Positions 1-64,000 of a DNA stretch of 64,000 nucleotides are shown here, in pieces. A program made the translations under genes and the position numbers. A model generated the notes under the pieces. It saw nothing but the letters and a program-made list of their open reading frames with translations, made no database searches and was not told the origin of the DNA. The stretch's first letter is position 1. Every line of letters starts with the position of its first letter. Where the stretch lies: positions 1 through 64,000 of the forward strand of contig JAAYNI010000096.1 in assembly GCA_012520995.1 (NCBI GenBank), read 5' to 3'. This DNA comes from Candidatus Rifleibacteriota bacterium (GTDB lineage: Bacteria > Muiribacteriota > Ozemobacteria > Ozemobacterales > Ozemobacteraceae).

Positions 1-53
1 CCATTGAACACTTCATCAAGGACCTTTTTTCTGAAATTAACACTGTATGCCAT
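1..53 (-). CDS. IS630-family transposase, N-terminal fragment (runs off left edge)
   Basis: On the minus strand an ATG at 53-51 opens a frame of 17 codons to the window edge, reading MAYSVNFRKKVLDEVFN. This opening is typical of the helix-turn-helix N-terminus of IS630/Tc1-mariner-type transposases (MAYS-hydrophobic-RKKVL). No strong Shine-Dalgarno is visible. The IS end should lie between 54 and 159, before the hydF stop, but I could not identify its inverted repeat. The call rests on a very short stretch, so the family name is probable and intactness is unknown. Confidence 0.6.
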   Translation of the reverse strand, partial: MAYSVNFRKKVLDEVFN

Positions 54-159
54 TATAAATTTTCCTTTCTGGTTACCCGGAAAGGATGCAGTGCTTGGAA
101 AGTGTTACCTTTTTGGGGTCCGGATCATTGCAATGTTTTCTCTTGACGTGTACAGTGGA

Positions 160-1371
160 TTATTCTGTCAGTTCTGCGGCGAATGGTTCTAATGCTCTGT
201 CCAGGATTCCGCTGGCGTAAGCAAGTAGAATTCCGTAGTTTGTTATAGGAATGCCAGTTTGCTCAGCGAGTTTGAAGCGGCGTCTAGTCTCAGAGTCTTT
301 AAGCATACAGGCTCCGCAATGCACTATTAGGGCATATTTTTTTTCGATTAGCTCCGGAAAGTCTTTGCCTTGAGCAAAAGAAATGTTTATTTTTTTACCC
401 GAAATTTTTTCAATAGCCTTGGGGATTTTGACTATGCCAATATTTTCACATTGCTCTTGAACAATATAGGTACAGGCTTCAGCTATAAGTACTTCATCGC
501 CGTCTTTAAGGTTTTTTAAAGCTCTTGCTCCTTTTACAGATAAAGGTAAATCGGCTTTATATCTGTTAAGCAAAATAGAAAAAGAAGTGAGAGGCACTTC
601 AGGCGGTAAGTAAGAAGCTGTTTCAGCAAAAGCTTGGCTGTCTGTGATAACAAGCCGTGGCGGATTTTTAAGTTCAGCAAGCACTTTTGTGATTTGCTGA
701 GGCTGTGCTGTAACAGCTATAGCTTTTGTATCCAGTATATCTCTAATCGTTTGCTGTTGAGGAAGTATGAGGCGTCCTTTCGGGGCATGCTTATCTACGG
801 GAGTAACTAAAAGAACTATATCCCCTTCTGTTAGAAGGTCGGCTACAAGCTTTTTTTCTTTTTCCTGTTGGGGTAAGGCTTTTTGGATGGCACCAATCAG
901 GGAAGAGATTCCTTCTCCGGTTATAGCGTTTGACCAGAGGTTACAGCCTTCTAGAAGTTTGAGTGATATATTTTTAGCCAAGTCCATTTTATTGCAGACT
1001 TGAATATAATTTACAGATTTATCTTCGAATAACTTAATTAATTCTTGTTCAAAGGAATCAAAGCCCTTAGAACAATCAACTACCAGAATTGCTAAATCTA
1101 TTTCATTTAGAATTTGTTTGGCTTTTTCTATACGCTTTTGGCCTAGAGCACTATCGTCATCCAAGCCTGGGGTGTCAATTATAACGGCAGGCCCTATTTC
1201 TGGGATTTCTATTGCTTTTTTGGCAGGATCGGTAGTTGTGCCTTCTATATCAGAAACTATGGCGATATCTTGGCCTGTTATAGCATTGATAAGACTTGAT
1301 TTGCCAGAGTTTCTGCGTCCGAAGATGCCTATATGAGTTCTCTCTGATGAAGGAGTATAGTTTAATGACAT
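160..1371 (-). CDS. hydF: [FeFe]-hydrogenase H-cluster maturation GTPase HydF
   Basis: A cytoplasmic scaffold and GTPase on which the 2Fe subcluster is assembled before transfer to apo-HydA. The 403-residue product has the family's usual length. The N-terminal GTPase domain shows the P-loop GRRNSGKS (residues 18-25), the DTPG switch-II motif near residue 66 and NKMD near 127. The C-terminal cluster-binding domain has the HCGAC signature near residue 350 (IVHCGACMLKD). It is the last gene of the hyd operon, starting one base after the hydG stop, so it is almost certainly translationally coupled. Its stop is followed by about 100 bases and then an IS630-type transposase start on the same strand. 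Confidence 0.96.
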   Translation of the reverse strand: MSLNYTPSSERTHIGIFGRRNSGKSSLINAITGQDIAIVSDIEGTTTDPAKKAIEIPEIGPAVIIDTPGLDDDSALGQKRIEKAKQILNEIDLAILVVDCSKGFDSFEQELIKLFEDKSVNYIQVCNKMDLAKNISLKLLEGCNLWSNAITGEGISSLIGAIQKALPQQEKEKKLVADLLTEGDIVLLVTPVDKHAPKGRLILPQQQTIRDILDTKAIAVTAQPQQITKVLAELKNPPRLVITDSQAFAETASYLPPEVPLTSFSILLNRYKADLPLSVKGARALKNLKDGDEVLIAEACTYIVQEQCENIGIVKIPKAIEKISGKKINISFAQGKDFPELIEKKYALIVHCGACMLKDSETRRRFKLAEQTGIPITNYGILLAYASGILDRALEPFAAELTE

Positions 1372-1372
1372 A

Positions 1373-2794
1373 TCAGAACCTGAAGTCTCTTTTTCCGTCT
1401 TCTATTGCCTTAAGATTTTGGAGAGTAATCTCTTTGACTTTAGGGTGAGGAATCTTTTCTATTTCTTTTTCAATCAGCTTTTCACCTACAGCTTTTGTTT
1501 CAGGGCTTGCATAATCCATTAGGAATTCTTTAAGAGTCATAAGAGCGTTTGGCTGACAGCAGTTGCCAATTTGTTTGGTTTTACAAAGTTGCATAAATCT
1601 GTCACCAGTTCGGCCTTCTCTGTAGCAGGCTGTGCAAAAGCTTGGAATATAGCCCATTTCCATCAGCCAGCGGGCCACTTCGTCAAGAGTGCGGTTGTCA
1701 CTTACATCAAACTGTTCTGTAGGTTCATTTTCAATATCTTCTTCAGCATAGCCTCCTACACTTGTTTTAGAAGCTCCGCTCATTTGAGAGACACCAAGAG
1801 GAAGAACTTTTTCTCTGCATTCTTTGCTTTCTCTAGTTGAAATAATTATGCCAGTATATGGAACAGCAATTCTGATAATAGTAACTAACTTGGCGAAAAT
1901 ATCATCATCAATGGAATTGTCAAAAGCTCCAGGGTCTATGCCTTCGGCTCGCTTGATTCTAGGAACGCTTATAGTATGAGGGCCGACTCCGAATCTGGCT
2001 TCAAGGTGTTCAGCATGCATGAATAGAGCCGCAAGTTCGTATCTGTAGGAATCCAGGCCGAACAAAACTCCGATACCAACATCGTCTATCCCGCCTTCCA
2101 TAGCTCTGTCCATGGCTTCAGTATGATATTCGTAATTGCTTTTTGGACCAAATGGATGAAGTTTTTGATAACTTTCTTTGTTATAGGTTTCTTGGAAGAG
2201 AATATAGGTACCTATTCCAGCATCTTTGAGGCGTTTGTAGTTTTCTACTGTGGTAGCCGCTATGTTTATGTTCACACGTCTGATTGCACCGTTTTTATGT
2301 TTAATGCTGTAAATAGTATCAATAGATTCCAAAACATATTCGAGGGGGCAATTGACAGGATCTTCACCTGTTTCAATTGCGAGTCTTTTGTGTCCCATGT
2401 CTTGGAGGGCAGTGACTTCTCTTACAAGCTCTTCTTTGTTGAGTTTTTTGCGTTTAATTGTCTTGCTTCCTGCATGGTAAGGACAATAGACGCAGCCGTT
2501 AATGCAGTAGTTGGAGAGATAAAGAGGGGCAAAAAAGACTATTCTGTTGCCGTAGTAGTCTTGCTTGATTCTGCGAGCAAGATTTCTCATTCTCTCATTT
2601 CGCTCTTTATCATCGCATACGAGCAAAACTGAAGCTTCTTTGTGAGTCAGTCCTTTTTCTTGATCGGCTTTATCTAAAATTTGGTCTATAAGTTCAAGGT
2701 TGTTCTTATTTTCATCTGCGTATTTCAGCGTAGCAAGTATTTCTTCGTGATTGATAAATTCGCTTGCTCTAGGGGAGTGTGGATCATACTTCAT
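1373..2794 (-). CDS. hydG: [FeFe]-hydrogenase maturation radical SAM tyrosine lyase HydG
   Basis: HydG cleaves tyrosine to give the CO and CN ligands of the H-cluster. The 473-residue protein shows the radical-SAM CX3CX2C cluster motif in YCINGCVYCPYHAG near residue 95. The HydG-specific C-terminal auxiliary cluster motif is also present: CTAC followed by a further Cys about 22 residues on (FCTACYREGRTGDRFMQLC, about residues 388-406). The second motif separates HydG from ThiH, which lacks this cluster. It lies between hydE and hydF with one-base gaps on both sides, as a translationally coupled maturase block. Confidence 0.97.
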   Translation of the reverse strand: MKYDPHSPRASEFINHEEILATLKYADENKNNLELIDQILDKADQEKGLTHKEASVLLVCDDKERNERMRNLARRIKQDYYGNRIVFFAPLYLSNYCINGCVYCPYHAGSKTIKRKKLNKEELVREVTALQDMGHKRLAIETGEDPVNCPLEYVLESIDTIYSIKHKNGAIRRVNINIAATTVENYKRLKDAGIGTYILFQETYNKESYQKLHPFGPKSNYEYHTEAMDRAMEGGIDDVGIGVLFGLDSYRYELAALFMHAEHLEARFGVGPHTISVPRIKRAEGIDPGAFDNSIDDDIFAKLVTIIRIAVPYTGIIISTRESKECREKVLPLGVSQMSGASKTSVGGYAEEDIENEPTEQFDVSDNRTLDEVARWLMEMGYIPSFCTACYREGRTGDRFMQLCKTKQIGNCCQPNALMTLKEFLMDYASPETKAVGEKLIEKEIEKIPHPKVKEITLQNLKAIEDGKRDFRF

Positions 2795-2795
2795 C

Positions 2796-3869
2796 TTATG
2801 GTGCTCCTTGATTGTAATTTTCCATTAGGCTGTCGCCTCTGCCAGTATCTATGACGCATCCGAAGGGTTTTAAGTGCTTTGCAAGTAGCTCAAGATTTTC
2901 TCCGCCTTCCTCGCCAGTGGCGACTTTGTCGTTGTAAATAGAATATTTTTTTCTCGCTTCAAATGGAGAAATATTTGGCATGAGAACATTTGCGCCTGAA
3001 ATCAGAGCTTTATCACGCCAAGAGCTGGCCAGTGTATTCAAAGCGGTGGTGGCAGGCAGTAGAACTTTGGGCAATAGAATTCTAAGTATTGCTATTATCA
3101 GGACAGTCAGTTCAGGACTGCCTGACGGAAAGTCTTTAAATGGGGTGTCTTTATGCGGTATAAAAGGTCCGATGCCTATCATAGCAGGTTTAAAATCTTT
3201 TATAAAGAGAATGTCATCAGCCAAGTTTTCAAATGTTTGGTAAGGGGAACCGACCATGAAACCTGTTCCGACTTGATAACCTATTTCCTTGAGGTTTTGA
3301 AGAGCTTTAACTCTGGAAGCTAGAGTCATTTCGGAGGGGTGGAGTTTGGCATAATGTGATGAATCAATAGTTTCGTGTCTCAAGAGGTATCTGTCGGCTC
3401 CGGCATCAAAAAGCCTTTTATAGGAGTCTTTGGGTCTTTCGCCTAATGAAAGGGTTATGGCAGTATCTGGATATTTCTCTTTGAGAGCGCTTATTAACGG
3501 TATTAAAAATGAATCGCTGTAAAAACCGTCTTCGCCGCCTTGAAGCACAAAGGTTTTGAAACCTTTTTCATGAGCCAGTTCACAGCATTTGAGAATTTCT
3601 TCTGAAGAGAGGCGATAACGCTCGGCTTTTGTATTGCTTCGCCTTAATCCGCAGTAAATGCAATCGTTTTTGCAATAGCTGGTAAATTCTATTAGGCCTC
3701 TGACAAAAATTCCAGAACCATATTCTCTCAACTTGATTTCACCAGCTGCTTTGGCAAGTTTTTGGAGAATAATGGAATCGGCTTCTGACAGGAGCCTTAT
3801 TAAGGCAACCCTGTCAATAGCCGATTCCGATATGAATTTATCTGCTAATGAATCCAGTGTGGATATCAT
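2796..3869 (-). CDS. hydE: [FeFe]-hydrogenase maturation radical SAM protein HydE
   Basis: A radical SAM maturase that acts with HydG and HydF in building the 2Fe subcluster. The CX3CX2C motif is seen in SYCKNDCIYCGLRR. The frame is open further upstream to 3959, but that would overlap hydA by 71 bases. I chose the ATG at 3869 (MISTLDSLADK) because it is preceded by AAGGA at about 10 bases, leaves a 19-base gap to the hydA stop, and gives 357 residues, close to the family norm of about 350. It sits directly downstream of hydA and one base before hydG. Confidence 0.95.
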   Translation of the reverse strand: MISTLDSLADKFISESAIDRVALIRLLSEADSIILQKLAKAAGEIKLREYGSGIFVRGLIEFTSYCKNDCIYCGLRRSNTKAERYRLSSEEILKCCELAHEKGFKTFVLQGGEDGFYSDSFLIPLISALKEKYPDTAITLSLGERPKDSYKRLFDAGADRYLLRHETIDSSHYAKLHPSEMTLASRVKALQNLKEIGYQVGTGFMVGSPYQTFENLADDILFIKDFKPAMIGIGPFIPHKDTPFKDFPSGSPELTVLIIAILRILLPKVLLPATTALNTLASSWRDKALISGANVLMPNISPFEARKKYSIYNDKVATGEEGGENLELLAKHLKPFGCVIDTGRGDSLMENYNQGAP

Positions 3870-3888
3870 TTTTGCAGGATCCTTGGAT

Positions 3889-5625
3889 TCAGTAATCGCG
3901 TTTGTAATAAGTCGTATGCAGCAGTTCTTCTGCTTTTTCGCTGTTAGGCTTGCCGCCAAGATGATCTTTGTAAAGTTCTTTCATAGCGGGGTTATCTTGA
4001 GATTTTCTCAAAGGCATATTTTTGTCGGCAGTATATAGACCGTCAGTCCTTCTTGCTATTTTTTCAGGCTGATTGAAGTCTATAGGCTGACCTCCGCCGT
4101 TTATACAGCCGCCAGGACATGTCATTACTTCAATGAAGTGATATTTGCTCTTGCCGTCAATAATTTCTTTGCAAACTTCATGAGCATTTGCAAGACCATG
4201 AACAATGGCTATGTTCAAGTCTACTCCGCCTACTTTGAGATTGGCTTCTTTAAGTCCTTCAGAGCCTCTGACAGCTTCGAATTCGAGTTCTTTGCCTTCA
4301 AGCTTTTGTCCTGTGAGTTCTTCAGCAGCCATTCTCAGAGCAGCCTCTGTGACACCGCCTGTAACACCGAATATTACGCCAGCGCCTGTTTTTTCGCCAT
4401 AGGGCATATCGAATTCTTCGGGTTTCAGATTGGCAAAGTCAATGCCTGCAGCCTTGATCATTCTGGCAAACTCTTGAGTAGTGATGACTTCATCTATGTC
4501 TCTTTTGCCTTTTTCATACTCGAACTCGGGTCTGCGAATCTCGAACTTTTTCGCTGTGCAAGGCATCAGGGAGATAAAGACAAGGTCTTCTTTCTTAACA
4601 TTGAGTTTTTCAGGGAGAATTTCTCTTACAACCGCTGAGAACATCTGCTGAGGAGATTTGCAGCTGGAAAGATTCGGAATCAGTTCGGGATAATACTGTT
4701 CAAGGAATTTAACCCAAGCAGGGCAGCAAGAAGTGAATTGCGGAATAACTCCGTTATTCTTGACTCTTGTCAGGAATTCGGTGGCTTCTTCAGCAATTGT
4801 GAGGTCGGCTGTAAATGTTGTGTCATAAACGTAGTCGAACCCCAACATTTTGAGGGCTGTGACCATTTTGCCTGTGACGTCTTCAGATGGTTTCAGACCG
4901 AATTCCTCGCCTATACCAGCTCTTACAGCAGGAGCAACTTGAATTACTACTGTCTTGGAAGGATCTTCCAGATATTTATTTACAGGATTGATATGTTTCT
5001 TGACTGTTATAGCGCCAACCGGGCAAACAGCTGCACACTGACCGCAGTTCACACATTCTGTTTCTGTAAAGTCTTTGTTGAAAGCTGTGGATACGACAGT
5101 GTTGCTGCCTCTGTAGGAGAAATCTATAGCACCTACGCCATGAATTTCATCACAGAATCTTACGCATTGACCGCAGAGAACACATTTGTCTCTATCAACT
5201 ACTATAGCATAAGATGTGTCGTTGACAGGCGAGCACTTTTCGAGTGGTTTATATCTGACATCATCAACGCCGAGCTCATGAGCTATATCTTCCAATTTGC
5301 ATTTACCCATCTGATCGCAAGTAGGGCATTCGACCTTATGGTTGGCAAGAAGGAGCTCAGCAGTAATTTTTCTTATTTTCTTGATTTCAGGGGTGTGAGT
5401 GTGAACCTTCATTCCTGGTTCAGGAGCCGTTGTACAGGAAGTAAGAATGCCTCTTCCTTCAACTTCGACTATGCAAAGTCTGCATGCTCCATAAGATCTC
5501 AAAGAGGGATTGTAGCAAAGAGTAGGAATCTTGATTCCTGCTTTTCTGATTACTTCCAGAATATTGCTTTCGCCTTCGATGGCTATAGGTCTGTTGTTTA
5601 CATAGATTACATTTTGGTTTGTCAT
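3889..5625 (-). CDS. hydA: [FeFe]-hydrogenase catalytic subunit HydA (NADH/ferredoxin-type, HydABC)
   Basis: The catalytic subunit for reversible H2 production. Domains in order: a plant-type [2Fe-2S] domain (CYNPSLRSYGACRLC), the His-Cys [4Fe-4S] segment (HKVECPTCDQMGKC), two [4Fe-4S] clusters (CVLCGQCVRFC and CVNCGQCAAVCP), then the H-cluster domain. All three H-cluster signatures are intact: TSCCPAW, MPCTAKKFE and ETMTC-type EVMTCPGGCINGGGQP. The C-terminus ends in the small-subunit-like HTTYYKR motif. At 578 residues it lacks the extra C-terminal [2Fe-2S] domain of the longer Thermotoga HydA. With hydB and hydC it should form a group A3, electron-bifurcating or NADH-linked complex; which of these cannot be read from sequence alone. 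Confidence 0.97.
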   Translation of the reverse strand: MTNQNVIYVNNRPIAIEGESNILEVIRKAGIKIPTLCYNPSLRSYGACRLCIVEVEGRGILTSCTTAPEPGMKVHTHTPEIKKIRKITAELLLANHKVECPTCDQMGKCKLEDIAHELGVDDVRYKPLEKCSPVNDTSYAIVVDRDKCVLCGQCVRFCDEIHGVGAIDFSYRGSNTVVSTAFNKDFTETECVNCGQCAAVCPVGAITVKKHINPVNKYLEDPSKTVVIQVAPAVRAGIGEEFGLKPSEDVTGKMVTALKMLGFDYVYDTTFTADLTIAEEATEFLTRVKNNGVIPQFTSCCPAWVKFLEQYYPELIPNLSSCKSPQQMFSAVVREILPEKLNVKKEDLVFISLMPCTAKKFEIRRPEFEYEKGKRDIDEVITTQEFARMIKAAGIDFANLKPEEFDMPYGEKTGAGVIFGVTGGVTEAALRMAAEELTGQKLEGKELEFEAVRGSEGLKEANLKVGGVDLNIAIVHGLANAHEVCKEIIDGKSKYHFIEVMTCPGGCINGGGQPIDFNQPEKIARRTDGLYTADKNMPLRKSQDNPAMKELYKDHLGGKPNSEKAEELLHTTYYKRDY

Positions 5626-5629
5626 TTTG

Positions 5630-7504
5630 TTACCCCTCTATAGCGTTAAATTTGCATGCATCTTTGCAAGCGCCGCATTTAATGCATTTTGCAGGATCTA
5701 TCACATGAGGTTCTTTGACCTTTCCGGAAATAGCGCCTACAGGGCATTTTCTTGAGCAGAGAGTGCAGCCTTTACATTTATCCGCAACAATCGTGAACTT
5801 GCGCAAAGCTTGGCATTGTCCGGCAGGGCAATACTTATCTATCACGTGAGCTTCATACTCTTTTCTGAAAGTTTTTAGAGTAGAAAGAACAGGATTTGGA
5901 GCAGTTTTTCCAAGACCGCACAAAGAGCCTTTAGCTACGGCATGAGCCAGTTCTTCAAGGTCGTCAAGAGTCTTTTCGGTAGCTTTGCCTTCGACTATGT
6001 CTTCAAGCATAGCAAGCATCTGCTTTGTACCTTCTCTGCAAAGCACACATTTGCCGCAGGATTCTCTTTGGGTAAATTCCATAAAGAATTTGGCAATAGA
6101 AACCATGCAGGTGTTTTTGTTCATGACAACCAAACCGCCTGAACCTACTATAGCTTCATGCTTTTTGATGGAGTCAAAGTCTATAGGCACATCCAAGTGT
6201 TCTTCAACCAAGCAGGCTCCGGAAGGACCGCCAATTTGAACAGCTTTGAAGCCGTCGGGCATTGGATTGCCTTTGTCGTCTGTTATTCCGCCGCCAATGT
6301 TGAAAATGATTTCTCTTAAAGTTGCTCCGAAAGGAACTTCTACTAGGCCTGTGTTTGCTACGTGACCTGTAAGAGCGAAGTTTTTGGTTCCTGCAGAACC
6401 TTCTGTGCCAATAGCTTTAAACCAAGCTGCACCCTTTCTCATTATGACTGGTACGCAAGCAAGTGTCTCAACGTTGTTGATTACCGTCGGCTTGCCGAAA
6501 AGTCCTGATTTGGCAGGGAAGGGAGGTTTAGGTGTGGGCATACCTCTTGAACCTTCTATTGACTTGATAAGAGCAGTTTCTTCGCCGCAAACAAATGCGC
6601 CCGCGCCTTCCATGACTCTGATTCTGAAAGACTTGCCTGAGTTAAAAATGTTGTCGCCTAATATACCTGCTTCTTCAGCGTCTTTGATAGCCTTGCGGAC
6701 GCGCTGCAAAGCAAGAGGATATTCAGCTCGGCAATAGATAACGCCTTCGTTAGCATCTACGCCTCTGGCAGCAATCATCATGCCCTCAAGAACAGCGTGG
6801 GGGTCGCCTTCCATGATACTTCTGTCCATGAATGCGCCAGGGTCGCCTTCGTCAGCGTTGCAAATAATATATTTTACATCGCTCTTGTTAGCAAGGGTGA
6901 ATTGCCATTTCTTGCCTGTGGGGAATCCGGCGCCGCCTCTTCCTCTAAGACCAGAAGCAAGGACTTCTTTACAAACATCCTCAGGTTGCATAGAATAGGC
7001 TTTTTTAGCACCTTCGTAGCCACCTTTGGAAATATATTCTGCTATATCGTCGGGGCAAATGTGACCGCAGTTGGCAAGAGAAATTCTTTGCTGTCTTTTG
7101 TAAAAATTGATCTCGCTCGCATTTCTGATAGGCTGTTTGCTTACAGGATCTACATAAAGAAGGCGTTCAACAGGTTGATTGTTTTTCAATGTCTTTTCTA
7201 CGATCTCAGCCGCGTCTTCTTTGTGTACCCTTACGTAGAGAATGTCTTGGTCTTCAATGGTGACCAGAGGCCCCATCTGACAAAAACCGTGACAACCGCT
7301 GTATGTGAGGTTCATGTCTTTCTTGGTTTCGTCATGAACATCAACTCTGACATTTATGCCGGCTTTCTTGATTTCCGCCTCAAGAGCCGCTATAAGTTCA
7401 AAGGCTCCGTTTGCTACGCAAGCAGTCCCTGCACAGACTATGATGCGTCTGTCTTCTTTTAGTTCGTTGTAATGTTCAGTAATTTGTTGCAAGTTTACGT
7501 TCAT
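5630..7504 (-). CDS. hydB: [FeFe]-hydrogenase subunit HydB (NuoF-like, FMN/NADH binding)
   Basis: A flavin- and NAD(P)H-binding subunit of the HydABC hydrogenase, 624 residues, matching the long HydB form. An N-terminal thioredoxin-like [2Fe-2S] domain is followed by the NuoF core. The core has the Gly-rich NADH/FMN site GRGGAGFPTGKKW near residue 187, NADEGDPGAFMDR, and the [4Fe-4S] motif ESCGKCVLCREGT near 480. A C-terminal pair of ferredoxin motifs follows (CKGCTLCSRKCPVGA and CIKCGACKDACKFNA). Its start overlaps the hydC stop by four bases (ATGA) and its stop is four bases before hydA, so the three subunits are coupled. Confidence 0.97.
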   Translation of the reverse strand: MNVNLQQITEHYNELKEDRRIIVCAGTACVANGAFELIAALEAEIKKAGINVRVDVHDETKKDMNLTYSGCHGFCQMGPLVTIEDQDILYVRVHKEDAAEIVEKTLKNNQPVERLLYVDPVSKQPIRNASEINFYKRQQRISLANCGHICPDDIAEYISKGGYEGAKKAYSMQPEDVCKEVLASGLRGRGGAGFPTGKKWQFTLANKSDVKYIICNADEGDPGAFMDRSIMEGDPHAVLEGMMIAARGVDANEGVIYCRAEYPLALQRVRKAIKDAEEAGILGDNIFNSGKSFRIRVMEGAGAFVCGEETALIKSIEGSRGMPTPKPPFPAKSGLFGKPTVINNVETLACVPVIMRKGAAWFKAIGTEGSAGTKNFALTGHVANTGLVEVPFGATLREIIFNIGGGITDDKGNPMPDGFKAVQIGGPSGACLVEEHLDVPIDFDSIKKHEAIVGSGGLVVMNKNTCMVSIAKFFMEFTQRESCGKCVLCREGTKQMLAMLEDIVEGKATEKTLDDLEELAHAVAKGSLCGLGKTAPNPVLSTLKTFRKEYEAHVIDKYCPAGQCQALRKFTIVADKCKGCTLCSRKCPVGAISGKVKEPHVIDPAKCIKCGACKDACKFNAIEG

Positions 7505-7992
7505 TGCGAAGCCTCCTGCTTAATTATTTCGTCAATGCAAGCGCAGGCCGATTCCGGTGTCATAAGACCGTGAACCTTGTCGTTTATGACTATGGCTGGG
7601 GCCAAACCGCAGGTGCCGAGGCATGATACAGTTTCGACTGTGAAAAGCATGTCGTTGGTGGTTGATTTGCCAGGAGCGAGATTCAATCTCTCTCTGATAG
7701 CATTTAAAACGGGAATGCTTTTTTTGACGTGACAAGCTGTGCCGTCACATACTTTAATTAAATATTTGCCTTTTGGTTCAAGACAAAAGTGAGCATAAAA
7801 TGTTGCTACGCCGTAAATTTTAGCGGCGGGTACATGAATTTTTTTTGCTATGAATTCAATCGCTTCCTTTGGCAGGTATTTGTATATTTCCTGCACTTCC
7901 TGAAGAATAGGAATAAGCTGTTGTCCATCATATTCATGCTTTTGCAGAATAGTACAAACCTGATCCAAGTTGAGTTCTGGCTGTTGTCCCAT
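7501..7992 (-). CDS. hydC: [FeFe]-hydrogenase subunit HydC (NuoE-like, [2Fe-2S])
   Basis: A small electron-transfer subunit of HydABC, 163 residues, with the NuoE/thioredoxin-like [2Fe-2S] fold. The four cluster ligands are visible in CDGTACHVKKS and VSCLGTCGLAPA. It is the first gene of the hyd operon. The ATG at 7992 is preceded by AAGGAG at nine bases. The 5' region contains two GTGA-N6-TCAC palindromes and a plausible sigma70-type promoter, annotated separately, so regulation of the whole operon is expected to act here. Confidence 0.96.
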   Translation of the reverse strand: MGQQPELNLDQVCTILQKHEYDGQQLIPILQEVQEIYKYLPKEAIEFIAKKIHVPAAKIYGVATFYAHFCLEPKGKYLIKVCDGTACHVKKSIPVLNAIRERLNLAPGKSTTNDMLFTVETVSCLGTCGLAPAIVINDKVHGLMTPESACACIDEIIKQEASQ

Positions 7993-8019
7993 TACTCAAA
8001 TCTCCTTAAATTTGATTCT

Positions 8020-8056
8020 TGTGATTAAAATCACTAGTTTGGTGAGAGAAATCACT
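8020..8056 (-). promoter_or_regulatory. Two tandem CRP/FNR-type operator sites upstream of hydC
   Basis: Two matching palindromes lie upstream of hydC: TGTGATTAAAATCACT at 8020-8035 and GGTGAGAGAAATCACT at 8041-8056. Each has GTGA-N6-TCAC, the half-site arrangement bound by CRP/FNR-superfamily regulators. Their centres are exactly 21 bases apart, two helical turns, so dimers would sit on the same DNA face. They end 28 bases before the start codon. Relative to the best -10 (8064-8069) they lie downstream, which would suit repression, but the promoter assignment is weaker than the operator. Confidence 0.55.
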
Positions 8057-8063
8057 TGCAAAC

Positions 8064-8091
8064 ATGATAGCAGATTTCTTGGTTCTTTAAA
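8064..8091 (-). promoter_or_regulatory. Candidate sigma70 promoter for the hyd operon
   Basis: On the minus strand TTTAAA (8091-8086) and TATCAT (8069-8064) are separated by 16 bases. The -35 is weak (four of six consensus bases), the -10 is good. Transcription would start near 8057, just at the edge of the tandem operator palindromes. Confidence 0.35.
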
Positions 8092-8119
8092 GTTTTTTCT
8101 TCTAAAAAGAAAATATTTC

Positions 8120-8148
8120 TTGACTTTTTAGCATAATTAGACTAATGA
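8120..8148 (+). promoter_or_regulatory. Candidate plus-strand promoter for the methyltransferase gene
   Basis: TTGACT at 8120-8125 and TAATGA at 8143-8148 are separated by 17 bases. The leader to the gene at 8409 would be about 250 bases. Inside it, around 8209-8225, is a decayed copy of the TTTTAAGC/GCTTAAAA repeat module. I see no other feature in the gap 7993-8408. Confidence 0.3.
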
Positions 8149-8408
8149 AATTTAATTAGTCAATCAAAACACTGGGAGCGGAAATTGAAACCACGGAAGA
8201 TAAGGAATTTTAAGCATACCTTAAATTAGCGAATGACCTTCAGGGAATAGTGAGCAGGAAATTGTTTAGATTTTCAAAACTAAATTAGATAAATGATTAA
8301 GAAAAATAACCCGGATTTTAACTCTACTATCAAAAGCCTAACATCGAATAATAAGCAATTGATAACTCTATTTTAAGAAGGCAATTTTACAAATATAAGG
8401 AGGCAAAT

Positions 8409-9215
8409 ATGAGCAAAGTCAGCAAAAATCCGACAAACCTCGCAGGTGTTCCTGCTACCTTGCTTATTCCTTTACGAGCAAGGGCTTTGGAAAGCCTCGA
8501 TCCGAAAGGCATTATCAAAGATAATCGCAGTGTAGAAATTGCAAATCTGCTTAGCTGTGACATCAGACCTGGAAGCGAAAGTTTTTTCACTCAAGTCGGC
8601 ACTTCTCAACGTACAATAGTTTTTGATGATTACACTAAGGACTTTCTTGCACGCAATCCAGAAGGAACAATAATTAATTTGGCATGCGGGCTGGATACTC
8701 GTTTTGAGCGCTTAGATAATGGGCTGGTTAGATGGTTTGAACTTGACTTGCCGGAAGTTATTGAAATACGCCGGCGTTTTTTTAAAGAAACAGAACGATA
8801 TAAGTTTATTGAAAAATCAGCATTTGATTTTACATGGCTTGATGATATTCCTAAAGATCAACCGGTATTTATATCCGCAGAAGGATTGTTTTGCTACTTC
8901 AAAGAAGACCAAATAAAGGATCTGTTTACAGTTACAGCAAAAAGATTTGAAAATGTTGAATTTGCATTTGAAGCTATGTCACCTTGGGTCGTAAACAACA
9001 CAGACAAGCACCCCAGCATGAAAAAGCAAACTGCCAGATTTAAGTGGGGTATTGATTCTGGCAAAGAAATTGACGCTTGGAATACGGGTTTTCGCTTCGT
9101 GAGCGAACGATTTTACATGGAAGAATGCAGAAAAAGGTCATTAAGTCTTAGAATAATGAACTTGTTGCCATTTTTCAGAAAATGCAGCAAAATCATCTTA
9201 ATGAAGAAGCAGTGA
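8409..9215 (+). CDS. Class I SAM methyltransferase, leucine carboxyl methyltransferase/TcmP-like
   Basis: A 268-residue cytoplasmic methyltransferase of the LCM/PPM1/TcmP family. The SAM-binding motif I is IINLACGLDTRFERL near residue 84, with the family-typical GLDTR in place of GxGxG. WFELDLPEVI follows as the acidic motif II region, and ISAEGLFCYF near residue 157 matches the family's ISEG-L-YL motif. Members methylate carboxyl or hydroxyl groups of proteins or small molecules; the substrate here is unknown. The start is supported by AAGGAGG at 8397-8403, five bases before the ATG. The gene stands alone on this strand between two minus-strand operons. Confidence 0.85.
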   Translation: MSKVSKNPTNLAGVPATLLIPLRARALESLDPKGIIKDNRSVEIANLLSCDIRPGSESFFTQVGTSQRTIVFDDYTKDFLARNPEGTIINLACGLDTRFERLDNGLVRWFELDLPEVIEIRRRFFKETERYKFIEKSAFDFTWLDDIPKDQPVFISAEGLFCYFKEDQIKDLFTVTAKRFENVEFAFEAMSPWVVNNTDKHPSMKKQTARFKWGIDSGKEIDAWNTGFRFVSERFYMEECRKRSLSLRIMNLLPFFRKCSKIILMKKQ

Positions 9216-9290
9216 ACAGCAATGAGATACTTTCCGAAATTAACTCTTGGCACTTAGCAAAGCGTCACTAAGGATTCTAAGAGGTTATAA

Positions 9291-9391
9291 ATTTCAGCAA
9301 TTGAGTTCTAAACAGTTCAACCCGCCACTAACCACTCGCCACTCATCACTTGGTTCTTGGGCTACTCCCTACGACCTAAGCCCTACTCCCT
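9291..9391. repeat. Composite intergenic repeat, copy 1 (CCACTC-rich and CCCTAC-rich modules)
   Basis: The CCACTC-rich block (CGCCACTAACCACTCGCC) at about 9321-9350 is followed by a block of CCCTAC-type words (CTACTCCCTACGACC) at 9362-9391. The second block overlaps the last codons of the GH57 gene. The same words recur near 17.1, 19.0, 19.7, 37.4, 40.5, 47.3, 55.5 and 56.7 kb. Confidence 0.7.
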
Positions 9392-10985
9392 TGGAGTTTT
9401 GCCGGTACATGCGGTAGTCTATTTTGGGGAAAATATTGTCACGCAGTTCTACAGTTTTTAACCATGCTTCATCAATGGAATCGGCAATTAAATCTGTGTA
9501 GAGTTTATTAAAACGGAAAACATGATCTTTTACACGTTTAGTGGCGTACTCAACGGTAGTCCCAGTTTTCATAATGAAAGCCCAGTCAGAGGATTGTAAA
9601 AGCATCAGTTCTCTTGCTGCTTGGTTGAGAGCTCTTTTTTGCAGAGGAGAAGGTTTATGAAATTTTTCGGCCAGTTCAGTCATTCTTTCAGCTGCCGCGT
9701 GCATGTGCGGATAAATCCAAGCATTTGTATCATTCAGCCAGACTTCGCTGTAACCTTTGTGACCCCATGATGAAATAGGAAGGTTAGCTTTTTGGATTTT
9801 TTTGTTTCTTTTCAAATATTGACTAGGAGTAGTTAAATATAGTTCTTCATGCCGTGCAGCAGCTAACTTGAGCAAGTTGTAGATAAATGCGGGGCCTTCA
9901 TACCACCAGTGTCCAAAGAGTTCACAGTCATATGGAGAAATTATAATAGGTGATTGTTCCATTTCCTGCTGTAGATGTTTTCCATGCAAAATTCTCTGCT
10001 CAATAAAATGTTTTGCATGTGTTTCTGCTCTTTGTAAGGCTTCCTGGATATTGTAAGGCTGCTTATCTTCTGAGTTCTTGTCAGTAATTTTATAGTATTT
10101 AATGCCAGTGTTCAATCTGTGCCCTGACTCATGAATATATGGAGCAATATATTCTATGTCGAGATCAAAGCCTATATCGCGATAAAACTCTCTATAAACT
10201 GGATCTCCAGGGTAACCTTCGAATGAAGACCATACTTGTCTGCTTGAGAGACTGTCCCGTCCGAAGGCATATACTCCGCTTGGTGTCTTCAATGGTTCGT
10301 AAACACCGTGCTTGGGAGCAGGAATCGCACCTGTTATTCCGTGAGTGTCAGTGAAGAAGTATGTAATTCCGAAGTGTTTAAGTATGGCATCATCTCCTGG
10401 GTTGTAACCGCATTCGGGTAACCACATGCCGATAGGTTTCTTTTTAAAATAGCGTTTGTAATCTTTTACGGCCATTTCAATTTGGGCAGTTACCGATTCA
10501 GGGGATTCACTCATAAGAGGCAAAAAGGCGTGAGTAGCAGATGAAGTTATAATTTCAAGATGTCCTGTTTTTTGGAGATCAGCGAAGGCTGCTATAAGAT
10601 TTCTGCCATATGATTCAAAGAGGTTGCGAAGTTCACTGAAGTTTTTTCTGTTTATTAAAGCAGTAAAATAAAAATCACTTTGCCATTCGGTTCTTTTCAC
10701 CTCTTTTTCAGCGAGTTCTTCCAACTTTGTCAAGTAATCTGAATATCTGGAAATCAAAAGAGGATCTGAGAGCATGTTAAGAAGAGGCGGACTTATAGAA
10801 ATGGTTACAGAGTAATTCACCTTATCTGTTCTGAGTTTTTCAAAAACTCTCAAGAGGGGAAGATATGTATCTGTGATGGCTTCATAGAGCCATCTTTCCT
10901 CCATCATGTCCTTGTGTTCGGGATGTCTGACGAAAGGAAGATGAGCATGTAAAACTAACGCCAAGCAGGTTTTTGATGATTTCAT
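9369..10985 (-). CDS. GH57 family 1,4-alpha-glucan branching enzyme-like protein
   Basis: A 538-residue glycoside hydrolase family 57 protein of the type annotated as 1,4-alpha-glucan branching enzyme with a DUF1957 C-terminus. It would act in cytoplasmic glycogen or other storage-glucan metabolism. Visible motifs: HAHLPFVRHPE at the N-terminus; WLPECGYNPGDD near 190, whose Glu is the family nucleophile; SPYDCELFGHWWYEGP near 350, whose Asp is the acid/base; and SSWGHKGYSEVWLND near 405. The final residues (KGVGLRS) are encoded inside the CCCTAC-rich intergenic repeat, so the native C-terminus was probably replaced when the repeat arrived. It lies 26 bases downstream of a DUF4912 gene, a pairing I recognise from other anaerobes. 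Confidence 0.88.
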   Translation of the reverse strand: MKSSKTCLALVLHAHLPFVRHPEHKDMMEERWLYEAITDTYLPLLRVFEKLRTDKVNYSVTISISPPLLNMLSDPLLISRYSDYLTKLEELAEKEVKRTEWQSDFYFTALINRKNFSELRNLFESYGRNLIAAFADLQKTGHLEIITSSATHAFLPLMSESPESVTAQIEMAVKDYKRYFKKKPIGMWLPECGYNPGDDAILKHFGITYFFTDTHGITGAIPAPKHGVYEPLKTPSGVYAFGRDSLSSRQVWSSFEGYPGDPVYREFYRDIGFDLDIEYIAPYIHESGHRLNTGIKYYKITDKNSEDKQPYNIQEALQRAETHAKHFIEQRILHGKHLQQEMEQSPIIISPYDCELFGHWWYEGPAFIYNLLKLAAARHEELYLTTPSQYLKRNKKIQKANLPISSWGHKGYSEVWLNDTNAWIYPHMHAAAERMTELAEKFHKPSPLQKRALNQAARELMLLQSSDWAFIMKTGTTVEYATKRVKDHVFRFNKLYTDLIADSIDEAWLKTVELRDNIFPKIDYRMYRQNSKGVGLRS

Positions 10986-11011
10986 GTTCTGAGGCTCGTA
11001 GCTAATCAGTT

Positions 11012-12718
11012 TCAGTCTGACGAAGTTAAAGTGATATTGCTGTTAACTTTGCAGGGAATTGAATAGCCCTTAGAGCTGAAGTTAAGCTGGGTAGTTTCAG
11101 GCTTGTTGAAAGGAACGTCAGTTTCAAAAGTGAAAGATTCGCCAGGTTTGACTTCAAAAGAGCCAGCGGGAGTTTCAATTGTCATTTGTTGATTGGCGGT
11201 AGCTTTGACTGTAAGTTGAGCGGTAAATTTTATTTGAGGAATTGCCTTGAGCTGTCCAAATGTTTCCTGCTTTCCTTTTTGTAAGTCAAAGCTTGAAAAG
11301 GAATCTCGCGGATGTTCAGAGACAGAGGAGTCTGAATCGTTGGGGAATTCAAATGTTACGGCATACTTGGAAGCTGCCCTTTGTATGACTGAGACATCGC
11401 TTTGGGGGATAAGAGGAGGCTTTGAAGATGATTCTATTGTTGGCACGGCTGGAGCTTTTACTAAGTTTGACATGGCTACGAAGGTATAGCCTTCTTTAGG
11501 GCTCTGTAATCCTAATTCAGCCTGATAAACACATCCAGCTTTTTCCAAGTTTACAAAAGCGCTGGTTGCATCTTTATCTAAGCGAATTTCAGAAGTCTCT
11601 CCGAATGTCACGTTGTAAAGCTTCAAAACAAATACGGAGTGCATGTATTCAAATATGCCCACTTCAAGTTCAAGTTTTTTGCGTTCAACAAGCGGGATTT
11701 CCCAGTAGACCCAAGCACAATGAGGGTCTCTTATCTGCATTGTTACTTTTGTTTCGCCATATTCTTCTGGCAAGTCGCCAGTAAGTTCTTCTTCAGAGAT
11801 GGCTCGCAGACGACTGCTTGCTTGAGCTTGAGAGTCTTCAAAAATAGGTATGTTCATAGTGGTCTTAAGAGTTGCGAATTTCACTTTTCTGTTTTCTTCT
11901 ATTTTGGAGGCTTTATCAGACATTTTGTTTTTTTCGGCAGGTTCTTCAACTTCTATAGGAACGGCTGCAAAGTTGACTGCATTTGCGCCCTTAGTTTGAC
12001 GTTCAGAAGCGTTAGGAGCTATCTTGGCGAAGGAGCGATCTAAACGCATAATGTGATGCAAATTTTTTATAGCAAAGCTATCTTCAAAATTGTCTTGATT
12101 TTCTATTATTTGCGGTTTATTAGCGGATTCTGAATGTGTTTTTTTAGATGTATCAGAATGTTTGGCGGCTAAACCTTGCTTGGCTTCTTTTTCGTTTTTA
12201 GCAAGCAAAGTCAGAATTTCAAGAGCTTTCTTGGCTTCTTTTTCTCTAGCAGCTGCTGAATTTGTCTCTGAAACTTTTTTATTCTTTGGCTGTTTAGGAG
12301 AGACTTTTTGGGCTGGTTTTGCTGCTGCAGGTTTTTTATCAGCCGTTTTTTTCTCAGGTAAAGCCTTTGTGGCAAGCTCGTTCAGAACTTTCTTCTCAGC
12401 TAGAACTTTTTCATCTTTGTCCTTTTTGTTAGCGGCTTTACTAGTTTTTGTGCGTGTTTTTTTAGCGGAAGTAATCTTGGTTGATTTTGGCAAGGCTTTT
12501 GTCTCTTCTTTTGCTTCGACTTTTTCTTTTTCAGATGCCGATGTTTTTTTAGATACAGGTTTAACAGTTTCAGGTAAAGGTTCACCAACCAAATCTGTTA
12601 ATAAAACAAGCAGATCTTTTTTGGTGATGTTTTTCTTGCACTTGATGTCGAAAAAGACCGCAAGATTGTACAACTCATCGTGCTTCATTTTCTTCAACTG
12701 GTCATTGGAAAACTTCAT
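11012..12718 (-). CDS. DUF4912 domain protein with Lys/Ala-rich linker
   Basis: A 568-residue cytoplasmic protein of unknown function. The first 45 residues resemble a SAP/Rho-N-type helix-extended-loop fold (LKKMKHDELYNLAVFFDIKC). Residues about 50-260 are low-complexity and rich in Lys, Ala, Glu and Thr. The DUF4912 core follows at about 325-420, with DPHCAWVYWEIP as its hallmark. The C-terminal 150 residues may be a beta-rich domain. DUF4912 genes often neighbour DUF1957/GH57 branching enzymes, as here, so a role around glucan binding or glycogen handling is an inference from context. The ATG at 12718 begins MKFSNDQLKK. Confidence 0.75.
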   Translation of the reverse strand: MKFSNDQLKKMKHDELYNLAVFFDIKCKKNITKKDLLVLLTDLVGEPLPETVKPVSKKTSASEKEKVEAKEETKALPKSTKITSAKKTRTKTSKAANKKDKDEKVLAEKKVLNELATKALPEKKTADKKPAAAKPAQKVSPKQPKNKKVSETNSAAAREKEAKKALEILTLLAKNEKEAKQGLAAKHSDTSKKTHSESANKPQIIENQDNFEDSFAIKNLHHIMRLDRSFAKIAPNASERQTKGANAVNFAAVPIEVEEPAEKNKMSDKASKIEENRKVKFATLKTTMNIPIFEDSQAQASSRLRAISEEELTGDLPEEYGETKVTMQIRDPHCAWVYWEIPLVERKKLELEVGIFEYMHSVFVLKLYNVTFGETSEIRLDKDATSAFVNLEKAGCVYQAELGLQSPKEGYTFVAMSNLVKAPAVPTIESSSKPPLIPQSDVSVIQRAASKYAVTFEFPNDSDSSVSEHPRDSFSSFDLQKGKQETFGQLKAIPQIKFTAQLTVKATANQQMTIETPAGSFEVKPGESFTFETDVPFNKPETTQLNFSSKGYSIPCKVNSNITLTSSD

Positions 12719-12786
12719 TCACAAAAACCGCCAATCGTCAAGTATTTTGGCTGATTATACCGGAAATGCTTCAAAGAATAAAGCAC

Positions 12787-12912
12787 TTATTTTTCATCTC
12801 TTGAAAGAATGTTAATAATTTTGTTCATAACAGCAGGCAAAAGAATGTTTAGTACATAATAGTGCAGAGCCATAATCAGACCAAATATAAATCCAAAAAG
12901 TTGAAAAAACAT
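12787..12912 (-). CDS. 41-residue single-pass membrane miniprotein
   Basis: A 41-codon frame starts with ATG at 12912 and ends with TAA at 12787. The product begins MFFQLFGFIFGLIMALHYYV and ends in the polar tail SRDEK, giving one predicted membrane helix over about residues 3-27. The start is preceded by AGGAG at seven bases (CTAGGAGTCGGCTT then ATG), as good a ribosome site as any nearby gene has. It fits between the 408-residue-frame gene (stop at 12956) and the DUF4912 gene, all on the minus strand, and is likely cotranscribed. No family is recognised. It is too short for routine gene finders and could be missed. Confidence 0.6.
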   Translation of the reverse strand: MFFQLFGFIFGLIMALHYYVLNILLPAVMNKIINILSRDEK

Positions 12913-12955
12913 AAGCCGACTCCTAGTGCTGCTTTTCTCTAAAAGTTACCCGCTG

Positions 12956-14140
12956 TTAGTCCGTGTACAGACGTTCTATTTTCATTCCAAGTCGAATGTA
13001 ATTGAAGACTTTTATGATTTTGATATCGCCAGTATAAGAATCTCTAATGCTCGCGGAGGTCGTGCTGACATCATTGAATGATACTATGTATCTTAGGCCT
13101 CCTGGCACATCAAAGACAACTTTATCCATATTTATTCCTTGAGCGGCAGAGAAGATTATCTCTTTCTGTTCTGCTCCGACTCCCAAAATGACTTCTATTT
13201 TTTCATATCTGTCACTGGGAAGTTGATGGGCATCGTTGAAGGTTGTTATTGTAAAAGCTACGCCTCTAAGTTCTTTGGATATGGTGGTTGTTTTTGTCAG
13301 TGAATATTCGTTTTCAAATACTATGGGAGAATCAGGTTCTGCAAAGTCTTTGAAAGGATCGTATGGTTCTTCGGGTTTTGTGTGTGAAATATAAGTCCCC
13401 GCAAAGGATTCAAGCTTCATTTCTGCCTCTCTTGCCTGATCTGTGCCAGGGTATATGATTATCAGCTGTTGAAGTGTTTCTACGGCTTTTTCTATGCTTC
13501 CATGTAGTTCCAAAAAAGTAGCCAGTTTTAATAGCCGTTCAGGCTCTCTTTCTTTTCCTTCTGAGAGATAAGTTAAATATTTAACCGCGTCTTCTATAAG
13601 ACCTCTGTCACTTCTGTTGAGAAGCTCGGGAAGCAATCTTATGCTGGCGAGATAATCATCTATAGCTAAGCGTATGTTGCGTGTTTTGTAGTTTTGCATG
13701 GCGCTCTTGTAGAGTCGGGTAGCTTCTTCCTTTTGAGCCATTTCGGGGAGGTGTTCAAGTTTCATTATGGCACGGCTGCTCAATAAATCGGGCAAAGCAC
13801 CTGTTGACAGAGCCAGCTTATATCTGTAAGTTGCAAAATCAAATCTGCGTATGGACTCCAAGCACTCTCCGATTCTGAAGTGAATTTTGGCAATAATACC
13901 AGGGTGTTCAGTTAAGGTTAAGGCTTCGTAATAAAAAATCAGGGCAGCCGGGAATTGATTCAGAGCGAAGAGTTCTTCAGCTCTGGCCAGGCACTTGTTT
14001 ATATCATAAGGGGATGTGACTGCTTGTCCCGGGACTGTTTTTTGAGCTTTTAACGGAGTGCAGAATAAAAGAGCAGCAACCAACACAAAGATGAGTTTTA
14101 TATAAAGTCGATTTTGTTTTGTATTGATTGTATCCTTCAT
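12956..14140 (-). CDS. Exported tetratricopeptide-like repeat protein, function unknown
   Basis: A 394-residue protein beginning MKDTINTKQNRLYIKLIFVL, a signal peptide with hydrophobic core LIFVLVAALLFC and likely cleavage after LKAQ. Residues about 45-250 form repeated helix pairs of tetratricopeptide type (CLARAEELFALNQFPAALIF and later repeats). The remaining C-terminus looks beta-rich. A longer frame begins at a TTG at 14182 that overlaps the upstream stop. I prefer the ATG at 14140 because it starts just ahead of the signal peptide, although neither start has a strong ribosome site. It belongs to the mgtE-led minus-strand run. Confidence 0.65.
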   Translation of the reverse strand: MKDTINTKQNRLYIKLIFVLVAALLFCTPLKAQKTVPGQAVTSPYDINKCLARAEELFALNQFPAALIFYYEALTLTEHPGIIAKIHFRIGECLESIRRFDFATYRYKLALSTGALPDLLSSRAIMKLEHLPEMAQKEEATRLYKSAMQNYKTRNIRLAIDDYLASIRLLPELLNRSDRGLIEDAVKYLTYLSEGKEREPERLLKLATFLELHGSIEKAVETLQQLIIIYPGTDQAREAEMKLESFAGTYISHTKPEEPYDPFKDFAEPDSPIVFENEYSLTKTTTISKELRGVAFTITTFNDAHQLPSDRYEKIEVILGVGAEQKEIIFSAAQGINMDKVVFDVPGGLRYIVSFNDVSTTSASIRDSYTGDIKIIKVFNYIRLGMKIERLYTD

Positions 14141-14178
14141 ATTCGGAAGCCAATTATTTACATGGTAAATTGAGAAAA

Positions 14179-15306
14179 TCAAAGGTATATTTCATCGCCA
14201 AGCATTATGCGATTGACATATTCGTTGTTTTTTACATTTGGAATGCAGTTTAGAACAATGAGTTTTCTTTGTCCGCTAGCAACTTTGCTTTTAATTTCCT
14301 TCAGTAAAGGTGTAAAGTTAATTCCGCCATTTTGAAAAAGTCCAAGATTGCTTATGTCATTGTTGAAAACATCAAGGTAATCAAGATAGCTGTCAATAAG
14401 CTTCTTGGAACAGGTTGCCAAATATTCCGGTTCTGCTTCCTCTTCTTTTTTGGCGACAGCGTACTCTTTAAAGCAGGCTTTAAAATCTTTGACTGCCAAT
14501 TCGGCTGAAGCTTTCCAATTTTGCCATTTGTCGAGACCTGGCAGCGCTTGATGTAGCAGGAGAATTTCTATATATTCGCTGTTTTTTTTGTAATTTTCGA
14601 ACCAATTGTCTCCTTCTAGGAGTGCGGTGCCTACATCATAAGCCATAAGGCAATTAAATTCTTTAGAGAGTCTCTTGAAGGAATCCCAAGATAAGCCGCC
14701 GTTTCGCAGGTGTACGGTCATCTCGGCAGATTTGGTGAATTCAGTAATTTGTCGCAGGAATTCTGTAAAAGCTCGTTCTGCTAATGGATCCAAAAAGTCG
14801 CCTGGCTCTGAAACCGGTATTATTATGTCTTTTACACCTCTTTTTGCTGCTATCTCAAGTATCGGTAGAGCCAGCTCATAAGAAAGTTGTCGGTAATTAT
14901 GTCTGCCTATCATTTGTGATGTAAGGGCAGGATAAAAGTAAACTCTTTGAATGACTTTTTCGTGCAGTCTGGAAAACTTTCGTTTAGCGAAAGAAGTGGA
15001 AGGTCTTTTTTCTTCTGTTCGAAGATTTTTAGGCAACATGTAGGTTTTTATATAATACTCAGGAAGAGTCAGAACAACTTTTATGTTTCTTGATTCAGCC
15101 AAGTCAAACATTTTTTCAAGCTCTTCTGTGCCAGTTTTTAAGCCTGGGTCATTGACACGGAGATCTATGAAGTGAAGTGAATCTCCCCATTTTGCAATAG
15201 CTCCGTTTTGGCTGACGGAAATAGGAGGAAGCAAAGGATCGTTGTCACCTATTACTGCTTGCTCGGCATACCCCAAGAAAAAATTATTATTAGATGTGTC
15301 ATTCAT
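14179..15306 (-). CDS. TIM-barrel-like protein (xylose isomerase/AP endonuclease 2-like), function unknown
   Basis: A 375-residue cytoplasmic protein. The alternating hydrophobic strands, with segments such as GVKDIIIPVSEPGDF, MTVHLRNGGLSWDSF and CLMAYDVGTALLEGD followed by EYIEILLLHQ, resemble the xylose-isomerase-like TIM-barrel superfamily. There a strand ending in an H/N-G and a later strand ending in HxxD bind metal; the metal ligands are not clearly conserved here. The frame extends to a TTG at 15345 that overlaps mgtE; the ATG at 15306 is preferred. It sits 31 bases after mgtE and its stop overlaps the longer frame of the next gene. Confidence 0.55.
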   Translation of the reverse strand: MNDTSNNNFFLGYAEQAVIGDNDPLLPPISVSQNGAIAKWGDSLHFIDLRVNDPGLKTGTEELEKMFDLAESRNIKVVLTLPEYYIKTYMLPKNLRTEEKRPSTSFAKRKFSRLHEKVIQRVYFYPALTSQMIGRHNYRQLSYELALPILEIAAKRGVKDIIIPVSEPGDFLDPLAERAFTEFLRQITEFTKSAEMTVHLRNGGLSWDSFKRLSKEFNCLMAYDVGTALLEGDNWFENYKKNSEYIEILLLHQALPGLDKWQNWKASAELAVKDFKACFKEYAVAKKEEEAEPEYLATCSKKLIDSYLDYLDVFNNDISNLGLFQNGGINFTPLLKEIKSKVASGQRKLIVLNCIPNVKNNEYVNRIMLGDEIYL

Positions 15307-15337
15307 GGCATAAATTTTATCATAAATAAAAGGCAAG

Positions 15338-16684
15338 TTAAACAAGAATGATTTTTGCTATATTGAAAAAGATTACGAGAGAAGCGGCATCCACTGTAGT
15401 TGTGATTAAAGGAGCTGACATTATGGCCGGGTCTAGACCGATTTTTTTGGCTAAAAGAGGCAAAATGCCGCCCATAACTTTTGCCATCATAACTGTGGCA
15501 ATCATGGCGAGAGAAACGGTAAGAGCTATTTTGGCTGAGTTTTGGTCTATTGTGAAATATAGTCTGAAATAGTTGATCAGAGTTAAGGCAATACCGACCA
15601 GAAAGCCGATTCTGAGTTCTTTCCATATTACTGTTAAAATATCTTTGATGCCGACTTCGTCCAAGGATATGCCTCTGATTAAGAGACCGCTGCTCTGTGA
15701 ACCTGCATTTCCGCCTGTGTCTGTCAACATTGGAATGAAGGAAACAAGTATGGGAACAAGTTCAAAGACTTTTTGATATCTCTGGAGAATGAAGCCGCTT
15801 ATCATCCCTGAAACCATCAAAAATAATAGCCAAGGTATACGGTTTTTGACATGGACTAAAACGGGAGTTTTCAGGTAGGGAGTTTCTGAAGGGCTGACAG
15901 CTGACATTTTAGCTATGTCTTCGGTGATTTCTTCAGTAAGAACGTCAAAAATGTCATCGATGGTTATTATGCCGACCAAGCGATTTTCATTATCTACAAC
16001 CGCCATAGAAGTGAAGTCATATTTCTGGAAAAGCTTTGCAACTTCTTCCCTGTCATCTGATGTGGATGCGGAAATAGGCGATTTGTCCATTATATTGTCG
16101 ATGAAGGTATCGTCAGAGGCACTTAATAGTGCCTGTATCGAAACTGTTCCTTCCAAATATCTATTTTTGTCAGTGACAAAGCAAGTGTAGATTGTTTCCG
16201 TGGTTTCTCCTGATTGCCGCAGCTTTTTGATAGCATCTCTGACTTTCATTGTTTTTCTGAAGTGGACATATTCAACTGTCATTATGCTTCCTGCTGAGTC
16301 GTCAGAATATTGCAAAAGCATATTAAGCACTTCGCGTTTTTCAGGGGTTGCGTTTTTTAGAATTTTTCCTACAAGGTTGGCTGGCAGCTCTTCCAATACG
16401 TCAGCCAAGTCGTCCATGTAAAGGCGATCAAGAAGGTCTATGGTTTCACTCTCAGTATAGAGGGTGGTAAGAGCGGTCTGTTTTTCAAGTGGAAGATAGG
16501 CATAGACTTTTGCACTCAATACCTTAGGCAGAACCCTGAAAATAAAGGCTACGTCTTTGATTTCCAAGTCGTCTAAAAAGAGGGCTATGTCTACAGCTTT
16601 CATCTTTGTCAAAGCTGAGTGTAATTCTTTGGTGTTTCTGGATTCCAGTAGCTGTTTTAAGTCGGGTGTTTCAGTGACATCCAT
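15338..16684 (-). CDS. mgtE: Magnesium transporter MgtE
   Basis: A 448-residue Mg2+ channel of the inner membrane. The N-terminal MgtE domain is an alpha-superhelix (FLDDLEIKDVAFIFRVLP). A CBS pair follows at about 130-255 (MTVEYVHFRKTMKVRDAI and MAVVDNENRLVGIITIDDI), then five membrane helices at about 280-448. The helix-capping motif is LTDTGGNAGSQSSGLL, family hallmark GGNxGxQ. The start at 16684 is chosen over the 51-base-longer frame because AAGGAGG lies 11 bases upstream and the length fits the family. CBS domains sense cytoplasmic Mg2+ and close the pore. First gene of the minus-strand run that continues to 12787. Confidence 0.95.
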   Translation of the reverse strand: MDVTETPDLKQLLESRNTKELHSALTKMKAVDIALFLDDLEIKDVAFIFRVLPKVLSAKVYAYLPLEKQTALTTLYTESETIDLLDRLYMDDLADVLEELPANLVGKILKNATPEKREVLNMLLQYSDDSAGSIMTVEYVHFRKTMKVRDAIKKLRQSGETTETIYTCFVTDKNRYLEGTVSIQALLSASDDTFIDNIMDKSPISASTSDDREEVAKLFQKYDFTSMAVVDNENRLVGIITIDDIFDVLTEEITEDIAKMSAVSPSETPYLKTPVLVHVKNRIPWLLFLMVSGMISGFILQRYQKVFELVPILVSFIPMLTDTGGNAGSQSSGLLIRGISLDEVGIKDILTVIWKELRIGFLVGIALTLINYFRLYFTIDQNSAKIALTVSLAMIATVMMAKVMGGILPLLAKKIGLDPAIMSAPLITTTVDAASLVIFFNIAKIILV

Positions 16685-16784
16685 CAGGTTGGCTCCCTCC
16701 TTTAGACAAGATATTTTCGGGTGCCATATTAACACGTCAGGAAACGAAAAGTACAGAAAAAGACAAATTTTTTTATCACAGACA

Positions 16785-17140
16785 CTAGATTTTAAGCATA
16801 GCTTAAAAAGGGGGTAGAGGGTAGGGTGTGGGGAGTAGCGAGAACCAAAAACCTAGAACAAAAAACTCCCAGAACTTTGAAATCCGCAGATAACGCAGAC
16901 TGTAACAAACAGTGGGGTTTGTGGGTAGTGGATAGTGGGTAGAGAGGACAGTAACAACGCTAGTAGACTGTTGCAGCTAAAAGTTTGTTATCGGGTACAT
17001 TTATTTTAGGCTTTGGTTCTCTGTTTTTCAAATCTAAAAGTTTCGGCTGTTTATCAGCATCACAAAGCAGTTTTTAGCTGTAATCTTGAGTTGCTAAACA
17101 ATTAAACTCGCCACTCACCACTCGTCACTGTGCGATCTTA
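16785..17140 (-). repeat. Composite intergenic repeat, copy 2 (reverse orientation)
   Basis: Modules in reverse order relative to the 19.6 kb copy: TTTTAAGCATAGCTTAAAA at 16791-16809, a GGGTAG-rich block at 16810-16840, a segment ATCCGCAGATAACGCAGA near 16881, the TTATCAGCATCACAAAGCA block near 17050-17075, and the CCACTC-rich block CTCGCCACTCACCACTCG at 17107-17124. The gap 16685-17219 contains nothing else that I can recognise. Confidence 0.7.
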
Positions 17141-17219
17141 GTGCCTGCCAACGATGATTTATCGTAGAGCTGGATGTCTGTTAAATGGAAGTTAGCTGCA
17201 ACAAAGCACAAGTTGTTAG

Positions 17220-18725
17220 TTAATCGGCACGTGATGCGGGCAAAGCTCTTTCAGAAGCCCAGTTTTTAATGAACTTTATTTGCTCTGACATCGTTCTGGA
17301 AAGCGGAACAGTGTTTCTGATTATATTATAAAGATGGTCTTGAGTCAGAGGCTGATTCATATAGAAGGATTCGATTTTAGCAGATGTAACCGCATGTTCT
17401 ATTTCTGCGCCATTCCAAAATTCTGTTGCCACTCCAAGAAGGGTAAGGTCGAAGTCTTCAGGCGGCGTGCCAGTTTTTTTTATGTGTATCCTGAAAATTT
17501 CTTCGCGTTCATGATCGTTAGGCAAATCCAAAAAGAATATTTCATCGAATCGGCCTTTTCGGATAATTTCAGCCGGCAAAAGGTCTATTCTGTTAGCTGT
17601 GGCCGCAACAAAGACATCAGAAGACTTTTCCTGCATCCATGTTAAAAAGGATGAGAATATATGGGAGCCCGTGCCGCCGTCTTTGGCTGAACTGCTGCTG
17701 ATTCCACCTTCAATTTCGTCGATCCAGAGTATTGCCGGAGCCATAGCTTCAATAGTGTCGATAGTTTGGGCAAAGGCTCCTTCCGGAGTGCCATAAATAC
17801 CAGAGTAGATTCGGTTCATGTCCATTCTGAAAAGCGGCAGTTTCCAGAGGCGGCTGATTGTTTTGACAGAAAGCGATTTGCCGCAACCTGAGATGCCCAT
17901 CATTAAGAGCCCTCCAGGCGGCTTAATGTTGGCAGCCTGAGCTTCTTTTGAAAAAAGCTCTTTTCGCTTTATCAGCCATTCCTTGAGATTGTCCAGTCCG
18001 CCAACGTTTTCAATGGTTTCATCAGACCTTACATATTCGAGTATGCCTGTTTTTTTGGCAAGTTGTTCTTTTTCGTTGTAGAACTGAGAAATTATGGAAG
18101 GATTGATTTCGTCTAGTCCATAGAAAACTTTATTGAAGACTCTGGTAATTTCAGCGGTTGTGAAGCCTCTAAGACCTGTAACAATGGCTTCAATGTCGGA
18201 GGTTTCAAGATTTATTTTAACCTGTCTTTTTTCAAGAATTTGACTGTAGGCTTGAAACATCGAAAGAATCTTTTCGTCGTCAGGCAGCTTGTATGAAAGC
18301 AAGTAAACTTCTTTTTGGATTTCAGCAGGGACTCTGAAAATAGCTCCTAAGAGAACAAGAAATCTGTTCTTGCCTCTGAAAAACATGGAGAAATCTTTTA
18401 TACGGCGCTGAAAAGGTACATCGATAAAGTATTTCGAACTGTCTTTTATTATGAAAAAAGCAGGTTCATCGCCTGAACACATCTCGTCCAAAGCTTCCAC
18501 AAGAGGAGTCGGGCGTGAATTGCCGCCAGTTTCATATACCAAGCCTTTGCGACAATCCCATGTTGCAAGGGTCGCTTTGCCTTTGAAAGCGGTTTTGGCA
18601 AAAGCTATGATTGCTTCGGTTGCCAAATCCTCTTCCCAAGTTTCTACAGCTAGTACAGGGCTGCCGCCGATAACAGCATTTTTAAGATCTTCGTAGAATT
18701 GTTTGGCGGAAGAAAGCTTAGTCAC
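17220..18725 (-). CDS. AAA+ ATPase, Ycf46-like
   Basis: A 501-residue cytoplasmic AAA+ ATPase closely resembling the Ycf46 family of cyanobacteria and plastids. The N-terminal half is the family-specific region. The AAA core begins near residue 255 with Walker A GISGCGKS, then PLFRMDMNRIYSGIYG, Walker B ILWIDEIEGG, sensor-1 VAATAN and the arginine-finger region RKGRFDEIFFLDLP. The family has been linked to photosynthetic CO2 regulation in cyanobacteria, but its role in a fermentative anaerobe is unknown. It overlaps a 68-residue upstream gene by four bases (ATGA), so the two are coupled. Confidence 0.82.
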   Translation of the reverse strand: MTKLSSAKQFYEDLKNAVIGGSPVLAVETWEEDLATEAIIAFAKTAFKGKATLATWDCRKGLVYETGGNSRPTPLVEALDEMCSGDEPAFFIIKDSSKYFIDVPFQRRIKDFSMFFRGKNRFLVLLGAIFRVPAEIQKEVYLLSYKLPDDEKILSMFQAYSQILEKRQVKINLETSDIEAIVTGLRGFTTAEITRVFNKVFYGLDEINPSIISQFYNEKEQLAKKTGILEYVRSDETIENVGGLDNLKEWLIKRKELFSKEAQAANIKPPGGLLMMGISGCGKSLSVKTISRLWKLPLFRMDMNRIYSGIYGTPEGAFAQTIDTIEAMAPAILWIDEIEGGISSSSAKDGGTGSHIFSSFLTWMQEKSSDVFVAATANRIDLLPAEIIRKGRFDEIFFLDLPNDHEREEIFRIHIKKTGTPPEDFDLTLLGVATEFWNGAEIEHAVTSAKIESFYMNQPLTQDHLYNIIRNTVPLSRTMSEQIKFIKNWASERALPASRAD

Positions 18726-18928
18726 GGCAGTTGTGAGCGGATTATATCCCTAATTGCAGGGTCAACAAGACCTAATGCTTGTCTCAGGGAAAGCTTGGAG
18801 GTTTCTCTGAAGAATCTGGCTTCAAAGAGATCTGCATAGGTCAAAGATTGAGTAGCCAATGTTTGCGGTATATCTTGATGTTGTTCTGTAACGCCTGCTA
18901 CTTGTAAAGTGATGTTGCTGTAATCCAT
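18722..18928 (-). CDS. Small protein upstream of the Ycf46-like ATPase, function unknown
   Basis: A 68-residue acidic-to-neutral protein with no recognised domain, predicted helical in its second half (LTYADLFEARFFRETSKLSL). The ATG at 18928 is preceded by AGGTGA at about six bases, and its stop overlaps the ATPase start in ATGA. This arrangement suggests a small adaptor or substrate of the ATPase, an inference from position only. Confidence 0.65.
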   Translation of the reverse strand: MDYSNITLQVAGVTEQHQDIPQTLATQSLTYADLFEARFFRETSKLSLRQALGLVDPAIRDIIRSQLP

Positions 18929-18984
18929 TATGTCACCTGTATATGGATGGTATTAACTAAGAGTCTAATATAAAATAGATTCTT

Positions 18985-19076
18985 TGGCAACAACAGGATT
19001 TTAAGCGGAGCTTAAAATCAGGGAGTAGGGGGCAGCTTAAGAACCCAACTAAGCACCCGCCACTCGCCACTGGTTT
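18985..19076 (-). repeat. Composite intergenic repeat, copy 3 (partial)
   Basis: The palindromic module TTTTAAGCGGAGCTTAAAATC at 18992-19011 with a changed centre is followed by GGGAGTAGGGGGCAG and by the CCACTC-type block CACCCGCCACTCGCCACTGG, which abuts the stop codon of the gene at 19077. Confidence 0.7.
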
Positions 19077-19559
19077 TCAGAGTTTGTAGTCAATAATAGC
19101 CGATATTCCCACGCCATATACTCTTGAGAGCCTTGTTGGATCTATGCTGGAAGTGGGGATCAAAGCTTGAAGGTTTAATCTGCCTTTGCCGGTAAATTTT
19201 CCGGATATAGCGTAAACGGCTCTGACTTGTTCTACTGCTTCTACAGGTCCAGTTACTTGACAAGCTCCAGCTTCTCCGCCTTCGCCGAAGGTAAATATGG
19301 GAACAACTTTTGTTGCTTCTTTGTTTTCCACTTTATTGTTGAGCATCAAAGTGTTTATGAACTTGTTCAATTCAGGACCTATTTCTTTTACTAAGATACT
19401 AATGCCTACGCCCTTTAAAACTTGTTCAAGACCGCTTTTTACCTTTTTTTTGCCAATTGATTTTATTTTGAATGCGTAGCTTGATTGAGTTGTCATGGCA
19501 AAGAGAAGACAAACAAGTGTAAAGAGTGCAAGATGACGTCTATTGAAATTTTTAAACAT
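19077..19559 (-). CDS. Small exported protein, function unknown
   Basis: A 160-residue protein with a signal peptide (MFKNFNRRHLALFTLVCLLF, probable cleavage after SSYA), then a basic segment KIKSIGKKKVKSGLEQVL and a beta-rich remainder. Two ATGs compete: at 19565 the GGAGGT sequence is only two bases away, while at 19559 it is eight bases away, so 19559 is chosen. No family is recognised. It is monocistronic, flanked on both sides by composite repeats. Confidence 0.6.
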   Translation of the reverse strand: MFKNFNRRHLALFTLVCLLFAMTTQSSYAFKIKSIGKKKVKSGLEQVLKGVGISILVKEIGPELNKFINTLMLNNKVENKEATKVVPIFTFGEGGEAGACQVTGPVEAVEQVRAVYAISGKFTGKGRLNLQALIPTSSIDPTRLSRVYGVGISAIIDYKL

Positions 19560-19624
19560 TTTCATTACCTCCAGCGTCAGTTTTAAGGTCTGCTACTATT
19601 CAGAAATAGCGCAAAATCTCTCTG

Positions 19625-20045
19625 GTTTCAATCCATGCTGGTGCTTTGTTTTCTCTAAAACTTTCCTGTCGGACTTTCAAAATTCACAAGACAATATCCG
19701 CTCATAAGATCGCACCGTGATGAGTGGTGCGTGGCGGGCGGCGAGTTTAATTAAATTAGAAATTATAAAATATAAATTAGAAATAACTGTTTAGAACTCA
19801 ATCGCTGTAAATAATAACAGCTTTTATATGCTGATAAACAGCTGAAGCCCTGATGTAAAGAAACTAATAATACTTAGATGGCATAAATCAAATAGAAAAT
19901 ATTGTCAATCGCCCTTTCTATCCCCTACACCCTACGCCCTGCTCCCTGATTTTAAGTTATGCTTAAAATCTCATCTGTGTGAATCTGTGTCCATCTGTGG
20001 ATAGAAAAAAATCTGTCCGATAATAAACATTTAGATAAAACGAAT
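19625..20045 (+). repeat. Composite intergenic repeat, copy 4 (most complete, forward)
   Basis: Used as reference orientation. In order: TTTTCTCTAAAACTTTCC at 19650-19667; CAAAATTCACAAGACAATAT at 19678-19697; the GAGTGGTGCGTGGCGGGCGG block (reverse of the CCACTC words) at 19724-19743; an A/T-rich linker with TGTTTAGAACTCAATCGC; ATGCTGATAAACAGCTG near 19828; CCCTACACCCTACGCCC at 19923-19939; TTTTAAGTTATGCTTAAAAT at 19950-19969; and GTGTCCATCTGTGGATAGAA near 19987-20006. The gap between the flanking genes holds no other gene. Confidence 0.75.
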
Positions 20046-20150
20046 TGCTAGATTTGTGTGAATAAATGTTTTTCTAAGGTTGCTAAGCATTTGTGCCGAT
20101 GTGGGAACTATATAAATAGAACTATTCAGGTTCACTGCACCGGAGGCAAT

Positions 20151-22205
20151 ATGTTATTTAATCGAAAGACATCGGAGAGAATATCTTTGAAGAGCTTCTC
20201 TAAACCTATATTCAGATATGGACGTTTAGTCGTTTTGGCTGCAATAATGCAGTTTGCTTCGGGGGGGCTTGCTCCTCTGTCAGCTTCAGGTCTTCCTGCT
20301 TGGTTTGCCTCCGGCCAGGAAAAGACTGCCTCTCGACCTCAGAGCCAGACTCAGCAGAACAGAGTCTCTTTTGTTGTTAACGGCTCCTCATATGCAGGGC
20401 TTGGAAGAGAAGTCGCAGTGAACCATGCGAGAACAGCTCAACAAAGCAAGCAGGCCTATTTGTCTTCGAAAAAAGAATTGGAAGGCATGTGTAGAGCGAT
20501 AAATGCAAGATATAACGACGAAAACTTGAGAGATATAACAGTAAGACTCTTTGTTGTCACGACTCAAATATATGAAGAATTTATGGAAAATTCTACTTCA
20601 GCAGTTGCAGCTGTTCAGACAGCTCAAAACAATCTTGAAAAAGAAATTTTCAATCTGGATAAAATAGCAACAGCTCCTGGCAATAAAACTTTGGGAGATC
20701 TTTACAGCAGCATAGATAACAGTATAGCCCTTGCTAATTCTCTGCAGGCTGCAGTTGCGCAATATAGCGTGTTTTTTGAGGGAAACCTTCAGACGGTGAG
20801 TTTGGCCAAAGGAACTTACGAAATGCTTCCGGCTTTGAAGGTTCCAGAGATAGATCTTCTTTCTGAAACAGCGAAAGAAATCATGAACAAGACACAAGCT
20901 CATGGCGGAGCTTTTAAAAGCTGGGCTTTAACTCTTAAGACGAATACTGCTCAAGTAGCAGAGAGTTTCGAAAACATGAAGAAGCTTGTGCAGGATACTT
21001 TGCGGTTTTCGGATCACTTTGCCATAGGAAGATTTCCTTTGAGCAATTTGCCGATGGTTACCAGAGAAAATATTTATAATCGTTTGAAGAGTATAAATGA
21101 AGTATTAAAAACTGTGAATCAGTCGTTGATGATAGCTGATTCTCAAATAAAAAACACTTCGGCTCAGTTTGTTAACTCGCTCTCAGCTTTTGTTGCCAAA
21201 AGTTCGGAGTATATCAGATACAATGCACCTAATACCAAAGAGTTGCTGACACAGGTTTCTAATTACAGCAGAAATCAGCTTATGGGACTTTTCACTAGAG
21301 TCAGAGATGAAATAGTCAATACCAGAGAAGTGGCTTCAAAGGCAGCAAATGCTTTGCCTACCGCTAATGGAAGCTCTATCAGTGTTTTGAGCGAAAAAGA
21401 ATTTTTGCAGCAGCAAACAAGAATGGCTATAGGCAACAAACTGCCTTTGTTCTTGCTTGGTTCAGGCACCAATTCTAATAATCAGGCATCAAATGTTTAT
21501 TCAGCAGAATATGCCTCTCAGGCTATGGGCAGGTTGCCTGGAGCTTCTGAACCTGTGGTGCAAAACAGTGCGATTCCATTGAAAACCAATGTTCTTCTGT
21601 CACAGACTCAAGCGCCTTCTTATTCTTCCGTGACTTCTGCAAGTATGTCACAGACTTCAGAAGACTTCTTTGCGACAGGAATGTTTGGAAATTCCGATTC
21701 AACTCAGACTTATGCTTCTTCTACACCTTCAAGTTATGGGCAATCTTATGGCTCGGCTGTTTCATACGGCTTTGGACAGGCTTCCGCTTCTTCGTTGAAC
21801 CAAGGAAGTGCAGTGCCTATCAATTCTGCTCCTCAATACCAATCTCAGGAGAATCAGAGCGGAGTTGTTTCCTTTGGAGATGAGCTGTTTACAGATACAG
21901 AAAAGTCTCTGTTGGCCGCAAGCAGCGGCAGTGACTTTTTCTTCTCTGAGCTGAACAAAGATACCTCTGTGCCTTTTGGCGGTGAAGATATGCCTGATTA
22001 TGGCAGCGGAGGCCCTCAGCTTTCAGATGATGCTGCTTATGGAAGCCAAGCTGTTGCTCAAAGACAAAGCGCAGGATTTAACGACTCAGAGCATAAGCTT
22101 ATTCAAATGAGTTTGATGGACTTGCATGCTGATGACCCTGAGTTGCAGTTTTTGAAATACGGCTCTGAAGAAGCTCAAGATATTTTTATGGAAGATTTTC
22201 AATAA
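20151..22205 (+). CDS. Large exported protein with Ser/Gln-rich C-terminus, function unknown
   Basis: A 684-residue protein. The start at 20151 is preceded by GGAGG at five bases; the open frame extends 93 bases further upstream but without such support. Residues about 20-45 form a hydrophobic export segment (RLVVLAAIMQFASGGLAPLS). Residues about 85-430 are predicted largely helical with an Ala/Gln/Asn-rich heptad character (coiled coils). The last 230 residues are low-complexity and rich in Ser, Gln, Tyr and Gly, typical of surface or secreted proteins. No family is recognised. It precedes hemB by 63 bases, with a terminator-like hairpin between. Confidence 0.6.
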   Translation: MLFNRKTSERISLKSFSKPIFRYGRLVVLAAIMQFASGGLAPLSASGLPAWFASGQEKTASRPQSQTQQNRVSFVVNGSSYAGLGREVAVNHARTAQQSKQAYLSSKKELEGMCRAINARYNDENLRDITVRLFVVTTQIYEEFMENSTSAVAAVQTAQNNLEKEIFNLDKIATAPGNKTLGDLYSSIDNSIALANSLQAAVAQYSVFFEGNLQTVSLAKGTYEMLPALKVPEIDLLSETAKEIMNKTQAHGGAFKSWALTLKTNTAQVAESFENMKKLVQDTLRFSDHFAIGRFPLSNLPMVTRENIYNRLKSINEVLKTVNQSLMIADSQIKNTSAQFVNSLSAFVAKSSEYIRYNAPNTKELLTQVSNYSRNQLMGLFTRVRDEIVNTREVASKAANALPTANGSSISVLSEKEFLQQQTRMAIGNKLPLFLLGSGTNSNNQASNVYSAEYASQAMGRLPGASEPVVQNSAIPLKTNVLLSQTQAPSYSSVTSASMSQTSEDFFATGMFGNSDSTQTYASSTPSSYGQSYGSAVSYGFGQASASSLNQGSAVPINSAPQYQSQENQSGVVSFGDELFTDTEKSLLAASSGSDFFFSELNKDTSVPFGGEDMPDYGSGGPQLSDDAAYGSQAVAQRQSAGFNDSEHKLIQMSLMDLHADDPELQFLKYGSEEAQDIFMEDFQ

Positions 22206-22234
22206 TCCCTTGTACGAGAGCTTTAATAATAGTA

Positions 22235-22270
22235 GACTGCCTTAGATTTAATTCGGAGGTGGTCTTTTTT
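22235..22270 (+). terminator. Terminator-like hairpin that includes the hemB ribosome site
   Basis: GACTGCCT (22235-22242) can pair along its whole length, counting G-U pairs, with AGGTGGTC (22257-22264), and six T follow. It could end transcripts of the gene at 20151. The right arm contains part of the hemB Shine-Dalgarno GGAGGT, so the same hairpin would mask the hemB start if it is read through. Confidence 0.4.
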
Positions 22271-23270
22271 GTTTAAGCCTGTGATAAGACCGAGACGCAT
22301 GCGTGTTAACAAGGGTCTTCGTAATATAATCAGAGAAGTAACCTTGGAAACAAGGCAGTTGATTTACCCGATTTTCGTTTCAGAGCTGGTGAATGAACCT
22401 AAGGAAATTCCTGGAATGCCAGGACAGATTCATTGGACATCAGACAGAATTCATGAGCCTGTTTTGCAAGGCATGAGAGCAGGTATCGGAGGTTTTTTGC
22501 TTTTTGGCGTGCCTGCTAAAAAAGACGGGGTCGGAAGCATTGCCGCAAGTGATGATTCCATAGTTTGCAAAGCAATCAAAAATATAAAAAAACATGCTCC
22601 TGAAGCTTATATAATAACAGATGTTTGCCTTTGTTCTTATCTTACCCATGGACATTGCGGCATATTGTGTGAAAATGGCAGCGTTGATAACGATCTTTCA
22701 GCTTCTGTAATCGCAAAAGTTGCTTTGGCTCATGCAAAAGCCGGAGCAGATATGGTAGCTCCATCTGACATGATGGACGGACGTGTTGGCCAAATTAGGG
22801 AAGTATTGGATGCCAATGGATTTGAAAATGTTCCTATAATGTCTTATTCTGCGAAGTATGCTTCCGCATTTTATGGACCTTTCAGGGCTGCCGCTGATTC
22901 TGCTCCCATAGAAGGAGAGACAGACAGAAAAGGCTATCAGATGGATCCTGCCGTAAAAAGAGATGCAATGCTTGAACTTGAATTAGATCTGGCGGAAGGA
23001 GCCGACATATTAATGGTTAAGCCAGGTTTGCCTTTTTTGGATATTCTTGCGAGAGCAAGAGATCGTTTTGAGGTTCCTTTAGCTGTTTATCAAGTTTCTG
23101 GTGAATATTGCATGTTGAAGGCTGCTTTTGAAGCTGGATACGCGGATCAGGAAAAAGCACTGATGGAGACTATGATTTCTTTTCGACGAGCAGGCGCTGA
23201 TATGATAATTACTTATTTTGCGTTTGAAGTGGCTGAATATCTGCATTCTGGAAAATATTTTAATGCATAA
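22269..23270 (+). CDS. hemB: Porphobilinogen synthase (delta-aminolevulinate dehydratase)
   Basis: Condenses two 5-aminolevulinate molecules to porphobilinogen, the first common step of tetrapyrrole synthesis. The 333-residue protein has the zinc-type Cys cluster DVCLCSYLTHGHCG (about 118-131) and both active-site lysines, in YSAKYASAFYGPFR (about 199) and ILMVKPGLPFLDI (about 252). The start is a TTG at 22269, eight bases after GGAGGT; it is favoured over the first ATG (ten codons in) because family members begin with the RPRR segment. It overlaps the following radical SAM gene by eight bases, and no other tetrapyrrole gene is in the window. Confidence 0.95.
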   Translation: MFKPVIRPRRMRVNKGLRNIIREVTLETRQLIYPIFVSELVNEPKEIPGMPGQIHWTSDRIHEPVLQGMRAGIGGFLLFGVPAKKDGVGSIAASDDSIVCKAIKNIKKHAPEAYIITDVCLCSYLTHGHCGILCENGSVDNDLSASVIAKVALAHAKAGADMVAPSDMMDGRVGQIREVLDANGFENVPIMSYSAKYASAFYGPFRAAADSAPIEGETDRKGYQMDPAVKRDAMLELELDLAEGADILMVKPGLPFLDILARARDRFEVPLAVYQVSGEYCMLKAAFEAGYADQEKALMETMISFRRAGADMIITYFAFEVAEYLHSGKYFNA

Positions 23271-24288
23271 TAACAATCATAGAGATGCATTACGGGTTTT
23301 AGCTTGGGAAACGACTCACGCTTGCACTTTGGCTTGTCCTCATTGCAGAGCCAAGGCTTCTTTGGAGCCTGCAGAAAATGAGCTGACGACTGCTGAAGCT
23401 TTTGTCATGCTTGAATCTGCGGCTCTTCTTGGAACCAAAATGTTGATTTTGAGCGGCGGAGAGCCTCTTTTGAGAAAGGACTTGGAAGAGGTTGCTGTGA
23501 AGGCCTGTGAACTGGGAATCAAACCAGTGGTTTCATGCAATGACGGCAGACTTCTTAGCGATGACAGACTTGAGAGTCTTAAAAAGTCAGGAATAAATCA
23601 CTTCAGTTTTAGTATGCACTCTGAAGACGAAGAGGAACATGACAAGTTTGTGCGTGTTGAAAATACTTATAATGAAGCTTTGAAAGCCTTTGAACGCATA
23701 AAAAAGCATGGAATGAGTTTTCAGATAAATACGACTGTTTTGCCTGTTAATTATAAAAAGCTTGAAAGTTTAAAAGATTGGGTAAAATCACTTGGAGCTT
23801 CTGCTTGGCATTTATTCTTTCTGGTTCCGATGGGACGAGCGGAAGAGAACTTAAATGAGACTTCGCTTGATAAATCTGCAGTTAACGAAGTAATTAAGTG
23901 GCTTGCACATAATTCAGACAACTTTGGAATTTCGACGAAAATAACTTGTGCGCCTCAATACGCTGCAGCCAGAGATGCTCTCGGGTATCCAGCTGAAAGC
24001 CGTGGCAGAAGCTGTATGGCGGGAAAGGGATTTTTGTTCGTCGGCAAGACAGGTGATGTAAAGCCCTGCGGCTATTTTGAAAAGTCTTGCGGAAATATTC
24101 GTCAGCAAAGTCTTGAAGAGATTTATAGAACCAGCGAACCTCTTTTAAGAATAAGAAATCCTGAGCTGTTGCAGGGCTTTTGCAGTAAGTGCAAAATGAA
24201 GGTCGTTTGTGGCGGGTGTAGAGCCAGAGCCTTAGCTGTAAATGGTGATTTAATGGCGGAAGATCCTAACTGCATATTTGCGAAATGA
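23263..24288 (+). CDS. Radical SAM/SPASM protein, AhbD/NirJ-like (tetrapyrrole maturation)
   Basis: A 341-residue radical SAM enzyme. The opening LRVLAWETTHACTLACPHCR carries CX3CX2C in the form characteristic of AhbC/AhbD/NirJ-type heme and heme-d1 enzymes. The C-terminal SPASM part has CGYFEKSCGNI and FCSKCKMKVVCGGCRARAL, which should hold an auxiliary [4Fe-4S] cluster. The ATG at 23263 lies inside the end of hemB (eight-base overlap), so coupling to porphobilinogen synthase is strong contextual support for a role in siroheme-dependent heme synthesis. AhbD, AhbC or a peptide-modifying SPASM enzyme cannot be separated by eye. Confidence 0.78.
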   Translation: MHNNNHRDALRVLAWETTHACTLACPHCRAKASLEPAENELTTAEAFVMLESAALLGTKMLILSGGEPLLRKDLEEVAVKACELGIKPVVSCNDGRLLSDDRLESLKKSGINHFSFSMHSEDEEEHDKFVRVENTYNEALKAFERIKKHGMSFQINTTVLPVNYKKLESLKDWVKSLGASAWHLFFLVPMGRAEENLNETSLDKSAVNEVIKWLAHNSDNFGISTKITCAPQYAAARDALGYPAESRGRSCMAGKGFLFVGKTGDVKPCGYFEKSCGNIRQQSLEEIYRTSEPLLRIRNPELLQGFCSKCKMKVVCGGCRARALAVNGDLMAEDPNCIFAK

Positions 24289-24440
24289 CAGTGAGTCGTG
24301 GGTCGTGGGTAGCGAAAAACCAGACTCAATTGCAGCAAGTGATAATTGCTTTGCCATTACTTCTGTGTATTCCGTGTGTTCTGTGGTTCAGAATTGTTTT
24401 TGGTTCTCATCTGTGTAATCTGTGGATAGAAATGCGTTTT
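24289..24440 (+). repeat. Composite intergenic repeat, copy 5 (partial, forward)
   Basis: It begins at the stop codon of the radical SAM gene with GTGAGTCGTGGGTCGTGGGT, followed by CAAGTGATAATTGCTTTGCC at 24336-24355, TATTCCGTGTGTTCTGTGG and TAATCTGTGGATAGAAA at 24417-24433. The same words in the same order are found at 56.4-56.6 kb. Confidence 0.65.
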
Positions 24441-24462
24441 AAGTTTCAGCTGCAACACAGCG

Positions 24463-25809
24463 CTAGTCGAGTTCTTTTAAGAAACTTCTTAGAGCTGTGC
24501 GTGCTTGTCTGATGATTCTCGCTCTTCTTACTTCTTTTTTCTCGCCTTCAATATTGGGGAAGAGACCGAAGTTGATGTTCATGGGTTCAAATTTTTTGTG
24601 CCCTTCAAAAGTAATGTAATTGAGCAGAGCGCCTATCATGGTTTCTTTTGGAAATTCTACAGGTTCTTTGCCGTTAAGCATGCGTAAGATATTTTTTCCC
24701 GCAACCAGACCTCCCATAGCTGATTCTGTGTAGCCTTCAACGCCCGAGAGTTGTCCCGCAATGAAAATATTTGGGTTCTTTTTGGTTTGAAGTGTCGGCA
24801 AAAGGGTTTTGGGAGCGTTGACAAATGAATTTCTGTGCATTTGGCCGAATCTTGTGAACTCGGCATTTTCAAGGCCAGGGATCATTCTGAAGACACGTTC
24901 TTGTTCTTTGTGCCTGAGGTTTGTTTGGAAACCCACCATGTTGTATAAGGTTCCTAAAAGATTGTCTTGTCTTAATTGGACAATCGCGTATGGTTTTGTT
25001 CCGCCTAATTGTTCTGCAAAACCCACAGGTTTAAGCGGACCGAATCTGAGAGATTTGGGACCTGATTCTGCTATAACCTCTATAGGCTGGCATGCTGAAA
25101 AAAAGTCTGATTTTGAAAGTTGTTCGTCTTTCTCAAGTTTGGACAATTCAATTCTTTCGGCTTTTAAAAGCTCTGATAAGAAAGCAAGGTATTCTTGCTT
25201 GTTCATGGGGCAGTTGATATAATCTCCGCCTTCTCCGGGTGTGCCATATCGGTCTCCTCGAAAAGCTTTGGTCATGTCAATGCTCTCAGCTGTAATTATA
25301 GGAGCTACAGCGTCAAAAAAAGAAAGGTTTTCAGAGCCTAAGAATTCAGCTATGACTTTTTCGAATGGCTCTGAGGTAAGAGGGCCGGTTGCTATAATTA
25401 CATAGCCTTCTTTGGGGATTTCCAAGGCTTCTTCATTTTTAAAATCTACCAAGTTATGGTTTTTTATGTATCTGGTGATTTCTCTAGCAAAGGCATCTCT
25501 GTCTACCGCTAAAGCGTTGCCGGCAGGCACTCTGTATTTATAAGCTGTATCCATCATATAGCTGCCTATCAAACGCATTTCTTCTTTTAGCAGGCCAGAA
25601 GCCCTGTCGTGAACGTTGCTGCCCAGAGAGTTGCTGCATACCAGTTCTCCTAAGAGATCTGTGGTGTGAGCGCCCGTAGTTTTTGTTGGACGCATTTCGT
25701 AAAGGGTGACAGGATGCTGTTTACGTATGAACTGATAAGCGGCTTCAGAGCCAGCTAGACCTGCTCCGATGATTGTTACCGGAGTTTTTTTCAAGTCAGC
25801 TTTTGTCAT
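24463..25809 (-). CDS. trmFO: tRNA (uracil-54-C5)-methyltransferase TrmFO (folate/FAD-dependent)
   Basis: Methylates U54 in the T-loop of tRNA using methylenetetrahydrofolate and FADH2. The 448-residue protein has the N-terminal FAD site VTIIGAGLAGSEAAYQF, the family segment LGELVCSNSLGS with its conserved Cys, and the C-terminal GVEGYTESAMGGLVAG motif. Its start overlaps the topA stop by four bases. It is the last gene of the dapA-to-trmFO chain; topA-trmFO adjacency is common in bacteria. Its stop faces the plus-strand radical SAM gene across a composite repeat. Confidence 0.96.
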   Translation of the reverse strand: MTKADLKKTPVTIIGAGLAGSEAAYQFIRKQHPVTLYEMRPTKTTGAHTTDLLGELVCSNSLGSNVHDRASGLLKEEMRLIGSYMMDTAYKYRVPAGNALAVDRDAFAREITRYIKNHNLVDFKNEEALEIPKEGYVIIATGPLTSEPFEKVIAEFLGSENLSFFDAVAPIITAESIDMTKAFRGDRYGTPGEGGDYINCPMNKQEYLAFLSELLKAERIELSKLEKDEQLSKSDFFSACQPIEVIAESGPKSLRFGPLKPVGFAEQLGGTKPYAIVQLRQDNLLGTLYNMVGFQTNLRHKEQERVFRMIPGLENAEFTRFGQMHRNSFVNAPKTLLPTLQTKKNPNIFIAGQLSGVEGYTESAMGGLVAGKNILRMLNGKEPVEFPKETMIGALLNYITFEGHKKFEPMNINFGLFPNIEGEKKEVRRARIIRQARTALRSFLKELD

Positions 25810-28106
25810 TTATCTTGGCTCTCCTCTTTATATTTGCATTTCTTATCGGAACATTTTATGTGTTTGCCGAGCTTTTTTGTTGTGTGCCATACAAGCGGCT
25901 CAGAGCAAAGGGGGCAGAGTTTGCCTGTTGGCAGAGACCAAGTTGTAATGGTGCAGTCAGGATAGTTTGAGCAACCATAGAAAAGCCGGCCTGTTTTGCT
26001 GCGTTTTTCTACTATTTTACCGTTGCAGCCTTTTGCTGGGCAGTTGACTCCAACTTCTTTCAGGATCGGCTTCGTGTTTTTGCATGCCGGATAATTTGAG
26101 CAGGCTATGAATTTGCCGAATCTGCCGGTTTTGACTTGCATTGGTGAACCGCACTTGTCGCAAACTTCATCCAGAAGTTCGGGTTCTTCCATTTCTTCTG
26201 TTTCGGAAATTTTATCCGCGAGGTGTATAGGACCTTCGGGAATACCGTTTGCAAACATCACTAAAGTGTCAGGAATGTTGATGGTTGATTTGCAGTCTGG
26301 ATAATTGGAGCAAGCAAGGAATTTGCCTGTTTTACCCATTCTTGCAAGCATAATTGATTCGCATTCAGGACATATAACATCTGTAGGTATTTGGACTTTT
26401 TCCAGATTGTTTTCTGCTTTTTCCAATTCAGCTTCAAAAGGTTTGTAGAAGTCATCAAGGAGTTTTACCCAGTCGAGTTCTTCTTCTTCTACCATGTCGA
26501 GGTGTTTTTCCATTTTAGCAGTAAAGTCGAGGCTTATAAGATCTGGAAAATATGTTTCAAGAACTTCATTGACCAAAAAGGCTGTGTCGGAAGGGACAAA
26601 CTTTCCTTCTTCTTTTTTTACATATTTACGTTGTTGTATTGTATCTACAATGCTTGCGTATGTAGAAGGTCTTCCTATACCCTCTTTTTCCATAGTTCGT
26701 ATTATGGAAGCTTCTGTATAGCGAGGCGGCGGCGTTGTGAAGTTTTGAGTTTTTTTGATATTTTTTAATGTGACTTTGTCGCCTTTCTTCAAAAGGGGGA
26801 GAGTTTGCTTGTCGACACTGTCGGTATCGCCATCTTCGTTTTTGGTTTTATATAGCTTTGTATAACCGTCAAAAACATTGGTTGAACCTTTTGCTCTGAA
26901 GACAAGCCCGTCTATGTCGGCTTCAAGAGTTACGACTTTGTTTAGTGCCTCAGCCATTTGAGAGGCCACGGCTCTGTTCCAAATAAGGGTGTAGATATTG
27001 TGCTGGTCTTTCTTGAGGAAAGGAGCCAAGGCGGCAGGCGTTCTGGAGGGCAAGGTTGGTCTTATTGCCTCGTGAGCATCTTGAGCACCTTTTTTGGTGG
27101 AGAAATCTCGAGGCTTTGAGGTGGAATATTTTTTGTCGTAACTTGTTGCTATAAAATCACGAATGTCTTTCAGGCCTTCAGGCGAAATGCGGACAGAGTC
27201 AGTTCTCATATATGTTATAAGACCTGTTTGTCCTTCACTGCCTATTTCAATGCCTTCGTAGAGTTTTTGAGCTATGGACATAGTGCGTTTCGGAGCATAT
27301 CCGAATCGGGCAGCCGCTTCAGCTTGTAACGTGCTTGTTATAAAGGGAGGCGGCGGGTTTTGCGGGCGCAAGTTTTCTGTCAGGTCGGTTATAGTGATGT
27401 TAGCATCTTTGACTTTTGCTGCAATTGCTTCGGCTTGTTTTGCGTTTGTTACTTCTGATTTTTTGCCGTTTTCTTTTGCGAGTCTTAGTATGAATGTTTC
27501 TTTTTTGTTTGTTTTGAGTTCAAGGTCGACATGCCAGTATTCTTCTGGCACGAAGGCCATGATTTCTTTTTCGCGGCGGCAAATCAGCATGACTGCCACG
27601 GATTGAACTCTTCCTGCAGAGAGGCCTAAGCAAATTTTAGACCATAGAAGAGGAGAAAGTTTATAGCCGACTAAACGGTCGAGTATGCGTCTGGACTGTT
27701 GGGCATTAACTAATGCATAGTTAATAGGTCTTGGGTTTTCCAGTGAGGCGAGAACATTGTCTTTTGTTATAGAGTTGAAAGTGATTCTACAATCCGAAGC
27801 AGGATCTATGTCCAGCAATGTTGCCAAATGCCAACTAATAGCTTCTCCTTCACGGTCAGGGTCGGGTGCCAGATAGATCTTGTCTGCTTTCTTTGCCGCT
27901 TTTTGAAGACGAAGTATTACATCTTTGCGGTCTTTGACTACGTGGAAAGCGGGAACATACCCATCTTTGACGCTGACACCGAAACGAGAGGGCGGCAGGT
28001 CTACAACGTGCCCTACGCTGGCTTCGACTGTATAATCTTTTCCCAGAAACTTCGAAAGTGTTTTGATTTTTCCTGGGGATTCAACTATCAACAATTTATT
28101 GGACAT
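25806..28106 (-). CDS. topA: DNA topoisomerase I
   Basis: A type IA topoisomerase that relaxes negative supercoils. The 766-residue protein starts MSNKLLIVESPGKIKTLSKF (TOPRIM domain), has the acidic DPDREGEAISWHL motif near residue 110 and the catalytic tyrosine in GLITYMRTDSVR near 305. The C-terminus carries four zinc-ribbon repeats from about residue 585, each built on CPxC and CSNYPDC or similar; the fourth (CPLCSEPLVWHT) is divergent. The ATG at 28106 follows GGAG at about five bases; a GTG 15 bases upstream is possible but overlaps the SD. The gene lies between smg and trmFO. Confidence 0.97.
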   Translation of the reverse strand: MSNKLLIVESPGKIKTLSKFLGKDYTVEASVGHVVDLPPSRFGVSVKDGYVPAFHVVKDRKDVILRLQKAAKKADKIYLAPDPDREGEAISWHLATLLDIDPASDCRITFNSITKDNVLASLENPRPINYALVNAQQSRRILDRLVGYKLSPLLWSKICLGLSAGRVQSVAVMLICRREKEIMAFVPEEYWHVDLELKTNKKETFILRLAKENGKKSEVTNAKQAEAIAAKVKDANITITDLTENLRPQNPPPPFITSTLQAEAAARFGYAPKRTMSIAQKLYEGIEIGSEGQTGLITYMRTDSVRISPEGLKDIRDFIATSYDKKYSTSKPRDFSTKKGAQDAHEAIRPTLPSRTPAALAPFLKKDQHNIYTLIWNRAVASQMAEALNKVVTLEADIDGLVFRAKGSTNVFDGYTKLYKTKNEDGDTDSVDKQTLPLLKKGDKVTLKNIKKTQNFTTPPPRYTEASIIRTMEKEGIGRPSTYASIVDTIQQRKYVKKEEGKFVPSDTAFLVNEVLETYFPDLISLDFTAKMEKHLDMVEEEELDWVKLLDDFYKPFEAELEKAENNLEKVQIPTDVICPECESIMLARMGKTGKFLACSNYPDCKSTINIPDTLVMFANGIPEGPIHLADKISETEEMEEPELLDEVCDKCGSPMQVKTGRFGKFIACSNYPACKNTKPILKEVGVNCPAKGCNGKIVEKRSKTGRLFYGCSNYPDCTITTWSLPTGKLCPLCSEPLVWHTTKKLGKHIKCSDKKCKYKEESQDK

Positions 28107-28117
28107 TTCTACTCCGA

Positions 28118-28651
28118 TCACTGAATAAGCAAAGACATATTGTTATACAGGTCTTTGTTAAAACCTTCACCAGTAAGAGGTTTGCTTGCTGCTATTATGA
28201 GTTCCAGATTTTCCTTGGTAACAGAGCGTAAATCAGCTTGTTCTATATGTTGGAGGACGTTTTCAAAGTGCATTTGAGAGATTTCACCTGATTCCAGCAA
28301 GTCTATCAGATGTCTTTGAGCTTCGCGGCTCATCCGTATGGCTTCAAGTGGATTCAAGTGCATGACACCCGTCATTTCTCCCTCTTTGTTTCTGTTTCTG
28401 AGTGAACCGTTGACTATTGGGTGCATTTTTTCAGAAAGAACTGAAAGCACCCAAATGGCTGTTTCTATATCATCCAACGAGTGTCCCTCGGCGAGAAGTC
28501 TGGCAACTGCTGAGTTCTCGTTCTCATCTTCCTGCGGAATATTTTCATCTTCCGCAACAGAAACACCTGATGAGTCGCTTTTTTCTAAGCGTCTAATAAG
28601 GGTGTTCATTATTTCCATGATTTCCGATAGGGGTTTGTCTGTTTTTTTCAT
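28118..28651 (-). CDS. smg: Smg/DUF494 family protein
   Basis: A 177-residue protein of unknown biochemical role. The C-terminal two thirds fits the DUF494/Smg pattern: LLAEGHSLDDIETAIWVLSV, then EAQRHLIDLLESGEISQMHF, then a final helical segment. Position is the stronger argument, because smg commonly lies between dprA and topA, exactly as here. Residues about 25-50 form an acidic insert (DENIPQEDENEN) not usual for the family. The start overlaps the dprA stop by four bases. The remote similarity was judged by eye. Confidence 0.7.
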   Translation of the reverse strand: MKKTDKPLSEIMEIMNTLIRRLEKSDSSGVSVAEDENIPQEDENENSAVARLLAEGHSLDDIETAIWVLSVLSEKMHPIVNGSLRNRNKEGEMTGVMHLNPLEAIRMSREAQRHLIDLLESGEISQMHFENVLQHIEQADLRSVTKENLELIIAASKPLTGEGFNKDLYNNMSLLIQ

Positions 28652-29760
28652 TGCCGTCCCTTAGTATATTTATAGGTCGTTTGATATGTATTGTCACCGT
28701 ATTTTACTAGATAGTTGCGCATTTCAAGCTCTAGGAGCAGTGGAAAGAGAAGATCTCGCTCCCATCCTGCATCAATTAATTTATCCAAGTGGAGGGGTTG
28801 AGCACTTAGTTGCTCCAATAACTTTATTTCTTCTTTATTTAATGCATAACCCTCAGTTTGTTCAAGTTCTATTTTCTGTTCCGGCAAAATATCTTTATAA
28901 TAATCAATTATATCTTGCGGATCCGTGACTAGAAAGGCACCTTCCTTAATGAGATTAAGAGTGCCTTGGCTGTTTACTGATTTTATACTTCCAGGCACTG
29001 CAAAGACTTCTCGATTTTGTTCAGCGGCCAGTCTTGCTGTGATCAAGGAACCGCTTCTGTTGCTCGCTTCTATGACGAGAGTGGCTATGGAGATTCCGGA
29101 AATAATTCTATTTCTGATTGGGAAAGACCACGGTCTTGGTGTTTCTCCAGGAAGATTTTCGGATAAAAGAGCACCCTTTTCGATGATGCTGCTTCTGACT
29201 CTTTGATTGCTTCTTGGATAAATAACGTCTACGCCGTTTGCTAAAACTGCATAAGTGGGTTTTCCTGCCGCTAATGCGCCTAAGTGGGCATAAGTGTCTA
29301 TTCCCAGAGCCAATCCGCTTATTATGTTGAAACCGGCTTTTGCCAGCTCTTCAGCAAAATCTTTGGCTATTTCGTAGCCTGTTTGTGAAGCTTGTCTTGC
29401 GCCTACTATTGCAATAGAAGGATGAGTGAAATCTATAACTTTACCTTTTGCGAATAAAATCAGCGGAGAATCCGGTATTTCTCTAAGATATGGCGGATAA
29501 TCACGATGATTGAAATCTATAAGCTTTATATTTTCTTGGTCGAGTTTTTCAGGGGAGCAGGCAGGCTTAGCTTCAGCTGCAATTTTTATGAACTTTTCCG
29601 CTCTGCGGTTGTCCCAGCCGGGAATAGCCAGCAATTCGTCTTTTGAACACGAAAGAGCTCTTTCCGGTGTTTTTGCATACTTTATTAAGCCCGCTAAGAG
29701 AGTAGGTCCTAGTGAGGCTGTTTGCAAAAGCTTTAACCAAGGGATACGTTTATCTTGCAT
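28648..29760 (-). CDS. dprA: DNA processing protein DprA
   Basis: Binds incoming single-stranded DNA during transformation and loads RecA. The 370-residue protein has an N-terminal helix-hairpin-helix region (LLAIPGWDNRRAEKFIKIA) and the Rossmann-like DprA core: FAKGKVIDF, then IVGARQAS, SGLALGIDTYAHLGAL and VLANGVDVIYPRSN. A C-terminal winged helix of the DprA-WH type ends the protein. It overlaps the upstream HEAT-repeat gene by 11 bases and the downstream smg by four. Together with comM at 38.7 kb it suggests DNA uptake or processing capacity, although no uptake pilus genes are in the window. Confidence 0.95.
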   Translation of the reverse strand: MQDKRIPWLKLLQTASLGPTLLAGLIKYAKTPERALSCSKDELLAIPGWDNRRAEKFIKIAAEAKPACSPEKLDQENIKLIDFNHRDYPPYLREIPDSPLILFAKGKVIDFTHPSIAIVGARQASQTGYEIAKDFAEELAKAGFNIISGLALGIDTYAHLGALAAGKPTYAVLANGVDVIYPRSNQRVRSSIIEKGALLSENLPGETPRPWSFPIRNRIISGISIATLVIEASNRSGSLITARLAAEQNREVFAVPGSIKSVNSQGTLNLIKEGAFLVTDPQDIIDYYKDILPEQKIELEQTEGYALNKEEIKLLEQLSAQPLHLDKLIDAGWERDLLFPLLLELEMRNYLVKYGDNTYQTTYKYTKGRQ

Positions 29761-32074
29761 AGAAAAATGTTTCGCGGGGCTGTTTTATTTCTGTAATAAC
29801 TTTTCGGCAGGCTTCTGCCAGTTTGTCATTCTGAGATTCCATAGTGATTTGAGTCAGGCGCGGCAGAATGTCAAGACCTGCACTGACCAGAGCGTTAAAG
29901 ACCGCTGCTTGAACTCTGCTTTGTTCGCTTATCATAAGGTTTGCGAAGAGGTTGGGATTTTGTCTGGCCATTGCAGCCAGTATGTTTTGAATAGTTTGAG
30001 CTTCCCCTTGAGCTTTAGCGGTTGCGGCATGTTGAATAAGAGTCAGAACGTCTTCTTCTTGTCCCAAGGCAGCAAAGGCTCGAGCAGTTTTAATTCGTAT
30101 TTTTCTGTCATTGTCGCGTAAAAGGTCTGCAAGTATTGCTCTGGTTTTAAAAGACGGATAAGAACCCAAAGCTTCTATAGCTGTGAGTCTTACTGTCGGA
30201 TTGTTGTCTTGGGATAAGAGCAGAATTTCATCGAGTGCTGAGGGCTCTTTCATGTATGCAAGAGCTAAAACCGCATTTGATTTTAGTTCCGGGTTGTCAC
30301 TTGCGAGGGCATTTTTCAGCTCTTCTTGAACTTTCGGTCCGATTTTTTCAAATATACTCAGAACGGTTCTATGGACTTCTTTGTTTCTGTCGGAGAAACA
30401 TTTAATCAAAGGTATGATGGCTCTTTCGTCGCCTGTGTTGCCTAATGATATAGCAGCATAAATTCTGACCCACTCGCTGTCATCGTTTAAGGCTAAAATA
30501 AGGGCTGTTGTTATGTCAGGAGCGGAAATGAGGCCAGCTGCTTGTGCAGCATAAATTCTCAGTTCTGAGTCTCCTCTTCTTAGAGCTTCAATTATGTCTC
30601 TTACGTATTTGTGTCCTGATTCGCTGATTATACGCTTGAACCAGTAGGCGATATTTTCGTTGTCGCTGGAAATATGATGGAGCATTTCTTTTAGAGGCAG
30701 ATTATCTGCTTTGATAAGACTTTCTGCTGCTGCTTTTCTTACACTCCAAACGGGATCATCCAAAACATGCAGCATTGTTTTTGCTATGTCTGGAGTCATT
30801 GTTTTTCCCAAAGATTTAGCAGCGAAGAAGCGTATTTCACGGCTGGGATCTTTTAAGGCTTTTGCCAGGTAGGGCGCTCCGGCATCACCTATAGATTCAA
30901 GGATTTTTGTTACCCAATAGCGCGCATCTTCATTGTCGCTTTTCAAGGCTTCTGCGATTTTGTCTACGCCCTTTTCGCCTATTTCAGTGAGGGCATAGGC
31001 ACAGGTTCTTCTTACGTTCCAGTCAGGGTTTGCTAAGCCTTTTATCAAGACAGGAACTGCTCTTGGGCTGCCTATTTCTCCGAGGGCAGCGGCGGCAAAA
31101 GTCAACATTTCAGGAACTTGGGTGTCGAATGCTTTTAAAAGCGGGTCGGTTAAGGGGGAACCTATTTTTACCATGGAGCCCCTGACAAGATATCGTTTAT
31201 TCTCGTCCATTTTGATAATTTCTTCAAACATTCGTCTTAGAGAAGATTCTCCTGACTTTGATAGAGCTCTTATACAACCATCGCGAATTTCGGGATTTTC
31301 AGAGGCAAGATATTGGAGCATCAAGTCGGTTGCTTTTTCTCCTATTTCGCCGAGAGCAAGGGTTGCTGCCTTTCGAATTGACCAATCGTGATCAGCAAGA
31401 GACTCTATTAATACCTTGATGACACGTACATCGCCCGATTCGCCCAATGCTGCGGCTATGACATATTTTTGTTGTTTGTTGCCTGATTTGAGTGCTTCTA
31501 ACAGAAATTTTCTTGCGGCAGAGCCTAGTTTGCCTAATGTCTTTATAGTCCAGAAAATGATATCTCTATCGTTTGTGACTTTCATTATTTGCTCAAGCTG
31601 AGGAACTATCTCGTCGCCGAAGTTGACCAAAGCGTCTGAAGCAGCTTTACGAACTCGCCATTTCTCATCGCCGAGGGCTTTCAAAAGGAGAGAGACGCCT
31701 TGCGAAATCTTTTTTTCTCCTATTAAAATGCAGGCGAAATAGCGGATCTCGTCATTAGAGGTTTTCATAGCACGCAAAATAGAAGGATAAGCCTTTGAAC
31801 CTAAGTTCCCCAAGATGTGCAATGACCAATGTTGAACATCCGGATTTCTGGAGTTGAGAGAGTTTGAAAGCGGCAGAAAGGCTTTATCGCCATAGTTCTG
31901 GAGTATTTTGGCCGAATGTTTTCTGATGCTCCAAGTTTGGTCGGCGAGGCAGTCTATCAGAAATGGAATCAGTTCCTCGTTTGCCGGGCGTTTCTCTATT
32001 TCATCCAGATATTGATGCTTCTGGTCTTTGTTTGCATTGGTGAAAAGTTCATAGTATTTGTTGCTATAGTCCAT
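29750..32074 (-). CDS. HEAT-repeat protein
   Basis: A 774-residue protein made almost entirely of tandem 30-34-residue HEAT/PBS-lyase-type repeats, for example IPFLIDCLADQTWSIRKHSA, LPLSNSLNSRNPDVQHWSLH and VLIKGLANPDWNVRRTCA. The phrase DxxWxxRxxA recurs through the first 600 residues. Such solenoids are protein-binding scaffolds; no enzymatic part is seen. The ATG at 32074 has AAGGA about six bases upstream and overlaps the cdaR end by 11 bases; the open frame extends 87 bases upstream inside cdaR without support. Its place between cdaR and dprA suggests cotranslation but not a specific function. Confidence 0.85.
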   Translation of the reverse strand: MDYSNKYYELFTNANKDQKHQYLDEIEKRPANEELIPFLIDCLADQTWSIRKHSAKILQNYGDKAFLPLSNSLNSRNPDVQHWSLHILGNLGSKAYPSILRAMKTSNDEIRYFACILIGEKKISQGVSLLLKALGDEKWRVRKAASDALVNFGDEIVPQLEQIMKVTNDRDIIFWTIKTLGKLGSAARKFLLEALKSGNKQQKYVIAAALGESGDVRVIKVLIESLADHDWSIRKAATLALGEIGEKATDLMLQYLASENPEIRDGCIRALSKSGESSLRRMFEEIIKMDENKRYLVRGSMVKIGSPLTDPLLKAFDTQVPEMLTFAAAALGEIGSPRAVPVLIKGLANPDWNVRRTCAYALTEIGEKGVDKIAEALKSDNEDARYWVTKILESIGDAGAPYLAKALKDPSREIRFFAAKSLGKTMTPDIAKTMLHVLDDPVWSVRKAAAESLIKADNLPLKEMLHHISSDNENIAYWFKRIISESGHKYVRDIIEALRRGDSELRIYAAQAAGLISAPDITTALILALNDDSEWVRIYAAISLGNTGDERAIIPLIKCFSDRNKEVHRTVLSIFEKIGPKVQEELKNALASDNPELKSNAVLALAYMKEPSALDEILLLSQDNNPTVRLTAIEALGSYPSFKTRAILADLLRDNDRKIRIKTARAFAALGQEEDVLTLIQHAATAKAQGEAQTIQNILAAMARQNPNLFANLMISEQSRVQAAVFNALVSAGLDILPRLTQITMESQNDKLAEACRKVITEIKQPRETFFYAR

Positions 32075-33362
32075 TGTCTTCCTTTTGGGGTTCTTTATTT
32101 TCCTTGGTCTCAGGTATTGTTGTTTCGTGCTGCTCAACAAGTGATATATCGCAGGTAACAAATTCAGGGGTTAAAGCAAACTCTATGTTGTTTGAAAAAT
32201 CACTATTCAGTTCCAGTTTTATTTTATGGGTGCCAGGTGCGAGTTCTTTCAGGCTTAGAGGTTTTATGAGTTTGCTTTTATCCAGATGGTTTATTATCGG
32301 GTTCAGATCTTTCATTAGGCCTTTTATTTCGAGCGAAGCATGGTTGCTGTCTTTAAAAGTTATGCGTTGCTGCGGCGATGAAAGAGCCGTGACTGGAATC
32401 TGGGCAATTTGTTTGGTTACGGGAATATCCTCCAAAAATAGTTGGAGAATTGGAGTCGATGTTGAAATCAACTCAAAGGTATGATCCGGGAAAAGAGGTT
32501 TCAGGGGAACAGTAACGTCTTCAGTGAAATTTGAAAGATCGACAGGCTCAGTAACCAGCGTTCTTATTTTATTCAGATGCTTCGTGGAGCCTGAAATTTC
32601 TACATATTGAGGTGACATTTCCCAGCTTTTCAAGTTTTTGCCTTCCGGAAGTTCTCCTGTGAAGACGGGTTTGGCAAGAGGCAGAACTCTTTGCGGATAA
32701 CCTTTTCTGACAGCTACAGCTATATTGGTTCTTGGCGGAGTTATGGTTACATACTCTTTATTTTCTTCATTAAGCAAGGGTGAAATACGAATTTCTCTGG
32801 ATTCACTTATGGAATTGCTTATTTCGCTATAGGAAAGAGATACTTCACAGGACTGTATCTTTGTCAGAATTTCCAGAGGAGCGGATACGTCTACTTTTGC
32901 AGGAGATAAGACTGGCGGATCTGCTAACAGTCCGTCTCTCATTTCGCCTTCAGAGATTATATTGACATCGAATGTCAGGGTTGCAACAGGTATAACTTCT
33001 ACAGATATTTCTGTAGGTATAGTCTGAGTGACCTCTAGTTCGTTAGTTACAAAAACGTTGACAGGAAGTATGAATGTATCTCTGATAGTTGCAGGCACAC
33101 CTAAAAGATCGACTGTGGGTGTTGCAGAAAGGTAAGAGTCGTAAGACATAGTAGAAAATATGAAATGTTTTCTGCCGCCTTCGAGTTTTACTCTGACCTT
33201 TTGTTCTAGAGGCTTGATTCTGACATTCGGAGGAATGTTTTTGAAAACAAGCTGGCTTGTGACTTCTCTCTTGACTCGCGGTGAAACTATGATGTTCACG
33301 TGGATCCAGGCAAGACATGCTAACAGAATAGAAAAAAAACAGAGCCAAACATTTCTTTTCAT
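32064..33362 (-). CDS. cdaR: YbbR-domain protein CdaR (regulator of diadenylate cyclase)
   Basis: A 432-residue membrane-anchored protein with one N-terminal transmembrane helix (VWLCFFSILLACLAWIHVNI), followed by several extracytoplasmic YbbR-type beta domains of about 80 residues (VKREVTSQLVFKNIPPNVRI and later repeats). The C-terminal tail is Glu/Lys-rich. CdaR binds and modulates the diadenylate cyclase CdaA encoded immediately upstream with a four-base overlap. The identification combines the YbbR pattern with this linkage. Confidence 0.9.
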   Translation of the reverse strand: MKRNVWLCFFSILLACLAWIHVNIIVSPRVKREVTSQLVFKNIPPNVRIKPLEQKVRVKLEGGRKHFIFSTMSYDSYLSATPTVDLLGVPATIRDTFILPVNVFVTNELEVTQTIPTEISVEVIPVATLTFDVNIISEGEMRDGLLADPPVLSPAKVDVSAPLEILTKIQSCEVSLSYSEISNSISESREIRISPLLNEENKEYVTITPPRTNIAVAVRKGYPQRVLPLAKPVFTGELPEGKNLKSWEMSPQYVEISGSTKHLNKIRTLVTEPVDLSNFTEDVTVPLKPLFPDHTFELISTSTPILQLFLEDIPVTKQIAQIPVTALSSPQQRITFKDSNHASLEIKGLMKDLNPIINHLDKSKLIKPLSLKELAPGTHKIKLELNSDFSNNIEFALTPEFVTCDISLVEQHETTIPETKENKEPQKEDNGL

Positions 33363-34171
33363 TTGTTTGTCCCTTTGAAGTGTTTTTCGCTGTATTGAAG
33401 CGCTTCTTTTATATGTTTTCTGACATCGTCCATGGTAAGGTTTCTTGTAAGTTTTCCAGTTCTGCCTTTGGAAATAGCTCCTGTTTCTTCACTTACTACT
33501 ATTACAAGAGCATCTGTTATTTCAGTTACTCCTACAGCCGCTCTATGTCTAGAGCCAAGCTCTTTGGCTATTTCATTGTGATTGCTGGCTGTAGGCAAGA
33601 AGCAGCCTGCCGCTTCCAGAGTTTTGCCTCTGATTATTATGGCACCGTCGTGCAGAGGGGTAAAAGGCAAGAAAATTGTAGTCATAAGTTCGGAAGAAAT
33701 TTTGGATTGCAATCTGACACCGTTGTTTATAAAGTCCCTTAGACCTATAGCTTGTTCAAAAACTATGAGAGCTCCAATACGTTTTTTGGAGCAGCTTTCA
33801 ACAGTTTTGCATATTTCTTCAGTCAGATCGTCTACTGAATCGTCACTGAAACGATGTTCCGAAAATAGTCTGCCTTTGCCAATGTCTTCAAGTAATCGTC
33901 TTATTTCCGGCTGGAAGATGATAACCATGGCTACGAAACCTGTTGGCAAAATGCCTGTAAGTATCCATCCGACCGTATTCAGCTTGATATTTGTAGCTAT
34001 GACAGTCACTAGCAGTATGATGCCTAGACCTTTTATGAGATTGTAGGCTCTCGAGCCTTCAATAAGTGTCAGGGCTAAATAGACCGCTACTGCTACTACA
34101 GTTAGATCCAGAAAGTCCAGAAGGGTTAAATCTCTTATGATTGCTGTTATGAAATCTATTAATTGTTGCAA
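33359..34171 (-). CDS. cdaA: Diadenylate cyclase CdaA
   Basis: Makes c-di-AMP from two ATP. The 270-residue protein has three N-terminal membrane helices (about residues 10-80) and the DisA_N catalytic domain with its two signature motifs, DGAIIIRG near 178 and GSRHRAAVG near 207. Length and layout match the CdaA class, not DisA. It overlaps cdaR by four bases and follows dapA by 22 bases. c-di-AMP typically controls K+ and osmolyte transport; the glmM gene that often completes this cluster is absent here. Confidence 0.96.
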   Translation of the reverse strand: MQQLIDFITAIIRDLTLLDFLDLTVVAVAVYLALTLIEGSRAYNLIKGLGIILLVTVIATNIKLNTVGWILTGILPTGFVAMVIIFQPEIRRLLEDIGKGRLFSEHRFSDDSVDDLTEEICKTVESCSKKRIGALIVFEQAIGLRDFINNGVRLQSKISSELMTTIFLPFTPLHDGAIIIRGKTLEAAGCFLPTASNHNEIAKELGSRHRAAVGVTEITDALVIVVSEETGAISKGRTGKLTRNLTMDDVRKHIKEALQYSEKHFKGTNK

Positions 34172-34193
34172 AAGATAGGCTCCTGCAAAAAAA

Positions 34194-35078
34194 TTAGTTT
34201 ATTTGTTGTAATGCTTTTTCTATTGATTTAAATGTTTCAGGGGCGGGAAAAGAAAGCGGAAGGCGCATATTAGCTTGGCAGTAGTTTTTAAGGCTTAAGG
34301 CTGCTTTTGTCGGAATAGGGTTTGTTTCAATGAAGAGGGCTTTGTGAAGGGGGTATAGTCTCATATGAATGTCTCTTGCTGCAATGAAGTTTCCTGCAAG
34401 CATAAGGTCGTTAAATTGCTTCATAAGAACTGGTTCTACATTAGCTGTGACAGAGATCGTTCCTTTGCCGCCAAGAGCTAGCAGTGGGTAATTCAATGCG
34501 TCTTCGCCTGAAAAAAGCGCAAATTCAGGCGGAAGTATTCTCTTAAGTTCGCTGAATTGGCAGACATCACCCGATGCTTCCTTTAGTGCAACGATGTTTG
34601 GAATAGAAGACAGTTCTAATACCGTTTCAGGTTTAATATTGCAGCCTGTTCTTCCTGGGACATTGTAAAGAACTACTGGCAAAGAAGTTGCTTTAGCGAC
34701 AGCATCATAATGAAGCTTAAGGCCTGTTTGAGTAGGCTTGTTATAATAGGGAGTTACGACCAAAACTGCATCAGCGCCTAGACTTTTTGCTTCGGCAGTC
34801 AAATCGCATGTCAGCTGCGTCGAATTTGAGCCTGTGCCAAGCATGAGAGGGACTGTGCCTTTTGTTGCCTCTCTGGCTCTCTGCATAATAAGTTTTCTCT
34901 CGTCATGGTTAAGAGAAGGAGCTTCGCCAGTAGTGCCGCAAATTACTATGCCGTCTGTTTTGCTTTGAATATGGAGTTCCAAAAGTCGGTCTAAGGCTTT
35001 TAAGTCTATGTCGCCGTTTTCTTTGAAGGGAGTCGCCAAAGCGACCCAAGAACCCTTTAAAAAAATGTTGTTTTTCAT
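34194..35078 (-). CDS. dapA: 4-hydroxy-tetrahydrodipicolinate synthase DapA
   Basis: Condenses pyruvate with aspartate semialdehyde in lysine/meso-diaminopimelate synthesis, so it feeds peptidoglycan. The 294-residue protein shows GTTGEAPSLNHDER near 44, the catalytic Tyr in VLYNVPGRTG near 133-139 and the Schiff-base Lys in IVALKEASGD near 161. It heads the minus-strand chain running to trmFO. Upstream, a TATATT (35114-35109) is a plausible -10, but I see no convincing -35. No strong ribosome site precedes the ATG. Confidence 0.96.
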   Translation of the reverse strand: MKNNIFLKGSWVALATPFKENGDIDLKALDRLLELHIQSKTDGIVICGTTGEAPSLNHDERKLIMQRAREATKGTVPLMLGTGSNSTQLTCDLTAEAKSLGADAVLVVTPYYNKPTQTGLKLHYDAVAKATSLPVVLYNVPGRTGCNIKPETVLELSSIPNIVALKEASGDVCQFSELKRILPPEFALFSGEDALNYPLLALGGKGTISVTANVEPVLMKQFNDLMLAGNFIAARDIHMRLYPLHKALFIETNPIPTKAALSLKNYCQANMRLPLSFPAPETFKSIEKALQQIN

Positions 35079-35147
35079 CGCTGTGCCCGTATTAATTCAA
35101 GATGAGACAATATATCACATTGGCTTATAAATGTCTAAGATCTTAGC

Positions 35148-36518
35148 TTACTGCAGTATGGCGAAGAATAGGAATTTGTGAGGGGCCTTCTTTTCGGTTG
35201 TTTCAATATTTTCTATTGCCCAGCAAAGGATTGCGTTTTCCGTTTTGCGGATTTCAAAACGGTATAGTTTTTCCAGATCGGGATAGTTCGCTATGAGACT
35301 GTTGAGAGCGGTTTCATACTCATGTCTGGTCTGAGGTTTTGGTTCAAAAAGAGAGGCTTCGGCCAAAAGCAATTTGCCATAAAGAGAGAGTTTGGCTTCA
35401 GTTAGGGTTAGTCTTGCCTTGAAAGCATATTTCAGTCTATTGTAAAATTCTTCTTTAGCTTGAAGTTCTTCTTTTGAGAATAGAGCCATTACAGCGGAAC
35501 TGAAGAAAGACATATTTGAAAACTTTTTTTCTGCTTCAAAATGTTTTATCAGGAGTGTGCTGAAATCGCTTCTGTCAGTTGTTTCAGCAGCTTCTGAAAT
35601 GAAATCGTCAACAAGTTTGTTGAATTTTGCCTCTGCAGAGCTGGTAACGGCAAGCTTGTTAAACCATTTGTCATAATATAAAGATTGCATGTCATAATAA
35701 GAAGCTTCTTTTTGCGCCATCATTTTTAGAACTGAAGCTGATTGCTTTTTTTCTGCGGTCATTATTGTTTTCAAGTCAGGAATGTCAGCAATAATTTGAG
35801 TTATTCTTTTAATGAATTGTCGTTTTAGTTCTTTGTTGGCTGAAGGGTCTGAGAGAATCTTTTCTACAGTAAGGTAACCCATGTTTGCTATTTGGGAATT
35901 AAGAGTAGCGGAGGTGGCAAAATCTAAGAGAGGGTCTGATTCCAGGGTCTTCAAAAGATAATATTTCAGTCCGATGAAATATAGCTTGAAAGAGCCTTCG
36001 TAGTCGCCTAAAGATGTCATATAGGCCATTACGTGGCTAAGGGGTTTTCCTAGATTCTGAATTTGAAGCTCAGATTGTTTTTGAAATCTATTTTTCAATG
36101 CTTTCAGGGGATATTCAGCATCCTCTGTTTGAGCGGGGATTTCCTCGAGTATTGAGTTGTAATTCGCAATTAAATCCTCCAGATCTTCGGCGTAGCTTCC
36201 GTATAAATCTTCGCCAGCTTTTACAATTTGATCAAAGTGCAGCTTAAGCTCTTTGCTGAAGTTTTGTTCCGCATTTGAAGTTGATTCATCAGAGATTGTG
36301 AAGTTGCTCTGAGGAAATTCAAGGTTTGCAATATCGCCTAGTTCTGATGTCCACTCAGACATTTTGCTGGTAAAAGCCTCAGATGAATTTTTGGAGTATA
36401 CAAGCTTTTCAAATGGATTATTAGGCTCAATTGATAGAAAATTGAAAATGGACCAAGCTATGATAATTGCACAGAAGATAATGAGGGAGAAGATCCCTGA
36501 GTAGATTCTTTTTTTCAT
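35148..36518 (-). CDS. Membrane-anchored helical protein, function unknown
   Basis: A 456-residue protein with one N-terminal membrane helix (IYSGIFSLIIFCAIIIAWSI) and a long, predominantly helical, Lys/Glu/Leu-rich extracytoplasmic part without recognised domains or repeats. The ATG at 36518 follows an AGAGG-type ribosome site. It lies 30 bases downstream of a second unknown gene on the same strand, so the two probably form an operon. Its stop is followed by the dapA promoter region. Confidence 0.55.
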   Translation of the reverse strand: MKKRIYSGIFSLIIFCAIIIAWSIFNFLSIEPNNPFEKLVYSKNSSEAFTSKMSEWTSELGDIANLEFPQSNFTISDESTSNAEQNFSKELKLHFDQIVKAGEDLYGSYAEDLEDLIANYNSILEEIPAQTEDAEYPLKALKNRFQKQSELQIQNLGKPLSHVMAYMTSLGDYEGSFKLYFIGLKYYLLKTLESDPLLDFATSATLNSQIANMGYLTVEKILSDPSANKELKRQFIKRITQIIADIPDLKTIMTAEKKQSASVLKMMAQKEASYYDMQSLYYDKWFNKLAVTSSAEAKFNKLVDDFISEAAETTDRSDFSTLLIKHFEAEKKFSNMSFFSSAVMALFSKEELQAKEEFYNRLKYAFKARLTLTEAKLSLYGKLLLAEASLFEPKPQTRHEYETALNSLIANYPDLEKLYRFEIRKTENAILCWAIENIETTEKKAPHKFLFFAILQ

Positions 36519-36548
36519 TATTAGACCTCTGATTTACCAACTTTGCTT

Positions 36549-37277
36549 CTATTGATTGGCCTTTACAATAAATTCGTCCAGCCATCCGTGATAACCTTCT
36601 TCTATCCAATGGTTTTCGGTTCTTTCTAAAACAGCTGATGCCTTCTCGGACAAATCAGGATAATGCTTTTTCAGTTCGTCATTAGAGGGTTCGCCTCTCA
36701 GCCCGGGAACGCAAAGCCAATCGGTATAAAATTTCTCTGTTTTGAGTTTGTCGGCGATTTTGGCAAGCCAAGTGCCGTAGGTCTTACCTCCGTTCCAGTT
36801 TTTGCTCCAGATATATTTTATAGGAATTTGATTGACCAAAAAAATCTCCGAAACGGCATATTCATTTTCAGCAAGGATTACAAGAAGTTTTATTTCCTTA
36901 TTTCTAGCAAGAAATTTGCTAAAGAAGATTTTGCCGGAGTGTTCGAAGTTGTCGTAAATTCTGTTTGGTTTCTCAAGTTGTCCTAGATACTCTGTGCTTA
37001 GGCATTCCAAGGAACCGTGAAAGAATGCGTCGTCTTGCCAAAGGTCCGACATGTCTTCGTATTCCATGTAAAAGTTAACATCGGTGTGTACAAAGAGATC
37101 GGGCATTTCTGAAAATTCTGGCTCAATATTGCTCTGAGAGTCTCCCTTCATGCGTGAGGTTAAGGGGAGCCTGCCTGAAGTGAAATAATCTATGTTGCTC
37201 AAATCAAGTCCAGCCGAGGGATAATAGCAAATGTTTTGGCTCTCGGACAAGATATCTAAAACTTTGTTTTTTGTCAT
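36549..37277 (-). CDS. Cytoplasmic protein of unknown function (YYPSAGxD motif)
   Basis: A 242-residue soluble protein. The N-terminal phrase ICYYPSAGLDLSNIDYF resembles a motif I associate with an uncharacterised family in anaerobes, but I cannot name it. No signal peptide or membrane segment is seen. The start at 37277 is well supported by AAGGAGA seven bases upstream. It precedes the membrane-anchored gene at 36518 by 30 bases. No function is inferred. Confidence 0.55.
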   Translation of the reverse strand: MTKNKVLDILSESQNICYYPSAGLDLSNIDYFTSGRLPLTSRMKGDSQSNIEPEFSEMPDLFVHTDVNFYMEYEDMSDLWQDDAFFHGSLECLSTEYLGQLEKPNRIYDNFEHSGKIFFSKFLARNKEIKLLVILAENEYAVSEIFLVNQIPIKYIWSKNWNGGKTYGTWLAKIADKLKTEKFYTDWLCVPGLRGEPSNDELKKHYPDLSEKASAVLERTENHWIEEGYHGWLDEFIVKANQ

Positions 37278-37339
37278 GTTAATCTCCTTCTCTTATTTAA
37301 AACTAACACACAAGAAGCAGAGAAAAAAGACAAAGATTT

Positions 37340-37535
37340 TTAACCGTTTGAAAACAGGAATTAGTGATTAGGGATAGGCATATTAAAACTCGCCACCCGC
37401 CACCTACCACTCGTCACGGTGCAGCTGCTGAGCCTTAAAAGCATGAAAAGCTTGTTGGGTTGGTTGCTGCAAAACAGGCAACTTTTTAATGTTATGCAGC
37501 ACTAATGTTGTTTTTGCATGTTTTTCTAGTTTAGA
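37340..37535 (-). repeat. Composite intergenic repeat, copy 6 (partial, reverse)
   Basis: The block CTCGCCACCCGCCACCTACC followed by ACTCGTCACGGTGCAGCTGC occupies about 37389-37428; it closely matches the blocks at 17.1 and 40.5 kb. The rest of this gap (37278-37539) is A/T-rich without a recognisable gene. Confidence 0.65.
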
Positions 37536-37539
37536 AAAA

Positions 37540-37824
37540 TTATGCGGTTTTTTGTTTGCTTGTTGCGAGTTTTTCCTTTTGGGTTTTGCTCATTTTTTTT
37601 ATAGCCAGCTCACGTTTTAAAGCATTTGATTTTGAAGGGACTTCTTCGCTATAAAGGATTTTTACGGGAAGGCGAGCTTTTGTATATTTTGCTCCTTTGC
37701 CTGTATTATGAGTTTCCAGACGAGCTTTTAAGTTCTTGGTTATACCAGTGTAGAGCGTTCCGTCTGAACATCTGAGTATATATACGAACCAAACTTTGTC
37801 AGGAGCTTCTTGTTTTTCTTGCAC
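37540..37824 (-). CDS. GIY-YIG nuclease-fold protein (YhbQ/UPF0213-like)
   Basis: A 94-residue single-domain GIY-YIG protein: [20 protein letters not shown] contains the V-Y-I...Y-T-G core, followed by the conserved Arg and KGAKYTKAR. Small stand-alone members of this type resemble YhbQ and have poorly defined roles, possibly in DNA repair. The start is a GTG at 37824 without a clear ribosome site; it lies five bases after the stop of the caspase-like gene, so translation may be coupled. Confidence 0.88.
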
Positions 37825-37829
37825 AGCGC

Positions 37830-38639
37830 TTAATAATGATTGTGGCTATATGAATAAAGATTCACAGGGTTTACCAAAAGTATATTTTTTCTTTTGTGAA
37901 CTTCAGCTTCATAGTTTTCCTTGATAGTCGACCAGTCAGCCAAGTTAAGCAGGTCTGTTATAAAGTTAACCACTCTCACATCATCATAGAGATTAAATAC
38001 TGGATATTCCACTGTAACAAGCTCAATGGGTGCTTTGCATTCTTGGAATCTTTTGTTCCAAGCCTTTCTGAAGTGCCCTTCTGAGTCACAGCAGTTTAAA
38101 AGCACAATTTTATGGACGGGCGGAAAAGAAGTGTTTTTCAAATGGTAATCATCAGCTTTTACATATTTGTACGGTTTATGGCTTCTGTCTTCTACAACAT
38201 AGCCGTCACCTGACCTGAAGATATCTTCTTGTCCTTCAAAAGCCATTCCTCTTCCATATCTGCCGTGGCCTGAATATATGACTAAGTCGATGGTGGGATC
38301 CTCCAGAGCGTTTTTAAAAATCTCTTTGGCTCCGCTGGTTATAGGGCTGCACATGCCTACTTCTATTCTTACGGGACGACCTTGGAAGTAGAAATATTTA
38401 CCGTTGAGAGCATCCAAAGTTGGAATTACGTTCAGAATAGTTTCTTTCGGATGTTCCCAGCCCCAGAAAACATAGATCCTGAAGAGGCCATCTCCGAACA
38501 TTTGGTGATACGCGGGCCATCCGCTGACTTTTATATTGTTTTGTCCTCTTTTTGGATTCTTTCTGAAGGTCGAACCATTAAGAAAGATCGCAATAGTAAA
38601 AAGCAACAAGAAAGAGGATATATATACTTTTCTTTTCAT
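37830..38639 (-). CDS. Exported protein with a caspase-fold-like (clan CD) His/Cys pair, function unknown
   Basis: A 269-residue protein with a signal peptide or signal anchor ([19 protein letters not shown]). Two segments match the arrangement of clan CD cysteine peptidases (caspase, gingipain, CHAT): a hydrophobic strand ending in His-Gly, [14 protein letters not shown] near residue 138, and a second strand ending in Cys, [15 protein letters not shown] near 185. These would be the catalytic His and Cys. The rest shows no recognised domain. Peptidase activity is an inference from the motif spacing. It begins a short operon with the GIY-YIG gene, and no clear ribosome site precedes its ATG. 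Confidence 0.6.
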
Positions 38640-38732
38640 AGAGATTGAATCGGCAAAAACTATGTTTTCGTTTATTTTTTTTGTCCCATTTTCTTAATTC
38701 GCTTGATTATAAGGAAAGAAAGTGAGGAAAAT

Positions 38733-40268
38733 ATGTTTTCAGTAGTTAATTCTTCGATTGTTTCAGGCATAAATGTGATTCCCGTATCAGTTGAAACAGA
38801 TGTTTCCGGGGGCTTGCCTCGTTTTGATATAGTGGGGTTGGCAGATACTTCTGTTTCTGAATCTAGGCTTCGTATCAGAAGCGCTCTGAAAAATTCAGGT
38901 TATACATTTCCGGCTGCTAAAATATTGGTGAATTTGGCTCCGGCTGATCAGCCAAAAGAAGGTTCTGGTCTAGATTTAGCCATAGTAGTAGGTATTTTGG
39001 CTTCAAATGGAATTTTGCCTGCAAAAGCCTTGTCGGAACTGGTTTTTGTGGGTGAGCTAGGCCTTAATGGCGATTTGAAGCATACTAAGGCGGTTTTGCC
39101 TATAGCTTTGGAGGCGGTTCAGCGAAAATATAAAGGCATAGTTTTGCCTTCTCCTAATGCAGGTGAAGCTTCAGCTGTTCCAAATCTTGATGTTTACGCA
39201 TTTGACAACTTAAAAGATATAGTTGAATCCTTTAAAAAGTCTGATATTTCTGACAAGAGAGTTAACAAGACTTCAAAAAAGGATTTCTCAGGGAATCAAG
39301 TCACGGAACTCATAGATATGGCTGCGATCAAAGGCCAGACTTCAGCAAGACGCGCTTTGGAGATAGCTGCGGCAGGTTCTCATAACATAATATTTACAGG
39401 GCCTCCAGGTTCAGGGAAAACTATGCTTGCGAGAGCTTTGCCTTCCATTATGCCGCCATTGACTTTTGACGAAGCGCTGGATATAACACGTATTTATAGC
39501 GTAAAAGGGCTTTTGCCTCCTGGAAGCGGTCTTTTGACTGCCAGGCCTTTCAGGGACCCTCACCATACTATTTCTGATGTTGCTTTGATTGGGGGCGGAA
39601 GAATACCTGTGCCTGGTGAAGTGACTTTAGCTCATAACGGAGTGCTGTTCTTAGATGAATTGCCTGAGTTCAGGCGTTTTGTTTTAGAAGTTTTGAGAGA
39701 GCCTTTGACAGCAGGGACAGTTTCCATTTCGAGAGCCAGCGGAGCAAGTGTGTTTCCTGCCAATTTTTTGCTGGCTGCGGCAATGAATCCTTGTCCTTGC
39801 GGATTTGTTACAGATCCGCAACGAGAATGCATTTGTACCAGAAATCAGCTGGCTCGCTATAAGCAAAAAGTTTCAGGGCCGCTTTTGGATAGAATAGACT
39901 TGCAAATACATGTGCCAAGGCTTACTCCCTCTGAATTGGCACAGAAAGAAGCGGGAGAGTCCTCAGAAACTGTTCGGAAAAGAGTTCTTAAGGCTATAGA
40001 AATACAACGTTCAAGGACTGAATGCGGAGGGGTTTTGAATGGCAAGCTTTCTTCTGAAAATTTAGAGAAAAAATGCCATTTGGAAAGCGATGCCAAAGCT
40101 TTGCTTCTTAAAGCAGCAGAAAGGTTTTTGATGTCTGCAAGATCCTATGATAAGACCGTGAAAATAGCTAGAACCATAGCTGATCTTGACGAAGCTGACA
40201 GTATTACATGTCTTCATGTTTCGGAAGCTCTTACTTTTAAAACTGCCGATCTCTTTTCGCCACTATAA
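38733..40268 (+). CDS. comM: ComM/YifB family Mg-chelatase-like ATPase
   Basis: A 511-residue AAA+ protein of the ComM/YifB type, a helicase that aids branch migration during integration of transforming DNA. The N-terminal ChlI-like domain begins MFSVVNSSIVSGINVIPVSV. Walker A is GPPGSGKTMLARALP near 218, Walker B is VLFLDELPEF, and a Cys-rich CPCGFVTDPQRECIC segment sits near 370 as in the family. The ATG at 38733 has GAGG nearby and gives the family length; a TTG 30 bases earlier is less likely. It is transcribed divergently from the caspase-like gene. Confidence 0.95.
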   Translation: MFSVVNSSIVSGINVIPVSVETDVSGGLPRFDIVGLADTSVSESRLRIRSALKNSGYTFPAAKILVNLAPADQPKEGSGLDLAIVVGILASNGILPAKALSELVFVGELGLNGDLKHTKAVLPIALEAVQRKYKGIVLPSPNAGEASAVPNLDVYAFDNLKDIVESFKKSDISDKRVNKTSKKDFSGNQVTELIDMAAIKGQTSARRALEIAAAGSHNIIFTGPPGSGKTMLARALPSIMPPLTFDEALDITRIYSVKGLLPPGSGLLTARPFRDPHHTISDVALIGGGRIPVPGEVTLAHNGVLFLDELPEFRRFVLEVLREPLTAGTVSISRASGASVFPANFLLAAAMNPCPCGFVTDPQRECICTRNQLARYKQKVSGPLLDRIDLQIHVPRLTPSELAQKEAGESSETVRKRVLKAIEIQRSRTECGGVLNGKLSSENLEKKCHLESDAKALLLKAAERFLMSARSYDKTVKIARTIADLDEADSITCLHVSEALTFKTADLFSPL

Positions 40269-40329
40269 CAGATACTGCCTGGGGATTTTTGGCTAGTGTG
40301 GACTGTCCAAAACTAGCAAAAAACTTAGA

Positions 40330-40583
40330 AGTTGAAATAACGTGCCTCCTAGAATAGCCATAAACAGCGAGTTTTTGAAATTGCAAAATCACAAAAATTG
40401 AAAAAAATGAGTTTTTGGACAGCCTGCTCCCTGTTTATAGTTTATAATTTCTAATTTAATTAAGCTCGCCACCCGCCACGCACCACTCATCACGGCATGA
40501 TCTTATAAGTGGATATTGTCTTGTGAATTTTGAAAGGCTGACAGGAAAGTTTTAGAGAAAATACAGCTCTGGGGTGCTGGCGT
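40330..40583 (-). repeat. Composite intergenic repeat, copy 7 (reverse)
   Basis: In reverse order: CTGCTCCCTG near 40425, TTTCTAATTTAATTAAGCTC, CGCCACCCGCCACGCACCAC at 40466-40485, TGATCTTATAAGTGGATATT, GTCTTGTGAATTTTGAAAGG and GGAAAGTTTTAGAGAAAATA near 40544-40563. This is nearly the exact reverse complement of the first half of the 19.6 kb copy, including the A/T-rich linker. Confidence 0.75.
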
Positions 40584-40667
40584 GTGCTCTTCTTTTTGCT
40601 TGTTACTCTCTCTGTGCTGTGCTATCCTCTTTTGTTAACGAGCTACATCTATAGGAAAAGCGATATT

Positions 40668-43634
40668 ATGGCTAAAAGAAAATCAGCTGTCCGGCAGGTG
40701 ACATCAACTTCAGAGGCAAACGATACATATTTTTCACATTATGAAAAATATAGTGTTTTACCGTTAATTCTTCTGCTTATTTATATTTTTATTATGCCGT
40801 TTCTTTTTTCCGGGGAGTATACAGAAAACTTTCTTACTCCTAAGGAGTTTTTTACAAAGACTTTCTTATCTTATGTTTTTGGACTTTGTTTTATTTTCTT
40901 GTTTTATGTTACTAGCAAACAAGAAAGTATAAAAATTAAAATTCCCTATTTAAAATCTTTAGGCGCACTGCTTTTATTTTTTCTTGTTTCCTTGTTATGG
41001 GGAAATGGAAGTGTTTCGGCGTCATTAAGAGATTTTCAGGAAACATTTGTAGTTCTTACCCTGATCCCGTTTCTCTTTTTGCTGCTTCGCAATCGTCTTG
41101 CAGTTCGGATATTGCTTTGGGTTATGGTTTTAGCTGGAGTTTTAACATCCGCTCTTGGGATAATGGAATCTCGCAATTGGTTCTTGCGCTTTGATACACC
41201 TGTGGATAGTTCTGAGCATGAACTTATGCGGAAGACTTCTCCAGAGAAATATATTGAAATGATGAAGCTGTATCCTCAGAAGCCTTTTCCAAGATTTACA
41301 TTTGCTAAGAAAGAATTTGAAAGAAATAATGTAAAATATCCGTATTGCTATACTTCCAAATATATTCCATTCTTTCCGATGCTGGTTTCTAAGGGTTATG
41401 GGATGGGGCAAATAGTTTCGACTTTTGGTAATCGAAATTATTTAGGCACCTTTGCAATGTTTGTTTTCTTTTTGGCTTTAGGACTATTTTTGTCTACTAA
41501 CTCAGAGCTGGAAAGAATTTTTGCTTTTCTGGCCTCTTTTGTGCTTTTTTGGGGATTACTTGTTACCAAATGTCGAGCCGCATTTTTGGCAATCTTTGTA
41601 GCAGTTCTTTTTATGCTGATTCTTATTTGGCTCTATGACAGAAACTTCAAGTGGCTTTTAAACAACGGTCGCAAGCTGTTTTTTTATACTATTGGCTTTG
41701 TGTTGTTGCTTGCTATGACTTATTTGTCGATAATCAAAGAACCGCAAAAAACACCTTTGCCCAAGACAGAGCTCGCGTCTGATGCAGCTTCTTTAGCATC
41801 GGATACCTCTATAGGAGAAGATCCGCGAAATTTGAAAGACAAGCTAAGGAACATGTTTACTTTGGCAAGAACAGTCAATACTTATGAGCGCTTATGGGTG
41901 TGGCAAGTGACTGTATCTTCAATAACAGAGGACATTTTTTCTGCGATTCTGGGGAAGGGCTTTGGAACTTTTAAGCACTTTTTTCCCTTTTTACAGCCAA
42001 AAGTTCTGAGCGAAAAGAATAAAACTACTTTTACTTCTGTTACTTTCAGGCAGGCTCACAACGAATGGCTACAAGCTTTTTCTGAAATTGGTCTTTTAGG
42101 CCTAGTGCTTTTGCTGTGGTTTTTATCTGAGGTTTTTGCATTGTCTAGAAGAGCAATCAGAAATTCGGTTTACTCCACTTCTGAAGGTTCGCTTAAAGGT
42201 GACGCGCTTCTTTTGATTTCTCTTTTAACAGCTCTTTTTGCTCAGTTTGTAGCTTCTGTTCCCGACTTTCCTTTTCACCGTATTGAAACGGCGGTTTATG
42301 CGGTGGTGGTTTTTGCTGTAATCGCTGTCTTGGCTGAAAACAACCTTTTTTCAGACGATGCTTCCGAAAACGGAATTGAAGAATCAAAAGTATTCACTTT
42401 ATCATTTGGGCAGCGAATAGCTTTTAGTAACTTTTTAATGATTTTGGCAGTTTATTTCCTTGTTTATGGCACTTTGGAAAACTCCAGAATGGATGCGGAC
42501 AAACTTGTCAGAGAGACTGCTTCAAATTACCCTGCGGAGTGGGTTAGTCGTATTCCTGAAAAAGCAAAAGAAGCCATTGAAAAGTTGCAGAAGGCTATAG
42601 AAATGGATCCGGTTCCAGGTGATCCATATCTTAAGCTGGCAAGATATCAAATATTGGTTAAAGAACATCAGGATGCTTTAAACTCTGTAAACAAGGCTTA
42701 TGTGAATATTAACTTCAATGCGCGTTCCACCTATTTTGCTGTGGATTTTCTTAAAATGAATGTTAACTATGTGCTGGGGAATTATGAACAGGCTCTCGAA
42801 TCGGCAAAACGAATGGTATACCTTTCTTGCGGCGATGTTAGAGCATCATATATCATAGTAATGTCTAATATTTTGTCAGATATCATCCAAAAAGTCGGTC
42901 TTGAACAAGACTTCATGAGAGAAGCTATTGCTTTTGCTATAACGTCTTTGAAGGATTCTCTTTACTATATTGAAAGACAGCTTGAAAGCGAGCCGACTAA
43001 TGAAAACAATGCTCAGCGTTTGCAAGTATTGCATAATCTTTACAAATTTTCCTATGCGGTTGGCAATTTTGAAGATACTATCAACTATACTTCCGCTTTT
43101 ACTCAAACAGCTGGCATAGACGAGCGACAGCGGCAAGAAGCCCTTGCATTCTCAAAAGCTGCGGTTGCAGAGTTGGAAGGAAAAGCTGTCTTTTTTGGTA
43201 GACACTCTGACAAGCAGGAAGAAAAAGACAGCCTTACTAAAAAGAAACTATCCGAAGTTTCTTTTGAAAACTCAGAAAATCGTGATAAAGCTCTATCTTT
43301 GCTCAAAAAAGCTGAAAACGCTTATAAAAAAGAAAATTTATTGCTGGCTTTGGACAGCTTAGAAGAAGCTTGGCAACTGGAGTTTTCGGATGATAAGCTT
43401 AAACTTGAAATCACTTCTTTTCTAAACAGAATCGGATTCGCTCTGAGCACTTTTTCGGAGCATCTTATTCAAACTGCCAGCTATACTGAGGCGGCAGCTT
43501 TTATTGGATTGCTGAAAGAAAGACCGTATTTTGCTGAATCTCCTCAGTTTAAGCAAAATGTTTTATCTCTGGAGAAAATGTTGAAAGAAAAACAATACAA
43601 GATGAATAATGAAAGAAGAATCCATGAAAACTAA
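40668..43634 (+). CDS. O-antigen ligase-like membrane protein with C-terminal TPR region
   Basis: A 988-residue protein. Residues about 20-620 hold some ten or more membrane helices with the Wzy_C/WaaL signature QAHNEWLQAFSEIGLLGLVL near 470. After the last helix near residue 600, the remaining part is soluble and made of tetratricopeptide-like helix pairs (AKEAIEKLQKAIEMDPVPGD). The family joins or polymerises surface glycans at the outer face of the inner membrane; the acceptor is unknown. The ATG at 40668 follows AGGAAA; an earlier GTG lies in the composite repeat. Its last 11 bases overlap the next gene. Confidence 0.8.
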   Translation: MAKRKSAVRQVTSTSEANDTYFSHYEKYSVLPLILLLIYIFIMPFLFSGEYTENFLTPKEFFTKTFLSYVFGLCFIFLFYVTSKQESIKIKIPYLKSLGALLLFFLVSLLWGNGSVSASLRDFQETFVVLTLIPFLFLLLRNRLAVRILLWVMVLAGVLTSALGIMESRNWFLRFDTPVDSSEHELMRKTSPEKYIEMMKLYPQKPFPRFTFAKKEFERNNVKYPYCYTSKYIPFFPMLVSKGYGMGQIVSTFGNRNYLGTFAMFVFFLALGLFLSTNSELERIFAFLASFVLFWGLLVTKCRAAFLAIFVAVLFMLILIWLYDRNFKWLLNNGRKLFFYTIGFVLLLAMTYLSIIKEPQKTPLPKTELASDAASLASDTSIGEDPRNLKDKLRNMFTLARTVNTYERLWVWQVTVSSITEDIFSAILGKGFGTFKHFFPFLQPKVLSEKNKTTFTSVTFRQAHNEWLQAFSEIGLLGLVLLLWFLSEVFALSRRAIRNSVYSTSEGSLKGDALLLISLLTALFAQFVASVPDFPFHRIETAVYAVVVFAVIAVLAENNLFSDDASENGIEESKVFTLSFGQRIAFSNFLMILAVYFLVYGTLENSRMDADKLVRETASNYPAEWVSRIPEKAKEAIEKLQKAIEMDPVPGDPYLKLARYQILVKEHQDALNSVNKAYVNINFNARSTYFAVDFLKMNVNYVLGNYEQALESAKRMVYLSCGDVRASYIIVMSNILSDIIQKVGLEQDFMREAIAFAITSLKDSLYYIERQLESEPTNENNAQRLQVLHNLYKFSYAVGNFEDTINYTSAFTQTAGIDERQRQEALAFSKAAVAELEGKAVFFGRHSDKQEEKDSLTKKKLSEVSFENSENRDKALSLLKKAENAYKKENLLLALDSLEEAWQLEFSDDKLKLEITSFLNRIGFALSTFSEHLIQTASYTEAAAFIGLLKERPYFAESPQFKQNVLSLEKMLKEKQYKMNNERRIHEN

Positions 43635-45384
43635 AAAACTTCTCTACTTATTACCGCTTTTTGCTGTTCTCTTATTTTTGGCTGGTTGTGCCAAGAATAG
43701 CCTTATGAAATTGCCTGAGGGTTATCTGGATTTCTCTAAAGACAAAGCTTTGATTATCGGAAGCATGCATTATATAGATGAGCTGGGGCAAAGAGATGTA
43801 AGCAGTAATTTGTCAGAAGCTTCTGCTAAGAAACTTATATATGACGCTCCTTTGTTTCGTGCTCTTGATGGCTCTTTTCAGCCGCAACTTTTATCTTCTT
43901 TTAATGTGAATATAAGTGACAGAGGTGAAGCTGTTTTCACTGCTGAAATCAGAGACAATGCCATGTGGCATGATGGTAAACTTGTTACTTATAATGATTT
44001 CAAGTTTACTTTTGACAAACTTTTTCTGGATGAAAACTCGCCTTACAAACAATATGCGCCTCATGTTATTTCTTGCTCGCAGATTACAGATAACAGCTTT
44101 AAGATAGTTTTTTCGAGAGATTCCAAAAGGTTTTTAGAGTTGCTCTGCTTGCCTCTGCTGAGAGAAGACCTTTGGAAAGCTGACGAAGAAACAAAGAGGG
44201 ATGCAAAGAATTTAAAAGAGGCTGACAAGCCTATTCTTTCAAAGCTTCCTGTCGGCACGGGGCCTTATAGGGTTGCAAAGTTTCATTTGATGCCGCAGGA
44301 ACCTTTGCTGAAAAAGGCAGCTAAGAAAAAAGAGCCAAGAGAAAAAATAGATTATCCTTATCTTATTTTGCAACCTTTTGATAAATATTATGACGGCAAA
44401 TTTGCTAACAGAAAGCCTGTTGTTTTTCAGAGTCTTTTTGCATCTGAAGACTTTATAAACGAATTCAGAAACAAGACTTTTGACGCTGTATTTATGCCTG
44501 CGGCTTTAGCCGAGCCATTGGCTTCTCTGTTGCCAGCAAAGGAATTCAAATTGGCTAAGTTTAAAAACCCTGCAGTGCTTTCTTTGGTTTTTAATACTTC
44601 AAGGCCGGAGCTGAAGGATGCGAGAATCAGGCAAGTATTGGATAAAGCTATTGACAGAGCTGCTTTGCAGACTAAGCATCTAGAGGGCTATTATCCAATA
44701 GTAAACGGCATATTTGCCAAAAGTTCTGAAAATCCGGATTTATCCAAAATGACTCCTGACTATGTTGCATTAGGCAAAGCTTTGGATGCGGCAGGAGTGA
44801 CTTTATCCTCAAATAGTAAGTTTAGACAAAAAGACGGCAAAGACTTTGAACTCATTTTGCTATACAACAATGACTCTCCTTTCAGAAAAGATCTTGCTGA
44901 TTTTATAGCTAAAGACTTTAAAAAGCTTTCTATAAAGACTGCGATTCATGGAAAAAGCTGGTCGGAACTTCTTGACAAGGAGCATATAGATAGCTCTTCT
45001 TGCATTCTTATAACCTTGGTTATTCCAGAAGATAAAAATATGATTAGATTTTTGCATTCCAACGATCAAGTGGATACCTCTCTCAACCTTGCTGGATTTA
45101 CAAGCCCGGAAGCAGATCGTCTCCTCTCAGCTCTTGATTCGATGTTGCTTTCGCCTGCTGACATTGCGAAGTTGCAGGGACAGCTTACAGATATATTAAA
45201 TCAGAATCCTCCAATAGCTTTTATAAGCCGTTCTGCCGATTTTTTTGCTGCAATGGCAGGAGATTTGGCTATATTGCCGGCAAATGAAGCTTATCAGGAC
45301 GCTTTTCTTCCTTCGGCTATCAGATTGTGGAATGGTATCAGTGGGAATCTTAAAGAGTCTGAATCAAAAACTCCCAAAAACTGA
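43624..45384 (+). CDS. Peptide-type ABC transporter solute-binding lipoprotein (SBP_bac_5)
   Basis: A 586-residue family-5 extracellular solute-binding protein for oligopeptides or similar. The N-terminus MKTKKLLYLLPLFAVLLFLA followed by GC is a lipoprotein signal with lipobox LAGC. Family features are MWHDGKLVTYNDFKFTFDKL near 100 and VGTGPYRVAKF near 210. The chosen ATG places the signal peptide at the very start and overlaps the preceding gene by 11 bases. It precedes two ABC ATPases but no DppB/DppC-type permeases are encoded nearby. Confidence 0.88.
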   Translation: MKTKKLLYLLPLFAVLLFLAGCAKNSLMKLPEGYLDFSKDKALIIGSMHYIDELGQRDVSSNLSEASAKKLIYDAPLFRALDGSFQPQLLSSFNVNISDRGEAVFTAEIRDNAMWHDGKLVTYNDFKFTFDKLFLDENSPYKQYAPHVISCSQITDNSFKIVFSRDSKRFLELLCLPLLREDLWKADEETKRDAKNLKEADKPILSKLPVGTGPYRVAKFHLMPQEPLLKKAAKKKEPREKIDYPYLILQPFDKYYDGKFANRKPVVFQSLFASEDFINEFRNKTFDAVFMPAALAEPLASLLPAKEFKLAKFKNPAVLSLVFNTSRPELKDARIRQVLDKAIDRAALQTKHLEGYYPIVNGIFAKSSENPDLSKMTPDYVALGKALDAAGVTLSSNSKFRQKDGKDFELILLYNNDSPFRKDLADFIAKDFKKLSIKTAIHGKSWSELLDKEHIDSSSCILITLVIPEDKNMIRFLHSNDQVDTSLNLAGFTSPEADRLLSALDSMLLSPADIAKLQGQLTDILNQNPPIAFISRSADFFAAMAGDLAILPANEAYQDAFLPSAIRLWNGISGNLKESESKTPKN

Positions 45385-45392
45385 GAGGGATT

Positions 45393-46358
45393 TTGTTGCT
45401 TAGAATAGAGAATTATTCTCTGAGTTTGAGAAACTCCAAGAAGAAAGAAGTGAAAATTCTGGATGGAGTTTCTCTTGCTTTGGAGAAGGGAAAATGCCTT
45501 GGAATTGCTGGTGAATCAGGCTCAGGCAAGTCTATGCTTTCCTTGAGTATTCCGAGACTGATTCCCCCATCTTCAATTGTTGAAACTAAAGGTGAAATTC
45601 TCTTCGAGGGCAAAGATCTGCTTGGGCTTTCCGAGGAAGAGATGAGAATACTGAGAGGCAAAGAGATAGCTTTTATCTTTCAGGAGCCTTTAACTGCTAT
45701 GAATCCTATTATGCCTCTCCAAGAGCAGTTGGCGGAAACCATCTATGCTCATGAAGATAATATAACTGAAAAAGAAGTTTTTACATTGGTTTTACGGGCT
45801 TTAGAGCTTTCGGGGTTTCCTGAGCCTGAAAAATATCTCAACGCTTATCCGTACCAGCTTAGCGGTGGTATGCAGCAGAGAGCCCTTATAGCTATGGCTC
45901 TTATATTGAATCCTAAGCTGATTATTGCAGATGAGCCTACGACGGCTATAGATGTCTCTTTGCAGGTTCAACTTCTTGAACGTCTTAAAAGCATAATTAA
46001 AAGCGAAGAAAGCTCTATGATTTTTATAACCCACGATTTAGGGGTTTTGCGCGTTATAGCTGATGAGCTTGCAATTATGTATTGCGGTTTGGTGTTGGAA
46101 TATGGAAAATGCGAGGAGATTCTTAAGGCTCCCAAGCATCCTTATACATCAGATTTAATCGCAGCTTTACCTCGTTTGTCAGAAGCGAAAGCCTTGCCAA
46201 AAGCTATCCCAGGTTTTCAGCCTTCACCTGAACGTAGACCTGCTGGCTGTGTTTATGCCGAAAGGTGTAGCAAGGCAATTAAAAGTTGTTTTGAAAGCAG
46301 ACCTTATTTGGCGGATTGCGGCAATGGCGTCTTATGTGCTTGTTTTTTATCATCCTAA
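45393..46358 (+). CDS. Oligopeptide/dipeptide ABC transporter ATPase, DppD/OppD-like
   Basis: A 321-residue ATPase. Walker A is GESGSGKS near 39, the Q-loop is FQEPLTAMNPIM, the signature is LSGGMQQRALIAM, Walker B is LIIADEPTTAID and the switch His is in FITHDLGVL. The oligo_HPY C-terminus contains RRPAGCVYAERCSKAIKSC with the Cys residues seen in iron-sulfur-binding DppD-type proteins. The start is TTG (45393 or 45396), five bases after GAGAGGG. It lies eight bases after the binding-protein gene. Confidence 0.93.
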   Translation: MLLRIENYSLSLRNSKKKEVKILDGVSLALEKGKCLGIAGESGSGKSMLSLSIPRLIPPSSIVETKGEILFEGKDLLGLSEEEMRILRGKEIAFIFQEPLTAMNPIMPLQEQLAETIYAHEDNITEKEVFTLVLRALELSGFPEPEKYLNAYPYQLSGGMQQRALIAMALILNPKLIIADEPTTAIDVSLQVQLLERLKSIIKSEESSMIFITHDLGVLRVIADELAIMYCGLVLEYGKCEEILKAPKHPYTSDLIAALPRLSEAKALPKAIPGFQPSPERRPAGCVYAERCSKAIKSCFESRPYLADCGNGVLCACFLSS

Positions 46359-46381
46359 CTATGTTTTGAGCTTAAAGAGAA

Positions 46382-47209
46382 ATGAACGAAAATTTGCTTG
46401 AGGTCAAAAATCTAACCAAAGAATTTCTGGTAGAGAAAAATTTTAAAACTAGGATTTTGAATGCTCTAGGCAAGAAAGAGCCTGAAAAAATACTCGCAAT
46501 TGATGATGTCTCCTTTAATCTTAGGAAAGGAGAAATACTAGGTGTTTTAGGCGAATCAGGTTCGGGAAAATCTACCTTAGCCAAGATTCTTATGGGGATT
46601 TATAAAGCAGATAAAGGGCAGCTGCTCTATAACGGAAAAGATATAACTACAGGAAAGCGAAGTTTGTCTCTTTTAAGAGAGATGCAAATGATATTTCAGG
46701 ATCCTTATAGCTCGCTGAACCCTAGGATGACTGTAAAGCAGATAATAAGTGAACCTCTGAGAATTCATGGGCTTTATTCTAAAAAAGACTCTCAGCCTTT
46801 CTTGGTTGATGCTCTAGAGGAAGTTGGATTGCAAGAAGATGTTTTAAATAAGTATCCTGCCGAGTTTAGTGGAGGACAACGCCAGCGGATATGTATTTGC
46901 CGTAGTATGATATTAAATCCAAGTCTTATAATAGCCGATGAAGCTGTTTCGGCCTTGGATGTTTCTGTTCAGGCACAAATATTAGAGCTTTTGGTTGAGC
47001 TGAAGTCAAAACGCGGACTTTCTATGATTTTTATTTCTCATGATGTAGCTGTAGTCAGACAAATAGCAGATAGAGTCCTTGTTTTTCAAAAAGGTCAGCT
47101 GAAAAGTAAGATTAATCCTGAGGATCTTGTGAGAGCACATGGTGATGAATATACACGCAAACTTATAGAGTCTGCAATTTATCTGAGAGAAGGAAAGCGT
47201 TTTGACTAG
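46382..47209 (+). CDS. Oligopeptide/dipeptide ABC transporter ATPase, DppF/OppF-like
   Basis: A 275-residue ATPase, second of the pair: Walker A GESGSGKSTLAK near 60, Q-loop MIFQDPYSSLNPRM, signature SGGQRQRICICRS, Walker B LIIADEAVSALD with an Ala in place of the usual Pro after the catalytic Glu, and switch His in FISHDVAVV. It probably forms a heterodimeric motor with the product of the previous gene. The cluster ends here, with a composite repeat starting within a few bases of its stop. Confidence 0.92.
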   Translation: MNENLLEVKNLTKEFLVEKNFKTRILNALGKKEPEKILAIDDVSFNLRKGEILGVLGESGSGKSTLAKILMGIYKADKGQLLYNGKDITTGKRSLSLLREMQMIFQDPYSSLNPRMTVKQIISEPLRIHGLYSKKDSQPFLVDALEEVGLQEDVLNKYPAEFSGGQRQRICICRSMILNPSLIIADEAVSALDVSVQAQILELLVELKSKRGLSMIFISHDVAVVRQIADRVLVFQKGQLKSKINPEDLVRAHGDEYTRKLIESAIYLREGKRFD

Positions 47210-47520
47210 TACCGCTTTTGCTCTAAAACTTTTCTGCCAGTCTTTCAAAATTCACAAGACAATATCTGCTAAAAAGTATGCTTCGCACTAGACTGGCGAG
47301 TGGTGCGTGGCGAGTTGATTGTTTAGACTCAATTGCTATAACTAATGCTATAACTAATAACTACTTTGAGAAGCTGATAAATAGCTGCAATCTTGCAGTT
47401 TGTTAAGAAACTTCTTTTTACACTCTACATTCTATACTTTTCATTATTAAGAGTCGCTACTCATCACTGCAAATCATTAACCTCTCTGTCCACTGCTACT
47501 AATCCCTGCTCACTGTTTTT
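47210..47520 (+). repeat. Composite intergenic repeat, copy 8 (forward)
   Basis: It starts at the stop codon of the ATPase gene: TGCTCTAAAACTTTTCTGCC, CAAAATTCACAAGACAATAT at 47248-47267, GCGAGTGGTGCGTGGCGAGT at 47296-47315, GTTTAGACTCAATTGC and TGAGAAGCTGATAAATAGCT near 47369-47388, then TCGCTACTCATCACTG near 47453 and a CCACTGC block. The order is the same as at 19.6 and 55.4 kb. No gene is seen in this gap. Confidence 0.75.
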
Positions 47521-47536
47521 TCAGGTTTGTCTAAAA

Positions 47537-47567
47537 AGAAAAAAGGGCGGTTTTTTCCGCCCTTGTT
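47537..47567 (-). terminator. Intrinsic terminator of the Asp-rich gene
   Basis: On the minus strand AAGGGCGG (47564-47557) and CCGCCCTT (47550-47543) form an eight-base-pair stem around six A, directly followed by a T-rich run. It lies seven bases after the stop codon of the Asp-rich gene and is the best terminator in this part of the window. Confidence 0.85.
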
Positions 47568-47573
47568 GTTAAT

Positions 47574-48068
47574 TCAATATAGGTCTTCATCGTCTTCGTC
47601 GTCGAAGTCGTCATCATCGTCGTCAAAGTCGTCGTCATCGAAGTCATCGTCTTCATCATCGAAGTCATCATCATCATCGAAATCATCGTCTTCATCATCG
47701 AAGTCATCATCGTCCTCTTCGAAGTCGTCGTCTTCATCGTCTTCATCGTCTTCATCGTCTTCATCATCGTCATCATCATCGTCGTCATCATCATCGTCGT
47801 CATCATCATCGTCGTCGAAGTCGTCATCATCATCGAAGTCGTCATCATCATCGAAGTCATCATCTTCATCGTCGAAGTCGTCATCGTCATCATCGAAATC
47901 ATCGTCTTCGTCGTCATCGTCTTCGTCGTCATCGAAGTCGTCGTCATCGAAGTCGTCTTCGTAGAAGCCGTCTTCGTCTTCGTATTCTTCATCGTCGTTT
48001 TCGTCGTCGAAATCTTCCCATTTCGGAGCGGCCAAAAACATCAATTCTTCATCAAAAAGGTCAAACAT
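47574..48068 (-). CDS. Extremely Asp-rich acidic protein, function unknown
   Basis: A 164-residue cytoplasmic protein without signal peptide. The first 20 residues are ordinary (MFDLFDEELMFLAAPKWEDF); from there to the end it is almost only Asp and Glu, with Phe every six to ten residues (FDDDDDF, FDDEDDDF) and one uninterrupted run of about 18 Asp. One Lys and no Arg or His are visible. The frame is simple-sequence GAY repeats, but it is a real gene: ATG at 48068 follows AGGGGGT at about six bases, a consensus promoter lies upstream and an intrinsic terminator directly downstream. Possible roles are a histone-chaperone-like or DNA-mimic protein, a Ca2+ binder or an RNA-polymerase delta-like acidic partner. 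None of these is established here. Confidence 0.75.
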   Translation of the reverse strand: MFDLFDEELMFLAAPKWEDFDDENDDEEYEDEDGFYEDDFDDDDFDDDEDDDDEDDDFDDDDDDFDDEDDDFDDDDDFDDDDDFDDDDDDDDDDDDDDDDDDEDDEDDEDDEDDDFEEDDDDFDDEDDDFDDDDDFDDEDDDFDDDDFDDDDDDFDDEDDEDLY

Positions 48069-48107
48069 TCGGTTCACCCCCTAATAGAGATTAGCTACTA
48101 GTTTTGC

Positions 48108-48136
48108 AATATATGCACACTTTTAAAGCATGTCAA
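48108..48136 (-). promoter_or_regulatory. Strong sigma70-type promoter of the Asp-rich gene
   Basis: On the minus strand TTGACA (48136-48131) and TATATT (48113-48108) are separated by exactly 17 bases. The -35 is perfect and the -10 has five of six consensus bases. Transcription would begin near 48101, giving a leader of about 33 bases to the ATG at 48068. Confidence 0.8.
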
Positions 48137-48168
48137 GCTTTTTGTCATGAAATTTCGAGAAAAAATAA

Positions 48169-48897
48169 TTATTTTGCCGTCAGCTTCTCTGTTTTTGTGT
48201 CGTAGATTATGTAAGAACCTTCAAGGAGATGCTTTTCGTTCTCGCCTTTTTTTTCATTAAAGGTTTCGGTTTCTGTTTTAGCATTGCCGCTAAAAATTAA
48301 AAGAGAGCGTTTTTTATAATAGTCCAATCGATCACTTTCACCATATTTTTTGTCGCCTTTAACTTTTACGTTACCAGAGAAAATTAATCTTTCGGATTCC
48401 TCATAGCCTTGCATTTCATCAGAAGTTATTATTAGCCAAGTGTAAGAAGCTGGTTCCCATTTAGTTTCTTCTACTCTAAAATTGACTGTGTCTGAGGCTT
48501 TTATAAGTCGAGGTTCATCTTGGAAATATATGTGCTTTGCAGTAAGTGAATAATCTCTTTTATATTTTTCTTCTCTGTTGGTTTCTTTTCTTTCGAAAGA
48601 TGGGTTTATTGTAGCCAGTAAAGATTTTTCTTCAGTAAAAAGTTCCGCTTTTTCGCACCTTAGAAGATCATTTTCGCGAGTCGCTCTGACACTGCCTTCA
48701 AGAAGAATTTTGTTCTCAGAATAGGTCAGGGTATCTGAGTCTATTATGACATCAGGCTCATCCTGAGGTTCTATATAAAGCTCATGAGGGACTGAAAAGA
48801 AGTTTTCGGCAGGTTTTGGGGTCGTTCCGGATTGAGCTGTAAGCGAAAATGCTATAAAGCTTAGGATTGTTGCCAAAGCTATTTTATTTTTATTCAT
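48169..48897 (-). CDS. LptA/OstA-like protein
   Basis: A 242-residue exported protein with a signal peptide (IALATILSFIAFSLTAQS). The family pattern is DVIIDSDTLTYSENKILLEG followed by SVRATRENDLLRCEKAELF, with later repeats such as DEMQGYEESERLIFSGNVKV. These are the strands of the OstA/LptA beta-jellyroll that carries lipopolysaccharide across the periplasm. Only one such gene is present, and lptC or the ABC genes are not in the window. It overlaps mutS2 by four bases, an unrelated partner. Its presence argues for an outer membrane. Confidence 0.78.
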   Translation of the reverse strand: MNKNKIALATILSFIAFSLTAQSGTTPKPAENFFSVPHELYIEPQDEPDVIIDSDTLTYSENKILLEGSVRATRENDLLRCEKAELFTEEKSLLATINPSFERKETNREEKYKRDYSLTAKHIYFQDEPRLIKASDTVNFRVEETKWEPASYTWLIITSDEMQGYEESERLIFSGNVKVKGDKKYGESDRLDYYKKRSLLIFSGNAKTETETFNEKKGENEKHLLEGSYIIYDTKTEKLTAK

Positions 48898-51371
48898 TTT
48901 CTTTTGTCTGTTTTGTATTGTTCTGGTTCGACATCGGCATCAGGATTAAAGACTACTATAGTTACCCCTGAGTCGCCTTCGCCGTATCTTCCAGGTCGGA
49001 ATTTTTTCTTGTAGGGTGAGTTTTTGAGATAGGCTGTAACAGCCTTTTGTAAAGCCCCAGTGCCTTTGCCGTGGACTATAAAAAGGCGCCCAAGATTATT
49101 TTGTTCAGCAAGCTTAAGATAATCTTCTAACTTGAAAATAGCCTCATGGGATTGCAAGCCTCTTAAGTCTAGTCTTTCATCTATTGTAGCAGCCGTCGCA
49201 GTAAAGCTGATCTTGTGGGTTGAAGCTTCCTTCTTCTCTGTTTTCTTAGAATAGGTCAGATCTGATAGTTTTACTTTGAGTATTTTGCCGCCTATATCTA
49301 TGAAAGCATAGTTTTTTTCTGCGATTTTACTTATGACGCCTTCCTGCATATTAAAGTTCCATATAGCTCGGTCACCTTCTTGGAACTGATAAGTTTTGCC
49401 CGTTTTTTCCACAGCTTTTCTGTGTCTCTTGATATCTGTAAAAAAGTCATCTTGAGGCGTTTCTAAGTGATTTATAGACTGCTTAATGTTTTTGTGATGT
49501 TTCCTGATTTTTTCAAGGGCTTCATGAGACTTATTTTTTGATTCTTCTCTGTTAGGCAGTTCTGCTTGGGCTAAGTCTTTTATGACTGTTTTTAAGTCAG
49601 AAATTAGTTGTTCTGAGTCCTTCAAAGCTTGTTTATGTTTTTTTATGAAATCTTCTGTAACGCTATCTCGCTTAGTTTTTCTGAATTCACGTAACTGGTC
49701 AAGTATGCGATCTGTTTCTTCTTCTTTGAGTTTTATCTCGCTCAGTTTTCTGTTGTATTCTCGTCTTAGACGTTCAGCTTCAGTTCTTTCACGTTCAATG
49801 GCTTCAATCAGAGTTTTTTCCTCATCGCCTTCGGCAGAGTTTATTTCTGTAAGTTCGGCAAGTATGTTTTCATCTAGACCATAAAGGCGTGCCATTGCCA
49901 AAGCATTTGATTTGCCTGGAATGCCTGTCATAAATCGGAATGTCGGTTTCAGAGTTTTGTAGTCGAACTCCATGGCAGCGTTGGTGAAACCTTCTGTTGT
50001 AAATGCTGTCTTTTTTAGAGAGTCATAGTGAGAAGTTACTATTGCGTAAGCTCCTCTTTTAGTCATTTCTTTTAAAAAACCTGATGCAAGAGCGGCTCCT
50101 TCAGCAGGATCTGTTCCTACGCATATTTCGTCGATAAGTATAAGAGAGAAGGTTACGGTAAGCTCAGATATTTCTTTGAGTCTTTTAAGGTGTCCTGTGA
50201 AGCTGGATAGATGCTCTTCGATACTTTGTGATTCACCTATGTCAGCTAAGACATGTTCAAATATTGGAAGCTTTGCTCCCTCGTCCGCCAAAACATAGTT
50301 GCCTGTTTGCATCAAAAGGGCGTTTAAACCTACCGTTTTTAAAGAGATTGTTTTTCCTCCGCCGTTTGGACCTGTTATTATAATACATTTTTGCTTTGGC
50401 GAGAGTGTCACACTCATAGGAACGCAATCATGTCCTAAAAGAGGGTGTCTGGCGTTTGAAAGGCGGACAACTTGCTGTTCGGAAATTTCAGGCTTGCTGG
50501 CATTATATTCAATCGCAAAATCTGCTCTGGCCGCCACAGTATCCAACCAAACCAATGTTTGGAATTGTTCTTCGAGCTGGCTTTGAGAAGATACCGTGAA
50601 GCTGGTCAAAGCTTTAAAGATTCTTCTTATTTCTTCTTTTTCTGAAAGTCTGAGCTGGGCAAGTCTGTTGTTGGCTGGAATAAAAGCAATGGGCTCTATA
50701 AAAAGTGTTTGTCCTGTCGAAGATTGGTCATGGACTATTCCTGGAACACTTTGTTGACATGAGGCTTTAACAGGGACAACGTATCGTTCGTTTCGAACGG
50801 TGTAATAGCGATCTTGAAGATTATCTGAAGATGAAGCTAAGAAAGAATTAAGGTTTTTTTCAAGTTCTCCGAGGGTTTTGGAGTAATCGCGTCTTATGCC
50901 TGCCAGAGCAGGAGAAGCATCAGGTCGCAGGTTACCTTGTTCATCAATGGTATCATTTATTTTTTGAGCCAAAGCGGCAAGGGTAGGGGTTGCTTCTATT
51001 CTGTCCAGAATTATTTGAGCTTTGCGTCTGTCTTCTTTTGAAATTTCGCTTACTATTTTTTTCAGTCTAGAGGCTATTTCCGAGTTGGCTTTAATTTTGA
51101 GGAAATCTTCTGAAGAAAGAGCTGTGGCATTTTCCTGTAGCAATTCCAGAATTTCTCTGATATCTCTTTGTCCTCTGACAGAAGGTCTCATGCCGATTTG
51201 AGATAAAAAAAGAAATTCTGATATTTCTTGGAGTTTTTTCTCTATTTGAGATTTGTCGGTTGTTACCGGCGAGCTTTTTATAGCATCTTTTCCCGCACGA
51301 GATGAGGCTCTCTCTGCTAACAGAAGGAGAACCTTGTCAAACTCGAGGTTCAGTAACGACTTTTCTTCCAT
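48894..51371 (-). CDS. mutS2: MutS2 family protein (MutS-like ATPase with Smr nuclease domain)
   Basis: An 825-residue protein with the MutS2 layout: N-terminal core helices, ATPase domain with Walker A TGPNGGGKTISLKTVGL near 335, LADIGESQSIEEHLSSFTGH, Walker B LILIDEICVGTDPAEG and TSHYDSLK. A coiled-coil follows at about 520-630 and the C-terminal Smr domain has LDLRGLQSHEAI and the HGKGTGALQ motif. The family suppresses recombination or rescues collided ribosomes, depending on species. Its start shares one base with the glmS stop (TAATG). Confidence 0.97.
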   Translation of the reverse strand: MEEKSLLNLEFDKVLLLLAERASSRAGKDAIKSSPVTTDKSQIEKKLQEISEFLFLSQIGMRPSVRGQRDIREILELLQENATALSSEDFLKIKANSEIASRLKKIVSEISKEDRRKAQIILDRIEATPTLAALAQKINDTIDEQGNLRPDASPALAGIRRDYSKTLGELEKNLNSFLASSSDNLQDRYYTVRNERYVVPVKASCQQSVPGIVHDQSSTGQTLFIEPIAFIPANNRLAQLRLSEKEEIRRIFKALTSFTVSSQSQLEEQFQTLVWLDTVAARADFAIEYNASKPEISEQQVVRLSNARHPLLGHDCVPMSVTLSPKQKCIIITGPNGGGKTISLKTVGLNALLMQTGNYVLADEGAKLPIFEHVLADIGESQSIEEHLSSFTGHLKRLKEISELTVTFSLILIDEICVGTDPAEGAALASGFLKEMTKRGAYAIVTSHYDSLKKTAFTTEGFTNAAMEFDYKTLKPTFRFMTGIPGKSNALAMARLYGLDENILAELTEINSAEGDEEKTLIEAIERERTEAERLRREYNRKLSEIKLKEEETDRILDQLREFRKTKRDSVTEDFIKKHKQALKDSEQLISDLKTVIKDLAQAELPNREESKNKSHEALEKIRKHHKNIKQSINHLETPQDDFFTDIKRHRKAVEKTGKTYQFQEGDRAIWNFNMQEGVISKIAEKNYAFIDIGGKILKVKLSDLTYSKKTEKKEASTHKISFTATAATIDERLDLRGLQSHEAIFKLEDYLKLAEQNNLGRLFIVHGKGTGALQKAVTAYLKNSPYKKKFRPGRYGEGDSGVTIVVFNPDADVEPEQYKTDKRK

Positions 51372-53206
51372 TACTCGACTGTGACAGATTTAGCCAAGTT
51401 TCTGGGCTGATCTACGTCAAGACCTTTAAAATCCGCTACATAATAAGCGAAAAGCTGCAAAGGAACTGCATTTATAATTGGAGAAAAGACTTCTGATACT
51501 TCCGGTATATAAATGACGTTGTCAGCAACGTCTTGGATGTGCTCGTCGCCTTCACTTGCCAAGGCAATAACAGTGCCTTTTCTAGCTTTTACTTCCTCAA
51601 CGTTTGAAAGCGTCTTTTTGTAGAGATCCGACTTTGTAAGAATTGCGAAGACTGGCATTTTGTCGTCTATCAAGGCAATAGGTCCGTGCTTCATTTCGCC
51701 TGCAGCATAGGCTTGAGCATGGATATAGCTCACTTCCTTAAGTTTAAGCGCTCCTTCCATAGCGGTAGGGAAGTTTACTCCTCTGCCTATATAGAGAAAA
51801 CTTTTTGCATTTATATACTTTCTGGCTATCTCTTGTATTGGTTTTGTATTTTCAAGAATCTGTTCAATCTTTTGAGGCAGCACTTTGAGTTCGCTGATTT
51901 TTTCTTTCACATATTCAGGAGTGAGGACAGAACGGATTTTGCCGAGCATAAGAGCGAGGAGTGTGAGTGCTGTAAGCATGGCTATATAAGCTTTTGTTGA
52001 TGCTACTGCAATTTCAGGGCCAGCATGTATATAAACCAGTCCGTCAACTTCACGTGTCATAGTTGAATCTTTGGCATTCACTACGCCTAGAACCTTTGCT
52101 CCCATTTGCTTGGCTAAGCGTATGGCTTCAAGTGTGTCGGCTGTTTCACCCGATTGGCTGATGCCTATGACCAAGGTGTTTTGATCAACTAAGGGTTTCC
52201 TGTATCTGAACTCGCTTGCGGAGTCGCACTCCACAGGTATTCTCACCATCTCTTCTAGCAGATATTTTGCCACGCAGCCTGCATAATAAGCTGTTCCGCA
52301 AGCTACTATGATGATGCGCTGAGTTCTGTAGATTTCCGGTCCTGTGAGTCCGAGCTCGTCCAAGTATATTTTACCCTCTTCTTCGGACGTGCGTCCTCCG
52401 ATTGTGTTTCTGATGACTTGAGGCTGTTCATAGATTTCTTTCAGCATAAAATGAGGAAAACCGTCTTTTTCAGCTGCAACGGGGTTCCAGTCAATTGTTA
52501 CTGATTCTTTTGACAAGGGAGTTCCGTCTGTCAGGTCAAAAAACTCTATGGAATCTTTGGTTACAAGAGCGCCTTCAAGATTATCCAGATAAGTTACTTT
52601 TCTGGTGTAAGGCAGAATAGGGGTCACGTCAGAGGCAAGAAAGTTTTCGTTTGTTCCGTGTCCGACTAGCAAGGGAGCATTTTTTCTGGCACAAAGTATT
52701 TTGTCTGGGTGATCTTTGTGTATGACGGCTATAGCATAAGCGCCTTCTACTTCATGAAGAGCATCTAAAACGGCTTGTTTCAGATCGCCAGTGTATTTTT
52801 CTTCGATTAGGTGAGCAAGGACTTCTGAGTCGGTTTCCGATACAAACTTATGCCCTTGAGCTAATAGGTTTTTTTTGAGTTTAATGTAGTTTTCAATTAT
52901 GCCATTATGAGCAACCATCAGGCTGTTTTTGCAATCTCCGTGCGGGTGAGCATTAAAAGTTGTGGGTCTTCCGTGAGTTGCCCATCTGGTATGGCCTATG
53001 CCTATGGTTGAATCGGATGGAAAAGTGTCCAGTAAAAGGTTTTTAAGGTCACTGAGCTTTCCGGGTTCTTTTTTGCAAATTATCTGGTTATTGTCGACAA
53101 CCGCAATGCCCGCAGAGTCATAACCACGGTATTCGAGTCTTCTTAAACCGTCATATATAGTTTCACTGGCTTTGTTGTTGCCAATATAGCCTATAATTCC
53201 GCACAT
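51371..53206 (-). CDS. glmS: Glutamine-fructose-6-phosphate aminotransferase GlmS
   Basis: Makes glucosamine-6-phosphate for peptidoglycan and lipopolysaccharide. The 611-residue protein begins MCGIIGYIGN with the catalytic Cys2, has the glutaminase motifs IGHTRWATHGRP and VAHNGIIENY, and two SIS domains (IIVACGTAYYAGCVAKYLLE and later FLYIGRGVNFPTAMEGALKL). The C-terminus LAKSVTVE is typical. AAAGGA precedes the ATG. No glmS ribozyme is evident in the short leader upstream of 53206, which is only 55 bases from the next gene. Confidence 0.97.
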   Translation of the reverse strand: MCGIIGYIGNNKASETIYDGLRRLEYRGYDSAGIAVVDNNQIICKKEPGKLSDLKNLLLDTFPSDSTIGIGHTRWATHGRPTTFNAHPHGDCKNSLMVAHNGIIENYIKLKKNLLAQGHKFVSETDSEVLAHLIEEKYTGDLKQAVLDALHEVEGAYAIAVIHKDHPDKILCARKNAPLLVGHGTNENFLASDVTPILPYTRKVTYLDNLEGALVTKDSIEFFDLTDGTPLSKESVTIDWNPVAAEKDGFPHFMLKEIYEQPQVIRNTIGGRTSEEEGKIYLDELGLTGPEIYRTQRIIIVACGTAYYAGCVAKYLLEEMVRIPVECDSASEFRYRKPLVDQNTLVIGISQSGETADTLEAIRLAKQMGAKVLGVVNAKDSTMTREVDGLVYIHAGPEIAVASTKAYIAMLTALTLLALMLGKIRSVLTPEYVKEKISELKVLPQKIEQILENTKPIQEIARKYINAKSFLYIGRGVNFPTAMEGALKLKEVSYIHAQAYAAGEMKHGPIALIDDKMPVFAILTKSDLYKKTLSNVEEVKARKGTVIALASEGDEHIQDVADNVIYIPEVSEVFSPIINAVPLQLFAYYVADFKGLDVDQPRNLAKSVTVE

Positions 53207-53261
53207 TTTTTGAGTCCTTTGGTATTATTCTTTTTAAGAGAAGTCACAATCATATCTTCTC

Positions 53262-54974
53262 TTAAATGCCTGCAACAGCTTTGTGGTCGTTTATTTTTCT
53301 TCTGGCAGTTTCAGCAAAGACAGTGTCTTTTTTGTCCTTGATTAATCCTTCAAGGATGTTTATCGCTTCTTTTTGTTTGTTCAGGTATCCGATTAAAAAG
53401 TCGGCATATTCAAGAGCTGCTTTGGGAGAACGTTCTTTTGAATAATAATTATAATAGTTTTCAGCAGCTTCATCATTTTTGCCGTTGGCAAGATCAATCA
53501 GGGCAAGTGTTTTGTAGACCCGCGGTGTTTGAGCAGGTTTTATACCTGCGATTAATGTTTCGGCATCATAGGACATGCCTGAAGAAGCATATAGTTCAGC
53601 GAGTTCAAGTCTTGCGAGTTCATATGTTGGGTTTTCTTCTATGATTGAGAGCATTAAAGCAACTGCGCCTTCATAGTTTTCTTGGTGCTTCATCGCTTTT
53701 GCTACTTGAAGAACATAGCGAGGGTTATTAGGCAAGGCTTTTCTTGCTTTGTCTGCAAGCATATGGGCTTCTGTGTAAAGGCCGTTGTATAAGAAGATTT
53801 CGGATTTGATGTAGTTGGCTTCCGGATTAGTCGGCGAAGAGCTCAATATACGGTTGACTCTGTATATAGCGTCATTGAAGTTTCCGTTTATGTAGTCAAT
53901 ATAAGCTAGACCTGTGGCTGCTATGATAGAGTCTGGGAAGAGTCTGTCCATTTCTTTGTAAAGGGCTATTGCTTCATTTACTTTGCCTGTTTCCAAATAG
54001 AGGTCGATCAAATTGATCATGATCATTTCATCTTTTTGAATAGCAAGAGCTTTTTTGAAGTAGTTTTCAGCTGCTCCGGTATTTCCTTGTTTGTTGAATA
54101 TCATTGCTAAATAAAGCAGGCTCTGAAAATGGTTAGGATTGAGTTTTGCAGAGTTGTTGAAGTGATTGGCTGCTTTTTGGTAATCGCCGTCCATGTAGTA
54201 GGTGACACCCATGTAATATTGAGGTTCGTAATCTTTGCCTCGAGATTCATTGAAAACTTTGACGAATTTTTCTATGGCTCTGTCTGTATGGCCATCGTCC
54301 ATGGCTTTGATACCCTCTTCAAGAGTTGAGAGGGGTCTTGGAGGGGAAATCTTGTAAAAGTTTCTGCTTATGTATGGAGCGTGGAGAGTTTGATCGCTTG
54401 TAATTTTTGGATAATGAGTTTCAGAGGTGGCAGGAGCTAGCACTTCTCCCACAGGTATTACTTTAAGTTCGTATTCCGCAGCTATAGAAACAGTTTCTCT
54501 GGTCTTGGGTATTTCCAGATTGTAACCGCCAGCTGTTGTAGTGTAAATAGCTTCGGGCCCTATCGGATAAGCCGAGGCAGCTGATATGGCTGAGTCTATC
54601 TGAGAAAGAAGGGCTTCGTAAACTTTTTGTCCAGGGTTCGCATATACGAGATAACTTGCGTGTTCACGAGCTGTTTGAAGATGTCCGGTCATTATATAGC
54701 AATAGGTCAGGTAATATCTGATTTCGTGGTTATATGGCTGAATATTGCTTATTTGCGCCAAATAGTCACCTGCAGCGGCATAATCGCCCATGGAATAATG
54801 GCGGATTCCTTCGTAATATAGAATATCCGACATGCTTTGAGCCATTATTGCGCCAGCCATGGAAAGAAAGCCTATTAATATCGCTATAATCAGAACAGTT
54901 TTGTTAATTGGTGGCAATGCTTCAAACTCCTTGCGTAAGTCTTGCAAGTCCTTCATGTCGTTATTGTCATTCAT
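53262..54974 (-). CDS. Membrane-anchored TPR protein
   Basis: A 570-residue protein. A cytoplasmic N-terminal segment (about 25 residues) is followed by one membrane helix (KTVLIIAILIGFLSMAGAIM). Then come tetratricopeptide repeats at about 60-130 and again from about 230 to the end (KYYMGVTYYMDGDYQKAANH-like units, classic FNKQGNTGAAENYFKKAL). The middle stretch is Pro/Thr-rich. It is likely a scaffold in the periplasm or outer face of the membrane. AGGAGAG precedes the ATG. It follows the STAS gene by 53 bases. Confidence 0.8.
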   Translation of the reverse strand: MNDNNDMKDLQDLRKEFEALPPINKTVLIIAILIGFLSMAGAIMAQSMSDILYYEGIRHYSMGDYAAAGDYLAQISNIQPYNHEIRYYLTYCYIMTGHLQTAREHASYLVYANPGQKVYEALLSQIDSAISAASAYPIGPEAIYTTTAGGYNLEIPKTRETVSIAAEYELKVIPVGEVLAPATSETHYPKITSDQTLHAPYISRNFYKISPPRPLSTLEEGIKAMDDGHTDRAIEKFVKVFNESRGKDYEPQYYMGVTYYMDGDYQKAANHFNNSAKLNPNHFQSLLYLAMIFNKQGNTGAAENYFKKALAIQKDEMIMINLIDLYLETGKVNEAIALYKEMDRLFPDSIIAATGLAYIDYINGNFNDAIYRVNRILSSSPTNPEANYIKSEIFLYNGLYTEAHMLADKARKALPNNPRYVLQVAKAMKHQENYEGAVALMLSIIEENPTYELARLELAELYASSGMSYDAETLIAGIKPAQTPRVYKTLALIDLANGKNDEAAENYYNYYSKERSPKAALEYADFLIGYLNKQKEAINILEGLIKDKKDTVFAETARRKINDHKAVAGI

Positions 54975-55027
54975 CTGGGATTCTCTCTCCTAAAAGTTGT
55001 TCAGTCTTGTTTACGAAGAGCAGTTGT

Positions 55028-55381
55028 CTAGCCTCTAAGGTGTTCCAAGGCTTCTTCTTCATTAGCCGTATTAACAAAATAGCTGAAAAGGCCAGTCATT
55101 TCGAATACGGAAGTGTGATGTTTGTCCAGACCCCATGTATAAATTTCACCGTCAAGGTCATCCATGACGATGGAACATATGTTTATGAGGTGGGCTATTC
55201 CAGGGCTTGAGACTAAGGAAACGCCTGTGAAGTCAAGTCCGAAAAGTGAATAGCCTTCGTTGATTGCTTCTTCAACTTGTGTTTTGAGAGCATCTCCGCC
55301 CTGTTCTGCTATATAGCCATTAAGTCTAAAGAGGATAACATCGTCTTTTTCTTCTTTTGTAATGCTGTAAGATGTTTGCAT
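55028..55381 (-). CDS. STAS-domain anti-anti-sigma factor-like protein
   Basis: A 117-residue single STAS domain: VILFRLNGYIAEQGGDALKT, then FGLDFTGVSLVSSPGIAHLI with the conserved Ser pair (residue about 62) that is phosphorylated in SpoIIAA/RsbV-type antagonists, and a final helix. It would regulate a partner by binding an anti-sigma kinase, but no kinase, phosphatase or sigma gene is nearby. GGAGTG precedes the ATG at 55381. First gene of the minus-strand run to lptA. Confidence 0.88.
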   Translation of the reverse strand: MQTSYSITKEEKDDVILFRLNGYIAEQGGDALKTQVEEAINEGYSLFGLDFTGVSLVSSPGIAHLINICSIVMDDLDGEIYTWGLDKHHTSVFEMTGLFSYFVNTANEEEALEHLRG

Positions 55382-55439
55382 GGTTCACTCCGTCTTAGTT
55401 GCGGACAATTGTACCTTATAAAGAAAAAATAGTAAACCC

Positions 55440-55740
55440 TAAAAAGCTAGCGCTTTGTTTTCTTTAAAACTTTCCTGCCAGCTTTTCAAAATTCACAATA
55501 CAATAGTTGCTAATATTTATGCCGCAGCACTAGCAGTGGAGAGTGGTCAATAGAGAGTGAACAGTTGAATTGTTTAGATTCAAACACTAAAACTGATAAG
55601 TGCTTTGAGATGCTGCTGCACCCTACGCTCTAAGCCCTACTCACTGATTTTAAGCTATGCTTAAAATCCCGTCTGTGTCCATCTGTGGATAGAAAAAAAC
55701 TGTCCGATAATAAATATTTAGATGTTACAGATTACTAGGT
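55440..55740 (+). repeat. Composite intergenic repeat, copy 9 (complete, forward)
   Basis: In order: CGCTTTGTTTTCTTTAAAAC near 55451, CTTTTCAAAATTCACAATAC near 55483, GCAGTGGAGAGTGGTC near 55530, TGTTTAGATTCAAACAC, TGATAAGTGCTTTGAGATGC near 55592-55611, CCCTACGCTCTAAGCCCTAC at 55620-55639, TTTTAAGCTATGCTTAAAAT at 55647-55666 and CCATCTGTGGATAGAAAAAA near 55679-55698. Arrangement and spacing follow the 19.6 kb copy. Confidence 0.75.
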
Positions 55741-55748
55741 AAAATAAA

Positions 55749-55777
55749 AAATGTGCCGTTTTTCAAACGACACATTG
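55749..55777 (-). terminator. Hairpin with T-rich tail on the minus strand
   Basis: AATGTG-C-CGTTT and AAACG-A-CACATT form an 11-pair stem with one mismatch around a TTC loop. Read on the minus strand it is followed by TTTTTTATTTT, so it is a good intrinsic terminator. No minus-strand gene ends here, which suggests an unannotated RNA transcribed from about 55.9 kb toward 55.75 kb. Confidence 0.45.
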
Positions 55778-55809
55778 AAAGGGAGTTAGGGATTTGATTG
55801 TCCATCCTT

Positions 55810-55839
55810 ATGGAAGCTAACTTAAAGTTAACCTTCCAT
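55810..55839. other. Near-perfect inverted repeat in the leader region of the HTH gene
   Basis: ATGGAAGCTAACTT and AGTTAACCTTCCAT form a 13-pair stem with one bulge and a two- or three-base loop. It lies between the hairpin at 55749-55777 and the HTH gene start at 55967. It could be the stem of a small RNA or an operator for the downstream DNA-binding protein. The remaining part of the gap 55840-55966 is a T-rich stretch (55884-55903) without a gene. Confidence 0.4.
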
Positions 55840-55966
55840 GAACTTCAATATTCATATCGGCGCTAAAAGTTAAAGTCCTTAGTCTTTTTTTATTTTTTTT
55901 TAAATTAAAGCTTCTGCTTTTTTTTGCCGATTCAAGTTCAGAAGAATATTTATAGCGGAGATTTTT

Positions 55967-56188
55967 ATGAATAGCGAAGTTTTGTTGACAATCCCGGAAC
56001 TCATGAAGTTCCTGAAAATAAAAAGAAACACGGTATATGTCTTGAGAGAACAGGGGCTGCCGACAATTAAGCTTGGCCGCTCAGTAAGATTTCGTCTTTC
56101 CAGCGTTTTGGAATGGTTAGCTTCGCTAGAAGATAATAATGCCGATGTAGCTGTGAAAGCCGTCGTTGACTACTCCCATCTGTTATGA
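55967..56188 (+). CDS. Excisionase-family helix-turn-helix protein
   Basis: A 73-residue DNA-binding protein of the HTH_17/excisionase (MerR-like) type: LTIPELMKFLKIKRNTVYVL then EQGLPTIKLGRSVRFRLSSV, the full domain in one small protein. GGAG precedes the ATG by about seven bases. Its stop overlaps the start of a 54-residue membrane miniprotein (ATGA), so the two form an operon. Such proteins regulate excision or act as small transcription factors; no integrase is in the window. The inverted repeat at 55810-55839 is a possible binding site. Confidence 0.85.
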   Translation: MNSEVLLTIPELMKFLKIKRNTVYVLREQGLPTIKLGRSVRFRLSSVLEWLASLEDNNADVAVKAVVDYSHLL

Positions 56189-56349
56189 TACTGCAAAATG
56201 TCGAAATAACAGCAGAAATGCTGACTTTGGTAATCTTTTCCGCGACCGCCGCATTTTTATTCAGCAGGACTCTTGTAGACTTAGTGAATGAGTGGAATCT
56301 TGATAAAGCGATAGAAAAAAGCAATAAAGGCGGCAAACGCCTTATTTAG
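56185..56349 (+). CDS. 54-residue membrane miniprotein coupled to the HTH gene
   Basis: A 55-codon frame begins with ATG at 56185, inside the stop of the HTH gene (ATGA), and ends with TAG at 56347. Residues about 12-32 form one hydrophobic helix (MLTLVIFSATAAFLFSRTLV); the C-terminus is basic and polar (KAIEKSNKGGKRLI). The coupling to a regulator and the helix followed by a positive tail support a real gene. No family is recognised. Candidates are a small membrane regulator, a toxin-like peptide or a phage-type accessory protein. The last codons also form a short hairpin (AAGGCG/CGCCTT at 56327-56343). Confidence 0.6.
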   Translation: MILQNVEITAEMLTLVIFSATAAFLFSRTLVDLVNEWNLDKAIEKSNKGGKRLI

Positions 56350-56727
56350 TGCTGTGTTGCAACTAAAATTTCTCTGTTCAATGACAAGCAAGACAACCAA
56401 ACTATTCATGATTCTTTGATGCAACAATCGCACTAGAGTGATGAGTGGCAGGTTGAATTGTTTATAACTTAATTACTGAAAGTGATAAGTGCTTTGCCAT
56501 TGCTTCTGTAGTTTTCAGCCTTTGTGCCTTGTTTCGTGCTTCAGAAAAGGTTTTTGGTTCTCCGTCTGCGTAATCTGTGGATAAAAAATAGGGGTTGGGG
56601 CGTAGCTGGAAGAATGTCAGATGTTCTTTTTCCGTGTATTCTGTGGTTTATTAAAATGCTAGCATCAATCACAAGTTGCTTCTGACTCACCACCCGCCAC
56701 CCCACTACCCACTAACCACTGTTTTCA
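56350..56727. repeat. Composite intergenic repeat, copy 10 (rearranged)
   Basis: CACTAGAGTGATGAGTGGCA near 56430, GATAAGTGCTTTGCCATTGC near 56482-56501, GTAATCTGTGGATAAAAAAT near 56569-56588 and TTCCGTGTATTCTGTGG near 56630, in forward order. A second CCACTC-type block (CTCACCACCCGCCACCCCAC, then TACCCACTAACCACTG) at 56688-56722 ends six bases before the stop of the transglycosylase gene. No gene is seen here. Confidence 0.7.
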
Positions 56728-58764
56728 TCAGTATATGCGTTTGTAGTTCCAGTAGGTTCCCATAACTTTTTTATAGTAATCACGGGTTTCTGACATTGGC
56801 ACTTTGTCCATCATCTCCAACAGAGGGAGCTTTGAGTTCGGCGTGTTTAAAAGTCTTCTCTTAATGGCGCCTTGCCCTCCATTGTAAGCGGCTGTAGCTA
56901 GAAAAATTTCGCCGTCAAAATATTTTGTCAGATAGTCCAAATACCAAGTTCCAAATCTGATATTTAAGTCGGTGTCCCAGATATCTGAAGTTTTAAACTT
57001 CTTAACGTTAAGTTGTTCGGCAATCCATTTTCCCGTGGAAGGCAAAATCTGCATTAAACCCATGGCATTGCTGGATGAGAGAACTGCAGGGTTGTAGTGG
57101 CTTTCTTCTCTCATGATGGATAAAATCCAGTATTTGTCCACTCCGAATTCTTTTGAGTATTTTTCAACCGAGTCGTTGTATGCCAATGGATACATGGCTT
57201 TTAATGCCCATTTTGGCAAATCTTCAAGATTCTTGCCTTTCTCGGCGGATTGCCTGGCAAATCTGTCGCCCAGAGTTACGAGCATGCTGAAATTGTTTGT
57301 TTCTTCAGCTAGGTCGATCATGGCTTTGAAGAGAGTTTCATTTGCGGGAAAGCTGTTGCTTAGTCTATTCATTATGCTGGAAGAATGTGCAAGAAAGCCT
57401 CCCTTGCCCATAAGTTCAGCTCTTTCCAGTGAAATGAGCATGCCTTTAGTGAGTTTTCCTGTGGGCTGGGCGTTAGTGGAACCCAGTTTTTTTTCTCTAT
57501 TCTCAGGAAAAATCCACCACAGGAAAAAGGAAGTCGGAAATTTTCGTTCCAGAAAGTCTTTCAGTGACTTGTCTGGTGTTTCGCCAGGTTTGGTTGACAT
57601 TATCGCATAACCTGCCGCATCGTCAGCTCTGTGGTTGGAAGGGAACATTCTGATAAGTGTAAGAAAATAAGGCATTGCTCTTTCTTTGTCGCCATCATCA
57701 AAGGCTTCCAAGCCGAATTCGTATAAAAGGGCTGCAAGGTTATATGGAGCTATTTTGGATTTGTACAGCTCATTTGCTGTTTTTAGTGTTTCAGCGTCTT
57801 TTTTTTGTTTGTAGACACATTTGAAGAGCATAAGAGTTGTATCCAGTTCGTCGCCTGGCCATTTTTTCATGTTTACGGTTTTTTCGTATGCCTCTAAGGC
57901 TTCTGTGTATTTTCTTGTTTTATAGAGAGCTTCGGCTTTTAAGCGGGCAGCTATGTTTTTCTCGCCAGCTTCTGCAGTTGAGCTTTTTAAGACTTCATTG
58001 CAGAGTTCGAGAGCGTTTTCGATTTTGTCATCTTTTGTGGCTCTTGCGGCTTCCAAAAGCGCGAAAAGGTCTGAACCTATGTTTTTCTTGGCCAGTTTAC
58101 GGTGGTTTTTGGGAAACTCGTCAAGAACGCCAGCTGAAAGAGCGTATACAGCAATGTCTTGCCACTCTCTTGTTAGAAAAGTGTATTTTTCCGGGTTTTG
58201 TATAATTTCACTCAAAATGCTTTTTGCGGCCTGAGGGGGTTGTCTGAACCTTCTTCCCTTGAAATATTCTTTTAAGGCTGACATGGCAAATCTGGACCTT
58301 CTGCCGTTTGTGAGAAAGGAGAGTTTGCTCATTCTTTCATAGGCGTTTGCTCTGGCGGAAGATGAAGACATGCTTTTGACTGTTTGTTCAAGGCTTGCAA
58401 GGTCACTTGTGTTTTTTGCTTGGTTGATGTTGATTGAGAAAAGTCTTGCTTTGGCGGCTTCATAGGTTTCTGAATCCTTGCAGTTTGTGATTAATTTTTC
58501 CAAGGTTTTTGTCGCATCTTTTTTGTAGCCGAGATTTTCTTGTGAGAGGGCTTTTACATATAAAACATGACCTTCGTAACTGGATGGAGCTTTTAGTTCT
58601 TCGCTTAGAGCAAGAGCTTTTTTGTAATCACCTTCGTGAAAAGTTTTTCCCATATTAATAAATCTGGAAGCGAAGGTTTGAGCTTTTACGTGCAGCGGAA
58701 AGCTTAGAGTAATTGTAAGAGTTAAAGCTGAAATTAAAGTGAACTTGAGGTTTTTTCTAAACAT
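56728..58764 (-). CDS. Soluble lytic murein transglycosylase (Slt70-like)
   Basis: A 678-residue periplasmic enzyme cleaving the glycan strand of peptidoglycan. Signal peptide MFRKNLKFTLISALTLTITL. Residues about 30-500 are a helical TPR-like superhelix, as in Slt70. The C-terminal SLT domain has MREESHYNPAVLSSSNAMG with the catalytic Glu, LMQILPSTGKWIAEQL and AAYNGGQGAIKRRL. The last codons end next to a composite repeat. It is transcribed divergently from the EF-G-like gene. Confidence 0.93.
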   Translation of the reverse strand: MFRKNLKFTLISALTLTITLSFPLHVKAQTFASRFINMGKTFHEGDYKKALALSEELKAPSSYEGHVLYVKALSQENLGYKKDATKTLEKLITNCKDSETYEAAKARLFSININQAKNTSDLASLEQTVKSMSSSSARANAYERMSKLSFLTNGRRSRFAMSALKEYFKGRRFRQPPQAAKSILSEIIQNPEKYTFLTREWQDIAVYALSAGVLDEFPKNHRKLAKKNIGSDLFALLEAARATKDDKIENALELCNEVLKSSTAEAGEKNIAARLKAEALYKTRKYTEALEAYEKTVNMKKWPGDELDTTLMLFKCVYKQKKDAETLKTANELYKSKIAPYNLAALLYEFGLEAFDDGDKERAMPYFLTLIRMFPSNHRADDAAGYAIMSTKPGETPDKSLKDFLERKFPTSFFLWWIFPENREKKLGSTNAQPTGKLTKGMLISLERAELMGKGGFLAHSSSIMNRLSNSFPANETLFKAMIDLAEETNNFSMLVTLGDRFARQSAEKGKNLEDLPKWALKAMYPLAYNDSVEKYSKEFGVDKYWILSIMREESHYNPAVLSSSNAMGLMQILPSTGKWIAEQLNVKKFKTSDIWDTDLNIRFGTWYLDYLTKYFDGEIFLATAAYNGGQGAIKRRLLNTPNSKLPLLEMMDKVPMSETRDYYKKVMGTYWNYKRIY

Positions 58765-58825
58765 AAAGTCTTGTTTCCTCCAGAGGCTTTTGTACCGGCA
58801 ATTATGAAAAAAAGCAAGCTACAAG

Positions 58826-58854
58826 TTGCAAAATCAATTGAAATGCTGTATAAG
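58826..58854 (+). promoter_or_regulatory. Sigma70-type promoter of the EF-G-like gene
   Basis: TTGCAA (58826-58831) and TATAAG (58849-58854) are separated by exactly 17 bases, 45 bases before the start codon. No operator is evident. Confidence 0.6.
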
Positions 58855-58898
58855 TACCCAGCCATATTTATACCCCAATGTTTTTTAGGAGCTTTTTA

Positions 58899-60977
58899 AT
58901 GAAAATTTATACCACCGATAAAATCAGAAACGTCGGACTTTTTGGTCACGGCGGCACAGGTAAGACCTCTTTGGCAGAGGCTATGCTCTATACAGCAGGA
59001 GCAAATAACAGAATAGGCAAAGTAGATGACGACTCCTCTTTGATGGATTACGATCCGGAGGAAATGAAGCGCAAAGCCACCATTAACGCCTCTCTCGCAG
59101 CCGTGGAATACAAAAACTGCAAGCTTAATATAATAGATGCGCCCGGCTTCGATGATTTTATTGGCGAAGTTTATAAAGCTGCTTTGGCAGTTGATTTAGG
59201 CATAGTTCTGGTAGCTGCTCAGTCAGGCGTGGAAGTAGGAACTGAAAAGCAGTGGAAGATTCTTGATAACTTCAATAAACCGAGATTGGTTTATCTCAGT
59301 AAGCTTGATAAAGAAAATATCAACCTGGATAAAACTCTGGAGTCTCTAAAAGAGCTTGATGCTACAATAACTCCTGTAATAATTCCTTGGGGAGTTTCTG
59401 AAAATCTCAAAGGCGTTATTGACCTTCTCAAAATGAAGGCTTACAAGTTTACGGACGCTAAAGCCAAAAGCATGGAAGAAACCGAAATTCCCGCTGACCA
59501 GATGGATGTCGTTCAGTCCCTGCGCGAGCAAATGGTTGAGTCTATAGTAAGCTGCGATGAAGAGCTTATGGAAAAATTCTTCGAAGATGAAACTTCTATA
59601 ACCTCCAGCGAACTTACCGAAGCTTTGAAAAAAGGCGTGATCAGCAATCAGATCAAACCTTTGGTTTGCGGAATGGCTATTGACAATATAGGCACATCGC
59701 AGCTGATGGATCTTATTGTTTCTTCAACTCCTTCTCCTGCCGAAAGTGTAACTTTGCCCGTGTTTAAAGCAGGCACTGAAGAAACTGTTAAACTTGACTG
59801 CAATCCTGACGGTTCTCTTTGTGGATTTGTTTTCAAAAAAATCAATGAACAGATTGGCGACATGGTATTTGTTCGCATGCTTAACGGAACTCTTACCACC
59901 GGACTTGAAATTTACAACTCCAAGAAAGATGGTTATGAAAGATTTACTTCTTTTTCCACTCTTTGCGGAAAAACCAAAATCGATATGGAAAAAGCTGTTG
60001 CCGGTGATATAGTAGCTTTGGTTAAACCTAAATCGGCTGCATTCGGCGATACGCTTTCTCTCAAATCAGATGCTTTTGAAGTTCAGGTTCCCGCCCTTCC
60101 GGAAGGCAAGCTTACCTATGCGATATCTCCCAAGACTAAACAAGACCAAGAAAAAATGGGCACAGGTCTCAACAGCCTCTGTGCAGACGATGGCATACTC
60201 TCTTACAGATTTGAACCGGAACTTGGACAGAGCCTTATCACTGGTGTGGGCGACACTCACATTGACGTTGCTATCTCCAGGTTGAAATCCCGCTGGGGCG
60301 TTGATGTTGAAATCAGCAAACCCAGAGTTCCTTATAGAGAAACCATTAAAGGTTCCACTAGAGTTCAGGGCAGACACAAAAAACAGACTGGCGGCAAAGG
60401 TCAGTTCGGTGATGTTTGGATCAGATTCGACCCGGCTCCTGGAAAAGGCTTTGAGTTTGTTGACGAAATCGTTGGCGGCGTAGTTCCGAAAAACTTTATA
60501 CCCGCAGTAGAAAAAGGTCTTCAGGAAACCAGGCAAAAAGGAGTTTTGGCAGGCTTCCCGACAATAGACTTCAAGGCTACTCTTGACTTCGGTTCATACC
60601 ACGATGTCGACTCCAACGAAATGTCATTCAAATTGGCTGCTGCTTTGGCCTTTAAAAAAGGTATAGCTGAAGCCAGACCTATTCTTCTTGAGCCTATATA
60701 TGAAGTAGCAGTTTCTGTTCCAGACGAATTTATGGGCGATATCATTGGCGACTTGAACAAACGCCGCGGAAAAGTTCTTGGCATGGAACCCAAAGACGGA
60801 ATGCAGGTTGTTAAAGCCAACGTTCCTTTGGCGGAGATGTATAAATATGCCACAGACCTTAAATCTATGACACAATCCAGAGCTGACTTCGAAATGACTT
60901 TTGTTTCTTACGAAGAAGTGCCTGGCAACGTAACTGAACAGGTAATCAAAGAATACAAAACTGCTGACGAAGAATAA
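58899..60977 (+). CDS. Elongation factor G-like translational GTPase (EF-G2 type)
   Basis: A 692-residue translation GTPase. G1 is GHGGTGKTS; the G3 motif is DAPGFDDF, not the DTPGHVDF of canonical EF-G; and G4 is SKLD in place of NKMD. This places it with the divergent EF-G-like (FusA2/EF-G2) proteins. Domains II-V follow: GTETVKLDCNPDGSLCGFVF-type domain II, then GVGDTHIDVAISRL (domain III) and the EF-G domain IV motif FGDVWIRFDPAPGKGFEF. AGGAG lies seven bases before the ATG at 58899. It is monocistronic and terminated by a strong hairpin. Whether it translocates or has a special role is not evident from sequence. Confidence 0.88.
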   Translation: MKIYTTDKIRNVGLFGHGGTGKTSLAEAMLYTAGANNRIGKVDDDSSLMDYDPEEMKRKATINASLAAVEYKNCKLNIIDAPGFDDFIGEVYKAALAVDLGIVLVAAQSGVEVGTEKQWKILDNFNKPRLVYLSKLDKENINLDKTLESLKELDATITPVIIPWGVSENLKGVIDLLKMKAYKFTDAKAKSMEETEIPADQMDVVQSLREQMVESIVSCDEELMEKFFEDETSITSSELTEALKKGVISNQIKPLVCGMAIDNIGTSQLMDLIVSSTPSPAESVTLPVFKAGTEETVKLDCNPDGSLCGFVFKKINEQIGDMVFVRMLNGTLTTGLEIYNSKKDGYERFTSFSTLCGKTKIDMEKAVAGDIVALVKPKSAAFGDTLSLKSDAFEVQVPALPEGKLTYAISPKTKQDQEKMGTGLNSLCADDGILSYRFEPELGQSLITGVGDTHIDVAISRLKSRWGVDVEISKPRVPYRETIKGSTRVQGRHKKQTGGKGQFGDVWIRFDPAPGKGFEFVDEIVGGVVPKNFIPAVEKGLQETRQKGVLAGFPTIDFKATLDFGSYHDVDSNEMSFKLAAALAFKKGIAEARPILLEPIYEVAVSVPDEFMGDIIGDLNKRRGKVLGMEPKDGMQVVKANVPLAEMYKYATDLKSMTQSRADFEMTFVSYEEVPGNVTEQVIKEYKTADEE

Positions 60978-61026
60978 TGAAGAACGGAGCTTTGCTCTAA
61001 AATTATTTCTTAAGCTTAATAAAAAA

Positions 61027-61060
61027 AAAGACAGGGTTTAAAACCCTGTCTTTTTTTTGG
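61027..61060 (+). terminator. Bidirectional intrinsic terminator after the EF-G-like gene
   Basis: AAGACAGGGTT and AACCCTGTCTT form an 11-pair stem around TAA, with eight T after it on the plus strand and eight A before it. It lies about 50 bases after the stop at 60977. Confidence 0.9.
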
Positions 61061-61069
61061 TAGTTTCTC

Positions 61070-61160
61070 TCTACTAATCCCTGTCCGCTGAGCAAAAGCT
61101 GGTAATCTGTGGATAGAAAAATATACCCTATAGCTAACTTTTAGAGAAAATAAAATGCTC
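61070..61160. repeat. Composite intergenic repeat, copy 11 (fragment)
   Basis: CTCTACTAATCCCTGTCCGC at 61071-61090 resembles words near 47.5 kb, followed by GGTAATCTGTGGATAGAAAA near 61091-61110 and ACTTTTAGAGAAAATAAAAT near 61138. Short copies of three of the modules recur; this is the least complete copy. Confidence 0.5.
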
Positions 61161-61243
61161 AGGTTTTTAAGCGCAATGACCATATAGAAGTATTCAAAAA
61201 CACTAATGGTTATTGACTGGACGGTGGCTAATGTAAAATGAAT

Positions 61244-61283
61244 AGCAGGCGTATGCAAGGAAAACTGCATACGCCTGCTTTTT
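61244..61283 (+). terminator. Perfect 14-pair hairpin followed by T-run
   Basis: AGCAGGCGTATGCA (61244-61257) and TGCATACGCCTGCT (61266-61279) are exact reverse complements around an eight-base loop, followed by TTTTGT. It is a plus-strand terminator shape. No plus-strand gene ends at it; a short broken frame just before it (61155-61240) may be the last trace of a deleted gene. Confidence 0.7.
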
Positions 61284-61340
61284 GTATTCAATTAGCCTTA
61301 TCTCAATATCTTTGCTTCATCAAAAACATCGCAAGGATAT

Positions 61341-61789
61341 TCAAAAGCAAATCTCTTTTATTCTGACCAGAAGAAGCTCACGGGCGGTCTTTTTGTGCCT
61401 GTTTGAAAGCCATCTGTAATACCCCGACACGCTGATTTTAAGAAAACGGCACATCTCTTTGACTGTAAATTTTTCCTTGTATTCCAGCACAAACAGATGC
61501 CGTTCACTTGTTTTTAGTTCTTCCGGTCTTTTGCGAAAAAACCGAGGGTGTCCTTTAAAATATCATTTGCTCTTTCAAGCTCGGCATTTTTCTTTTCAAG
61601 CTCACGGATAAGGGCTTTTGCCTGGGCATCCGTCAGATGATTTATTGGCTCTGCAAGCCTGGCTTTTCTGTTTTTTCTTCACTCGGAAAGTGTGTAGTAC
61701 TTGAGCCCTAACTGTTCACACGCTTTCTTCGTTCCGATTTCGTCCGAGAGCTTTAACGCCTCATCTTTAAATTCTTTGCTGTAATTCAT
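61341..61789 (-). pseudogene. IS3-family transposase remnant (OrfA with nonsense codon, OrfB truncated)
   Basis: OrfA reads from ATG 61789 to TAA 61514 in one frame of 91 codons, beginning MNYSKEFKDEALKLSDEIGT and containing the IS3-typical EPINHLTDAQAKALIRELEK and NAELERANDILKDTLGFFAK leucine-zipper part. Codon 37 is TGA (61681-61679) in the position where relatives have TGG (YYTLSEW), so OrfA is broken. OrfB follows in another frame (KEMCRFLKISVSGYYRWLSN near 61440), but ends after about 55 codons at 61341. The IS is therefore dead. Other genes here use TGA as an ordinary stop, so recoding is excluded. The upstream IS end probably lies near 61840-61850, within the WYL gene's coding region. 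Confidence 0.85.
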
Positions 61790-62442
61790 TTTTTTACACC
61801 TCTTCTGATTTTTATTTTATCAGCTTTTGGGGTCTTGTCGACTCTACTTATATGATAACAGATCATTGAGGATATTTTTTTATAGTCAATTCCATTTTCG
61901 TATCCTGGAACATCTCGCAAAGGCATAACTGGTTTATCATAGAAACTAATATTGCTTATTCTATCAAGCCTATGAAACACCATATCATTCCAGTAGGAAC
62001 TATGTGCCATCAAATAATAATGCTGATTGTGCATAATCAAAAGATATGGAGTAACCCTTTGAAACGAGGATTTATGCAACTTTTTATCTACACCATATTT
62101 ATTATAGTCGTATTGGAGCTGCTTACCTTCTTCAATAGCAGTATCGACCATTTCAATATTGTAAAACAGGGCTTTGTTTTCGGTTTTATTCCATTCCTTA
62201 ACTGAATGAATGTTTTTAACGTGGGAGCGAAAATACTTGTTGGAAAGTCCACAGAGTTTTTCAATGAGGTCGGCAGAATGAGTAGGATTGATGTGTTTAC
62301 TACAAAGAACACTATCAATCAGTAGCTTTAATTCAGAGTCCTCAAAATCTCGACTCTCGATGTAGCTTCCGGCACGACGGGACTCAATATCTACACCTGC
62401 CTCTTTCAGCAGAGAAATATTCCGACTAATTGCTTTTGCCAC
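61786..62442 (-). pseudogene. WYL-domain transcriptional regulator, truncated at both ends
   Basis: Frame from 62442 (GTG) to TGA at 61786. The start KAISRNISLLKEAGVDIESR is the middle of a winged-helix domain, so the N-terminal part is missing. The WYL core follows: ALFYNIEMVDTAIEEGKQLQ, YDYNKYGVDKKLHKSSFQRV, TPYLLIMHNQHYYLMAHSS and MVFHRLDRISNI. The protein stops shortly after YKKISSMICYHISRV, about 100 residues short of usual WYL proteins. The last ~18 codons appear to come from the inserted IS3 element. WYL proteins are ligand-sensing regulators that are frequent in phage-defence loci. The gene directly adjoins the end of a nuclease-like pseudogene in another frame, consistent with a deletion. 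Confidence 0.75.
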
Positions 62443-63088
62443 GCATCATAGCGGTCAAAAATTGAACATAACAAATTATGTCCGAGCTTCTTTTTGTCGG
62501 GAACCGTACTGCCGATTAGCTTAGTTATCACATTGTGAAAAACTTCGTATGCGTTGATAGGATACCCAACCGTTGTATTGTCCAGTTTGAAATAATAATC
62601 TTCGTCCAAATACGCATCCTTCAGTTTTCCATGAGTGCTCAACCATTAAAGAAATTTCATTTCACAAAAAACTGCCGTTTTTGTAGATTCATTGCTCAAA
62701 AAAGCATCCAGGTTAGCAGGATTACTACCTTTCTTGACGGTGTACATTTGCTTTTCATATTGTACGTTATATTCACCCATAGGGATAACAGAATCCGAAA
62801 ACACAGTAATCGGTTCGTTTCCCAACAAATTGAAAGTCATAGCAGAGAAAGAAACGATACTCGCCATTTTTGCAGGGCTTTGAACAAGTTTTCCTCTAAC
62901 TATTTTTCAGTAGGGCGTGTTTCCGCACCGCTTCCTTTGTCATAGGCTTCAAGAGCCTGCTTTCCTAAAGGACAATATAGATTGTCCTCGTAGTTTTTGT
63001 AATAGAAACGCTTACTTGTATCACCCTTACCTTCGGGGATAATAGCGTATTTCAAAATAGATTCTGTAACTTTTTCTCTTAAAGCCAT
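62443..63088 (-). pseudogene. Nuclease-like protein (putative PD-(D/E)XK type), broken in three places
   Basis: Three consecutive minus-strand segments form one protein. First, ATG 63088 (AGGAG seven bases before) reads MALREKVTESILKYAIIPEG, on to YCPLGKQALEAYDKGSGAET and a TAG at 62902-62900. Second, after a frame change, 62867-62646 reads MASIVSFSAMTFNLLGNEPI and QYEKQMYTVKKGSNPANLDA to a TAA directly after VFCEMKFL. Third, continuing in the same frame as the second after that stop, STHGKLKDAYLDEDYYFKLD through SIFDRYDAWQKQ at about 62443. The phrase VFCEMKFL resembles the E-x-K half of a PD-(D/E)XK nuclease site; this is an inference. The gene is inactive through nonsense codons, a frameshift and loss of its 3' end. 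Confidence 0.65.
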
Positions 63089-63100
63089 AAAAATTCTCCT

Positions 63101-63149
63101 ATCAAAACTTGTGTTTTTACATCGACTTGTGTTTTTACATCGTTTTGAT
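63101..63149. repeat. Two tandem 18-base repeats between inverted ATCAAAA/TTTTGAT
   Basis: The unit CTTGTGTTTTTACATCGA stands at 63108-63125 and again, as 17 bases, at 63126-63142. It is bracketed by ATCAAAA (63101-63107) and its complement TTTTGAT (63143-63149). It lies in the short gap between the DUF2779 stop and the pseudogene start and could be a regulatory site or a slippage duplication. Confidence 0.6.
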
Positions 63150-63190
63150 TGTACCATAAATGGTGCGGACATTTTTGGTACATTACCTTT

Positions 63191-64000
63191 TTATATTTCC
63201 TTGAGTTTTTCCCATACCTTAACCATTGCATAAGTGTCCAAACCACAGTATTTCAGAAGGTGTTCTCTCATTAATTCGATTTTATCCTCTGTCATAGTTG
63301 CCATTTTAGCAAAGGCTTCAGATGCCTCGCCTCCATTGTGAACACCTTCCAAGTTGTGATAATCGAGAGAAGGGTCGTTGGGAAATAACGCAGGCAAAAC
63401 ATACTTAATAGAGTAAGACCCCTGCATTGCTCGGCAATAATACCACTTTTTCTGGAATGGAATCATTAGGTCAACAATATGGTCGTGAATATTCATCAAA
63501 TGGTCTCGTAGGTCGGGGAATATTTCGGCAAGCCCTCTGATTCTGCCTTTTTCAAACCCCATATTATAAGCTGTGGTGCAGACGTTCAGAGGTATATCGG
63601 CACACAACTGTTCCGCAAGTTTGCGGCGAGGATCTTCACCGGGATAGGCTAAAAACTCCTTGTGCTTTAATTCGTCGTCCTCGTGCTCAAGGTAGTGTAA
63701 CGAATATTGAAACACGATCTGCTCAAAAGGATGTGAATGGTCATACAAAGGAATTGCTGGTTGGAACGATTCAAAATCCAGAAAATACAAGGGGAATGAA
63801 ATATTTTTCATAAACCCACGGATACTTTCTGTGTCTATGTATGGTGGATAGTCGAAAAGTTCGTGCTCAATTTGTTTGTACTGCGAACCTGAGAGCAAAT
63901 CACAGGTGTTCAAATCTTCAAACGAAACAATTCCATTGCGATAGCACTTGAACTTAGTAGATGTTCTTGCACCTGCAACGTCAAATATATTTGGAGTAGG
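63191..64000 (-). CDS. DUF2779 protein, exonuclease-like (runs off right edge)
   Basis: 269 codons are open from the window edge to the stop at 63191; the gene continues beyond 64000 (an internal TTG at 63913 is not its start). The part seen matches DUF2779: NIFDVAGARTSTKFKCYRNG, then FPLYFLDFESFQPAIPLYDH, AYNMGFEKGRIRGLAEIFPD, QGSYSIKYVLPALFPNDPSL and LLKYCGLDTYAMVKVWEKL. The pattern FLDFES...YNMGFEK...YCGLD resembles the three motifs of DEDDy exonucleases (D-x-E, then N-containing motif, then Y-x3-D), so RNase-H-like nuclease activity is a reasonable inference. No lesion is visible in the part present. It adjoins the broken WYL and nuclease-like genes. Confidence 0.75.
   Translation of the reverse strand, partial: PTPNIFDVAGARTSTKFKCYRNGIVSFEDLNTCDLLSGSQYKQIEHELFDYPPYIDTESIRGFMKNISFPLYFLDFESFQPAIPLYDHSHPFEQIVFQYSLHYLEHEDDELKHKEFLAYPGEDPRRKLAEQLCADIPLNVCTTAYNMGFEKGRIRGLAEIFPDLRDHLMNIHDHIVDLMIPFQKKWYYCRAMQGSYSIKYVLPALFPNDPSLDYHNLEGVHNGGEASEAFAKMATMTEDKIELMREHLLKYCGLDTYAMVKVWEKLKEI

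Follow-up and report, generated by a model that had tools for sequence, protein, structure and literature searches.

A decaying locus of WYL, nuclease and DUF2779 genes in a Candidatus Rifleibacteriota genome is probably the remnant of a mobile defence island

The window analysed here is a stretch of 64,000 nucleotides at the start of a Candidatus Rifleibacteriota contig. Reading inward from its right edge on the minus strand, it contains a DUF2779 gene (which continues past the edge), a broken PD-(D/E)XK nuclease gene and a broken WYL regulator gene, and a remnant of an IS3-type insertion sequence abuts the C-terminal end of the last of these (Table 1). An earlier, sequence-only reading had placed a WYL regulator, a nuclease-like gene and a DUF2779 gene side by side on one strand, with the first two inactivated by several lesions and an IS3 insertion, and all three genes, both inactivations and the IS3 element were found. 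The island runs about 4.5 kb beyond the window (contig segment L002, C62:61001-80000), where two DUF262 genes and the remnant of a DUF6508 gene lie upstream of DUF2779 on the same strand, and it is flanked by the gene for an EF-G-like GTPase (named from sequence) and a gene for a large PKD/carboxypeptidase-regulatory-like protein. Just outside the insertion sequence remnant, at window positions 61243-61290 of the plus strand, there is a GC-rich, perfectly paired hairpin (gcaggcgtatgca...tgcatacgcctgc) that runs into T and resembles a terminator.

Table 1. Features of the locus; unprefixed positions are those of the window, and C62 marks positions on the contig
Feature	Position	Strand	Basis and state
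IS3-type insertion-sequence remnant	61341..61830	-	PF01527 HTH_Tnp_1 on orfA, E=3.1e-6
WYL regulator fragment	61846..62436	-	PF13280; 70% identity to L004 WYL, 68% to L017 WYL
PD-(D/E)XK nuclease fragment, REase-ARP-like	62436..63088	-	two-frame match to intact 317-aa homologue L124:8799-9752
DUF2779 protein, C-terminal part in window	63191..64000 (full gene C62:63191-64684)	-	PF11074
DUF262b (GrwB-like)	C62:64916-67111	-	PF03235; 731 aa, intact
DUF262a (GrwA-like)	C62:67111-68829	-	PF03235; one in-frame stop near start
DUF6508 remnant	upstream of DUF262a, beyond window	-	read along contig

The damage to the individual genes was mapped by alignment to intact relatives as follows: The WYL open reading frame (61786-62442) matches the Pfam WYL profile with E=1.1e-8, and the fragment, 70% identical to a complete 328-aa homologue, spans its residues 48-244 (the intact relatives in loci L004 and L005 are 328-329 aa long), so that residues 1-47, with the N-terminal DNA-binding end, are missing at the junction with the nuclease gene and residues 245-328 are missing where the IS3-type remnant begins. 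That remnant has one in-frame stop in orfA and an orfB whose translation is cut after about 49 aa; the orfB stub gave weak HTH matches in a profile search, and the element is present as a single copy in its own genome. The nuclease fragment, the VFCEMKFL protein of the earlier reading, aligns in two frames with an intact 317-aa homologue from Clostridia (L124), which itself matches Pfam REase-ARP (PF22558) with E=1.4e-6; residues 31-62 of the homologue correspond to 62921-63016 and residues 67-208 to 62436-62870, and the reciprocal match (E=9.6e-16) contains one TAA. Its lesions are a frameshift near 62900, the TAA at 62643-62645 and the loss of its C-terminus at the WYL junction, and it retains a catalytic-looking NLDAFL...CEMK. 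The open reading frame at 62406-62642 was considered as the WYL N-terminus and rejected; it aligns with the PD-(D/E)XK nuclease. The genome is a 101-contig assembly, and the lesions might in principle be assembly errors in a locus that is intact in the organism, but they are several, independent and of differing kinds in adjacent genes, they are accompanied by an abutting insertion sequence remnant and long intact genes lie on both sides, and we regard this explanation as highly improbable.

The DUF2779 gene is complete and intact, and encodes a 497-aa protein that matches PF11074 above the cut-off with E=7.6e-46 in the window and E=2.6e-45 in a second profile search. Among 42 sequences of the family the residues C16/C206/C212/C218, D98, E112, K114, Q130, D297, E299, D399 and D477 are invariant, and the window protein keeps every expected catalytic and cysteine residue. 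Its AlphaFold model has a mean pLDDT of 94.3, and from this model and the conserved residues the protein is predicted to consist of a Cas4-like PD-(D/E)XK half and a DEDD-exonuclease-like half. The N-terminal half appears Cas4-like in its four cysteines, its D...ExK...Q motif and its modelled Cas4 fold, for which Foldseek returned Cas4 (4r5q, 8d3l and 4ic1) and EXO5 with probability 1.00 and E-values of only 4e-3 to 3e-2; the other half carries D297, E299, D399 and D477 as its DEDD-like set and was matched to the exonuclease domains of DNA polymerases with high probability and modest E-values. A search against PDB sequences gave no match. The fold prediction that had been suggested for this protein, the conserved residues and the literature (PMC3985635) thus all agree with the initial guess of a DEDD exonuclease, to which the Cas4-like half is an addition, and both neighbours of the WYL gene, the REase-ARP-like PD-(D/E)XK gene and DUF2779, are nuclease-like, as first thought. 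DUF2779 is RNase H-like family F.17 in the available text of PMC3985635, the identical Pfam family, where the family was earlier predicted to combine 3'-5' exonuclease activity with a DUF83 (Cas4-like) domain; that two-half prediction agrees with our structure search, whereas the functional context, absent from that text, is here a tie to WYL genes and to loci of type IV restriction. In the accessible portions of the open-licence literature DUF2779 appears as nothing beyond a predicted exonuclease and is given no role in defence. Cas4 and UvrD-Cas4 in type III R-M loci (PMC5704561) are similar in that a Cas4-like nuclease occurs in restriction loci with WYL genes, but they belong to a family other than DUF2779 and have no DEDD half.

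Do the genes of this locus occur together elsewhere? DUF2779 loci were gathered solely by DUF2779 similarity or domain, and within 10 kb of DUF2779 in the resulting 86 loci (1.31 Mb) we found WYL genes in 24, DUF262 genes in 11 and McrBC in 5. The proteins were clustered at 70% identity into 46 clusters, with the window and its closest relative L123 (below) left out, and compared with 35 random segments from Clostridia genomes as follows: WYL genes are present in 13 clusters and 0 controls (Fisher P=0.0003), DUF262 genes in 7 and 1 (P=0.066, which is only suggestive) and McrBC in 5 and 0, with DUF262 or McrBC in 11 of the 46 clusters. The genome-wide background is about 0.15 DUF262 and 0.4 WYL genes per Mb (matches counted by hand), which predicts ~0.2 and ~0.55, respectively, in 1.31 Mb, and the observed numbers lie far above this; the strong figure for DUF262 enrichment depends on this genome-wide density and not on the random segments. 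WYL and DUF262 genes are both near DUF2779 at four loci (the window, L004, L005 and L022), and in L004 and L005, which are from Firmicutes, intact DUF2779, WYL, DUF262a and DUF262b genes stand in a row, separated by -7 to 105 bp. On plasmids, annotated WYL genes lie beside DUF2779 in L134 and L136, and a short WYL protein is encoded nearby in L133.

The three-gene system of WYL regulator, nuclease and DUF2779 that had been proposed was not borne out by this co-localisation search: the association of WYL with DUF2779 stood, and that of the REase-ARP-like nuclease did not. The nuclease is absent from all 35 genomes that hold DUF2779 relatives, lies beside DUF2779 in no other locus collected, has no homologue in the plasmids or viral contigs searched, and is present in 1 of 40 genomes of the host phylum, namely that of the window. 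Its homologues turned up only among the 341 Clostridia genomes, away from DUF2779, and the best of them adjoins HipA-like and large helicase genes (names read from sequence). An A. butzleri plasmid has the order PD-(D/E)XK-DUF2779-WYL, but its nuclease is PDDEXK_4, a family other than that of the window nuclease. What these observations support as the recurrent unit is DUF2779 plus WYL in company with nuclease systems, of type IV or otherwise, that vary from locus to locus, rather than the earlier trio, which did not include the two DUF262 genes past the edge of the window.

The WYL genes have precedents in defence loci. WYL regulators govern defence operons in studied cases (PMC9122601), and BrxR/CapW-type regulators (PMC9122601, PMC9122588) resemble the present case in that a WYL protein adjoins defence genes, type IV restriction systems being among the most frequent; the local protein differs in having no N-terminal DNA-binding end, and is likened to them by its WYL domain and context. 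NCBIfam gave a named family for neither the WYL nor the DUF262 proteins.

DUF262a and DUF262b are adjacent with a 1-base overlap, both have an N-terminal DUF262 domain (PF03235), and the pair carries QR, DGQQR and FTRLN motifs. DUF262a matches the His-Me (DUF1524) profile PF07510 (E=3.1e-4, narrowly missing the curated cut-off), and EHI...NLALLN...N is conserved in its intact relatives. DUF262b has the invariant DGQQR and a long C-terminal part with no other Pfam domain; its AlphaFold model is confident only over the DUF262 part (mean pLDDT 49), so we make no claim about the C-terminal part. In PADLOC the GrwA-like protein matched HEC-06, Orf5 and SspE solely through its DUF262 region and the GrwB-like protein matched nothing. 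GrwAB, as described in the available text of PMC12137116, is a two-protein GmrSD-like type IV restriction system of the Vibrio cholerae WASA lineage that targets phages carrying hypermodified bases and works only when both proteins are present. It has the same two adjacent genes, the first with DUF262 and a His-Me nuclease with H...N...N, in which the two N are nine residues apart both in GrwA and in the relatives here, and the second with DUF262 and a long C-terminal region without a known nuclease, with QR and DGQQR kept; the difference is that DUF2779, WYL and DUF6508 join the pair here, none of which that text describes for GrwAB. TgvAB of V. cholerae VPI-2 (PMC12409362, PMC11411939) also consists of two DUF262 proteins, one with DUF1524, but there the nuclease is on the second protein, and TgvA has been described as a protein different from GrwB. 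Judged by the published domain plan and motifs, the pair is likely to be GrwAB-like.

The closest relative of the island is L123, a 35,220-bp IMG/VR contig with intact DUF6508, DUF262a and DUF262b genes, a Y-family polymerase/YolD cassette and a DUF2779 gene that is cut by the contig end, so its WYL gene cannot be seen. The island is 89.6% identical to it in DNA sequence over 4,337 bp and 83.9% identical over DUF2779. L123 also encodes a type III methyltransferase, a defence-type HKD+Snf2 helicase and, as read from sequence, two serine-recombinase-like proteins, and we therefore take it to be a mobile defence island and not a phage; among phage records, DUF2779 gave only short partial matches, in Helicobacter phages. 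The window genome lacks the cassette (L123:7594-10016, UmuC-like polymerase and YolD-like protein), which in L123 separates the GrwB-like gene from DUF2779. Gut-type Firmicutes are the source of other DUF2779 relatives, at 73-81% identity, and the gene is present in 9 of 40 genomes of the host phylum. Between island and L123 the dN/dS values are 0.035 for the GrwA-like DUF262a, 0.073 for the GrwB-like DUF262b and 0.035 for DUF2779, and these low values mean that all three genes were strongly constrained until recently; the decay of the island is recent. Very probably the local island is now inactive, since lesions disrupt the genes for the regulator, the PD-(D/E)XK nuclease and the GrwA-like protein. 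The suggestion that the locus is the ruin of a defence module gains from the intact homologues in defence contexts, the WYL-DUF2779 recurrence and the relative on an element with type III R-M genes, and we consider it very likely that it is the remnant of a mobile defence island.

DUF2779 keeps other company as well. McrB and McrC genes follow it directly or closely in L040, L041 and L052 (Campylobacterota) and in L107 (Clostridia); in L011 its neighbour is a reverse transcriptase gene, and in L012 it stands next to genes for Schlafen-type helicases that have NERD or GIY-YIG domains. SbcCD-type genes are near it in L015, L016, L033 and L035 and in the plasmid loci L131-L133 and L135. With SbcCD, helicase and reverse transcriptase neighbours, DUF2779 has no exclusive link with type IV restriction. 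In L105-L107 a divergent branch of the family is flanked by conserved genes, with patatin and M16/PreP peptidase genes close by, and this setting may be a housekeeping one. In L006:11538-15937 and L118:9913-13830 the neighbours of DUF2779 are large and co-directional, several of them (311, 711 and 1305 aa) have no Pfam match, and these are possible unknown defence genes.

How might the genes of the island have worked? The reading that we favour, with some reserve, is that the locus forms the 3' half of an anti-phage island that was gained by horizontal transfer and is now decaying, and in which the GrwAB-like pair, DUF2779, the PD-(D/E)XK cargo and WYL acted jointly. We infer that the WYL protein would hold expression of the genes down until infection makes itself known through nucleic-acid signals; the two DUF262 proteins would then recognise modified phage DNA, the GrwA-like protein (DUF262 NTPase/sensor plus His-Me nuclease) would cut it and, judging from the gene neighbourhood, DUF2779 would degrade the ends left by the cut. 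Cooperation of DUF2779 with the DUF262 pair is a tentative proposal to which we give slightly less than an even chance. It is conceivable, with a chance again a little short of even, that the genes are independent cargo grouped only by defence-island membership, DUF2779 (with WYL) and the DUF262 pair being separate systems: DUF2779 keeps switching partners (GmrSD, McrBC, SbcCD, reverse transcriptase, helicases), the gene order in the window and L123 is unlike that in L004 and L005, the UmuC/YolD cassette could insert between the pair and DUF2779, and DUF262 pairs are mostly without DUF2779 (by our reading of about nine close pairs in the 341 Clostridia genomes, it accompanies only the one in the locus chosen as centre). 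The tight same-strand spacing in L004, L005, L042 and L056 and the repeated choice of modification-dependent enzymes (the 11 clusters above) argue against such loose grouping.

DUF2779 might also be a DNA end-processing repair enzyme that travels on mobile elements without a direct anti-phage role. It repeatedly adjoins SbcCD, which leaves a role in DNA repair open, the Y-family polymerase/YolD cassette is next to it in L123 and its predicted fold is like Cas4/EXO5; however, it is patchy (18 of 341 Clostridia genomes) and plasmid-borne, and its neighbours are WYL, McrBC and GmrSD genes and not core repair operons, and we think this explanation unlikely. Returning to joint action in defence, a broader version of it would make DUF2779 a WYL-controlled double nuclease which modification-dependent restriction enzymes of the GrwAB-like, GmrSD and McrBC kinds share as an accessory for degrading DNA, and the L004/L005 operon an extended GrwAB-type system; this is possible but on the doubtful side.

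The locus is a small example of a mobile defence island that entered a distant lineage and decays there, with constraint still apparent in its nuclease genes. For the DUF2779 family it offers the testable proposal of a Cas4-like/DEDD double nuclease that is often under WYL control and works with type IV restriction, and, if the accessory reading is true, DUF2779 would destroy the phage genome starting from the cuts made at modified bases.
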